From Rhodospirillales bacterium (GTDB lineage: Bacteria > Pseudomonadota > Alphaproteobacteria > UBA828), in contig JAPPNV010000403.1 in assembly GCA_028818565.1 (NCBI GenBank), positions 1 to 33,577 on the forward strand: 33,577 bases of DNA, read 5' to 3'. Below, piece by piece: positions 1 through 33,577 of this stretch. The translations under genes were made by a program, and so were the position numbers. Each line of letters begins with the position of its first letter. Position 1 is the first letter of the stretch. The notes under the pieces were generated by a model that saw nothing but the letters and a program-made list of their open reading frames with translations, ran no database searches and was not told the origin of the DNA.

Positions 1-1195
1 GGACGATGTCGCGCTGGGCGTGGCTGCCGCCGAAAGCCTGCGCCCGGTAGCGCACCGGCATCAGCAGGTCCACCGCCTCGCCATAGTGCCCGGCGCCGAA
101 GGCGCGGATTGCACGCACGATGGGGAGCCCCACATCGCGGGTCATGCGCGCGTTGGTGCCCTGTCCTTCGGCTACCGCTGCCGCCGCGCTCTCCAACGCC
201 TCCGCCGCCTCGTCGCGGCCCGTGGCGACGTAGGCCATCATCGCGTGCATGTCGTTGAACGCGTAGAAGCCGTGTTCGGCAGGATTCGCCTCGTAGGTCG
301 CGGCCAGCTTCTCGTAGCGATCGCCGGTATCGATCCCGCGCAGGCGGAGGCGCCAGAGCAGCGCGGCGGCGTCCAGCATCTCGAGCTGGATTTCCGAGGG
401 CTCGGGCCGAAGCGCCGCGTCGTAGATTTCGAGCACGCGGTCGAAGCGATCGTTGTCGAGATTGAAGAGGGAGACGTGCCACCAGTTGTGGAAGGCGAAG
501 CCGTTGTCGTCCTGCGCCCAGTGGGCCTGGCGCCCTTCCATGAAGGCGATGCCTTCCTCCTGCCGCGCCTGCATCTCCATGATGTGGCAGAGCGCATGCT
601 GCGCCCAGCAATCGTCCGGCTCCAGGTCGATGGCCTGCCGGCCGGCGTCCTCCGCCGCGCCGTAGTCCCCGCATTCCTCCAGTCCGAATGCGGCCATGCC
701 GAGCAGGAAGCCGTATCCGGGGTCGTCTCCGGTGTAGGCCGGGAGCGCGCGGGCGACGCGGCCCCGCAGATTGTCCCGGTTGCCGAGGAAGAAGTCGGAG
801 AGATGGCCGACCTGGAGCGCCACAACGTCGCGAGGCTCGTCGGCAACGATGCGCTCGAGCCGCGCCGACATCCCGTCCCAATCGCCGGCAGCCCAATCCG
901 CGATTGCCGCGATATGGGCCCGTTCGCGCTCCGTGGCCCTATCCGCGAGCGCGTCGAGGCAGTCGAGCATCGTCTCGACGTCGGGGAGTACGCTCTTCTC
1001 CCAGAGCATGGTGTGCATCTCGGCACGGAAGATATGCCCCGCCACGAAGTCCGGGTCATCCGCCAGCGCCCGGTCGATGGTCTCGACCGCATCGCCCCGG
1101 TAGCACTGGAACTGGCGTATCGCCGCTTCCAGAATCTCCAGGCTCTTGGGGTTCGTCGCCGATGTCGGCACGCCGCGCGCGTCACTCAGGGCCAC
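1..1195 (-). CDS. TTC38-family tetratricopeptide repeat protein (3' end outside window)
   Basis: The minus-strand frame is open from a GTG at 1195 to the left edge, giving about 398 codons with no stop, so the C-terminus is missing. The translation contains helical TPR-like stretches such as YRGDAVETIDRALADDPDF and ALCHIMEMQARQEEGIAFME. The conserved FHNWWHVSLFNLD segment is typical of tetratricopeptide repeat protein 38 relatives in Proteobacteria. The family is normally about 430-470 residues, so most of the gene is here. No ATG lies between the upstream in-frame TAG and the GTG, and AGAGGAC about 8 bases upstream could serve as the ribosome site. It lies 94 bases downstream of an MFS gene on the same strand and may be cotranscribed with it. 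Family members are probably scaffolds; no catalytic residue is recognisable and the function is unknown. Confidence 0.85.
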   Translation of the reverse strand, partial: MALSDARGVPTSATNPKSLEILEAAIRQFQCYRGDAVETIDRALADDPDFVAGHIFRAEMHTMLWEKSVLPDVETMLDCLDALADRATERERAHIAAIADWAAGDWDGMSARLERIVADEPRDVVALQVGHLSDFFLGNRDNLRGRVARALPAYTGDDPGYGFLLGMAAFGLEECGDYGAAEDAGRQAIDLEPDDCWAQHALCHIMEMQARQEEGIAFMEGRQAHWAQDDNGFAFHNWWHVSLFNLDNDRFDRVLEIYDAALRPEPSEIQLEMLDAAALLWRLRLRGIDTGDRYEKLAATYEANPAEHGFYAFNDMHAMMAYVATGRDEAAEALESAAAAVAEGQGTNARMTRDVGLPIVRAIRAFGAGHYGEAVDLLMPVRYRAQAFGGSHAQRDIV

Positions 1196-1289
1196 AGGAT
1201 CTGTCCTCTTCGTCGTCGAGAGCCGCTCAGGCGAAGCAAGCCAGCAATTGGACTATCAGTCCAGCCGTTTCAGGCCGATGGGGGGGCCG

Positions 1290-2522
1290 TCATGCGGTTC
1301 TCGCGCGCCACGAGAGACTCGCGGCCAGCGCGGCGGCGACGGCGAGCGCAGCTGCGGCCAACAGGGACGGCACCAGATATCCGCCGAGCGCATCGAAGAG
1401 CACGCCGGCGAGCGTCGGCCCCACCATTTGCCCCAGCCCCCAGGCCGCGGTCATCAGCGCCAGATTACGGCGCGGGTCGCCGCCCGCCCGGTGGCGGGCC
1501 TCGATCAGACCGATCGCCGTCAACCCCACGAAGGTTCCGCCGAGCAGCCCGGTCGCGAGCAGGATCGACCAGATGCCGCCGCCCAGCACGCTCAGCGCGA
1601 CGCCCACCGCCTCGATCAGACAGCCGACCGCGAAGGCGCGCTCGTTGCCCCAGCGCCGCCCGGCCCAGCCCCAAAGCGCCACGGAGGGCGCCGCCGTCAG
1701 CCCGACGCAGAGCCATACGAAGTGCTCAGCCGGCTGAAGCACGGGATCGGCGCGCACCATGTCGGAGACGAAGGTGGCGGTGATGACGTAGCCGAAGCCG
1801 ACCAGGCCATAGGCGGTGATCAGCCGGCCGAGGCCGTTGCCCCCCTTGCCGGCCCCGGTGTCCGGAGTGGCCGGCGCAGGCGCCCGCGGCCTTGGCAGCA
1901 GCAGCGCGACCGGAACCGAGAGGGCGAGGCATAGTGCGCCGCAGAAGAACCACGGGCTTTGCCAGTCGCCGTCTCCGGTTGCGGCTGCCGGAACCGCCAG
2001 GGACGAGATCGCGATGCCGCTCCCCACGCCGGCATACATGACGGCCGCCCAGCCATCCCGGCCTGCGGCAGCGAGCCGATCCATCACCAGGGAGGACGCA
2101 AGCACCATCACCAGCGCACCGGCTGCGCCGCCCACGAAGCGCAGGAACAGGAACACGCCCAGGCTCGTCGTGAACGTCATGGCGCCGGTGCTGAGCCCGC
2201 TCACCGCAAGTGCGCCCAGCAGCCAGAAGCGTGCATCGCCCGGCGCCGCCCGCCACGCGGCCGCCAGCGCGCCCAGCAGATAGCCGAGGTAATTGGCCGA
2301 GGCGATCAGGCCCGCTTCCGACTTGCCGAGGTCCAGGCCGGCGGTCATGTAGGGCAGGATCGGCGTGTAGGCGAAGCGTCCGATGCCGATGCCGACCGCC
2401 AGCGAAAGGAGGCCTGCAAGCGCCAGCAAGGCCGGATGACGATGACGGCCCAGCTCGGTCACGAGACCCGCTTCCGGGTTCGGCGACCGCGCATTCGCCG
2501 TGGCCCGTTGGGCGCGATCCAT
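1290..2522 (-). CDS. YbfB/YjiJ-family MFS transporter
   Basis: This 410-residue protein is very hydrophobic, with about 12 membrane segments. The first helix carries the hallmark AVGIGIGRFAYTPILPYM, which is characteristic of the YbfB/YjiJ (DUF1228) branch of the major facilitator superfamily. It is followed by ASANYLGYLLGALAA, another conserved stretch of this branch. The family comprises inner-membrane proton-coupled carriers of mostly unknown substrate, presumed exporters. The ATG at 2522 has no clear Shine-Dalgarno. A GTG at 2462 (reading VTELGRHRHP) preceded by a GGAAGCGG-like tract is a plausible alternative start just before the first helix. It is divergent from the SnoaL-like gene, with an 86-base shared promoter region (2523-2608) in which I see no clear operator. 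Confidence 0.86.
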   Translation of the reverse strand: MDRAQRATANARSPNPEAGLVTELGRHRHPALLALAGLLSLAVGIGIGRFAYTPILPYMTAGLDLGKSEAGLIASANYLGYLLGALAAAWRAAPGDARFWLLGALAVSGLSTGAMTFTTSLGVFLFLRFVGGAAGALVMVLASSLVMDRLAAAGRDGWAAVMYAGVGSGIAISSLAVPAAATGDGDWQSPWFFCGALCLALSVPVALLLPRPRAPAPATPDTGAGKGGNGLGRLITAYGLVGFGYVITATFVSDMVRADPVLQPAEHFVWLCVGLTAAPSVALWGWAGRRWGNERAFAVGCLIEAVGVALSVLGGGIWSILLATGLLGGTFVGLTAIGLIEARHRAGGDPRRNLALMTAAWGLGQMVGPTLAGVLFDALGGYLVPSLLAAAALAVAAALAASLSWRARTA

Positions 2523-2608
2523 CGCAAAGAGGCATGCGGGGTGCTAAGACACATACGAGACCGCCCGGGTGCGGGATTCCACGCTCCCGTGACTAAGGAG
2601 CAATGCCG

Positions 2609-3004
2609 ATGTCTGCAAGAAGCGTCGTGGAGGGTTTCCTGAGCCAGCTCGCGGGCGGAGACGCCGCCGCCATCGTGGCCATGTTCACCGACGACGCGGT
2701 GATCGACATGCCGGGCGGCGACGACCTGCCCTGGGCCGGGCGCTGGCAGGGCCGGGCTGCGATGGAGGACTACTTTCAGGTCATGCCGGCAGCGCTTGCC
2801 ATGCACGAGCACGTCATCAACGCCTGGGTCGTCGACGGCGACACCGTCTCCGTCAACGGCGAGGAGGCCGGCTCGTCCAAGATCAGCGGCAAGCACTACC
2901 GCGCGAAGTGGTGCTGGGTTTTCACCGTGCGGGACGGCAGGATCGCTGTCTGGGACGCCTACGAGGACACGCAAGCGCTCTCCGCCTGCGGCCCCTGGCG
3001 CTAG
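2609..3004 (+). CDS. SnoaL/NTF2-like nuclear transport factor 2 family protein
   Basis: A 131-residue protein beginning MSARSVVEGFLSQL. The N-terminal helix, then AAIVAMFTDDAVIDMPGG and later GKHYRAKWCWVFTVRDGRIAVWDAYED, match the cone-shaped alpha+beta fold of SnoaL-like / ketosteroid-isomerase-like proteins. These bind small hydrophobic ligands or catalyse isomerase, hydrolase or cyclase chemistry. TAAGGAG at 2594-2600 sits 8 bases before the ATG at 2609. The in-frame ATG at 2603 would be only 2 bases away, so 2609 is chosen. The next gene starts 12 bases after the stop and is probably cotranscribed, so the protein may act on the solute moved by that carrier. That link is inference and the substrate is unknown. 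Confidence 0.8.
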   Translation: MSARSVVEGFLSQLAGGDAAAIVAMFTDDAVIDMPGGDDLPWAGRWQGRAAMEDYFQVMPAALAMHEHVINAWVVDGDTVSVNGEEAGSSKISGKHYRAKWCWVFTVRDGRIAVWDAYEDTQALSACGPWR

Positions 3005-3016
3005 GCGAGGAACCAG

Positions 3017-4276
3017 TTGACAGGCGCGGATGAAGCCGGGGCGGGCAGCGCAGCGAAGGACGGCGCGGCGGGTACCCGCGTGGTCCGGACCCGGTGGGGC
3101 GTCGTCTCTGTCGTAATCTTTGCGAGCGTCATCGTCGGCTACGCGGTCGGCAAGGTGCCGCCAACCATCGGGCTGGTCTCCGACGAGTTCGGTCTCGACA
3201 AGGTGACCGCCGGCTGGCTCGCCTCCATCTTCTTCGCCTACGGCGCGGGCTTAGGCGTGCTGACGGGGATGACCGGCGCGCGCATCGGCGCTCGCGCGCT
3301 CCTGCTGACGGGTGTTCTCGTTCTCGTCCTGAGCGGTATCGCCGGCGCGCTCGCGACCAGCGCCGCCATGCTGCTCGCGGTCCGCGTCTTCGAGGGGATC
3401 AGCTTCGCCGCCATGGTGACCGCAGCACCCAAGATCACCGTCGACGTCTCGCGGCCCGAGGACCGGAACCTCACGCTCGGTATCTGGAGCGGTTACATGC
3501 CGGGCGGGATGGCGCTTGCCATGATCGTGGCGCCCTTTCTCGCCGAACCGCTGGGCTGGCGCAGCCTTTGGTGGCTCATGGCCGGCGTGTCGTTGATTGC
3601 GACGGTGCTCGCGGTGGTCGGCATGTCGCGCCGTCGCTGGCCCGAGCAGCCGCGACCTGACCCGGACGCGGGCTTCGACTGGGCCGGCGTGCGGGCGACG
3701 CTGCCGGTCGGCGCACTCTGGCTCTACGGCGGCGCCTTCCTGCTCTTCACGATCCAATGGTTCGCGATCGCGGCATGGCTGCCGACCTTCCTGATCGAGA
3801 CCCAAGGCCGCGGGCCCATGGGCGCCGCGCTCTTCTCGGCGCTCGTGGTGGGCATGAACGTCACCGGCAACCTGATCGGCGGCTGGCTGATGCATCACGG
3901 GGTGCCGCGCTTCGCTCTGGTGGGGGCGGCGAACGTCATCATGGGCGTCACTGGCCTGTTGATCCTCGCGGGCTTCGTGCCGGACGATGCCAAGATTCCG
4001 CTCGCGATCGTCTTCAGTGGCGGCAGCGGCATCCTGCCTGCGGCTGCGTACGCCGGTGCTGCCGCGCACGTGCCGAAGCCCGAGCTCGGGGCCATGGCCA
4101 ACGGCTTCATGGCCCAGGGGGCGGCGATCGGCATGCTGCTGGGGCCGCCGCTGATGGCCGTGGTGGTCGGCGGCCTCGGCAGCTGGGAGGCCGCCTGGTG
4201 GTGCATGCTGATCTGCCCGGCAATCGGCCTCGCCATCACCACCGGCCTGTTCGGGATCGAACGCCGCAGGCCATGA
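3017..4276 (+). CDS. MFS transporter (CynX/NimT-like)
   Basis: This 419-residue carrier has about 12 hydrophobic segments after a short charged N-terminus. Helix 1 reads VVSVVIFASVIVGYAVGKVPP. The stretch SDEFGLDKVTAGWLASIFFAYGAGLGVLTGM is the usual MFS helix 1-2 region, followed by an Arg-containing loop (TGARIGARA). Length and layout fit the CynX/NimT/NarK-like side of the superfamily, inner-membrane solute transport. The start is a TTG at 3017 preceded by GCGAGGA at 3005-3011, 12 bases after the SnoaL-like stop, so the two form a small operon. Substrate is unknown. The gene is followed by two GC-rich hairpins. Confidence 0.84.
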   Translation: MTGADEAGAGSAAKDGAAGTRVVRTRWGVVSVVIFASVIVGYAVGKVPPTIGLVSDEFGLDKVTAGWLASIFFAYGAGLGVLTGMTGARIGARALLLTGVLVLVLSGIAGALATSAAMLLAVRVFEGISFAAMVTAAPKITVDVSRPEDRNLTLGIWSGYMPGGMALAMIVAPFLAEPLGWRSLWWLMAGVSLIATVLAVVGMSRRRWPEQPRPDPDAGFDWAGVRATLPVGALWLYGGAFLLFTIQWFAIAAWLPTFLIETQGRGPMGAALFSALVVGMNVTGNLIGGWLMHHGVPRFALVGAANVIMGVTGLLILAGFVPDDAKIPLAIVFSGGSGILPAAAYAGAAAHVPKPELGAMANGFMAQGAAIGMLLGPPLMAVVVGGLGSWEAAWWCMLICPAIGLAITTGLFGIERRRP

Positions 4277-4300
4277 CCCTGGCGATGGCTCCGGGATAGA

Positions 4301-4325
4301 GCGCGTCCGGTTTTGACGGACGCGC
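4301..4325. terminator. GC-rich hairpin downstream of the MFS gene
   Basis: A perfect 9-bp stem (GCGCGTCCG / CGGACGCGC) with loop GTTTTGA begins 24 bases after the MFS stop codon. There is no T tract, so it may stabilise the 3' end or act as a weak terminator. The DNA from here to 4440 is GC-rich, contains further short palindromic GC runs, and has no gene I can support. Confidence 0.4.
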
Positions 4326-4440
4326 GACAGGCCGCGACCGCGGCCCGCCGCTAATGCGGCGCGCCCGCGCAGGCGCCGGCCGGTCGCGCCGGCAGGCGCG
4401 CGGAAGCGCAGGACGGCCGGCTGCCGTGAGCGACAAATGA

Positions 4441-4475
4441 CTAGAGTGTTTCCGTGCGCAACGGAAACGCTCTAG
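4441..4475. terminator. 35-bp palindrome between convergent genes
   Basis: The arms are 4441-4455 (CTAGAGTGTTTCCGT) and 4461-4475, with loop GCGCA. They are complementary apart from one T/G wobble position. The structure lies between the plus-strand MFS gene and the minus-strand EamA gene and includes the EamA stop codon (4472-4474). Position and symmetry suit a bidirectional transcript end. The motif resembles dispersed intergenic palindromes of alphaproteobacteria, but I cannot test its copy number here. Confidence 0.5.
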
Positions 4476-5410
4476 GAGCGTGCGGCGTCGACCGAGCGGC
4501 CGGCGAAGATCTCGCCGCGCTGGATCACCAGGCTGGCCGCCAGCACGATGACGACACCGGGGATGGTGAGGGCACTCGGCAGGCCCTTGCCCAGCGCCCA
4601 GTCGATGGCGATGACGAGGGCCGGCAGGAGGTAGCTGTAGGCCTGCACGCGGGTCGGCCCGATGCTGATGGTGCCCCACTGCATCAGGAAGGAGGCGATC
4701 ACGGTCGAGCAGATCGCGACGAAGACGATCCCGCCGTACGCGAAGAGCGGCACATCGCTCCACGCTGCAGTCCATAGTGCCTCGTTTGCGATGAGCAGGA
4801 ACCAGATCGCGTTGATGGTCGCGATCCAGAAGGTCATGACCAACACCGGCTCGCCCCGGTGGAAGAGCTTGACCAGCGGGCTGTAGAAGCCCATCGCGAC
4901 GCAGCCTGCGAAGAAGATCAGGTCGCCCTCGTTGAGGTCGAGTGCGACGAAGCGGTCCCAATCGCCGCGGAAGACCACCCAGAGCGCGCCGATCAGGCCG
5001 ATGCCAAGCGCCGCGAGACGATGCCAGCCCAGCCGCTCGCCGACGAGGATCGCTCCCGCAATCGCCGTGAGGCCGGGGATCAGGGTCGAGAGCGCGCCGG
5101 TGTTGAGCGCGCTGGTGGTACGCAGGCCGTAGAACATGCACCAGAAGAACGCGACCAGTGAGGTGCTGATCGCCGCGTAGCCTGCAAGCGTGCGCCAGCC
5201 CGGCCAGGCGATGCCGTGGCGCCAGGCGACCAGCGGAGCGAAGATCGCCATCGCCAGACCGAAGCGGATGAACAGCAACGCGCCGGTGTTCAGCTCGTTG
5301 GCGATCGCCTCGCCCACCGGATAGCTGAACGAGATGAGGAACATGGCGACGAACACCCCGGCGTGAACGCCGGGCGTGGAGACGCCGCGCGGGGGCTGGG
5401 ACTCCGTCAT
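4472..5410 (-). CDS. EamA/DMT-family transporter
   Basis: This 312-residue protein has about 10 membrane segments arranged as two EamA repeats, as in the drug/metabolite transporter superfamily (RhaT/YdcZ-like inner-membrane carriers, often amino acid or metabolite exporters). Visible hallmarks are SYPVGEAIANELNTGALLFIRFGLA in repeat 1, and TTSALNTGALSTLIPGLTAI and the QWGTISIGPTRVQAYSYLLPALV-type region, interrupted here for length, in repeat 2. The start is the ATG at 5410 (MTESQPPRG); upstream in-frame codons give a Pro/Arg-rich stretch that does not look coding. The ribosome site is weak (GGTGG). Its stop is buried in the palindrome at 4441-4475. It is divergent from hsp20. Substrate is unknown. 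Confidence 0.88.
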   Translation of the reverse strand: MTESQPPRGVSTPGVHAGVFVAMFLISFSYPVGEAIANELNTGALLFIRFGLAMAIFAPLVAWRHGIAWPGWRTLAGYAAISTSLVAFFWCMFYGLRTTSALNTGALSTLIPGLTAIAGAILVGERLGWHRLAALGIGLIGALWVVFRGDWDRFVALDLNEGDLIFFAGCVAMGFYSPLVKLFHRGEPVLVMTFWIATINAIWFLLIANEALWTAAWSDVPLFAYGGIVFVAICSTVIASFLMQWGTISIGPTRVQAYSYLLPALVIAIDWALGKGLPSALTIPGVVIVLAASLVIQRGEIFAGRSVDAARS

Positions 5411-5469
5411 GGCGCGCCACCGTGGCGCAGGGCCGCGCACAGGTCCAGCGCGGGACTCGTCTGCGGCTC

Positions 5470-5500
5470 CTTGAAGCCCTGCCCCGGCATTCCCATATGA
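5470..5500 (+). promoter_or_regulatory. Heat-shock (RpoH/sigma-32-type) promoter of hsp20
   Basis: CTTGAAG at 5470-5476 and CCCATATGA at 5492-5500, separated by 15 bases, match the sigma-32 consensus (CTTGAAA, 11-16 bases, CCCCATNT) and the alphaproteobacterial CTTG-N17/18-C(C/T)TATNT form. Transcription from here would give a leader of about 100 bases in front of hsp20, the usual size for a ROSE element. Confidence 0.6.
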
Positions 5501-5507
5501 TGGGTGC

Positions 5508-5606
5508 CCGAGGGGGTGCCGCAGGACGGGTCCCCGACAGGGCATGGAACCGGTCCGGCCATAACGGCGGACCACTGACTGACTTGCTTACGAAAGGAGT
5601 CACACC
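5508..5606 (+). promoter_or_regulatory. ROSE-like RNA thermometer in the hsp20 leader
   Basis: The last leader hairpin pairs TGACTTGCTT (5580-5589) with AAGGAGTCA (5594-5602) across an ACGA loop, sequestering the Shine-Dalgarno AAGGAG (5594-5599). The anti-SD contains TTGCT with G5586 unpaired opposite the SD. This is the signature bulged G of ROSE elements. A second hairpin lies just upstream (GGTCCG 5552-5557 with CGGACC 5568-5573). ROSE elements are known to block translation of alphaproteobacterial small heat-shock genes at low temperature and melt on warming. The pairing is read from the sequence; the function is inferred. Confidence 0.66.
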
Positions 5607-6059
5607 ATGCGTGCATTCGATCTTTCCCCGCTCTTCAGCACCACGGTCGGTTTCGACCGGATGGCCCGGCTGCTCGAGCAGGTGCCGAGCGAGACGGCGC
5701 CCACCTATCCGCCCTACAACATCCAGAAGATGGACGAGAACGCGTACCGCGTGACGCTCGCCGTCGCCGGCTTCGGCGATGACGAGATCAGCATCGAGGT
5801 GAAGGAGAACCTGCTCACCGTCGCGGGCAAGCTCGCCAAGGAGAATGGCGCGAACGAGAGCTATCTCCACCGCGGCATCGCCACCCGCGCGTTCGAGCGG
5901 CGCTTCAACCTCGCCGATCATATCCAGGTGACGGGCGCGGCGCTCGACAAGGGGTTGCTGCACATCGACCTGGTGCGCGAGCTTCCCGAAGCGCTCAAGG
6001 CGCGCAAGATCGCCATCGAGACCGGCGGCCAGAAGCGGATCGACCGCAAGGCCTCCTGA
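5607..6059 (+). CDS. Small heat-shock protein (Hsp20/IbpA-like)
   Basis: A 150-residue protein with a short N-terminal arm (MRAFDLSPLFSTTVGFDRM), an alpha-crystallin domain from about residue 33 to 125 (YPPYNIQKMDENAYRVTLAV, then VKENLLTVAGK and FERRFNLADHIQVTGAALDKG) and a basic C-terminal tail. Length and the ...PLF..TVGFDR start match the IbpA class. It is an ATP-independent cytosolic holdase that binds unfolding clients and hands them to DnaK/ClpB. AAGGAG lies 7 bases before the ATG. Expression is likely controlled twice, by the RpoH-type promoter and by the ROSE-like hairpin. It is monocistronic, ending in a strong hairpin terminator. Confidence 0.95.
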   Translation: MRAFDLSPLFSTTVGFDRMARLLEQVPSETAPTYPPYNIQKMDENAYRVTLAVAGFGDDEISIEVKENLLTVAGKLAKENGANESYLHRGIATRAFERRFNLADHIQVTGAALDKGLLHIDLVRELPEALKARKIAIETGGQKRIDRKAS

Positions 6060-6104
6060 TCGGCCTGGATCGCGAGGTCGCCTCGCGGTCCCAACCAAGA
6101 GAGC

Positions 6105-6137
6105 GGGGCGCGGGCCAGAGGGCTCGCGCCCCTTTGC
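6105..6137 (+). terminator. Rho-independent terminator of hsp20
   Basis: The 8-bp GC stem GGGGCGCG (6105-6112) / CGCGCCCC (6125-6132) extends inward with GGCC-like pairs and is followed by TTTGCT. A smaller hairpin, CGCGAGG-TCG-CCTCGCG (6071-6087), precedes it. Confidence 0.7.
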
Positions 6138-6262
6138 TATTGGCGCGGCCTTCTTTGTCCCGGTTTGCAGCGCGTTCGTATCACTACGTAGATAAAGAAG
6201 AATCTGCGCGCAAAAAATGGCCGAAGGCGATTCTCCGTGCTAACGTGCCAGCGGAACGAGCG

Positions 6263-6281
6263 GCGCGCCCTCCGGGCGCGC
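6263..6281 (+). promoter_or_regulatory. Leader hairpin before the cassette A binding-protein gene
   Basis: An 8-bp perfect GC stem (GCGCGCCC / GGGCGCGC) with loop TCC is followed by TTGGTTCTG and ends 13 bases before the Shine-Dalgarno GGGAGG (6295-6300). It could be an attenuator, a transcript-stabilising structure or a weak terminator. Further upstream the AT-richer stretch 6176-6215 contains the palindrome CTACGTAG (6184-6191), which could be an operator half. No clean -35/-10 pair was picked. Confidence 0.35.
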
Positions 6282-6306
6282 TTGGTTCTGACGCGGGAGG
6301 ATGGAA

Positions 6307-7671
6307 ATGGCATTGAGGAACGGATTGCGTCGCGGTATCGGCGGAGTGCTGGCCGCGGCGGTGGTTGCCGGCGGACTTTCGGTGGCGGCCACGACGACTT
6401 TCACCAGCGGCGAGGCTCAGGCCCAGGACGAGCAGTTCATTCCCTTGCTCGTCTACCGGACCGGGCCTTACGCGCCCAACGGCATCCCGGCCGCGAACGG
6501 CGCGCTCGACTATTACACGCTGATCAACGAACGCGACGGCGGGATCAACGGCGTCGCGCTCGCCTTCGAGGAGTGCGAGTACCGCTACGACACCAAGCTC
6601 GGCGTCGAGTGCTATGAGCGCCTCAAGAACCAGGGGGCGACGGGGGCGTCGATCGTCATGCCGCTGTCCACCGGCGTGACCTATCAGCTCAACCCCAGAG
6701 CGCCAGTGGACCAGATTCCGGTGCACTCCATGGGGTACGGGCAGACGGCGGCCTCCGACGGGCGCGTCTTCCCGTGGACCTTCACCTTCCCCACCACCTA
6801 CTGGAGCCAGGCCTCGGCCTTCATCAAGTTCGTGGGCGCCGAGGAAGGGGGCATGGAGAATCTGGCGGGCAAGACAATCGCCCTCATCTACCACAACAGC
6901 CCCTACGGCAAGGAGCCGATCCCGACGCTGCAGGTGCTGGCGGAGAAGCTTGGCTACACGCTCGAGCTGCTTCCGGTCGACCATCCGGGGCAGGAGCAGC
7001 GGGCAACCTGGCTGCAGATCCGCAAGATCAGGCCCGACTGGACCTTCCTTTGGGGCTGGGGCGTGATGAACCAGGTGGCGCTCAAGGAAGCCGCCGCCAT
7101 CGCCTATGACATGGAGAAGTTGATTGGCGTCTGGTGGTCGTCGAGCGAGTCCGACGTGGTGCCGGCCGGCGACGCCGCCATCGGCTATCGCGGCGGCTCG
7201 TTCCACTCGCCGGGCGCGGGCTTCGCGCTCCACGACGAGATCCTGCAAGCCCTCTACGGTGGAGACGCGGCGGCAGCAGCCGAAAAGAACTTCGGCGAAG
7301 TTCTTTACAATCGCGGGCTGCTCAGCTCCGTCTACACGACCGAGGCGATCCGCACCGCCCAGGCAAAGTACGGCAACCGGCCACTCACCGGCGAAGAGGT
7401 GCGCTGGGGGCTGGAGAACCTCGACCTGACCGAGGAGCGGCTGGCGGAACTCGGCCTCGCCGGCTTCACCCCGCCGGTGAAGATCACCTGCGAGGACCAT
7501 GAGGGCAACGGCCCCGTGATCATCCAGCAGTGGGATGGTTCGGCCTGGAACATCGTCAGTGACTGGATCGAGCCAATGCAGGATGTCGTGCGCCCGATGA
7601 TCGAGGCGGCGGCAGCCCAGTACGCGGAGGAGAACAACATCACCCCGCGCGACTGCTCGCAGGAGATGTGA
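6307..7671 (+). CDS. HAAT-type ABC transporter substrate-binding protein, cassette A
   Basis: This 454-residue periplasmic protein starts at the ATG at 6307, which is 6 bases after GGGAGG; the ATG at 6301 has no spacing. It has a signal peptide with a basic N-region (RNGLRRG), a hydrophobic core and a cleavage site after AQA at residue 39. The mature part begins FIPLLVYRTGPYAPNGIP and follows the Peripla_BP_6 (LivJ/K-like) type I fold, with NERDGGINGV and LAGKTIALIYHNSPYGKEP. Cysteines in the EECEYRYDTKLGVECYE region, near residue 400 and near the C-terminus could form disulphides. It heads the operon and would bind solute for the LivFGHM proteins. Branched-chain amino acid is only the family default; the real ligand may be another carboxylate or amide. 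Confidence 0.92.
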   Translation: MALRNGLRRGIGGVLAAAVVAGGLSVAATTTFTSGEAQAQDEQFIPLLVYRTGPYAPNGIPAANGALDYYTLINERDGGINGVALAFEECEYRYDTKLGVECYERLKNQGATGASIVMPLSTGVTYQLNPRAPVDQIPVHSMGYGQTAASDGRVFPWTFTFPTTYWSQASAFIKFVGAEEGGMENLAGKTIALIYHNSPYGKEPIPTLQVLAEKLGYTLELLPVDHPGQEQRATWLQIRKIRPDWTFLWGWGVMNQVALKEAAAIAYDMEKLIGVWWSSSESDVVPAGDAAIGYRGGSFHSPGAGFALHDEILQALYGGDAAAAAEKNFGEVLYNRGLLSSVYTTEAIRTAQAKYGNRPLTGEEVRWGLENLDLTEERLAELGLAGFTPPVKITCEDHEGNGPVIIQQWDGSAWNIVSDWIEPMQDVVRPMIEAAAAQYAEENNITPRDCSQEM

Positions 7672-8507
7672 CGGTACAATCGGAGAGTGTGGCCGGGGGC
7701 GGCGGCGAGGAAACCGCTGCCGCCCCTGAGGCTCTGCTGCGTCTCGACGCGGTCGAGGTCGTCTACGACCATGTGATCTCGGTTCTGCAGGGCGTCAGCA
7801 TCGACGTCCCCGAAGGGGGGATCGTCGCTCTGCTGGGGCCCAACGGCGCCGGCAAGTCCACCACGCTCAAGGCGGTCTCCAATTTGCTGCGCGTCGAGCG
7901 GGGCGAAATCACCGGGGGCCAAATCCACTTTCGGGGCGAGCGTATCGACAAGCTGGCGCCGGGAGACCTCGTTCGCCGTGGCATCATCCAGGTGATGGAG
8001 GGGAGGCGCTGCTTCCCCCATCTCACGGTGCACGAAAACCTGCTGACCGGCTCCTATACCAGAAAGGACGGCAAAGCGGCGGTACGCGCCGACCTGGAGC
8101 GGGTCTACGAACACTTCCCCTCCCTCGCCGAACGGCGCCGCATCCTCGCGGGCTTCATCTCGGGCGGGGAGCAGCAGATGCTCGCCATCGGCCGGGCGCT
8201 GATGTCGCGGCCCACCATGGTCCTGCTCGACGAACCCTCGATGGGCCTCGCGCCGCAGGTGGTGGCTCGGATTTTCTCAGAGGTCCGCCAGCTGAACAGG
8301 GAGGAAGGGGTCACGTTCCTGCTCGCCGAGCAGAACGCCAACGTGGCGCTCGGCGTGGCCGATTACGGCTATATCCTGGACAGTGGCCAGATCGCCCTGG
8401 AGGGTACGGCGGCGGAGCTCCAGGACAACCCGGCGGTGAGAGAGCATTATCTCGGACTTTCGCACGCCGTGGAGGCTGCATCGGATGAGGGCGGCCATGC
8501 CGGCTGA
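7668..8507 (+). CDS. livF: Branched-chain-type ABC transporter ATP-binding protein (LivF-like), cassette A
   Basis: A 279-residue ABC ATPase. Walker A GPNGAGKS is at residues 57-64, the signature is ISGGEQQM, Walker B is MVLLDEPSMGL and the H-loop is replaced by the LAEQNA segment normal for LivF. The N-terminal 24 residues are a Gly/Glu/Ala-rich extension. The GTG start at 7668 overlaps the binding-protein stop (GTGA), with AGGAG 2 bases before it. A slightly later start is possible. It should dimerise with LivG on the cytoplasmic side of LivHM and power import. The symbol is by family and position; substrate is not established. Confidence 0.93.
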   Translation: MTVQSESVAGGGGEETAAAPEALLRLDAVEVVYDHVISVLQGVSIDVPEGGIVALLGPNGAGKSTTLKAVSNLLRVERGEITGGQIHFRGERIDKLAPGDLVRRGIIQVMEGRRCFPHLTVHENLLTGSYTRKDGKAAVRADLERVYEHFPSLAERRRILAGFISGGEQQMLAIGRALMSRPTMVLLDEPSMGLAPQVVARIFSEVRQLNREEGVTFLLAEQNANVALGVADYGYILDSGQIALEGTAAELQDNPAVREHYLGLSHAVEAASDEGGHAG

Positions 8508-9312
8508 GGCAAGAGTCGGTCACCCTGAGCCGGGCGAGCCGATGCTCAGCGTGGAGGGTATCGCGCTCCGCTTCGGCGGCGTCCAGGCGCTGGCCGGTGT
8601 CGAGTTCACGATTTATGCCGGCGAGATCTGCGCCATCATCGGGCCCAACGGCGCCGGCAAGACTTCCATGCTCAACGTGCTGAACGGCGCCTACCAGCCG
8701 AGCGAAGGCACCATCACCTTCAAGGGGCGCACGCGCCGCAAGATGCATCCGCGTGTCGCCGCCATGGAGGGCATGGCGCGGACCTTTCAGAACGTCGCGC
8801 TGTTCAAGGGCATGAGCACGCTCGACAACGTCATGGCCGGCCGCAACCTCAAGATGCACAGCAACTTCGTCGCCTGCCTGCTGCCGGTGGGGCCGTCGCG
8901 GGCGGAGGAAGCGCGCCACCGCGCCTATGCCGACGAGGTCATCAGCTTTCTCGAGATCGAGGACATCCGCAACGTGCCCGTGGGCCGTCTGCCATACGGC
9001 CTGCAGAAGCGGGTGGAGCTCGCGCGTGCGCTCGCGGCCGAGCCCGATCTGCTCCTGCTCGACGAGCCCATGACGGGGATGAACCGGAGCGAGAAGGCCG
9101 AGATGTGCCGCTTCGTCCTCGAGACCAAGGCGCGGTTCGGCACGACCATGGCCCTGATCGAGCACGACATGAGCGTCGTGATGGAGCTCTCTGACCACAT
9201 CATCGTGCTCGACTACGGCCGCAAGATCGCCGACGGCACGCCCGAGGAAGTGCGCAACGACCAGACGGTGATCGACGCCTATCTGGGTGTCGCGACCGAG
9301 GACGACGCGTGA
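8485..9312 (+). CDS. livG: Branched-chain-type ABC transporter ATP-binding protein (LivG-like), cassette A
   Basis: A 275-residue ABC ATPase. Walker A GPNGAGKT is at residues 53-60, the Q-loop is in ARTFQNVALFKGMSTLDNV, the signature region is LPYGLQKRVELARAL and Walker B is LLLLDEPMTGM, with the switch in LIEHDMSVVMEL. LPYGLQKR is a divergent form of the canonical LSGGQ signature, seen in some LivG proteins. The gene overlaps livF by 23 bases. The ATG at 8497 (MPAEAR) with GAGGG just before it is an equally good start. It partners LivF beneath the LivHM permease. Confidence 0.93.
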   Translation: MRAAMPAEARVGHPEPGEPMLSVEGIALRFGGVQALAGVEFTIYAGEICAIIGPNGAGKTSMLNVLNGAYQPSEGTITFKGRTRRKMHPRVAAMEGMARTFQNVALFKGMSTLDNVMAGRNLKMHSNFVACLLPVGPSRAEEARHRAYADEVISFLEIEDIRNVPVGRLPYGLQKRVELARALAAEPDLLLLDEPMTGMNRSEKAEMCRFVLETKARFGTTMALIEHDMSVVMELSDHIIVLDYGRKIADGTPEEVRNDQTVIDAYLGVATEDDA

Positions 9313-10247
9313 TGGAGTTCCTCTGGGACTTCTTCGTCGCGCCTTTCCTCGACATGATCGAGTACCCGACATTCCTGGGCGAGGTCGCGATCTCCGGTCT
9401 GCTCACCGGCGTTATGTACTCGCTCGTGGCACTCGGCTTCGTGCTCATCTTCAAGGCCTCGCAGGTGTTCAACTTCGCTCAGGGCGCGATGGTGCTGTTC
9501 GCCGCCCTGACCCTCGTGGGCCTGATGGAGCACGGTGTCCCGGTCTGGGGCGCGTTGCCGGTCACGGCCATCGTCATGGTCGCGCTCGCCTTCGCGATCG
9601 AGCGCGGGATGCTGCGCCCGCTGATCAATCAGCCGCCGATCACGCTCTTCATGGCGACCATCGGGCTGAGCTTCCTGCTCGAAGGCGCCGGCGAGTGGGT
9701 CTGGGGCTCGAATGTGAAGGCGCTGGACCTGGGCATTCCGTCTTCACCGGTCGATGTCGCCGGCATGCTGCTCAACGAGTTCGACATGATCGCCGCCCTG
9801 GTGGCGGCAGTGCTCGTGGCGGCGCTGGCGCTGCTCTTCCAGCACACGCCCATGGGCCGCGCGCTGCGCGCCGTGGCCGACGATCCCCAGGCCGCGCTCT
9901 CCCTCGGCATCTCGCTCAGGACGATCTGGATCATCGTCTGGTCGGTGGCGGGCATCGTCGCCATCGTCGCCGGCATCATGTGGGGGGCGAAGAGCGGCGT
10001 GCAGTTCAGCCTGTCGCTGATCGCGCTGAAGGCGCTGCCCGTGCTCATCCTGGGCGGACTGACCTCGGTTCCCGGCGCAATCGTCGGCGGGCTCATCATC
10101 GGTCTCGGTGAGAAGGTTGCCGAGGTCTATTGGGGTCCGGTGATCGGCGGCGCGATCGAGAACTGGTTCGCCTACATGCTGGCGATGCTGGTTCTCATGT
10201 TCCGGCCCCAGGGCCTGTTCGGCGAAAAGATCATCGAGCGGGTGTGA
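9309..10247 (+). CDS. livH: Branched-chain-type ABC transporter permease (LivH-like), cassette A
   Basis: A 312-residue integral membrane protein with about eight hydrophobic segments. LivH hallmarks are GVMYSLVALGFVLIFKASQ, FNFAQGAMVLFAAL and the cytoplasmic coupling stretch TPMGRALRAVADDPQAA. GTG at 9309 or ATG at 9312 can start the gene; both overlap or abut the livG stop. It pairs with LivM to form the inner-membrane channel. The C-terminus MFRPQGLFGEK is typical of the family. Confidence 0.93.
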   Translation: MMEFLWDFFVAPFLDMIEYPTFLGEVAISGLLTGVMYSLVALGFVLIFKASQVFNFAQGAMVLFAALTLVGLMEHGVPVWGALPVTAIVMVALAFAIERGMLRPLINQPPITLFMATIGLSFLLEGAGEWVWGSNVKALDLGIPSSPVDVAGMLLNEFDMIAALVAAVLVAALALLFQHTPMGRALRAVADDPQAALSLGISLRTIWIIVWSVAGIVAIVAGIMWGAKSGVQFSLSLIALKALPVLILGGLTSVPGAIVGGLIIGLGEKVAEVYWGPVIGGAIENWFAYMLAMLVLMFRPQGLFGEKIIERV

Positions 10248-11299
10248 TCGTGCTCAGCTATTTCAACGACCTCTACGGCACCTTCTTCGCGACCCGCTCG
10301 CGCACGATCAATACGGTCTTCGTGACCGTGATCTCGCTGCTCGCGCTCTTCGCCGTCCCGACGCTCGCCAACGAATACTGGCTGCAGGCGATTCTGATCC
10401 CGTTCCTGGTCTTTGCGCTCGCAGCGCTCGGGCTCAACCTGCTCACGGGCTTCGCCGGTCAGCTCTCGCTCGGCACCGGCGGCTTCATGGCGGTCGGTGC
10501 CTACGCGGCCTTCAAGATGACAACAGCGTGGCCCGAGATGGACATTATCGCCATCTTCTTCATCTCGGGCTTCTTCGCTGCCGGTGTCGGCATCCTGTTC
10601 GGGCTGCCGAGCCTGCGCATCAAGGGCTTCTACCTGGCGGTGGCGACCCTGGCCGCGCAGTTCTTCCTGATCTGGCTCTTCAACCGGGTGCCGTGGTTCT
10701 ACAACGACAACCCGTCGGGCACGATCACGGCGCCGCCGCGCACCTTCGCGGGCGTCATGGTCACGGGGCCCGAGGCCGCCGCAGAGGTGCGCTATCTGGT
10801 GGCGCTCGTCTTGTTGGCAGTCTTCGTCTTCTTCTCCTGGAATTTGATGCGGAGCCGCTTCGGCCGCGCCTGGATGGCGGTGCGCGATATGGACGTGGCC
10901 GCCGAGATCGTCGGCATCCCACTGCTCCGCACCAAGCTGCTCGCGTTCGGCGTGAGCTCCTATCTCTGCGGCGTCGCCGGTGCGCTCTTCGTCTTCCTCT
11001 ACCTGGGCAGCGCCGAGACTATCGCCTTCGACGTCAACGTCTCCTTCCTCGTGCTCTTCATGATTATCGTGGGCGGCCTCGGGTCGATCGCGGGCTCCAT
11101 TATCGGCGCCGCGTTCATCACCATCCTGCCGATCTTCCTCACCAACCTGAACCCGATCCTGGGCATCGACCTCGCCGTGGACATCGCCAAGCATATCGAG
11201 GTCATCATCTTCGGCGGCCTCATCATCGTGATCCTGATCCTTGAGCCGCACGGCATCGCCCGCCTCATCGCCATCACGCGCGAGCGCCTCCGCATCTAA
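10244..11299 (+). CDS. livM: Branched-chain-type ABC transporter permease (LivM-like), cassette A
   Basis: A 351-residue permease with about nine or ten hydrophobic segments. Visible LivM features are ALAALGLNLLTGFAGQLSLG, SLRIKGFYLAVATLAAQFF, the coupling loop SRFGRAWMAVRDMDVAAE and FLVLFMIIVGGLGSIAGSI. The GTG at 10244 overlaps the livH stop by 4 bases. The frame is open further upstream, but that part overlaps livH and looks non-coding. It is the last gene of cassette A and lies 13 bases from the convergent livM of cassette B. Confidence 0.93.
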   Translation: MIVLSYFNDLYGTFFATRSRTINTVFVTVISLLALFAVPTLANEYWLQAILIPFLVFALAALGLNLLTGFAGQLSLGTGGFMAVGAYAAFKMTTAWPEMDIIAIFFISGFFAAGVGILFGLPSLRIKGFYLAVATLAAQFFLIWLFNRVPWFYNDNPSGTITAPPRTFAGVMVTGPEAAAEVRYLVALVLLAVFVFFSWNLMRSRFGRAWMAVRDMDVAAEIVGIPLLRTKLLAFGVSSYLCGVAGALFVFLYLGSAETIAFDVNVSFLVLFMIIVGGLGSIAGSIIGAAFITILPIFLTNLNPILGIDLAVDIAKHIEVIIFGGLIIVILILEPHGIARLIAITRERLRI

Positions 11300-11313
11300 C
11301 CCGTATTTCGGGT
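11299..11313. terminator. Small hairpin between the two convergent livM genes
   Basis: ACCCG (11299-11303) pairs with CGGGT (11309-11313) across TATTT. The arms touch the stop codons of both livM genes. It is the only dyad in the 13-base gap. Five base pairs is weak for a terminator, so transcripts may run into each other. Confidence 0.3.
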
Positions 11314-12656
11314 CAGCGCCCGCGTCGTTCCGGAATGATGCCGCGTGGGCTGAAGCGCATGACGACGAGCAGGATCAGCCCCATCACAATGAGGCGCATG
11401 TAGGCTGCGCTGTCGAGCAGGTGGGCCCGCAGCGGGTTATCCTCGGGCAGCCCGGCGGTGATCGCGTCCATCAGCCAGAAGCCGGCAGGCTCGGCCTCGA
11501 CCCACACGAACCAGACCAGGAACCCGCCGAACACGGCGCCCCAGTTGTTGCCCGAGCCGCCGACGATCACCATCACCCAGACCAGGAAGGTGAAGCGGAG
11601 CGGCTGATAGCTGCCCGGCGTGAACTGCCCGTCAAGCGTGGTCAGCATGGCGCCCGCGATCCCCATTACCGCCGCGCCGAGCACGAAGATCTGCATGTGG
11701 CGCCGGGTCACGTCCTTGCCCATCGCCGCCGCCGCGTCCTCGTTGTCGCGGATGGCGCGCATCATGCGCCCCCAGGGCGAGTTCAGCGCGCGCTCGGCAA
11801 GCCAGACGATGGCGATCAGGACCAGCACGAAGAGGACCGCATAGCAGAGCTTCACGAAGATGCTGGAGCCCGTGATCGGGTCCGCGCCGAGCCAGTGGAC
11901 CAGATCGAGGAACCAGGGGCTCTGCTGCAGTTCGATTTCATAGGGCACCGGCCGGTCGAGGCCCGTGACGTTCTTCACACCGCGGCCGAGCCAGTCCTCG
12001 TTCTTGATGACGGTAATGACGATCTCGGCGATGCCGAGCGTGGCGATGGCGAAGTAGTCCGAGCGCAGCCCAAGCGCGACCTTGCCGATGAGCCACGCCG
12101 CGCCGGCGGCGAGCAGCCCGCCGACTGCCCAGGAGAGGATGATCGGCAGGCCAGCGCCGCCGAGATAGCCGGTCGTGGAGCTGTCGATGCGTTCGATCTC
12201 GTCCACCGCCGGGTCGAAGAAGATGCGGGCGACGAAGAAGCCGGCGACGACGATGATCGCCGTCCCCGCCGTGCGCAGCGCCTTCCTCCGCACGAGGCGG
12301 CGCAGCAGAACGATCAGAAGAGCGGCCGCCACCACCACAGCGAGCGCGATGCCGAGACCCGCGCCGCCTGCGGACCACGCTTCCGTCACCGGCGATTGCG
12401 AGATGAGCACGCCGGCCAGGCCGCCGAGCGCGGCGAAGCCCATCACGCCGACGTTGAGCAGGCCGGCGTAGCCCCACTGCATGTTGAGGCCGAGCGCCAT
12501 GATCGCGGAGATCAGGCAGAGATTGAGGATCGAGAGGCTCACCACCCAGGACTGGCCGACTCCCACCGCGATCAGCAGCACCGCCATGCCGACGAAGAGC
12601 AGAGGCGTGCGGAGCCTGGGCGCGTGAAGCCTGGGCGTGTGGAGCCCTGCCTTCAT
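11313..12656 (-). CDS. livM: Branched-chain-type ABC transporter permease (LivM-like, long form), cassette B
   Basis: A 447-residue LivM, longer than the roughly 320-360 usual. The conserved core is present: IMALGLNMQWGYAGLLNVG, LGLRSDYFAIATLGIAEI, the coupling loop SPWGRMMRAIRDNEDAA and VWVMVIVGGSGNNWGAVFG. Between these, about residues 95-190 hold an extra block with two or more hydrophobic helices and a basic patch (LLRRLVRRKALR), as in the long LivM subfamily. The N-terminus carries a threefold pentapeptide repeat (see 12605-12649). The ATG overlaps the livH stop as ATGA. The cytoplasmic C-terminus ends FSPRGIIPERRGR. It is the last gene of cassette B. Confidence 0.92.
   Translation of the reverse strand: MKAGLHTPRLHAPRLRTPLLFVGMAVLLIAVGVGQSWVVSLSILNLCLISAIMALGLNMQWGYAGLLNVGVMGFAALGGLAGVLISQSPVTEAWSAGGAGLGIALAVVVAAALLIVLLRRLVRRKALRTAGTAIIVVAGFFVARIFFDPAVDEIERIDSSTTGYLGGAGLPIILSWAVGGLLAAGAAWLIGKVALGLRSDYFAIATLGIAEIVITVIKNEDWLGRGVKNVTGLDRPVPYEIELQQSPWFLDLVHWLGADPITGSSIFVKLCYAVLFVLVLIAIVWLAERALNSPWGRMMRAIRDNEDAAAAMGKDVTRRHMQIFVLGAAVMGIAGAMLTTLDGQFTPGSYQPLRFTFLVWVMVIVGGSGNNWGAVFGGFLVWFVWVEAEPAGFWLMDAITAGLPEDNPLRAHLLDSAAYMRLIVMGLILLVVMRFSPRGIIPERRGR
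12605..12649 (-). repeat. Three tandem 15-bp units at the livM (cassette B) N-terminus
   Basis: Units at 12605-12619, 12620-12634 and 12635-12649 share the pattern GCG(T/C)G(T/C)G(G/A)AGCC(T/C). On the coding strand they give HTPRL, HAPRL and RTPLL. They precede the first membrane helix, so length change would probably be tolerated. Confidence 0.6.
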
Positions 12657-13669
12657 GACAGCACCCGCCCGCGAAAGATCCCGGTCGGGCGCACCAGGAG
12701 CACGACCACCAGGATCACGAAGGAGATCGCGAGCTTGTAGTCGGTCGAGAGCAGCTGCATGAGCCCGCTCGGCTCCCAGCTCTCGGGCACCAGGTAGCGC
12801 AGGAACTTCTTGTAGGCGTATGTCACCGCGGTTTCGGAAAGCGCCACGATGAAGCCGCCGGCCACCGCGCCGATGGGATGGCCGATCCCGCCCAGGATTG
12901 CCGAAGCGAAGATGGGCAGCAGCAGCTGGAAGTAAGTGAAGGGCTTATAGCTCTTGTCGATGCCGTACATGGTGCCGGCCACCGCCGCGAGCGTCCCGGC
13001 GATCAGCCAGGCGTAGAACACCACGCGGTCCGGGCTGACGCCGGAGAGCAGCGCCAGGTCCTCGTTGTCCGAATAGGCGCGCATCGCCTTGCCGGCCCGC
13101 GTCCGGTGCAGGAACCAGAAGAGCGCGGCTACGGCGATCGCGGCGACGCCGAGCGTCAGCCCCTGCGAGAGCTTGATCGCGAGGCCTTCCTTCAGCCCGG
13201 TCGCGGCCTTGAATTCGGAGGCCTTGATGATGAAGCGCGCACCGTCGGCGAGGCGCCGGTCGTCGGGGCCGATGATGAAGCGAACGATGCCCTGAAGCGC
13301 GAACATCACGCCGACCGAGGCGATCAGCAGAATCACCGGAGGGCTCTTGCGCCGCCGGTAGAAGCGGAAGACGACGCGGTCCGCAGCCAGGTTGAAGGCC
13401 GCCGCGCCCACGATCCCGAAGGGCAAGGCGATGAGCGCCGTCGGCAGCGGCGCGATGCCGACGCCCATCCCCTGGAACCACCACGTGGTCAGCAGCACGA
13501 CCATGGTGCCGAACGCCATCACGTCGCCGTGGGCGAAGTTGGCAAAACGCAGGATGCCGAAGATGAGCGTGACCCCGAGGGCGCCGAGGGCGAGCTGGGA
13601 GCCGTAGGCGACGCCCGGCACGATGACGAAATTCAGCAGCAAGACGATCGCATTCGCGACGTCGGTCAT
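12653..13669 (-). CDS. livH: Branched-chain-type ABC transporter permease (LivH-like), cassette B
   Basis: A 338-residue permease with about eight hydrophobic segments. LivH hallmarks include GSQLALGALGVTLIFGILRF, ANFAHGDVMAFGTMV and the coupling loop TRAGKAMRAYSDNEDLALL. GGIGHPIGAVAGGFIVALSE matches the usual cytoplasmic C-terminal half. It starts 3 bases after the LivF stop and overlaps livM by ATGA, so the four genes are translationally packed. It forms the channel with the long LivM. Confidence 0.93.
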   Translation of the reverse strand: MTDVANAIVLLLNFVIVPGVAYGSQLALGALGVTLIFGILRFANFAHGDVMAFGTMVVLLTTWWFQGMGVGIAPLPTALIALPFGIVGAAAFNLAADRVVFRFYRRRKSPPVILLIASVGVMFALQGIVRFIIGPDDRRLADGARFIIKASEFKAATGLKEGLAIKLSQGLTLGVAAIAVAALFWFLHRTRAGKAMRAYSDNEDLALLSGVSPDRVVFYAWLIAGTLAAVAGTMYGIDKSYKPFTYFQLLLPIFASAILGGIGHPIGAVAGGFIVALSETAVTYAYKKFLRYLVPESWEPSGLMQLLSTDYKLAISFVILVVVLLVRPTGIFRGRVLS

Positions 13670-13672
13670 GGG

Positions 13673-14377
13673 CTACCCGCCGAGGAACGAGCGCCGGACT
13701 TCGGGGTCGGCGAGGAGCGCTTCGCCGGTGTCCGTGTGGCGGTTCTGACCGGTGACGAGCACATAGCCCCGATCGGCGATGGTGAGCGCCTGGGCGGCGT
13801 TCTGCTCGACCATCAGGATAGCGATGCCGGTGGCACGGATCTCCAGGATGCGGTCGAAGAGATCGTCCATCACCACCGGCGAAACGCCGGCGGTGGGCTC
13901 GTCCAGCATGAGCAGCCGGGGCTCGGTCATCAGCGCCCGGCCGATGGCCACCTGCTGGCGTTGGCCGCCCGAGAGCTCGCCGGCGGGTTGGAGCCGCCGC
14001 TCCTTCAGGATCGGGAAGAGGTCGAAGACCCGCGCCATGGTGTCGGCCACACCGACGTCGCGGATGTAGGCGCCCATCTCCAGGTTTTCCTGGACGGTCA
14101 TGGTGGTGAAGACGTTGCGCTCCTGGGGCACAAATCCCATGCCTTTGCGCACGCGCTCCTGCGGGCTGAGCCGGGTGATGTCTTCACCGTCTAGCCGGAC
14201 CGTGCCCTCCCGCAGCATGATCATGCCAAAGACCGCCTTCATCGCGGTCGACTTGCCGGCGCCGTTGGGCCCTACGATGACGGCGACTTCTCCCTGCTCG
14301 GCCTCGATCGTGCAGTCGCGGATGATGTCGGCGCCGCCGTAACCGCCGGTCATCCCCTCGCCCGTGAGAAAGCTCAT
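13673..14377 (-). CDS. livF: Branched-chain-type ABC transporter ATP-binding protein (LivF-like), cassette B
   Basis: A 234-residue ABC ATPase. Walker A GPNGAGKS is at residues 36-43, the Q-loop is in GMGFVPQERNVF, the signature is LSGGQRQQVAIGRAL, Walker B is LLMLDEPTAGVSP and the switch segment is MVEQNAAQAL. The ATG at 14377 overlaps the livG stop (ATGA); a longer reading frame upstream is inside livG and is ignored. Length fits standard LivF, unlike the N-terminally extended copy in cassette A. Confidence 0.94.
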   Translation of the reverse strand: MSFLTGEGMTGGYGGADIIRDCTIEAEQGEVAVIVGPNGAGKSTAMKAVFGMIMLREGTVRLDGEDITRLSPQERVRKGMGFVPQERNVFTTMTVQENLEMGAYIRDVGVADTMARVFDLFPILKERRLQPAGELSGGQRQQVAIGRALMTEPRLLMLDEPTAGVSPVVMDDLFDRILEIRATGIAILMVEQNAAQALTIADRGYVLVTGQNRHTDTGEALLADPEVRRSFLGG

Positions 14378-15213
14378 GATGCGCTTGCGCCGCGCCGCCG
14401 GCCGCGCCCGAGGTAGGAATCGATGACCCGCTGGTCCGCCTTGACCTCGGCCGGCGAGCCTTGGGTCAGCACCTTGCCCTCGGCCATGACGATCACCGGC
14501 TGGCACAGGCGTGAGATGAAGTCGATGTCGTGCTCGATCATGCAGAAGGTGTAGCCGCGCTCCCGATTGAGGCGGAGGATCGCGTCGCCTATGGAGCGCA
14601 GCAGCGTGCGGTTGACGCCGGCGCCCACCTCGTCGAGGAACACGATTTGCGGCTCGGCCATCATCGTCCGGCCGAGCTCCAGGAGCTTCTTCTGCCCGCC
14701 GGAAAGCGCGCCCGCGCGCTCGGTGGCGACCCGCTCCAGGCCGAGGAACGTGACGACGTCCCAGGCGCGGTCGCGAATCTCCGCTTCCTGGACACGGACC
14801 TTGCCGCGGCGGAACCAGGCGTTGACCAGCGTTTCGCCGGCTTGTCCGCCCGGTACGGTCGTCAGGTTCTCGAGGACGGTGAGGCTCGAGAACTCATGCG
14901 CGATCTGAAAGGTGCGCAGCACGCCCCTGTGGAAGAGCTGGTGCGGCTTCAGGCCGGTGATCTCCTGCTCCTGCAGGAACACCCGGCCCTCGGAGGGTGG
15001 GTAGACCCCGGCGATGACGTTGAAGAGGGTTGTCTTGCCGGCGCCGTTGGGGCCGATCAGCCCGGTGATCGACTCCTCTTCAATCTCGACGCTGACACCG
15101 TCGACGGCGCGGATGCCACCGAAATGCAGATGCAGGTTCTCGACCCGGATCATGGCAGGCACGTCGGGTGCGCAGCCTGCCGGGGCGGGAGATTCGGCCG
15201 GCGGCCCGGTCAT
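14374..15213 (-). CDS. livG: Branched-chain-type ABC transporter ATP-binding protein (LivG-like), cassette B
   Basis: A 279-residue ABC ATPase. Walker A GPNGAGKT is at residues 54-61, the Q-loop is in LRTFQIAHEFSSLTVLENL, the signature is LSGGQKKLLELGR and the switch is in MIEHDIDFISRL. Walker B is IVFLDEVGAGVN, with Val where most ABC proteins have Pro after Asp-Glu, as in other LivG proteins. The first 20 residues are Pro/Ala-rich; Met21 (MIRVEN) is a possible true start. Neither start has a strong ribosome site. It lies 32 bases downstream of the binding-protein gene. Confidence 0.93.
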   Translation of the reverse strand: MTGPPAESPAPAGCAPDVPAMIRVENLHLHFGGIRAVDGVSVEIEEESITGLIGPNGAGKTTLFNVIAGVYPPSEGRVFLQEQEITGLKPHQLFHRGVLRTFQIAHEFSSLTVLENLTTVPGGQAGETLVNAWFRRGKVRVQEAEIRDRAWDVVTFLGLERVATERAGALSGGQKKLLELGRTMMAEPQIVFLDEVGAGVNRTLLRSIGDAILRLNRERGYTFCMIEHDIDFISRLCQPVIVMAEGKVLTQGSPAEVKADQRVIDSYLGRGRRRGASAS

Positions 15214-15245
15214 CGCTGGCCGAGCCGCCGTCCGTCTTGAGCGGT

Positions 15246-16454
15246 CTAGCGGATTTCCTTGTCCACGAAGGCGCCGCCCTCGACCTCCTTCACGGCGTAG
15301 GAGCCGGCGGCCTCGCCCACATCGGTAAGCTCGACGCTGGACGCGCCGACATAGTCGACGTCCCCGCCGTCGGCGAGGATCTGGAGCGCCTTGCCGAGCT
15401 CGCCAGGGCCGATCGGCTCGCCCGGTGCGTTGGCGACCTCCATGACCCTGGAGGCGAACGCGCCGCGGTCCGCCGAGCCCGCCGCCTGCATGGCGAGCGC
15501 GATCAGCGCAGCCGCGTCATAGGATTCACCCCGGAACGGGCCGTCGCCATCCACCCCGTTGGCCGCTGCAAGCTCGACGAACGCCGCAGCGCCTGCGGAG
15601 GCAGAGCCCGGCGCCGTGCCGATGGTGCCGTTCAGCGCATCGCCGATCGCCTCGATCAGCGAGTCGCCGATCATGCCGTCGCCAACGATGAAGTTCTCGA
15701 AGGCGCCGGTGTCGACGGCCCCCTGGATGATCCCCTTGCCGCCCTGGTCGATATAGCCAAAGACCACAAGGTGTTCCGCGCCCGAGGCGGCGAGCGCGCC
15801 CACCTCTGCCGAATAGTCGCCCTTGCCGTCCTCGTGCGCCGCCGAGATCTCGACGGTGCCGCCGAGGGCGGCGAACGCCTCGCCGAAGCTGCCGTCGAGG
15901 CCCTTGCCGTAGTCGTTGTTGGTGTAGGTGACGGCGACGCTCGTGATGCCGCGCTCGATCAGGACCTCGGCGAGCACCTGTCCCTGCCGCGCATCCGACG
16001 GCGCGGTGCGGAAGAAGAGGCCGTTGTCCTCGATCGTGGTGAGCGCCGGCGAGGTCGCTGACGGCGAGATGGTGACCACGCCGTTCGGCACCGAGACGTT
16101 GTTGGTGATGGCGATGGTGACTCCCGAGCAGTCGGCGCCGAAGATCGCGGCGACGCCCTCGGCGGTGACCAGGCGCTCCGCCGCGGCGGTCGCGGCGGCG
16201 GCGTCGATGCAGGTCGAATCGCCCCTGACCGGGACCATCGCCTTGCCACCGAGGAAGGCGCCCGAATCCGACACTTCCTTCATGGCCAGCTCAGCCGAGT
16301 CCGCCATGGGGGGCGTCAGAGACTCGATCGGGCCGGTGAAGCCGAGAATGACTCCGACCTTCACCTCGTGGCCGTCGGCCTTGCCGTCCGCCGCCAGGCC
16401 AAGACACAGCGCGGCGGCTGCCGCGGCGAATGCAACCCACTGAATCCTTTTCAT
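15246..16454 (-). CDS. HAAT-type ABC transporter substrate-binding protein, cassette B
   Basis: This 402-residue periplasmic protein has an Ala-rich signal peptide (MKRIQWVAFAAAAAALCLG, cleavage near residues 21-26). It is followed by a LivJ/K-like Peripla_BP_6 domain beginning VKVGVILGFTGPIESLTP. Ligand-fold motifs include AIFGADCSGVTIAI, VTISPSATSPALTT and VAVTYTNNDYGKGLDGSF. A Cys pair (DSTCIDA, GADCSGV) is placed as in other members. The Shine-Dalgarno GGGAGGCAGGA lies just before the ATG. It heads the operon SBP-livG-livF-livH-livM and is divergent from uvrC across 220 bases. It differs strongly from the cassette A protein, so the two systems probably take different solutes. Confidence 0.93.
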   Translation of the reverse strand: MKRIQWVAFAAAAAALCLGLAADGKADGHEVKVGVILGFTGPIESLTPPMADSAELAMKEVSDSGAFLGGKAMVPVRGDSTCIDAAAATAAAERLVTAEGVAAIFGADCSGVTIAITNNVSVPNGVVTISPSATSPALTTIEDNGLFFRTAPSDARQGQVLAEVLIERGITSVAVTYTNNDYGKGLDGSFGEAFAALGGTVEISAAHEDGKGDYSAEVGALAASGAEHLVVFGYIDQGGKGIIQGAVDTGAFENFIVGDGMIGDSLIEAIGDALNGTIGTAPGSASAGAAAFVELAAANGVDGDGPFRGESYDAAALIALAMQAAGSADRGAFASRVMEVANAPGEPIGPGELGKALQILADGGDVDYVGASSVELTDVGEAAGSYAVKEVEGGAFVDKEIR

Positions 16455-16614
16455 AATTCCTGCCTCCCTATCCGCGGGTGGTGGCCGCGCGCGCCAACGA
16501 TGGCCCGATGGGCCGACCGGTTGAGCAAATCATAGCCCGCTTTGCGCGCCGATTCGAACGGAATGGGAATTGGGTAAATGGATTGCATTGCGGCGCCCGC
16601 AGCGCGACCACGCG

Positions 16615-16643
16615 TTGACGGGCCGCAGGGCAGGGACTATCTG
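16615..16643 (+). promoter_or_regulatory. Candidate sigma-70 promoter of uvrC
   Basis: TTGACG (16615-16620), a 17-base spacer and TATCTG (16638-16643) form a good housekeeping promoter. It would start transcription near 16650, about 25 bases before the ATG at 16675. This argues against the upstream in-frame ATG at 16570. Confidence 0.5.
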
Positions 16644-16674
16644 TGCCCAAGCGGCGCATCAGGCGGATGACGCG

Positions 16675-18609
16675 ATGGTGGACGTGCAGATCGAGCGGCC
16701 GACCACGTCCGTCACGGACGATGCGGCGGCGCTCGCCGACCCGGGCGTTTCGCTGGAGCGCGGCGTCGCGGCACTGCGCGCGGCGCTGGGCACGATGCCG
16801 GCAGGCGCCGGCATCTACTGCATGCGCGACCGGCACGAGAAGCCGCTTTACGTCGGCAAGGCCAAGAGCCTGAAGAAGCGCGTCGCGACCTACGTCAACG
16901 TCCGCACGCTCTCCGTCCGCCTGCAGCGCATGATCGCGGCCACGACGTCGGTCGAGGTGATCACCACCGAGGGTGAGGTCGAGGCGCTGCTGCTCGAAAG
17001 CAACCTGATCAAGCGGCTCAAGCCGCACTACAACATCCTGCTCCGGGACGACAAGTCGTTCCCCTACATCCTGCTCCGCCGGGGCCATACCTGGCCGCAG
17101 ATCACGAAGTATCGCGGCGCCAGGAGCGGGCAGGGGGACTACTTCGGCCCGTTCGCCTCGGCCGGCGCGGTGGACCTCACGATCAACGCGCTGCAGCGGG
17201 CGTTCCCGCTGCGCTCGTGCTCGGATTCGGTGCTGGAGAGCCGCACCCGGCCCTGCCTGCAGTACCAGATCAAGCGCTGCACCGCGCCCTGCGTCGGGCG
17301 CATCAGCAAGGGCGACTACGACGGGCTGGTGGAGGAGGCGCGGGCCTTCCTCGCCGGGCGCAGCCGGGAGGTTCAGCACCGGCTCACCCAGCGGATGACC
17401 GCAGCGAGCGACGCGCTCGAATTCGAAACCGCCGCAGCCTATCGCGACCGCATCAAGGCCCTCGCCCATATCCAGATGCGCCAGGGCATCAACCTGCCCT
17501 CCATGGGCGATGCCGATGTCGTCGCCATCCACGAGGAAGCGGGCCAGGCCTGCGTGCAGGTCTTCTTCTTCCGCTCCGGGCAGAACTACGGCAACCGGGC
17601 GTTCTTCCCGCGCCACGCGGCAGACGAGCCTGTTGAGGCAATCCTCCGCGCCTTCATCGGCCAGTTCTACAGCGCGCGGGAGGCGCCGCCGCTGGTCCTG
17701 GTGAACCGGCCGTTGGCGGAAGCTCCGTTGCTCGCCGAGGCGCTCACGCTCAAGGCGGAGCGGCGGGTCAGGCTCCATCGCCCGCTGCGCGGCGAGAAGC
17801 GCAAGCTGGTCGAGGACGCCGAGCGCAATGCGCGGGAGGCGCTCGCCCGCAGGCTCGGCGAGAGCACGGCGCAGCGGCGCCTGCTGGAGACCCTGGCTCA
17901 GACATTCGGGCTGGAGAGCGCGCCCGACCGGATCGAGGTCTACGACAACAGCCACATCTCGGGCACCGATGCGGTCGGCAGCCTGATCGTGGCGGGGCCG
18001 GAGGGCTTCATCAAGAACGGCTATCGCAAGTTCACGATCCGGTCTGTGGCCGCGCCGGACCCGGCCGCGCCCGGCGACGACTACGCCATGATGCGCGAGG
18101 TGCTCACCCGCCGCTTCTCCCGCCTGATCAAGGAGGACCCCAGCCGCGCCGGCGAATCGTGGCCGGACCTGGTGCTGATCGACGGCGGCGCTGGCCAGCT
18201 GGGCGAGGCGCGCCGGGTGTTCGCCGATCTCGGCATCGCCGATCTCGCGGTCGCGGCGATTGCCAAGGGTCCGGAGCGCAACGCCGGGCGCGAGCGCATC
18301 TTCCTGCCCGACAAGCCGCCGATCTCGCTTGGCGCGCGCGACCCGCTGCTCTACTTCCTGCAACGCCTGCGGGACGAGGCGCATCGCTTCGCGATCGGCA
18401 CCCACCGGGCCAAGCGGGCCAAGGCGCGCGTCCGCTCGGCGCTCGACGAGATTCCAGGCGTCGGCCCCCGCCGCAAGAAGGCGCTGCTCCACCGCTTCGG
18501 CTCGGCGCGGGGTGTGAGCCAGGCGGGTCTCGCCGACCTGGAGACCGTCGACGGCATATCGAGCGCTGTCGCGCGCGCGATCCATGACCATTTCCGCGCC
18601 GACCGCTGA
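16675..18609 (+). CDS. uvrC: Excinuclease ABC subunit C (UvrC)
   Basis: A 644-residue dual-incision nuclease of nucleotide excision repair, acting with UvrAB in the cytosol. Domains in order: an N-terminal extension of about 40 residues; the GIY-YIG nuclease (GIY at 46-48, then LYVGKAKSLKKRV); the Cys-containing linker (RPCLQYQIKRCTAPCVGRI); a UVR motif (DALEFETAAAYRDRIKAL); the RNase H-like endonuclease (YDNSHISGTDAVGSLIV, DLVLIDGGAGQLGEA, FAIGTHRAKR); and C-terminal helix-hairpin-helix repeats (IPGVGPRRKKALLHRFGS, VDGISSAVARAIH). All key segments are intact. The start at 16675 fits the promoter and trims a non-conserved leader. It overlaps pgsA by 26 bases. Confidence 0.97.
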   Translation: MVDVQIERPTTSVTDDAAALADPGVSLERGVAALRAALGTMPAGAGIYCMRDRHEKPLYVGKAKSLKKRVATYVNVRTLSVRLQRMIAATTSVEVITTEGEVEALLLESNLIKRLKPHYNILLRDDKSFPYILLRRGHTWPQITKYRGARSGQGDYFGPFASAGAVDLTINALQRAFPLRSCSDSVLESRTRPCLQYQIKRCTAPCVGRISKGDYDGLVEEARAFLAGRSREVQHRLTQRMTAASDALEFETAAAYRDRIKALAHIQMRQGINLPSMGDADVVAIHEEAGQACVQVFFFRSGQNYGNRAFFPRHAADEPVEAILRAFIGQFYSAREAPPLVLVNRPLAEAPLLAEALTLKAERRVRLHRPLRGEKRKLVEDAERNAREALARRLGESTAQRRLLETLAQTFGLESAPDRIEVYDNSHISGTDAVGSLIVAGPEGFIKNGYRKFTIRSVAAPDPAAPGDDYAMMREVLTRRFSRLIKEDPSRAGESWPDLVLIDGGAGQLGEARRVFADLGIADLAVAAIAKGPERNAGRERIFLPDKPPISLGARDPLLYFLQRLRDEAHRFAIGTHRAKRAKARVRSALDEIPGVGPRRKKALLHRFGSARGVSQAGLADLETVDGISSAVARAIHDHFRADR

Positions 18610-19234
18610 GGGCGCCGGGGCCTCGGAAGCCATGCCGGAGGCCGACCCCTTGCGCGTGGCGAGCTGGCCCAACGCGGTCACGGGGCTGCGAATCCTCATG
18701 GTTCCCGTGCTGGTCGGCTCGTTCTTCATCGCCGGCGCGAGCGGGCTCTGGCTCGGCTTCGCGGTCTTCGCCGCAGCGGCGTTCAGCGATTTCTTGGACG
18801 GCTGGCTGGCGCGCAGGCTCGATCAGCATTCGCTGCTTGGCCGCATCCTCGATCCCATCGCCGACAAGCTCCTGGTGGCGGCGGCGCTGGTCATGCTGGC
18901 CACCGACGGACGCGCACCGGTGATCGCCGTGGTGGCGATCCTCCTGCGCGAGTTCCTGATCTCGGGCCTCAGAGAGGCGCTCGCCGGCAAGGTGGCGCTC
19001 CCGGTCCAGCCGCTTGCCAAGTGGAAGACCGCCGCGCAGATGTCCGCGATCGCCTTGCTGCTGCTGACCCCGGCCATCGCGCCCTGGTTGACCGAGGCCA
19101 CAGGCACCGGGCTCGCCCACGCCGGCGAGGGTCTGCTCTGGCTCGCAGTGGTGCTGACCTGGGCCAGCGCGATCGGCTATCTTCGGGCTAGCGTGCGCGG
19201 CCTGCGAGCCGCGCGCCCGAAGCAGGAGGACTAG
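18584..19234 (+). CDS. pgsA: CDP-diacylglycerol--glycerol-3-phosphate 3-phosphatidyltransferase
   Basis: A 216-residue inner-membrane enzyme that makes phosphatidylglycerol phosphate from CDP-diacylglycerol and glycerol-3-phosphate, the first committed step to PG and cardiolipin. The CDP-alcohol phosphotransferase motif is complete: D69-x2-D72-G-x2-A76-R77-x8-G86-x3-D90-x3-D94. NAVTGLRILMVPVLV is the usual first helix, and about five further hydrophobic segments follow. LREFLISGLREAL is a PgsA-type conserved stretch. The start overlaps uvrC; a later start at Met17 (MPEADPLRV) is possible. uvrC-pgsA adjacency is common in Alphaproteobacteria. Confidence 0.95.
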   Translation: MTISAPTAEGAGASEAMPEADPLRVASWPNAVTGLRILMVPVLVGSFFIAGASGLWLGFAVFAAAAFSDFLDGWLARRLDQHSLLGRILDPIADKLLVAAALVMLATDGRAPVIAVVAILLREFLISGLREALAGKVALPVQPLAKWKTAAQMSAIALLLLTPAIAPWLTEATGTGLAHAGEGLLWLAVVLTWASAIGYLRASVRGLRAARPKQED

Positions 19235-19783
19235 GTGCAGCGGTTCGGGGTCACGGGACTGAGCGACAGCGGCAAGACCACGCTGGTGTGCCGGCTGCTG
19301 CCTCAGTTGCAATCGCGCGGCTTGCGCGTGGCTACCGTGAAGCACGCCCACCACGGCTTCGACCTGCTGGCAGACGGGCATCCGGCCCAGGCGTGGCGCG
19401 CCGCCGGCGCTCGCGACATCGTGCTGGCGGCGCCCGACCGCTTCGCCCATCTCCGAGAGACCGGCGACGACGGCGAGCCGCCGCTGGACCGGCTGCTCGA
19501 GCGCATGGAGCCGTCCGACCTCGTGCTGATCGAGGGGTACAAGCGGGGCGGCCATGACAAGATCGAGGTAAGGCGCGGCGCGGGCGACGCACCGCTGCTC
19601 GCCGCCGCAGACCCCACTGTCGTCGCCATCGCCAGCGACCGGCCCGTGCTGGCGGCGGCCTCTCTCGGGCGCGCGGTCCCGGTGTTCGAAATCGACGACG
19701 TGGCGGTTATCGCCTCGTTCGTGGTGTCGCATTGCGCCATTGCCGGCAGCAACGAACCGATGTTGGCCCATGGCACAGCTTAG
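19235..19783 (+). CDS. mobB: Molybdopterin-guanine dinucleotide biosynthesis protein MobB
   Basis: A 182-residue P-loop GTP-binding protein. The P-loop GLSDSGKTT is at residues 8-16, followed by LVCRLLPQLQSRGLRVATVKH, the DTD-like metal-binding area replaced by HHGFDLLADGHPAQAWRAAGA, and SDLVLIEGYKRGGHDKIEV, which is diagnostic for MobB. It assists MobA in attaching GMP to molybdopterin. The GTG start follows AGGAGG (19224-19229) and directly abuts the pgsA stop. The 3' end overlaps moeA by 14 bases. Confidence 0.94.
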   Translation: MQRFGVTGLSDSGKTTLVCRLLPQLQSRGLRVATVKHAHHGFDLLADGHPAQAWRAAGARDIVLAAPDRFAHLRETGDDGEPPLDRLLERMEPSDLVLIEGYKRGGHDKIEVRRGAGDAPLLAAADPTVVAIASDRPVLAAASLGRAVPVFEIDDVAVIASFVVSHCAIAGSNEPMLAHGTA

Positions 19784-21026
19784 CGATGACTGCTTCGCCT
19801 TCGGCGGCGCGCTGACTCCGGCGGCGGAGGCGCTCGCGCAGCTCGAGAGCGTCGTCCATCCCATCGCCGAGACCGAGGCCGTGGGCCTGAAGGCGGCGAA
19901 CGGGCGCATCCTGGCGGAGACCGTCGTCTCGGAACGCGCCGTGCCGCCGCACGACAATGCCGCCGTCGACGGCTACGCGGTCTTCTTCGACGACCTGAAT
20001 GCCGCAGACGACACGCGGCTACCCTGCACCGGGCGGGCTGCGGCCGGGCATCCGCTCGGGCGACCCGCCGGGAGGGGCGAGGCGATCCGCGTCTTCACCG
20101 GCGCTCCGATGCCGGCCGGCCCCGACACCGTGCTGATGCAGGAAGACTGCCGCGTGGACGGGGATGCGGTCGTCGTGCCGCCCGGGATCAAGCGCGGCGC
20201 CAACCGTAGGCGCGCAGGCGAGGACATCGCGCCCGGCACGACCATCCTCACCGCGGGCCGCGCCCTCCGGCCGCAGGACGTGGGCCTCGCCGCCTCCATC
20301 GGACGCACCGAGCTTACGGTCTTCCGGCGGCTGCGTGTGGCGATCTTCTCCACCGGCGACGAGGTCTACGAGCCGGGCGCGGCGCTCGGCGAAGGCGGCA
20401 TCTACGACTCCAACCGCTACGTCATCGCCGGCCTCGCGGAGCGGCTCGGCTGCGCCGTCACCGACATGGGCATCCTGCCCGACAGGCTCGACGCGATCAC
20501 CGACGCGCTGGCCGAGCGGAGCCTCGACCACGACCTGCTCCTCACTTCCGGCGGGATGTCGACCGGCGACGAGGATCACGTCAAGGCCGCGGTGGAGGCC
20601 CTCGGCCATCTGCACTTCTGGCGCCTCGCCATCCGGCCGGGACGACCCATCGCCCTCGGCCAGGTCGGCCGCGTGCCCTTCATCGGGTTGCCCGGCAACC
20701 CGGTGGCCGTCATGGTCACCTTCCTGCGCTTCGCGCGCCCGCTGATCCTGCGGCTCGGCGGCTGCACCGAGGTCGAGCCCGCGCACTACCGGGTCCCGGC
20801 CGGGTTTGACTACAAGAAGAAGCGGGGGCGCCGCGAATGGCTGCGCGCGCGGCTCTCCACGCAGCCGGACGGCACCCTCGGGGCGGAGAAATTCGCCCGG
20901 GACGGCGCCGGGATCCTCACGTCGGCGGTCTTCGCCGACGGGCTGATCGAGCTGCCGGAAGACCTCACCACGCTGAGCGCGGGCACGATGGTTGATTTCC
21001 TCCCGTTCAACGAGATGTACCGATGA
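19770..21026 (+). CDS. moeA: Molybdopterin molybdotransferase MoeA
   Basis: A 418-residue enzyme that inserts molybdate into adenylated molybdopterin. Motifs in order: PPHDNAAVDGYAV (residues 59-71), RVFTGAPMPAGPDTVLMQED, the GED-type RAGEDIAPG, STGDEV, the MPT-binding LLTSGGMSTGDEDH and GLPGNPVAVMVTF, and a C-terminal beta domain ending in AGTMVDFLPF. The ATG at 19770 (MAQLSDDCF) aligns with the expected N-terminus; an upstream ATG at 19740 lies inside mobB. It ends with an ATGA overlap into moaD. Confidence 0.95.
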   Translation: MAQLSDDCFAFGGALTPAAEALAQLESVVHPIAETEAVGLKAANGRILAETVVSERAVPPHDNAAVDGYAVFFDDLNAADDTRLPCTGRAAAGHPLGRPAGRGEAIRVFTGAPMPAGPDTVLMQEDCRVDGDAVVVPPGIKRGANRRRAGEDIAPGTTILTAGRALRPQDVGLAASIGRTELTVFRRLRVAIFSTGDEVYEPGAALGEGGIYDSNRYVIAGLAERLGCAVTDMGILPDRLDAITDALAERSLDHDLLLTSGGMSTGDEDHVKAAVEALGHLHFWRLAIRPGRPIALGQVGRVPFIGLPGNPVAVMVTFLRFARPLILRLGGCTEVEPAHYRVPAGFDYKKKRGRREWLRARLSTQPDGTLGAEKFARDGAGILTSAVFADGLIELPEDLTTLSAGTMVDFLPFNEMYR

Positions 21027-21283
21027 CGCTGCTTTATTTCGCTTGGGTCCGGGAGCGGATCGGCCGCGATTCGGAGGAGGTCGCGCTCCCCGCCGATGTG
21101 CGGACGGTGGCAGCGCTGCTCGACTGGCTGCGGAGCCGCGGCGGCGGCTATGCCAGCGCGTTGGAGGACCTCTCGGTCATCCGCGTTGCGGTCAATCAGG
21201 AGTTCGCAGCGCCGGATCACGCGGTGGCCGAGGGCGACGAAATCGCGCTGTTCCCGCCGGTGACCGGCGGAGCCCTGCCGTGA
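21023..21283 (+). CDS. moaD: Molybdopterin synthase small subunit MoaD
   Basis: An 86-residue ubiquitin-fold sulphur carrier (MTLLYFAWVRERIGRDSEEV ... DEIALFPPVTGG). The normal MoaD ends at Gly-Gly, which is adenylated and thiocarboxylated before sulphur transfer in MoaE. Here Gly82-Gly83 is followed by Ala-Leu-Pro before the TGA at 21281. The fold and FPPVTGG are otherwise classic. The extra residues arise because the stop overlaps the moaE GTG (GTGA), so reading continues for three codons. Either a protease trims them or the tail blocks activation. It starts by ATGA overlap with moeA. Confidence 0.93.
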   Translation: MTLLYFAWVRERIGRDSEEVALPADVRTVAALLDWLRSRGGGYASALEDLSVIRVAVNQEFAAPDHAVAEGDEIALFPPVTGGALP

Positions 21284-21744
21284 TCCGCGTCCAACGCGAG
21301 GACTTCGATATCGGTGCCGAGATAGAGGCGCTCACCGGCGGCAATGACCAGATCGGCGCCGTCGCGTCGTTCGTCGGCATCACCCGCGCCGACGCGGGCG
21401 AGGACGCCGGCGACGCGGTCTCCGCGATGACGCTGGAGCACTACCCGGCGATGACCGAGAAGCAGCTCTCGGACATCGAGGCCGAGGCGTGCCGGCGCTG
21501 GGAGCTCACCGCCTCGCTGATCGTCCACCGCTACGGGCGGCTCGAGCCCGGCGACCGGATCGTGCTCGTGGTGACCGCGGCCGCCCACCGCCGCGCCGCG
21601 CTCGATGCCTGCGCCTTCCTCATCGACTGGCTCAAGACCAAGGCGCCGTTCTGGAAGCGCGAGGAAACGGCCGACGGCGATCGTTGGGTTGCCGCGCGCG
21701 CGGCCGACGACCGCGCCGCCGAGCGCTGGCATAGCGGGTCATAA
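21280..21744 (+). CDS. moaE: Molybdopterin synthase catalytic subunit MoaE
   Basis: A 154-residue protein that converts cyclic pyranopterin monophosphate to molybdopterin using the MoaD thiocarboxylate. Hallmarks: IGAVASFVGITRAD, MTLEHYPAMTEKQL, IVHRYGRLEPGDRIVLVVT, HRRAALDACAFLIDWLK and the active-site lysine segment KTKAPFWKREE. The GTG at 21280 overlaps the moaD stop by 4 bases. The last 25 residues (AARAADDRAAERWHSGS region) are a variable tail. It is the last gene of the Moco block; moaA, moaC and mobA are not in the window. Confidence 0.95.
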   Translation: MIRVQREDFDIGAEIEALTGGNDQIGAVASFVGITRADAGEDAGDAVSAMTLEHYPAMTEKQLSDIEAEACRRWELTASLIVHRYGRLEPGDRIVLVVTAAAHRRAALDACAFLIDWLKTKAPFWKREETADGDRWVAARAADDRAAERWHSGS

Positions 21745-21808
21745 TCCGGCTACCGAACCTTCAAACAACGGAACACCCCCCGCACCACAATTAGCACTCC
21801 TTATTCCC

Positions 21809-22753
21809 ATGTCGGTTGTTGAGCGAATTCTGGTTATCAAGCACGGTGCGCTCGGAGATTGGGTCCTCGCCACGGGCTGCTTCGCGGCCATCCGCCGACA
21901 CCATCCGTCCGCACGCATCACCTTGCTGACGACGCCGGCCTTTGCCGCGTTGGGCGGGCGTTGCGGCTGGTTCGACGAGGTATGGACGGATGATCGCCCG
22001 AGCATTCTGGCCGATCCCCTGGCGTGGATCAGGTTACGCAGCCGTCTGATCGATGGTGAGTTCGCACGCATCTATGACCTCCAGACTTCGAGCCGCACCG
22101 GCGTCTACTTTCGCATGCTCCCGCGCCGCCGCCGCCCCGAATGGTCGGGGATCGCCGACGGCTGCTCGCATCCGCACCGCAATCCCCAACGGCCGTTCGT
22201 GCACACGGTCGCGCGTCAGGCGGAACAGCTCGGAAATGCCGGCATCCGGGACGTACCGGCACCCACTCTCAAGTGGCTGGATGCCGATATCGACGAGTTG
22301 GCACCGCCCGGCGCCTTCGCGCTCATCGTGCCGGGCGGATCGGCACACCGGCCGGAAAAGCGCTGGCCGCTCGAACGGTTTGCCGACCTCGCCCGGCACT
22401 TGTCCGCACGCGGCACATCTCCGGTTCTAATCGGCGCTGCGGCCGAAGCGTCGGTCCTCGACGAGATCACGCGGCTCGCACCCGGCGCGATCAATCTCGG
22501 CGGTCGCACCAGCCTGGGTCAGATCGCCGCCCTGGCGCGACGCGCGACGTGCGCCGTGGGCAACGACACGGGTCCCATCCATATCGCTGCCACGGTCGGC
22601 TGCCCCACCGTCGCGCTGTTCGGCGCCGCCTCCGACCCTACGCAATATGGGCCGTGCGGAGAGGCCGTTGAAATCTTGCGCCGCATGCCGCTCGCTGGCC
22701 TTCCGGTTGCCGACGTCATCGCCGCTGCCGAGCGGGCAGCCCTGCGCGCCTGA
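21809..22753 (+). CDS. Glycosyltransferase family 9 protein (heptosyltransferase-like)
   Basis: A 314-residue GT-B enzyme. ILVIKHGALGDWVLATGCFAAIRRHHP is the GT9 N-terminal nucleotide-fold start (WaaC/WaaF-like). FALIVPGGSAHRPEKRWPLERFADLA and the donor-site AVGNDTGPIHIAATVGCPTV complete the family signature. GT9 enzymes add ADP-heptose or related sugars to the lipopolysaccharide core at the inner face of the cytoplasmic membrane. The ATG at 21809 starts the conserved domain directly, although no good Shine-Dalgarno is visible. The 64 bases after moaE are less GC-rich. It is followed after 19 bases by an O-antigen-ligase-like gene, consistent with a surface polysaccharide role. Confidence 0.9.
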   Translation: MSVVERILVIKHGALGDWVLATGCFAAIRRHHPSARITLLTTPAFAALGGRCGWFDEVWTDDRPSILADPLAWIRLRSRLIDGEFARIYDLQTSSRTGVYFRMLPRRRRPEWSGIADGCSHPHRNPQRPFVHTVARQAEQLGNAGIRDVPAPTLKWLDADIDELAPPGAFALIVPGGSAHRPEKRWPLERFADLARHLSARGTSPVLIGAAAEASVLDEITRLAPGAINLGGRTSLGQIAALARRATCAVGNDTGPIHIAATVGCPTVALFGAASDPTQYGPCGEAVEILRRMPLAGLPVADVIAAAERAALRA

Positions 22754-22772
22754 CCGCACCCTGAGGCGTGAA

Positions 22773-24032
22773 ATGGCCCCGCTTGCATTGAGCAGAGACG
22801 ACGAGCATGGCGAAACGCGGGACTTGAGCAGGCCGAGGCAACTCTTGACCGCGATCTTCTGCGGGTTCGCCGCGTTGCTGCCCATCGTCTGCGTCGTGGC
22901 GCCCAAGGGCACCGTGGTGCTTCTGCTGCTCGCGGCGCTCCTCGCCATCCCGACCTACTGGTGGGTGAACAGGCGAATGCCGGTTCCCGATTTGAGGATC
23001 GCGATCGCCCTCACCCTTTTCGTTCTCTGGTGCGCAATCGCCTCAGCCTGGAGTGCTGATGCCACGCGCTCAATTGTGCTGGTGCTCCGCATCGGCGTGA
23101 TTTTCGCGGCCGGCATGGCTTTGTTCCCTATCGCGGCCGCATTGGACGACGCGGCGCGCGCGCGTGTCGGCCGATGGCTGATCGGCGGCTTCGTGCTGGC
23201 GCTCGTCCTCGTGAGCGCGGAGATCGCACTCGGCTATCCCCTGCTTCGCTTGTTCGAGGCAGCCGAGGCCGGCAAAAAGCTCGTCTGGTTCAATCGCAGC
23301 GCCGTCGCATTGGCGCTGATTGTCTGGCCGGTGACAGGCCTGCTCTGGGCAAGAGGCCTCGGCTGGAAAGTACTGGCTATCCCTGGGTTGCTGGGGATCG
23401 CCTCGGTTTTCCTGGAAAGTGCGGCGGCGACGCACGGACTTGTCGTGGGCCTAGCCGCCGCGTTGTTGGTTCTCTGTCATCGCAAGGCGGGCTTCCTCGT
23501 TACGACAGCGGCTGGTGCGATGGCATTCGTCGGAATGCCGTTTGCAGCATTGGAAATGCACAACCAGGGATGGCACGGGGCGGACTGGCTGCCAGCATCG
23601 GCCCAGCACCGCGTCGAGATATGGAACTTTTCCGTCCATCGTATCGCCGAGAAATCCTTGCTCGGATGGGGCTTCGACGGCTCCCGCCACATGGGAATGC
23701 TGTACCCGGATCCGAGTGACACCGGTCGCACCGTTGCGGCCTTGCACCCCCATAGCGTGCCGCTGCAAGTCATGCTCGAGCTCGGCACCGTCGGCGCCGT
23801 CATGGCGCTCGCCCTCCTGTGGCTCATCGCGAGGCGTCTGGACGGGGTATCCGGCCGGACACGGGTGTTCGGGCAGGCTCTTTTCGTCGCCGCCTTGGCC
23901 ATTGGCTCAGTCGCCCACGGCGCCTGGCAAAACTGGTGGCTCGCCCTTGTTATCTCGGTCGCCCTTCTGGTGCCTCTCACCGCAGCGCCGGCGTCAACTG
24001 GCAATGACCCATTGAATGGACTGCCACCATGA
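22773..24032 (+). CDS. O-antigen ligase/polymerase-like membrane protein (Wzy_C family)
   Basis: A 419-residue protein with about 11-12 hydrophobic segments and one large periplasmic loop (about residues 265-335). The loop contains HRVEIWNFSVHRIAEKSLLGWGFDG and LHPHSVPLQVMLELG, the His-x-His region typical of WaaL/Wzy_C proteins. These ligate or polymerise undecaprenyl-linked glycans in the periplasm. GAGG lies about 7 bases before the ATG at 22773. Together with the GT9 gene it suggests LPS assembly. Whether it is ligase or polymerase cannot be told. It is the last ordinary chromosomal gene before AT-rich accessory DNA. Confidence 0.86.
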   Translation: MAPLALSRDDEHGETRDLSRPRQLLTAIFCGFAALLPIVCVVAPKGTVVLLLLAALLAIPTYWWVNRRMPVPDLRIAIALTLFVLWCAIASAWSADATRSIVLVLRIGVIFAAGMALFPIAAALDDAARARVGRWLIGGFVLALVLVSAEIALGYPLLRLFEAAEAGKKLVWFNRSAVALALIVWPVTGLLWARGLGWKVLAIPGLLGIASVFLESAAATHGLVVGLAAALLVLCHRKAGFLVTTAAGAMAFVGMPFAALEMHNQGWHGADWLPASAQHRVEIWNFSVHRIAEKSLLGWGFDGSRHMGMLYPDPSDTGRTVAALHPHSVPLQVMLELGTVGAVMALALLWLIARRLDGVSGRTRVFGQALFVAALAIGSVAHGAWQNWWLALVISVALLVPLTAAPASTGNDPLNGLPP

Positions 24033-24055
24033 GGGCGAGTGCGCTCACTCATACG

Positions 24056-24352
24056 AGCCGGGGAGCCTTCGAATCGATCGTTCGAGTTTTCAAGCTAATA
24101 ATCTTCAATTGTTTCGGAAAGTAATGGATCAATTTCTTCGTTTTTCGATCATCACACACCAATTGTGTTCCAATTTATTCAGAGATTTCACTCGAAGTAT
24201 AACGATGATATCCGGGTATAGTCTGATTCAATAGTTCATATTTATCTCTGTGTAATGTTATGTTATTGTCAGAATTATGACTGGATCCGGTTCCAATTAT
24301 ATGTGTTGCTATCGTCACGTTTTTTGTTGTGATGTCCTTGAGCGTCTTGTTA
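24056..24352. other. AT-rich gene-free tract at the edge of the accessory region
   Basis: Base composition falls abruptly from the GC-rich background to A/T-dominated sequence (for example TTTATTCAGAGATTT and ATTTATCTCTGTGTAATG). It returns to GC-rich at about 24353. No gene with plausible codon use is visible; the only frame through it would be a short unrelated peptide. It could be an attachment region, horizontally acquired remnant DNA, or a nucleoid-protein-silenced promoter tract. Confidence 0.6.
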
Positions 24353-24873
24353 AAGAGACCGCTAAGGCGAACCCGCGCTCGCCCGGGTGGCTCCAGCGGG
24401 AAAGATCGCGGTGAATGTCGCGCACACCGCCAGGAGTCAGGGCTGGTGCGCCGGATGCCGAGCGGCGCGCGGCGCCGTTACAACGCTTCCCGGAATATGA
24501 TCGTTACACGAGGGCGTGGCACCTGCGCGCGCGCGCTCAAGTGCGACGAAAGGAGACCATCCCCGCCATTGTCGATGCTATTCGTGGACGGTAATGAAGA
24601 GGCCTCGTCGGGAGGCCTTGGCCAGCCACCTGCCCGCATCACCACCTGCCCAAAGGCAAACGATATATCGCGCCTGACGGCGATAACTGTCTGTGTTTTC
24701 GTTGATTTTTGAGGGGTGTGATGGTCGCGCGCTTTATGTGGCAGCGCGTGACGATGATGACGGGCGGAGTCCTGTGATTTCGGCGCGTTACGCGGTGAAG
24801 CCGCGGCGGCCCGTCGTGATGACGGCACCCGGGTCGCCCTTCGGTGCCTCCTCGTTCCCGGGACGTGACGCCC
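24353..24873. other. Gene-poor leader before the tandem integrases
   Basis: No supported gene. The tract contains the left 24-bp inverted repeat (24595-24618). A short frame just after it reads ...LPKGKRYIAPDGDNCLCFR before a TGA at 24703; it may be a gene remnant, but it is not recognisable. A second composition dip lies at 24655-24715. Confidence 0.5.
24595..24618. repeat. Left copy of a perfect 24-bp inverted repeat
   Basis: It begins TGAAGAGGCCTCGTC and ends GGAGGCCT. The exact reverse complement is at 27853-27876. Each copy is itself a hairpin (AGGCCT repeated around CGTCGGG). The pair brackets both integrase genes. Confidence 0.85.
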
Positions 24874-26079
24874 ATGCCGCGTCGTAGCACGCTCGTGCTG
24901 AGCGGGCGGGAGGTGGACCGGCTGGCGGTCGCGGGCAGGGACCGGATCTTCTGGGACCGCGAGCTGGCCGGCTTCGGGGTCCGGGTCTACCCCTCGGGGC
25001 GGAAGGTCTACGTGGTCCAGAGCCGGGCGCGGGGCGGACCGAAGCGCGTCACGCTGGGCACCCACGGCGAGCTCACCGCGACGCAGGCCAGGCTCCGCGC
25101 CGGCCAGGTCATCGACCGCATCAAGGGGGGCGGAGACCCCATACCGCCCCCGGCCCGGGCCGGCGCCACCATCGCCGACCTCGCCGAGCGCTACCTGAGC
25201 GCCCATGTGGCCCAGAACTGCAACGCCCATACCGCCGGCATCTACCGGGGCTCGCTGGAGAACCACATCCTGCCGGCGCTCGGCATGATGCCGCTCGCCA
25301 TGGTCGAGACCGCCCATGTGGCGGCGCTGCACTACCGGCTCCGGGAGACACCCCGTGCCGCCAACCGCGCGCTCTCGGTGCTGTCGAAGATGTTCTCGCT
25401 GGCGGCTGCGTGGGGGCTCGTGCCCGACGGCGCCAACCCCTGCCGGGGCGTGCGCAAGTACAAGGAGAAGAAGCGCGAGCGCTTTCTCACCCGGGACGAG
25501 TACCGCAGGCTGGGCATGGCCCTCGCTCAGGCGGAAGCGGAGGCCGAGGCCGGCGTGGAGGGCGCGGTCTCGCCCTACGCCGTCGCGGCGCTGCGGCTGC
25601 TCATGCTCACCGGCTGCCGGCTCAACGAGATCCTCACCTTGCGCTGGGACGATATCGACCGCACCGCCGGCGAGTTTCGCCTGCGCGACGGCAAGACCGG
25701 CGCACGCATGGTGCCGCTGACGCCCACGGCGGAGAGGGTGCTGGCGGGGATCGCGCGCCTGCCCCACAACCCCTGGGTCATCGTCGGCAAGAAACCGGGC
25801 ACGCACCTCGCCACCATCACAGCAGACTGGTATCGGCTGCGGTCGCGAGCGGGCCTCGACGACGTGCGCATCCACGACCTCCGTCACTCCTACGCGTCCC
25901 GCGCGCTCGCCGCCGGCGAGAGCCTCAGCATGATCGGCAAGCTGCTGGGCCACGCCGACATCCAGAGCACCGCCCGCTACGCCCATCTCGCGCGCGAGAC
26001 CGAGCGCATCTCCGCCGCCAGGGTCGGCGGCAGCATCGGCGCCGACATCGGCACAGTTAAGGAAGGTCCCACCTCATGA
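24874..26079 (+). CDS. Tyrosine recombinase/integrase 1
   Basis: A 401-residue site-specific recombinase. The N-terminal arm-type DNA-binding domain is at about residues 1-85 (FWDRELAGFGVRVYPSGRKVY, DUF4102-like). A core-binding domain follows at about 95-190, then the catalytic domain. Catalytic residues are all present: R249 (LTGCRLNEIL), K274 (RDGKTGA), H334 and R337 (HDLRHSY), H360 (LLGHADIQSTARY) and Y369. It should cut and rejoin DNA through a 3'-phosphotyrosine intermediate. The ATG at 24874 is preferred over a GTG at 24844. It is the upstream half of a paralogous pair, 19 bases before integrase 2. It ends with SAARVGGSIGADIG, a tail shared with its neighbour. Confidence 0.95.
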   Translation: MPRRSTLVLSGREVDRLAVAGRDRIFWDRELAGFGVRVYPSGRKVYVVQSRARGGPKRVTLGTHGELTATQARLRAGQVIDRIKGGGDPIPPPARAGATIADLAERYLSAHVAQNCNAHTAGIYRGSLENHILPALGMMPLAMVETAHVAALHYRLRETPRAANRALSVLSKMFSLAAAWGLVPDGANPCRGVRKYKEKKRERFLTRDEYRRLGMALAQAEAEAEAGVEGAVSPYAVAALRLLMLTGCRLNEILTLRWDDIDRTAGEFRLRDGKTGARMVPLTPTAERVLAGIARLPHNPWVIVGKKPGTHLATITADWYRLRSRAGLDDVRIHDLRHSYASRALAAGESLSMIGKLLGHADIQSTARYAHLARETERISAARVGGSIGADIGTVKEGPTS

Positions 26080-26102
26080 ACAAGGACGACCCCTCCCCAT
26101 GA
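26076..26102 (+). CDS. Candidate relay micro-ORF between the two integrases
   Basis: ATG at 26076 overlaps the integrase 1 stop (ATGA). The frame reads MNKDDPSP, and its TGA (26100-26102) overlaps the integrase 2 ATG at 26099 (again ATGA). GGAAGG (26061-26066) lies 9 bases before its start. It could pass terminating ribosomes to integrase 2 rather than make a useful peptide. The arrangement could be chance. Confidence 0.3.
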   Translation: MNKDDPSP

Positions 26103-27508
26103 ACATGTCACTTCTCTCACAGGGAACCATTACGGACCGCACCGTGGCGGCGCTCTCTGCCGAGAGCGACACCGTGGTCTGGGACCGCGCGCTCACCGGC
26201 TTCGGCGTCCGGGTCTATCCCTCCGGCGCCAGGGTCTACGTGGTCCAGGCGCGGGGGCCGGAAGGCACGAAGCGCATCACCGTGGGCCGGCACGGGGTGA
26301 TCGGGGCCACGGAAGCCCGCAGGCGTGCCGCCCTGATCATCGCGCGTATCAGGGCGGGCGAGGCGCCCGTTCCGGAGGTTCAGAAGCCCGAGAGCGTCAC
26401 CGTCGCCACCCTCGCCGAGCGCTACCTGCGCGAGCACGTGGCGGTGCGCTGCAAGCCCACCACGGCAACCCAGTACCGGCTTGCCATCGAGCGCTACATC
26501 GTGCCCGCCCTCGGCACCCGTCCGGTCTCATCCCTCGGCCGTTCCCAGGTCGCCGAGCTGCAGCACTCGCTGAGCGACCGGCCGGCCATGGCCAACCTGG
26601 TGATCGCGACCTTGTCCAGGATGATCGAGCAGGGCATGGCCTGGGGCGTGGCGGGGGAGATCAGCAACCCCTGCCGCTCCGCCCCGAAGTATCGCGCCCG
26701 GCGGCGCGAGCGCTTCCTCACCGACGCGGAGTTCCGCCGCCTGGGATCGACCCTTGACGAGCTGGAGGCGACCGGGCGGCTCTCGCCACACGCGGCGGCG
26801 GCGCTGCGCCTGCTGATGCTCACCGGCTGCCGGCGTAACGAGATCCTGACGCTGCGCTGGGAGGACGTGCATCTGCACACGCAGGAGCTGCGTCTTCGCG
26901 ACTCCAAGACCGGCCCGCGCACGGTCTCGCTCTCGCCCGAGGCGGCGCAGGTTCTGGCGTCGATCGAGCGCCTGCCCGGCAATCCCTGGGTGATCCCCGG
27001 CGCCCGGCCCGGCGCCCGGCTTTCCAGCCTGTTCGAGCCCTGGCGCAAAGTGCGCGCCCGCGCGGGCCTCGACGACGTGCGCATCCACGACCTGCGTCAC
27101 TCCTACGCGTCGCGCGCGCTGGCCTTGGGCGAGAGCCTGCCGGTGATCGCCAAGCTCCTCGGCCACGCCCAGATCCAGACCACCGCGCGCTACACACACC
27201 TCACCCGCGACGCCGTCAAGGACGCAGCCACTCGAGTCGCCGAGGGGATTGCAGAAGACATACTTATAGGTCACGCCCCGAACCGCGGCCCTGATTTGCG
27301 TGGGCCAAACGGAGCTCCGCGCATCGGTGTCGGGTGCAATGCGCGGGGTGCCCCCGCGGTGCACGGCTCCATGGTTAAGGAAAGGATGAGGGCATCGGCT
27401 GCCAGGGTTGCAGCCGAAATCGGGGAGGACATTCTGCCGCCGTGGCAGCGCGGGAAAGACCTGTCGCCGACTCGGTCCGAACCCGCCCCAACCGCCCACG
27501 CCGCATGA
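26099..27508 (+). CDS. Tyrosine recombinase/integrase 2 with extended, duplicated tail
   Basis: A 469-residue paralogue of integrase 1. Arm-binding domain: VVWDRALTGFGVRVYPSGARV. Catalytic residues: R245 (TGCRRNEIL), K270 (RDSKTGP), H330 and R333 (HDLRHSY), H356 (LLGHAQIQTTARY) and Y365. After the tyrosine the normal tail VKDAATRVAEGIAEDIL (373-389) is followed by about 35 residues of unlike sequence. A second, homologous tail follows (MVKERMRASAARVAAEIGEDIL, residues 425-446, split here only by its two halves), then a Pro-rich end. So it is about 65-80 residues longer than expected. It may start at 26099 or at ATG 26105. It is probably cotranscribed with integrase 1; the partners may act as a heteromeric recombinase. 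Confidence 0.94.
   Translation: MNMSLLSQGTITDRTVAALSAESDTVVWDRALTGFGVRVYPSGARVYVVQARGPEGTKRITVGRHGVIGATEARRRAALIIARIRAGEAPVPEVQKPESVTVATLAERYLREHVAVRCKPTTATQYRLAIERYIVPALGTRPVSSLGRSQVAELQHSLSDRPAMANLVIATLSRMIEQGMAWGVAGEISNPCRSAPKYRARRRERFLTDAEFRRLGSTLDELEATGRLSPHAAAALRLLMLTGCRRNEILTLRWEDVHLHTQELRLRDSKTGPRTVSLSPEAAQVLASIERLPGNPWVIPGARPGARLSSLFEPWRKVRARAGLDDVRIHDLRHSYASRALALGESLPVIAKLLGHAQIQTTARYTHLTRDAVKDAATRVAEGIAEDILIGHAPNRGPDLRGPNGAPRIGVGCNARGAPAVHGSMVKERMRASAARVAAEIGEDILPPWQRGKDLSPTRSEPAPTAHAA
27371..27436 (+). pseudogene. Probable tail remnant of a third integrase, fused in frame to integrase 2
   Basis: The 22 codons from ATG 27371 encode a copy of the post-tyrosine integrase tail (VKE...SAARVAAEIGEDIL), matching residues 373-389 of the same protein and the end of integrase 1. 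The short run GTTAAGGAA here also occurs in the end of integrase 1 (26056-26064). A deletion that removed most of a third tandem integrase would leave this footprint. Internal duplication of the tail is the alternative. Confidence 0.38.
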
Positions 27509-28213
27509 TGAGGTGAGAGGCTCCTCAAGCAAGAACGTTCACTCAATAATTGTGTGCCGCGCGCGAATCGGCACTTGCATTCGCCGCTCGCATGTGGCGT
27601 GCTTGCATGGTGGCACATCGGATGACATGAGGGACGTCGTGACGGTGTGCAGCACAGCGGCGGTGACGGGGAGGATAGTCCTGGAGTGTCGACGCGGTTT
27701 ACATGGGTTGACGGCACGGCGGATAGCCGGTATTGGCTTGAGTGCGTCGCCCGCTGCCTCGGGGTTCGCCCCAGGCATGTTGCAAGACATTGCGATGACT
27801 ATGGACACCGCGCGACTCGTCTTGGTAAACTCGACGCTGCAGTCCACAAACGAGGCCTCCCGACGAGGCCTCTTCAGAATGAGGAGAGACTAGGAGCGGG
27901 ACAGCGATAGGAGATTTCATACACCCTCCGAGTCTTCTACTAACCCACTGATATTACATTATATATTTTCTGTGGTCGGGTCTCTGTTCCCGGCCTTTGT
28001 TGTCCCCGAATTTGACCGCCGTCATCACTCCGGAAGCGATTGAATTCCAGCCCCAGCGTAGCCCTGCGTAGCCGATTCGGCGAAACGCTACACCCGCCCG
28101 ACGAGGGTGCCCGCGCTGACGCAATCAAGACCCGTGGTGTGTGAGCCTGGCGCTGGCGGGCGCGCTGGTCCGGGCGGCGAGTCGCCGGGAGGCACGCCGG
28201 GAGCGCTTGGATT
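27509..28213. other. Gene-poor stretch between the integrases and higBA
   Basis: I can support no protein gene here. The frames present are short and do not resemble known families. The tract holds the right inverted repeat/terminator-like hairpin (27853-27876), an AT-rich patch at about 27940-27985 (ACATTATATATTTTC) and tandem GCGTAGCC words near 28059-28075. No tRNA clover-leaf was seen. Confidence 0.5.
27853..27876. repeat. Right copy of the 24-bp inverted repeat (terminator-like)
   Basis: It is the exact reverse complement of 24595-24618. Read on the plus strand it forms GAGGCCTC-CCGAC-GAGGCCTC followed by TTC (using the base at 27852), the shape of an intrinsic terminator for the integrase transcript, 344 bases beyond the stop. 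Whether its identity to the left copy reflects element ends or reused terminators is open. Confidence 0.8.
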
Positions 28214-28243
28214 GGAGACGCCCGGCACCGGCCGGTCGTCTCC
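28214..28243. terminator. Strong hairpin just upstream of the higBA promoter
   Basis: GGAGACG (28214-28220) pairs with CGTCTCC (28237-28243), and inside it CCGGC (28222-28226) pairs with GCCGG (28231-28235) around ACCG. The two stems are separated by one mismatch. There is no T tract. It ends 5 bases before the promoter and may insulate the toxin-antitoxin genes from upstream transcription. Confidence 0.45.
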
Positions 28244-28248
28244 TACGC

Positions 28249-28276
28249 TTGACGTACATCGTCAACGGGCTACCTT
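28249..28276 (+). promoter_or_regulatory. higBA promoter with overlapping operator
   Basis: TTGACG (28249-28254), 16 bases and TACCTT (28271-28276) form a sigma-70-like promoter. The same TTGACG is one arm of a perfect inverted repeat with CGTCAA (28260-28265), spacer TACAT. The dyad covers the -35 and spacer. This suits autorepression by the HigA/HigBA complex, as known for this family. Confidence 0.55.
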
Positions 28277-28284
28277 GTTCCCCG

Positions 28285-28572
28285 ATGATCCTCAGCTACA
28301 GGGACAGCAAGACCGAGAGATTCGCCGGCGGCCGAATGGTCCGGGACTTCCAGGGCTTCGAGCAGCAAGCGGCCAGACGGCTCTCGATCCTCAACGCCGC
28401 GCCGTCCCTCGACACGCTGCGCAACTTGCCCAGCAATCGGCTTGAGGCCCTCGGAGGGGATCGGAAGGGCCAGTACTCCATTCGGGTCAACAGGCAGTGG
28501 CGTATCTGTTTCGAGTGGCCGGAGGGTCAGCCGGGACCGAGCAACATCGAGATCGTGGATTACCATTCGTGA
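28285..28572 (+). CDS. higB: HigB-type toxin of a type II toxin-antitoxin system
   Basis: A 95-residue RelE/HigB-superfamily mRNA interferase (plasmid maintenance killer protein). Family hallmarks: ILSYRDSKTERFAGGRMV, the conserved NRLEALGGDRKGQYSIRVN and QWRICFEWPEG, and the terminal IEIVDYH. These toxins cleave mRNA on translating ribosomes. The ATG at 28285 fits the family N-terminus. With the promoter at 28249-28276 the leader would be only a few bases, so translation may be leaderless, and there is no Shine-Dalgarno. Toxin precedes antitoxin by 7 bases, the normal order for higBA. Confidence 0.95.
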   Translation: MILSYRDSKTERFAGGRMVRDFQGFEQQAARRLSILNAAPSLDTLRNLPSNRLEALGGDRKGQYSIRVNRQWRICFEWPEGQPGPSNIEIVDYHS

Positions 28573-28579
28573 AGGGAGA

Positions 28580-28891
28580 ATGATCGTGCTGAGACGCGCC
28601 ATCCATCCGGGTCGTATACTGAAGGAGGAGCTGGCAGGAATCGGCGTCACGCCGACGGAGCTCGCGCGCCAGATCGACGTGCCCGCGAACCGCGTGAGCC
28701 AGATCATCAACGCCAGGCGTTCGATCACCGGCGACACGGCGCTCCGCCTCGGTCACTGGTTCGGCGTTGAGCCGGAGTTCTGGCTCAACCTGCAAGCGCA
28801 CTTCGATCTGGTCTGCGCCGACCGGGCGAGGGGCGATACGATCAGGCTTCTGCCGACGAGAACCGATCTCGCCTCCGGCAGCGCTGTCTGA
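28580..28891 (+). CDS. higA: HigA-type antitoxin (HTH)
   Basis: A 103-residue XRE-family helix-turn-helix protein. Family features: AIHPGRILKEELAGIGVTP, HTH at about residues 24-45 (TELARQIDVPANRVSQIIN), then RRSITGDTALRLGHWFGVEP and FWLNLQAHFDL, as in HigA/VapI. It neutralises HigB and represses the operon, probably at the dyad at 28249-28265. The ATG at 28580 is very close to GAAGGGA; a GTG at 28586 would have better spacing. The last 15 residues are not conserved. Confidence 0.95.
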   Translation: MIVLRRAIHPGRILKEELAGIGVTPTELARQIDVPANRVSQIINARRSITGDTALRLGHWFGVEPEFWLNLQAHFDLVCADRARGDTIRLLPTRTDLASGSAV

Positions 28892-29070
28892 CGCGGTATG
28901 GACCGGCGTTCCGGGCGCCGCAGAGCCGGCGAGGGTGGGATGGCGCGCGGCGCACCCGCCCAGCTTGACGGTAGCTCTCGCCGTCGCATTCATGAAGCTC
29001 ATGGAGCCGCCATACGCCCGGTCACGGGCATGGTAGGGGATATGCAGGGATACCGGGAGCTCGTCGCATA

Positions 29071-29388
29071 GTGGGCCGGCACGCGATCACCTCGCTCTTC
29101 GACAACCGTCAGCATCTCCGCGCCATCGTCGCGGTGGCCGAGTTCGGCTCGATCTCGCACGCGGCCAAGGCGCTCGGCACAACCCAGCCCGCGCTCTCGA
29201 GAAGGCTTGCCGCTCTCGAGCAGGCGTCGGGCATCAGGCTCTTCGACCGTGATCGCCGCCTCGGCACCCGGCCCACCGTCATCGGCATGTACGTCATCGA
29301 GCTGGCACATGGTCTCTTGACCCAGATGGACAAGGCCGACCGCGCCCTCCTCGAGGTCAGGGATGCAACCGGACCGGAGCAGGATTGA
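29071..29388 (+). CDS. LysR-type DNA-binding domain only (truncated regulator)
   Basis: A 105-residue protein holding only the N-terminal winged HTH of LysR regulators: HLRAIVAVAEFGSISHAAK, LGTTQPALSRRLAALEQ and GIRLFDRDRR. Full LysR proteins are about 300 residues with an effector-binding domain, which is absent here. The GTG start has GGGAG upstream (29051-29055). After the TGA no frame continues as LysR; a small GCGGC-AGA-GCCGC hairpin follows and then the convergent relaxase gene. It may be a decayed regulator cut by rearrangement, or a working HTH-only protein able to bind DNA or antagonise a full LysR. The 179 bases between higA and this gene hold nothing I recognise. Confidence 0.75.
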   Translation: MGRHAITSLFDNRQHLRAIVAVAEFGSISHAAKALGTTQPALSRRLAALEQASGIRLFDRDRRLGTRPTVIGMYVIELAHGLLTQMDKADRALLEVRDATGPEQD

Positions 29389-29474
29389 GCGGCAGAGCCG
29401 CCCGCCATGCTGCCCCTGCCCGTGTTCCGGCCTGCCGCCTCCATATGAAGCGCCGCTCAACGGTCGCGAGAGGC

Positions 29475-32400
29475 CTACATGCTGATCCCCCGGCTGCGGC
29501 GCATGTGCCTTCCGTGTTTGCGGTCGCGCTGCTCTGCCTTTTCGCGCAGCTCCTTGAGTTTCTCGGGATCGTCGAGGATGTGGGCGAATCCTTTCCGGCT
29601 CTCGCTCGGGTCCAGGGGCTTGGCGGGCGGCTTGTCGAGCGTGTGAGCGAATCCTTGTTGCTCTTCTTCGCCCTTTCGCTCGCGCCGCGTTTCAGACTTG
29701 CGGCGCTCTTCGAGGATGTGAGCGAACCCCTGCTCCTGCTTCGGCGTCGGCTCGCGCCGGCGCTGTGATACTTCCGGCTTTGCGGCGCGTTCGCGGTTCT
29801 CGTTGAGCCGGTTGCGCAACTGCTCCACGGTGAGTTGTGCACGAGACCTGCCGATGGTGACCGCGTCGAGGTAGGCGCCGTACCTGTCGTCGTTGGCGAG
29901 GACGGCCTCGCCGGTGGCGGCCAGCATCTCGGCGGCGTCGCGCCACTGGGGCCAGGCGTCGAGACGGGCAACGGGAAGGCCGCGTTCCCCGGCATGGCGT
30001 TCGAGGGCCCTGTACGCCTCGACATGCCGCTCCGCTGCCGCGAGATAGTCTTCGGCGGTCTCTCGGGCAACGGTCTCGTCGTCGTGGTACGCGAGGAGTT
30101 CGTCGATCACGCCGCGTGCGCGGTCGGACAAATCTGGATGCTCGGCGAGCGCGCGCACTCGGCGGATCAGCGCGTCGTACCCTTCCACCAGCAGCATCGG
30201 AAGGTCCGGTTCCTGGGAGCGTGCGACGAGATCGTTCCAGTCCTGTTGCAGCTCCCTGTAGAGCGTCCTCCAGTCGGGCAGAGCCTCGCGTTCCAGGCCG
30301 GGCGCGACCGCATCCGAAGTCTGTGGCGGCAGGGACTCGTGCGGTGCGGGCTCGGCGGCAGGAGCAGTGATCCCGGCAGCGACCGCCTCGACCATCCCCT
30401 CCTCTTCGCGCACGACCTCCTGGCGCTCCGCGTCTTGGCGCTCCGCGTCCTGCCGCGCCCGGTGGGCGGCCCTGGCCGACACGGACCGCAGATACTTGCC
30501 AGCGCGCGCGTGCTGTCTGCGGAACTCCTCGATTTCACCCTGGCCGATACCGGCGCGCTCGGCCAGCAGGCGCTCGAACACCTGCGGACGGCGGCGGAAG
30601 GATGCGGCCTGCTTCATCAGCGCACCGTGGCGGTCGAGGGTCTCGCGGAAGGCCGGGCTGAGCGCCACCGCGTCGCCCTCGGCGCGCGCGCGCCGGCGAA
30701 GATCGTCCCACGCGGCCATGACCTCGGTGCGCTCCGCTGCGAACGCATCTACGGCGGTACCGTGGCGCCAGCCGTTGACGGCGTGACGGATTTCCTGGGC
30801 AATGCGCACGATCGCGTTGTCGTTGGCGGCAGCGACGGCCGCGGCTGCTTCCCCCTGCTCTTCGCCGGGACCGCCACGCATAGCACTCGCCAGCCGGGTC
30901 GCGCCGTTCCCAGCGCCGGCCCGCCCAAGCTGCGCGCGGCGCTGAGCGCCAGGCTGCGCGCGGAGCTGAGCTCCTTCGCTCGCATCCCGCCATGCGCCGT
31001 CGGCGATGTAGTCGAGCGCCGCCTCCTTGGGCCGGGAGCGCGACCAGCGCTCGGCCAGGTACGCCCGTACCTCGCTGTCCAGCACCGGCCGCTCCGCCTC
31101 GTCCTCGGGGAGGCTCTCGGCGATGTCGAAGACGATGGGAGAGCGGTTGACGTAGACGTCGATCCCCTCGCGGTGGCGAGTAGCAGCGGGATAGACGGTC
31201 TCGCGCGAGGGCCGGTCGTCGATCAGCAGGAACGCGCGATCCACCGTCAGCCCCTGGGCGGACGCGATGGTCATTGCATAGCCGTAGTCGATGCGGATGT
31301 TGTCGTGGTAGTCGCGGATCTCGTCGTGACGGAATTGCACGCACCTGCCGTCGTCGGTCCGCGCCGTGATGTGGACCGAAGGCTCAGCCTTGGACTCGTC
31401 CCACGACCTTCCGGGCTCATCCGCCATGACGTCCTTGCGCCCACCGGCCAGCCGGTTACGGGCCTTGCGCGAGATCGCTACTCCTTCCGCCTTTCGCACC
31501 TCGATGTCCTCGACGGTGACGACGGTGCCGTTGAAGAGCTGCTTCTGCCACTGTGTGGCGCCGATGCGGAGCCGGTCGCCGACGGCGATCTCAAGCGGCT
31601 CGGTCACCCGCCCGTCAAGGTCGCGGCTGACCTCGATCACCGCGCGCTTGATGTCGGTCCTTTCTCCGAGGACTCGCTCCCGCATGAGCCAGGAGAGCGC
31701 CCGCGCTTCTGCCTTCGTGCGTGCCAGCACCACGGCGGATTTGTGGGGCTCGGCGTTGGCGAGCCGCGCCCAGTCGTTGACCAGACCGGTCAGCGTTTTC
31801 TCTTCGTCGTAATGAAGATGCAGCCGGCCCCTGAGCTGCCACGCCTCGATGGCCTTCTCCGCTTCGCCGTCCCTGAGCGCCTCCGAGACCGCCACCTGCC
31901 ACGGCGTGAACAGGGGCTTCTTCTCCATCGCCTCGTAGTCGGCGAGGATTCTTTTTTGCTCTTGCTGGTTGGTCAGTGCGGCTGCAAAGCGCGCCTGCTC
32001 CGGCGTCTCCTTGTGGACATGGACCAGCACGTCCTCCAGGTCCGCCTTCTGGCGCCTGATGCGGTCGACGCGCACGCTGCCGGCGACGTCACGGATCAGC
32101 CGCAACCCCGGCCCCGCCTCCACCGGCTGCTGCTGGCGGGTGTCGCCGGCGAACACCACCTTGGCCCCGTGGCGCTCGCAGAGTTGCAGGATGTGGTGCG
32201 CCTGGCGGGTCGACAGCATCCCCGCCTCGTCCACCACGATCAGGGTGTCGCGGCCGATCTCGAGCTGCCCCTTGGCCGCGAGCTTGAGCAGCTTGTCCAC
32301 GCAGTAGGGACGCGCGTCGCAGTCGTCGCCGAGCGCCACGGCAGTCCGCCATGCGACGGCGGTGGGCACGATCTCGTAGCCGTGCTCCCTGTGAAGGTCG

Positions 32401-33577
32401 GTGATGGGCCTGAGCGTGGTGGTCTTGCCCGAGCCCGCCGCCCCCTCGATCACGGCCACACGGCCGCCCATCGCGGTGGCATGGCGAATGGCCATGGATT
32501 GCTCCTGGCTCAGCGGATAACCATCAGCCAAGAGCGCCTCCACCTTCTCCTTCACCGCCTGCTCCGGCAGGGCATGTCCTGTGTCGGACGCCATGGCCTC
32601 GGCCATGTCCTTCACGGCCTGTTCGAGGCCGAGGTTGTGGCGGGTGGAATAGACTTCGGTGTGGGCCATGCCGGCCAGCGACTCTGCCGTCGGCTTCTTC
32701 GGCTCCAGCCGCTCGATCTCGGGGTTGCGGCGCAGCCGCTCGATGGCGGTCGTCAGCGCTTGCGCGCCGATCAGACCAGCCGCCGCATTCGCCGCCGCCT
32801 CCACCATGTCCGGGCGGCGGAACACGGCCTCTTCCCGGGCCAGGTGGGCGGGAAGATCGTCGAGCCGGGCGGTCAGCTCCCGGATCTTTTCTCGCCCGAT
32901 CTCGACCTTGCGCCCGGTCACGGACCGGATCAGCTCTTCGCGCTCGGCGAAGCCCTGCGCTTCCTCACGCCAGCGCCTATGACGTATCTCGGGATCGTTG
33001 TCGTGGGACTTGCTGGCCCTGGTCAGCTTGTTGACGCCGGCCAGGCGCGAGGCGTTGCCGCGCGAGGGAATGCCAAGCTCCCCCGCCTTGGCGACGATCG
33101 TCTTCCGACGCTTCGACCAGAAGACCAACAAATCCTCCGGCATGCCCTCGATCCGGGTGAAGGCGGCATCGGGACCGTACTGCTCCATGGTCACGCCGAG
33201 ACGCTCGCGGAGGTTCCAGGCCAGTGCATTGCGGTAGACCGCGCCCGCCGCCTTGGCCCAGCTGTAGGCCGGGTACTGGTGCATGGCCCGCCACTTGCCG
33301 TCGTCACGGGTGCGGGCCGCGTTGAAAATGACGCAGTGGGTATGGAGCTGCGGGTCGTTCTCCCGGCTGGTGCCGTGCTGGAACATCGCCACCGGGATAT
33401 CGGCAGGCAGGACCTTTATCCGCCCCTCCCGGTCTCGGATCCGGGTATAGGAGCAGTGACGGAGCACCGTTTCTTCCAGCGCCACTCGGGCCGCGTCGTT
33501 GTGCGCCTGCTCGATCTCACCGCGCAGCTCCGGATCGGCGATGGCCCAGAGCGCGGACACGCTCTTGTCGGCCGAGA
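29475..33577 (-). CDS. traA: MobF-type conjugative relaxase/helicase (TraA/TrwC-like), 5' end outside window
   Basis: About 1,366 residues are visible; the start lies beyond the right edge, since the frame is open to it (SADKSVSALWA, normally about 70-90 residues into TrwC). The relaxase HUH triad is present (FQHGTSRENDPQLHTHCVIFN area, with His at the QLHTHC pair and in FQHG). The missing N-terminus would hold the catalytic tyrosine(s). A RecD-like helicase follows: Walker A EGAAGSGKTTT (near 32420-32450), Walker B LIVVDEAGML (near 32215-32245) and DYGYAMTIASAQGLTVDRAFL. A long charged C-terminal third ends in a triple GFAH repeat. It nicks oriT and unwinds DNA for transfer. The internal GTG at 33560 is not the start. 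oriT is not visible. Confidence 0.93.
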   Translation of the reverse strand, partial: SADKSVSALWAIADPELRGEIEQAHNDAARVALEETVLRHCSYTRIRDREGRIKVLPADIPVAMFQHGTSRENDPQLHTHCVIFNAARTRDDGKWRAMHQYPAYSWAKAAGAVYRNALAWNLRERLGVTMEQYGPDAAFTRIEGMPEDLLVFWSKRRKTIVAKAGELGIPSRGNASRLAGVNKLTRASKSHDNDPEIRHRRWREEAQGFAEREELIRSVTGRKVEIGREKIRELTARLDDLPAHLAREEAVFRRPDMVEAAANAAAGLIGAQALTTAIERLRRNPEIERLEPKKPTAESLAGMAHTEVYSTRHNLGLEQAVKDMAEAMASDTGHALPEQAVKEKVEALLADGYPLSQEQSMAIRHATAMGGRVAVIEGAAGSGKTTTLRPITDLHREHGYEIVPTAVAWRTAVALGDDCDARPYCVDKLLKLAAKGQLEIGRDTLIVVDEAGMLSTRQAHHILQLCERHGAKVVFAGDTRQQQPVEAGPGLRLIRDVAGSVRVDRIRRQKADLEDVLVHVHKETPEQARFAAALTNQQEQKRILADYEAMEKKPLFTPWQVAVSEALRDGEAEKAIEAWQLRGRLHLHYDEEKTLTGLVNDWARLANAEPHKSAVVLARTKAEARALSWLMRERVLGERTDIKRAVIEVSRDLDGRVTEPLEIAVGDRLRIGATQWQKQLFNGTVVTVEDIEVRKAEGVAISRKARNRLAGGRKDVMADEPGRSWDESKAEPSVHITARTDDGRCVQFRHDEIRDYHDNIRIDYGYAMTIASAQGLTVDRAFLLIDDRPSRETVYPAATRHREGIDVYVNRSPIVFDIAESLPEDEAERPVLDSEVRAYLAERWSRSRPKEAALDYIADGAWRDASEGAQLRAQPGAQRRAQLGRAGAGNGATRLASAMRGGPGEEQGEAAAAVAAANDNAIVRIAQEIRHAVNGWRHGTAVDAFAAERTEVMAAWDDLRRRARAEGDAVALSPAFRETLDRHGALMKQAASFRRRPQVFERLLAERAGIGQGEIEEFRRQHARAGKYLRSVSARAAHRARQDAERQDAERQEVVREEEGMVEAVAAGITAPAAEPAPHESLPPQTSDAVAPGLEREALPDWRTLYRELQQDWNDLVARSQEPDLPMLLVEGYDALIRRVRALAEHPDLSDRARGVIDELLAYHDDETVARETAEDYLAAAERHVEAYRALERHAGERGLPVARLDAWPQWRDAAEMLAATGEAVLANDDRYGAYLDAVTIGRSRAQLTVEQLRNRLNENRERAAKPEVSQRRREPTPKQEQGFAHILEERRKSETRRERKGEEEQQGFAHTLDKPPAKPLDPSESRKGFAHILDDPEKLKELREKAEQRDRKHGRHMRRSRGISM
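29571..29729 (-). repeat. Three spaced repeats in the relaxase C-terminus (GFAH motif)
   Basis: The 21-bp units at 29571-29591, 29634-29654 and 29709-29729 are near-identical on the plus strand (GTCGAGGATGTGGGCGAATCC and variants). They encode (Q/K)GFAH(I/T)L(D/E). Spacings of 63 and 75 bases keep the frame. The linkers are rich in Lys, Arg and Glu. Confidence 0.8.

Follow-up and report, generated by a model that had tools for sequence, protein, structure and literature searches.

Heat very likely activates the hsp20 gene studied here at two levels, through RpoH-dependent transcription and through melting of a ROSE-like leader in its mRNA. That this leader is a ROSE-like thermometer located behind an RpoH-type promoter is well supported by what was observed directly: the sequence itself, a fold conserved within the genus, a core and covariation found across the class, and an rpoH gene encoded in the same genome (372.3 bits versus a cut-off of 323.1). 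In the proposed mechanism, whose inferred steps are use of the promoter, the site of transcript initiation, melting of the hairpin and control of translation, RpoH holoenzyme would transcribe hsp20 from the promoter at positions 5470 to 5498, judging by the conserved sequence. The three-hairpin, ROSE-like leader of the mRNA would then hide the Shine-Dalgarno sequence (5595 to 5599) in hairpin III, whose pairing would be weakened by the bulged G5586 and by the U5585-G5597 wobble. Warming would open hairpin III and allow ribosomes to load, as has been proved for other U(U/C)GCU elements. Our analysis indicates that hairpin III very probably hides the ribosome-binding site until it is warm.

The window, i.e. 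the whole stretch of DNA that was analysed (33,577 nucleotides), is contig C190 of a 4.14-Mb assembly, and its closest public relatives are Alphaproteobacteria/Rhodospirillales metagenome bins. Within it, hsp20 (positions 5607 to 6059, plus strand) encodes a small heat-shock protein of 150 amino acids (PF00011 HSP20, E 5.1e-18), and a consensus scan placed its likely terminator, a 12-pair, G+C-rich stem and then TTT, at 6105 to 6132 on the same strand. A divergent, membrane-protein-like ORF on the minus strand (4472 to 5411) adjoins the promoter on the upstream side; a Pfam search assigned it to no family at E 0.001, and it presumably resembles an EamA-type transporter. The same genome carries a second, distant hsp20 (contig C318, 44% identity), and the leader of this gene (L002) has its own ROSE-like core, ACTCGCTCGA.GGAGGAG, ahead of the start. 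Among the five same-genus paralogues that were fetched, four have a ROSE-like core (L082, L083, L084 and L086) and L085 has none.

The promoter and the leader of hsp20

The original prediction had placed an RpoH-type promoter about 100 bases upstream of hsp20, and this was borne out. The sequence contains an RpoH (sigma-32)-type promoter on the plus strand (5470 to 5498), consisting of a -35 box, CTTGAA (5470 to 5475), a 17-nt spacer, and a -10 box, CCATAT (5493 to 5498), and the -10 octamer ends 106 nt before the ATG. Its conservation was assessed in six distinct leaders of the genus (L001 and L003-L007), five named loci that are identical or nearly identical to members of this set (L032-L035 and L048) having been dropped. 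The -35 box and the C before it (CCTTGAA) are the same in all six leaders, as is the 17-nt length of the spacer, whereas the flanks are variable: column identity averages 1.00 for the -35 box, 0.71 for the spacer, 0.81 for the -10 box (CCACGT in one of the six) and 0.56 for the upstream region. A loose RpoH pattern is present in 32 of 71 leaders from the class set described below, compared to 3.2 in shuffles. Across the genome, the short promoter pattern shows no enrichment (4 matches versus 3 for the reversed control), and the evidence for the promoter therefore rests on conservation; inspection of six-frame translations downstream of the other three matches revealed no recognisable heat-shock gene. 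In the available excerpts of the cited papers, the sigma-32 consensus is given as NNCTTGAA-N13-18-CNCCATAT (PMC3669281) or, alternatively, as CTTGAA-N15-16-CCTATAT (PMC4843759); the hsp20 promoter fits the former and fits the latter less exactly. RpoH-dependent use of this promoter is what we infer from its sequence.

Judging from the -10 box, the transcript would start near 5504 to 5507, yielding a 5' untranslated leader of about 105 nt (5504 to 5606, plus strand), in which mean column identity across the six genus leaders is 90% (alignment A3). From these six leaders alone, RNAalifold drew three hairpins, all on the plus strand, with the bulged G of hairpin III included. The 5'-most of them, hairpin I (5506 to 5543), has a core stem (5512-5517/5530-5535), a bulged G5518, C5519-C5520 paired to G5528-G5529, and an outer stem (5506-5509/5540-5543). 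Hairpin II (5552 to 5573) pairs 5552-5557 with 5568-5573 and 5559-5560 with 5566-5567, leaving G5558 bulged. In hairpin III (5580 to 5602), the putative thermosensor, UUGCU (5584 to 5588) is opposed to AGGAG (5595 to 5599) with G5586 bulged, an assignment that draws on the sequence, RNAalifold, covariance model R2 (see below) and covariation. Its pairs are U5580-A5602, G5581-C5601, A5582-U5600, C5583-G5599, U5584-A5598, the U5585-G5597 wobble, C5587-G5596, U5588-A5595 and U5589-A5594, G5586 being bulged between the wobble and C5587-G5596.

It had been claimed from the sequence that the last hairpin of the leader hides the Shine-Dalgarno sequence by means of a TTGCT pairing and the bulged G5586, and that a second stem lies just above it. 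The pairs can indeed be read, and unaided RNAalifold agrees; the second stem corresponds to 5552-5573. A third, 5' stem (5512 to 5535, inside 5506-5509/5540-5543) is new relative to that prediction. The leader shows the features of a ROSE-like element: imperfect pairing between a U(U/C)GCU motif and the Shine-Dalgarno sequence in the 3'-proximal hairpin, a bulged G within the motif, and three hairpins in all, where the 5' UTR upstream of a small heat-shock gene would be expected to have two to four. A duplication, TGACTGACT, which occurs only in L001 and L003 among the six genus leaders, lets hairpin III slide. The minimum-energy register uses UGACU (5576 to 5580), at -6.10 kcal/mol at 37 C versus -5.90 for the canonical one; both registers cover the Shine-Dalgarno sequence, and the difference is 0.2 kcal/mol. 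For the single leader (5507 to 5620), folding stability is unremarkable when compared to shuffles (z -0.8).

Rarity and class-wide conservation of the putative thermosensor core

A descriptor composed of a YGCU core, AGGA and at least four further contiguous pairs matches the window (33.6 kb, both strands) only once, exactly at hairpin III and with five further pairs. The remaining locus DNA (317,892 strand-bases) gave one match with at least four outer pairs and none with at least five; the chance of a match is about 1.7e-4 per leader.

Conservation beyond the genus was examined in a class set of 73 leaders: 60 from hsp20 matches (E <=3.6e-36) in the genomes of 95 relatives, the window's own included, and 13 from named loci, two of which belong to the Granulosicoccaceae and are not alphaproteobacterial. 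Counts over 71 leaders lack L055 and L066, counts over 73 include both, and paralogues (L002 and L080-L089) were excluded from the orthologue counts. A YGCU core with a Shine-Dalgarno sequence no more than 50 nt from the start was found in all 71 orthologue leaders, compared to a mean of 4.4 in shuffles, a comparison that is flattered since shuffling also destroys the Shine-Dalgarno sequence; the pairing controls are free of this flaw. GCU is invariant in all 73 leaders (alignment A2). The five outer pairs are present in 274 of 355 cells, as compared to 184.1 +/- 7.8 (maximum 213 of 1000) when arms were exchanged between leaders with the register re-chosen each time, an earlier version of this control having used the register that maximised pairing. 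In alignment A5 (60 distinct non-genus rows), 93.9% of the cells are paired versus 80.0% when shuffled, and the double-change cells number 68 versus 22.3, covariation that supports a class-wide structure including the bulged G. As hairpin III is invariant within the genus, evidence from covariation must come from these more distant leaders; given the class-wide covariation of the outer stem, the GACU/AGUC flank of the genus is thus one among several compensated forms of the AUAU-type flank that is usually seen. All later leaders from a phylum-wide draw also had the core (27 of 27 from alphaproteobacteria, 13 of 13 from outside the class) when a slightly looser Shine-Dalgarno list was used. The ROSE identity of the hsp20 leader proposed earlier is upheld by these data, with the core present in every orthologue leader scored and a stem that covaries strongly.

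The original prediction had called for a scan with the Rfam ROSE covariance models. In the window, no Rfam family reached its cut-off; the best ROSE score, from RF02523 (ROSE_3), is in the right place at 11.2 bits versus a cut-off of 43 (E 8.4), and RF00435, RF01832 and RF02523 gave no match at E <=1 over the six genus loci. Rfam matches to TEG147, mir-140 and mir-7964 were ignored, being far below their cut-offs. In a positive control, Rfam ROSE_2 matched E. coli ibpA at 100.4 bits. At E 0.001, RF00435 matched in 3 of the genomes of the 95 relatives, always directly upstream of the hsp20 orthologue and once in the same family.

A model built from 34 of the 67 non-genus leaders, picked by eye for alignable arms (R1, alignment A4), recovered hsp20 leaders from 12 of the 21 genomes of the family and from none in the window's own genus; it gave no match to hairpin III in the window or the genome and was set aside as too narrow. 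A broader model (R2, alignment A5) was built from 63 of the 67 (L055, L066, L068 and L069 omitted). Its best match in the window is hairpin III (17.1 bits, E 0.0046), the first of four, the next scoring 9.6 bits. Over 45 kb of chosen loci, R2 matched all six genus leaders at 12.3-17.1 bits, although four of these six, at 12.3-14.4 bits, are outscored by a chance match in coding DNA (14.8 bits). Thus, the scan yielded nothing above cut-off with Rfam and a match with R2. As R2, trained without the genus, does match, the failure of Rfam seems to reflect a gap in its models. In E. coli, R2, which was trained almost wholly on alphaproteobacterial hsp20 leaders, matches the ibpB leader (L144 400-430, minus strand) at 20.1 bits and misses ibpA.

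ROSE-type control of hsp20 would appear, from these sequences, to be near-universal in the leaders examined. RF00435 passes its cut-off in 0 of the 95 relatives' genomes (under Infernal's stricter filters), and counts made by such models therefore probably fall far short in these lineages. A class-wide alignment yields a better ROSE model and reveals a second conserved bulged-G hairpin.

Bulged-G hairpins in the 5' part of the leader

Towards the 5' end of the leader (-118 to -54), 60 of 73 leaders have a hairpin in which a single G is bulged on the 5' side; with another bulge base, or with the bulge on the opposite side, the figure is 2-10 of 73. In 52 of these 60, U-G or C-G forms the pair beneath the bulge, and in 56 the pairs above it are CC/GG, a YGC/GG step shared with hairpin III. 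Under a strict definition (YGCC...GGG and four or more outer pairs), the hairpin occurs in 46 of 73 leaders versus 0.55 in shuffles, with 12 occurrences elsewhere in 299,666 strand-bases; among the later leaders it occurs in 17 of 27 alphaproteobacterial ones and only 2 of 13 from outside the class. In the region of hairpin II, 54 of 73 leaders have a bulged-G hairpin.

E. coli ibpA also carries a YGCC/GGG hairpin, upstream of where the ROSE_2 model begins (the ROSE_2 match, L144 917-989, begins downstream of it), and the Rfam ROSE_2 model may therefore be truncated. Hairpin I itself is not new, as the RF00435 consensus already has a bulge there. For a core common to hairpins I and III, no description was found in the available excerpts of PMC3669281, PMC11342760 and PMC12857270, a set of sources that does not include the founding ROSE paper. 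It is possible, although we consider it doubtful, that alphaproteobacterial ROSE leaders bear the bulged-G core twice and that hairpin I, if conserved for function, is a working part of the thermometer. According to the part of PMC3669281 available, what the 5' hairpins do is incompletely understood, and hairpin I of Pseudomonas stays closed up to 50 C, which counts against a second sensor. If the two-core reading is true, hairpin I could act as another heat-labile joint, as a scaffold for folding or as a stabiliser of the 5' end, and ROSE would have to be redefined as a two-core element.

Alternative explanations and known systems

The failure of Rfam and R1 to recognise hairpin III and the unremarkable folding energy of the leader speak for a chance hairpin over an ordinary Shine-Dalgarno sequence. 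However, the hairpin is unique in the window, at a chance rate as low as that given above, is conserved in all six genus leaders and covaries across the class; these counts already contradict such an origin, and we assign it practically no probability. Conservation of the leader might also be explained by a regulatory upstream reading frame, GCATGG...TAA (5544 to 5564), in frame with hsp20. ATG-GAA-CCG-GTN-CGG-CCN-TAA can be read in five of the six genus leaders, and two of the few changes are synonymous, but the sixth leader (L006) has no stop and a changed codon 2, its frame being opened into hsp20, and no good Shine-Dalgarno sequence is present ahead of 5544. Moreover, changes inside hairpin II also preserve its pairs, so structure accounts for the same data, and we regard a regulatory frame as very unlikely.

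Control might instead be mainly transcriptional, exerted by RpoH, with the hairpin setting a low, constant level of translation and not acting as a thermometer in the temperature range of the organism. Within the promoter region, conservation is highest in the boxes, and the predicted exposure of the Shine-Dalgarno sequence shifts little with temperature, from 0.13 to 0.21 between 20 and 48 C in a nearest-neighbour simulation. However, the same energy model does not pass its control, the proved ibpA element of E. coli, which moves the wrong way, and temperature simulations were therefore rejected as evidence. The exact U(U/C)GCU core and the bulged G are retained class-wide, and in tested relatives these same features confer heat-lability, as reported in the available parts of PMC11342760 and PMC3669281. 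Mainly transcriptional heat control is thus improbable, though less so than the upstream frame, and we favour activation at both levels.

ROSE control of rpoH was considered and rejected. The genome's own rpoH leader has CGCTC...AGGAG, but the core is absent from the rpoH leaders of the other readable genus members (L146-L149), and the motif was therefore treated as chance. Sequestration of the start codon by pairing of GCAUGG (5542 to 5547) with CCAUGC (5605 to 5610), which RNAalifold drew from the genus leaders, was also rejected as not above chance class-wide: over the 73 leaders, the length of start-region complements is 5.16 versus 5.46 in shuffles, and they are at least 6 long in 24 leaders versus 30 expected. 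Genome-wide, the pattern TGCTY...AGGAG...ATG occurs in 6 places, one of them hsp20 (7 in the reversed control), and CGCTY...AGGAG...ATG in 22 places, one of them the second hsp20 (13 in the reversed control).

Among known elements, ROSE-G (PMC12857270, in excerpt) shares the bulged G in the anti-Shine-Dalgarno arm. It has CUGCU with an opposing bulged G and is reported to lie upstream of ABC transporter genes, whereas the hsp20 leader has UUGCU and a single bulge, with U5585 paired to G5597 and no opposing bulge in the canonical register. RF01832 (ROSE_2, E. coli ibpA) resembles it in the YGCU/AGGAG hairpin, the small heat-shock gene and, in E. coli, the upstream YGCC/GGG hairpin I. Rhizobial ROSE (RF00435), whose founding member is Bradyrhizobium hspA (PMC3669281, PMC4166951 and PMC11342760, as far as available), is likewise a multi-hairpin element upstream of hsp20 with a UUGCU core and a bulged G, and its first hairpin has a bulged G before CC/GG. 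The leader described here differs from it in having a GACU/AGUC rather than an AUAU-type flank and in inter-hairpin spacing, and it falls below the Rfam cut-off. The ibpA genes of Pseudomonas putida and P. aeruginosa, as described in the accessible part of PMC3669281, likewise combine a sigma-32 promoter with a ROSE-like leader on a small heat-shock gene, and in both U(U/C)GCU is paired to the Shine-Dalgarno sequence in the 3' hairpin, although their leaders have two hairpins in about 62 nt and that of hsp20 has three in about 105 nt. For P. putida ibpA, the same work proved dual control by sigma-32 and ROSE.

Follow-up and report, generated by a model that had tools for sequence, protein, structure and literature searches.

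Paired P4-type integrases between perfect inverted repeats: a candidate recombination module for the leaders of surface lipoprotein genes in a Rhodospirillales bacterium

Switches that work by DNA inversion, elements with several recombinases and integrases of genomic islands are already known. Hin/fljBA and fimB-fimE/fimS are DNA inversion switches, and the integron platform combines a recombinase with an outward promoter and, just ahead of the variable genes, a palindromic recombination site. Recombinase-in-trio (RIT) elements are about 3,500 bp long, with an inverted repeat and an overlapping palindrome, and their open reading frames overlap by 4-8 bp (PMC3414803). Inversion switches are also described for CwpV and the flagella of C. 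difficile, for the invertible promoters of Bacteroides and for Vpma of Mycoplasma agalactiae (PMC5386303, PMC2784873, PMC4747536, PMC2268961).

The locus studied here is a unit with two recombinase genes, int1 and int2, in a stretch of 33,577 nucleotides (the window) from a draft Rhodospirillales genome. Its features are listed below. SLP stands for surface lipoprotein; L, G and C numbers are our handles for loci, genomes and contigs, and G000 is the genome of the window.

24314-24594 (no strand): left outer region B1, conserved in L068 and L064
24595-24618 (+): left recombination-site-like repeat (hairpin) beside int1, a perfect inverted copy of 27853-27876
24619-24873 (no strand): region separating the left repeat from int1, from flank alignment
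24874-26079 (+): int1, tyrosine recombinase of 401 aa with an ATG start (PF00589, 3.6e-22; PF13356, 4.8e-10)
26099-27508 (+): int2, paralogous tyrosine recombinase of 469 aa (PF00589, 3.4e-22; PF13356, 4.8e-9)
27802-27831 (+): predicted outward sigma-70-like promoter, TGGACA-18-TAAACT with an extended TG at the -10 element, from a consensus scan and conserved with the SLP leader
27853-27876 (-): right recombination-site-like repeat, equal to the leader hairpin GAGGCCTC-CCGAC-GAGGCCTC, then TTCA
27877-27890 (+): outer side of type A, GAATGAGGAGAG, equal to the Shine-Dalgarno stretch of the SLP gene in relatives
27974-27995 (+): intrinsic-terminator-like stem with a T-rich tail at the expected SLP position, from a terminator scan
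28001-28095 (+): degenerate attachment-arm-like module (CCGTCATCACT...GCGTAG repeats...CGCTACAC)

The unit resembles RIT elements in its adjacent tyrosine recombinases, its inverted repeats overlapping a palindrome and its total length of about 3.3-3.5 kb. Unlike RIT elements, which have three genes, it has two, without overlap of the reading frames and with the P4-type domain Arm-DNA-bind_3; it also has an outward promoter and ends that are tied to the leader of one gene family. Membership in the RIT group was rejected, as the ritA, ritB, ritC trio is absent, the relatives have two genes per unit with extra genes coming from nested elements, and int1 ends at 26079 before int2 starts at 26099, leaving none of the 4-8 bp overlap. 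With inversion switches the unit shares a site-specific recombinase, surface proteins as targets and a promoter or expression site enclosed by short inverted repeats; it differs in that paired P4-type integrases lie inside the segment, that the target is a Slam-dependent lipoprotein operon and that inversion is a reaction we only infer. The P4-type island integrases of alphaproteobacteria (Ruegeria sp. TM1040 megaplasmid) belong to the same protein family, but they are single genes in the two annotated cases, whereas in the unit the pair is an obligate tandem with an inverted site at either end. As in the integron platform, a recombinase, an outward promoter and a palindromic site stand before variable genes; unlike there, the two recombinases are of another family and co-directional with the promoter, and what varies is an entire SLP-Slam operon. 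No array resembling attC was seen.

The two repeats match in inverted orientation at 24 of 24 positions, and 3234 bp separate the arms, in agreement with the spacing of about 3.2 kb in the original prediction. Each copy can fold into the predicted GC hairpin, with a GC-rich stem of 7-8 bp, and besides the two recombinases no convincing gene lies between them, again as predicted. The suggestion that the repeats are copies of one terminator sequence failed: they have no T-run, neither was called by the terminator scan, and the 24-mer is not dispersed. Searched with up to 3 mismatches, the 24-mer occurred twice in the whole of its own genome (4.14 Mb, 464 contigs), which argues against a widespread ordinary terminator. 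When up to 3 mismatches were allowed, the 19-bp hairpin core matched the window at 2 places, where dinucleotide shuffles gave 0.09 expected. The repeat hairpin matched no Rfam family at E values up to 1, and among viral contigs no relative was found. Around the other integrase pairs of the genus no perfect inverted repeats were found, and matches were at chance level, so that this subfamily alone has the form with inverted repeats. On its outer side the left repeat is of a second type, B (CTTCATTACCG, minus strand). The adjoining region B1 lies at the same locus in L068 (G015) and at a different locus in L064 (G017), and it probably belongs to the larger element. In relatives, the region equivalent to 24619-24873 separates int1 from a divergent SLP gene.

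Int1 and Int2 are paralogous tyrosine recombinases, as had been predicted, and are 52% identical to each other. Both have the complete catalytic set, namely R (TGCR..E), K (D.KTG.R), H..R (HDLRH) and GH...Y (LGH.....T..Y). The domains Phage_integrase (PF00589) and Arm-DNA-bind_3 (PF13356) mark them as P4-type, and NCBIfam gave sub-threshold Xer-type matches only; a longer int1 with a GTG start at 24844 is possible. The family is strongly expanded: the genome has about 20 copies, complete or partial, many as tandem pairs, and most congeners also carry such pairs. A tree was built from 26 pairs together with two unpaired integrases of cultured bacteria. In it the first and the second genes of the pairs separated into two groups whose branching was mostly parallel, the exceptions being the distant pairs L057 and L058, indicating one old duplication followed by joint inheritance. 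The SLP-adjacent pairs (window, L064, L065, L069, L055, L073, L074 and L077) formed one clade in each half, with support of 0.999 for gene 1 and 0.947 for gene 2. On the int1 side, the flank was a divergent SLP gene in 11 of 15 cases (L055, L073, L074, L076, L077, L101, L102, L065u2, L066u2, L167 and L168), a count that is partly circular because L076, L101, L102, L066, L167 and L168 were assigned to the clade by similarity and flank, not by the tree. No divergent SLP gene was present on the int1 side of the inspected pairs outside the clade. On these sequence comparisons, one clade of integrase pairs appears to be specialised for SLP leaders. The cultured relatives are about 47% identical, the copy on the Ruegeria sp. 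TM1040 megaplasmid matching 96% of int1 at 47%, and both annotated ones (Ruegeria and Indioceanicola) are single integrase genes. The Ruegeria gene heads a block of genes that resembles an island, and the Indioceanicola gene lies on a conjugative plasmid. From the single genes, one of them heading such a block, the family's ancestral activity was probably integration and not inversion.

Other integrase pairs of the family occupy other places. A sister class interrupts other integrase genes at the codons for the catalytic-lysine motif, D-S-K-T-G (GACNNNAAGACNGGC). Left halves end at this site with a new pair next to it in L064 (about 8795), L065 (about 13646), L102 (about 3606) and L119 (about 147), and right halves, consisting of the int2 C-terminus, begin there in L056 (4777) and L079 (9724); in the window the site is intact at 26885-26935. 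Another class lies beside a PhoB-like gene (L054, 1-770, and L080, 6230-7401; L100, 7382-10501). The SLP-Slam operon of G014 is located by pho/pst genes, near the position of the PhoB-adjacent pairs, and the pho region is possibly an insertion hotspot. Contigs with close relatives of the unit were also binned as Chloroflexota and Gemmatimonadetes (L102, L119) and are probably mis-binned repeat contigs in sponge metagenomes.

The genus is a small group of Rhodospirillales/Alphaproteobacteria MAGs (e.g., JAJDUK010000102, RHO3 and APA bins), whose sponge association is our reading of bin names and of one Spongia bin among the wider relatives. In the congeners, the right repeat is the 5′-leader hairpin of a large lipoprotein gene, in the order GAGGCCTC-loop-CGAGGCCTC-TTCAGAATGAGGAGAGCC-ATGAAGAAGACGAAGCTG. 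Among 22 genomes of the order, the hairpin with TTCA was restricted to this genus. The genes beside the site share a signal peptide, MKKTKLTRSL... (MKKTKLTRSLLAACSIVALSAVMYGC), and the first 26 residues of the SLPs have a mean identity of 76%, against 28% for residues 31-230. Several are followed by a gene for a Slam exporter (PF04575, E=1.5e-20). G014:C4, from a congener without this integrase subfamily, has a promoter-like stretch, the hairpin, a Shine-Dalgarno sequence, the lipoprotein gene and the Slam gene in this order, and no integrase was found within the 18 kb examined. In the window's own genome, a lipoprotein-Slam operon with the hairpin in its leader lies on G000:C57, a contig of 5.9 kb on which no integrase was found. 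The hairpins in SLP leaders, these two included, show that the repeat is an SLP leader element which serves as the boundary for integrase units.

How the SLP genes are arranged around the units was also compared. Every genome is a MAG draft, and the ends of many contigs fall within these repeats. In L065, two units enclose two convergent SLP-Slam operons, of which one lies on the promoter side and the other on the int1 side; their Slam genes are 80% identical and their SLP bodies unrelated. G015:C89 (L074), the clearest case, has an SLP start behind int1, the integrase pair, one outward promoter with the hairpin and a further SLP start, and the two starts differ at 2 of 201 positions. Both ends of this 5.4-kb contig are the same 141 SLP-gene bases, inverted, with the one promoter between them, which means that either two almost identical SLP genes enclose the unit or both connections occur together in the population. 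This fork (k=141) is suggestive, but the contig of the SLP body is absent from the bin, and it was not taken as proof of inversion. The end of G000:C13 (L165) and the start of G000:C128 (L166) carry two different SLP-Slam operons with exactly 55 bp in common upstream, at which both contigs stop, making an assembly-graph fork at the SLP leader. Two identical int1-side flanks would explain this fork equally well, and it was not counted as evidence of switching. In L056 (G000:C402), a large Calx-beta adhesin-like gene (89-4315) stands immediately ahead of an int2 fragment; the short contigs C185 and C172, which carry integrases, share 33-bp ends with this contig.

Aligning several insertions had been proposed as a check, and 18 sites from the window and its congeners were aligned on the core CGAGGCCTCTTCA. 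The core was invariant in 18/18 sites, the inner and outer flanks were reassorted there, and between several copies homology stopped exactly at the 24-mer. Units 1 and 2 of L065 showed 54% identity inside and 96% outside, on the SLP leader side. The right end of the window compared with L056 gave 77% inside and 61% outside, where shuffled sequence gives about 58-61%. More generally, on the promoter side the window, L067 and L065 unit 1 compared with L056, L078 and L079 gave 68-80% inside and 50-62% outside, the latter being the level of shuffled sequence. The int1 side was joined to an SLP leader in L065u2, L066u2, L101 and L102 and to other DNA in the window, L064, L068 and L118; the inner regions on this side have strongly diverged among themselves and have short motifs only in common. 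The promoter side was joined to an SLP leader in L065u1, L069 and, without integrases, G014, and to other DNA in L056, L078 and L079. Homology running smoothly through the repeats, named beforehand as an argument against a bounded unit, was found only at the orthologous loci, through the left repeat in L068 and the right one in L067, and on the left side of L064, as expected for inherited copies, and not elsewhere. Considered as the ends of a mobile unit, the 24-mers break homology in some copies, but the conserved region B1 and the SLP leaders continue beyond them.

The promoter, which the original prediction did not mention, is the sole sigma-70-like prediction in 24000-28600 (4.6 kb) and lies immediately inside the right repeat, directed outward through it. 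The scan gave 1 match against 0.8 expected in shuffles, and its weight rests on the alignment of relatives, where the consensus is conserved upstream of the SLP genes. Inverted repeats flank a segment with a predicted outward promoter, as in an inverton; the gene directly downstream is absent in the window and present in L065u1, L069 and the sister pair of G015:C89.

We propose, with confidence that is about evenly balanced, that the unit is a self-encoded recombination module for SLP leaders, which joins or separates the promoter and SLP-Slam operons. Int1 and Int2 would act jointly on short sites centred on CGAGGCCTCTTCA, i.e., the SLP 5′-leader hairpin, and the 24-bp repeats would be two inverted copies of this site. 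The unit would carry the SLP promoter at its right end, directed through the right site, and recombination would connect it with, or disconnect it from, an SLP-Slam operon and so choose the SLP that is expressed, either by inversion of the unit or by inversion or exchange of SLP cassettes between neighbouring units. This proposal draws on the invariant core with mixed inner and outer flanks among the 18 sites, on the site-adjacent lipoprotein genes with a common signal peptide, variable bodies and a following Slam gene, and on the sole consensus promoter in 4.6 kb, conserved upstream of SLP genes. It also draws on the grouping of SLP-adjacent pairs in both halves of the tree, with 11 of 15 int1-side flanks being a divergent SLP gene, and on G015:C89, where an SLP start lies on both sides of a single outward promoter. 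What the site is, the exact breakpoints in it, where the promoter lies and how it is conserved, the neighbouring gene family and the joint inheritance of the pair are observed; we infer that the pair would catalyse recombination at the sites, that the reaction would be inversion and that expression would switch. Several points speak against the proposal. Both orientations at one locus were not found, and the orthologous loci in G000, G015 and G019 agree in orientation. Among the sites the hairpin differs in the length and sequence of its loop and, in part, of its second arm, as would suit an RNA hairpin no less than the core site of a recombinase. The probable ancestral role of the family in integration and the draft state of the genomes, with contigs ending in the repeats, also count against it. 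A bolder form of the proposal, in which an obligate heteromeric P4-type pair, an outward promoter and palindromic leader sites would exchange whole SLP-Slam cassettes in the manner of an integron or shufflon and so serve the sponge symbionts for antigen switching, seems rather doubtful to us.

The window copy itself probably is a relic or an idle unit, although both recombinase genes are intact. The Shine-Dalgarno stretch at 27877-27890 is kept, no SLP gene follows it, and the terminator-like stem and the arm-like module come next, from which this state is deduced; under the proposed mechanism the copy would have decayed, keeping promoter, hairpin and Shine-Dalgarno sequence, with a terminator after them, and losing the SLP gene. 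The module at 28001-28095 is common to G019:C39, G015:C18 and G015:C14 and resembles the int1-side flanks of sister integrase pairs. Further to the right lie a HigBA-like toxin-antitoxin pair (28225-28885; HigA by NCBIfam) and a MobF/Ti-type TraA relaxase (29475-33560), where the contig stops; these genes are possibly cargo of a larger integrative element running off the contig.

The main rival of the switch reading starts from such an element. The pair would serve as integrase for conjugative or mobilizable integrative elements that have the SLP leader as attachment site. The left repeat would be a junction of the attL type and the right one the leader of an SLP operon, either carried as cargo or lying next to the element, and the toxin-antitoxin and TraA genes would be cargo; any effect on SLP expression would be a by-product, or the element's own SLP operon would silence the resident one. 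We regard this as a real possibility, short of probable. HigA and the MobF/Ti-type TraA to the right speak for it, as do the island-like block headed by the single Ruegeria integrase, the Indioceanicola copy on a conjugative plasmid, the insertion of sister pairs into other defined targets, such as the KTG codons in integrase genes, and the GCGTAG-type, arm-site-like repeats between int1 and SLP in sister pairs. The int1-side junctions at SLP leaders look like attL, and G014 has an intact leader without integrases. However, insertion into one leader should leave a displaced promoter pointing inward, and among the compared loci no attR with a displaced promoter was found. The leader instead points outward in the window, L065u1, L069 and C89, where it follows int2 or stands at the unit's far end, and L069 retains the order int2, leader, hairpin although its integrases show no more than 60-74% identity.

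It is improbable, in our judgement, that the repeats are mere SLP leader hairpins, i.e., regulatory or stabilising RNA duplicated in inverted orientation together with SLP genes, with the integrases nearby by chance or acting elsewhere and with RecA-dependent recombination as the source of the mosaics. A hairpin with a variable loop does stand in SLP leaders without nearby integrases (G014:C4 and, on its 5.9-kb contig, G000:C57). Yet the breakpoints fall within a 13-bp core, at several junctions with unrelated flanks, which is too short for ordinary homologous recombination, and only one clade of integrase pairs shows the association. Lastly, the original idea of a transposon-like two-gene RIT variant or decayed trio with terminal inverted repeats is very improbable: tandem tyrosine recombinases and inverted repeats with an overlapping palindrome over 3.3 kb do recall PMC3414803, but two non-overlapping P4-type genes (Arm-DNA-bind_3) without remnant of a third form a pair that is old and stable in the tree of pairs, the outer sequences in relatives are SLP leaders and not random targets, and no empty target was found.

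To our knowledge, Slam-exported surface lipoproteins are not known to be controlled by DNA rearrangement. In the open-access literature, neither such control nor a paired P4-type integrase module tied to Slam-dependent SLPs was found. If the switch reading is true, an island-type integrase family would have been turned into a paired module for the leader of one gene family, and sponge symbionts known here from metagenome bins alone would vary their Slam-exported lipoproteins by recombinase. This would give a testable route by which symbionts vary the surface that is met by sponge cells and phages.
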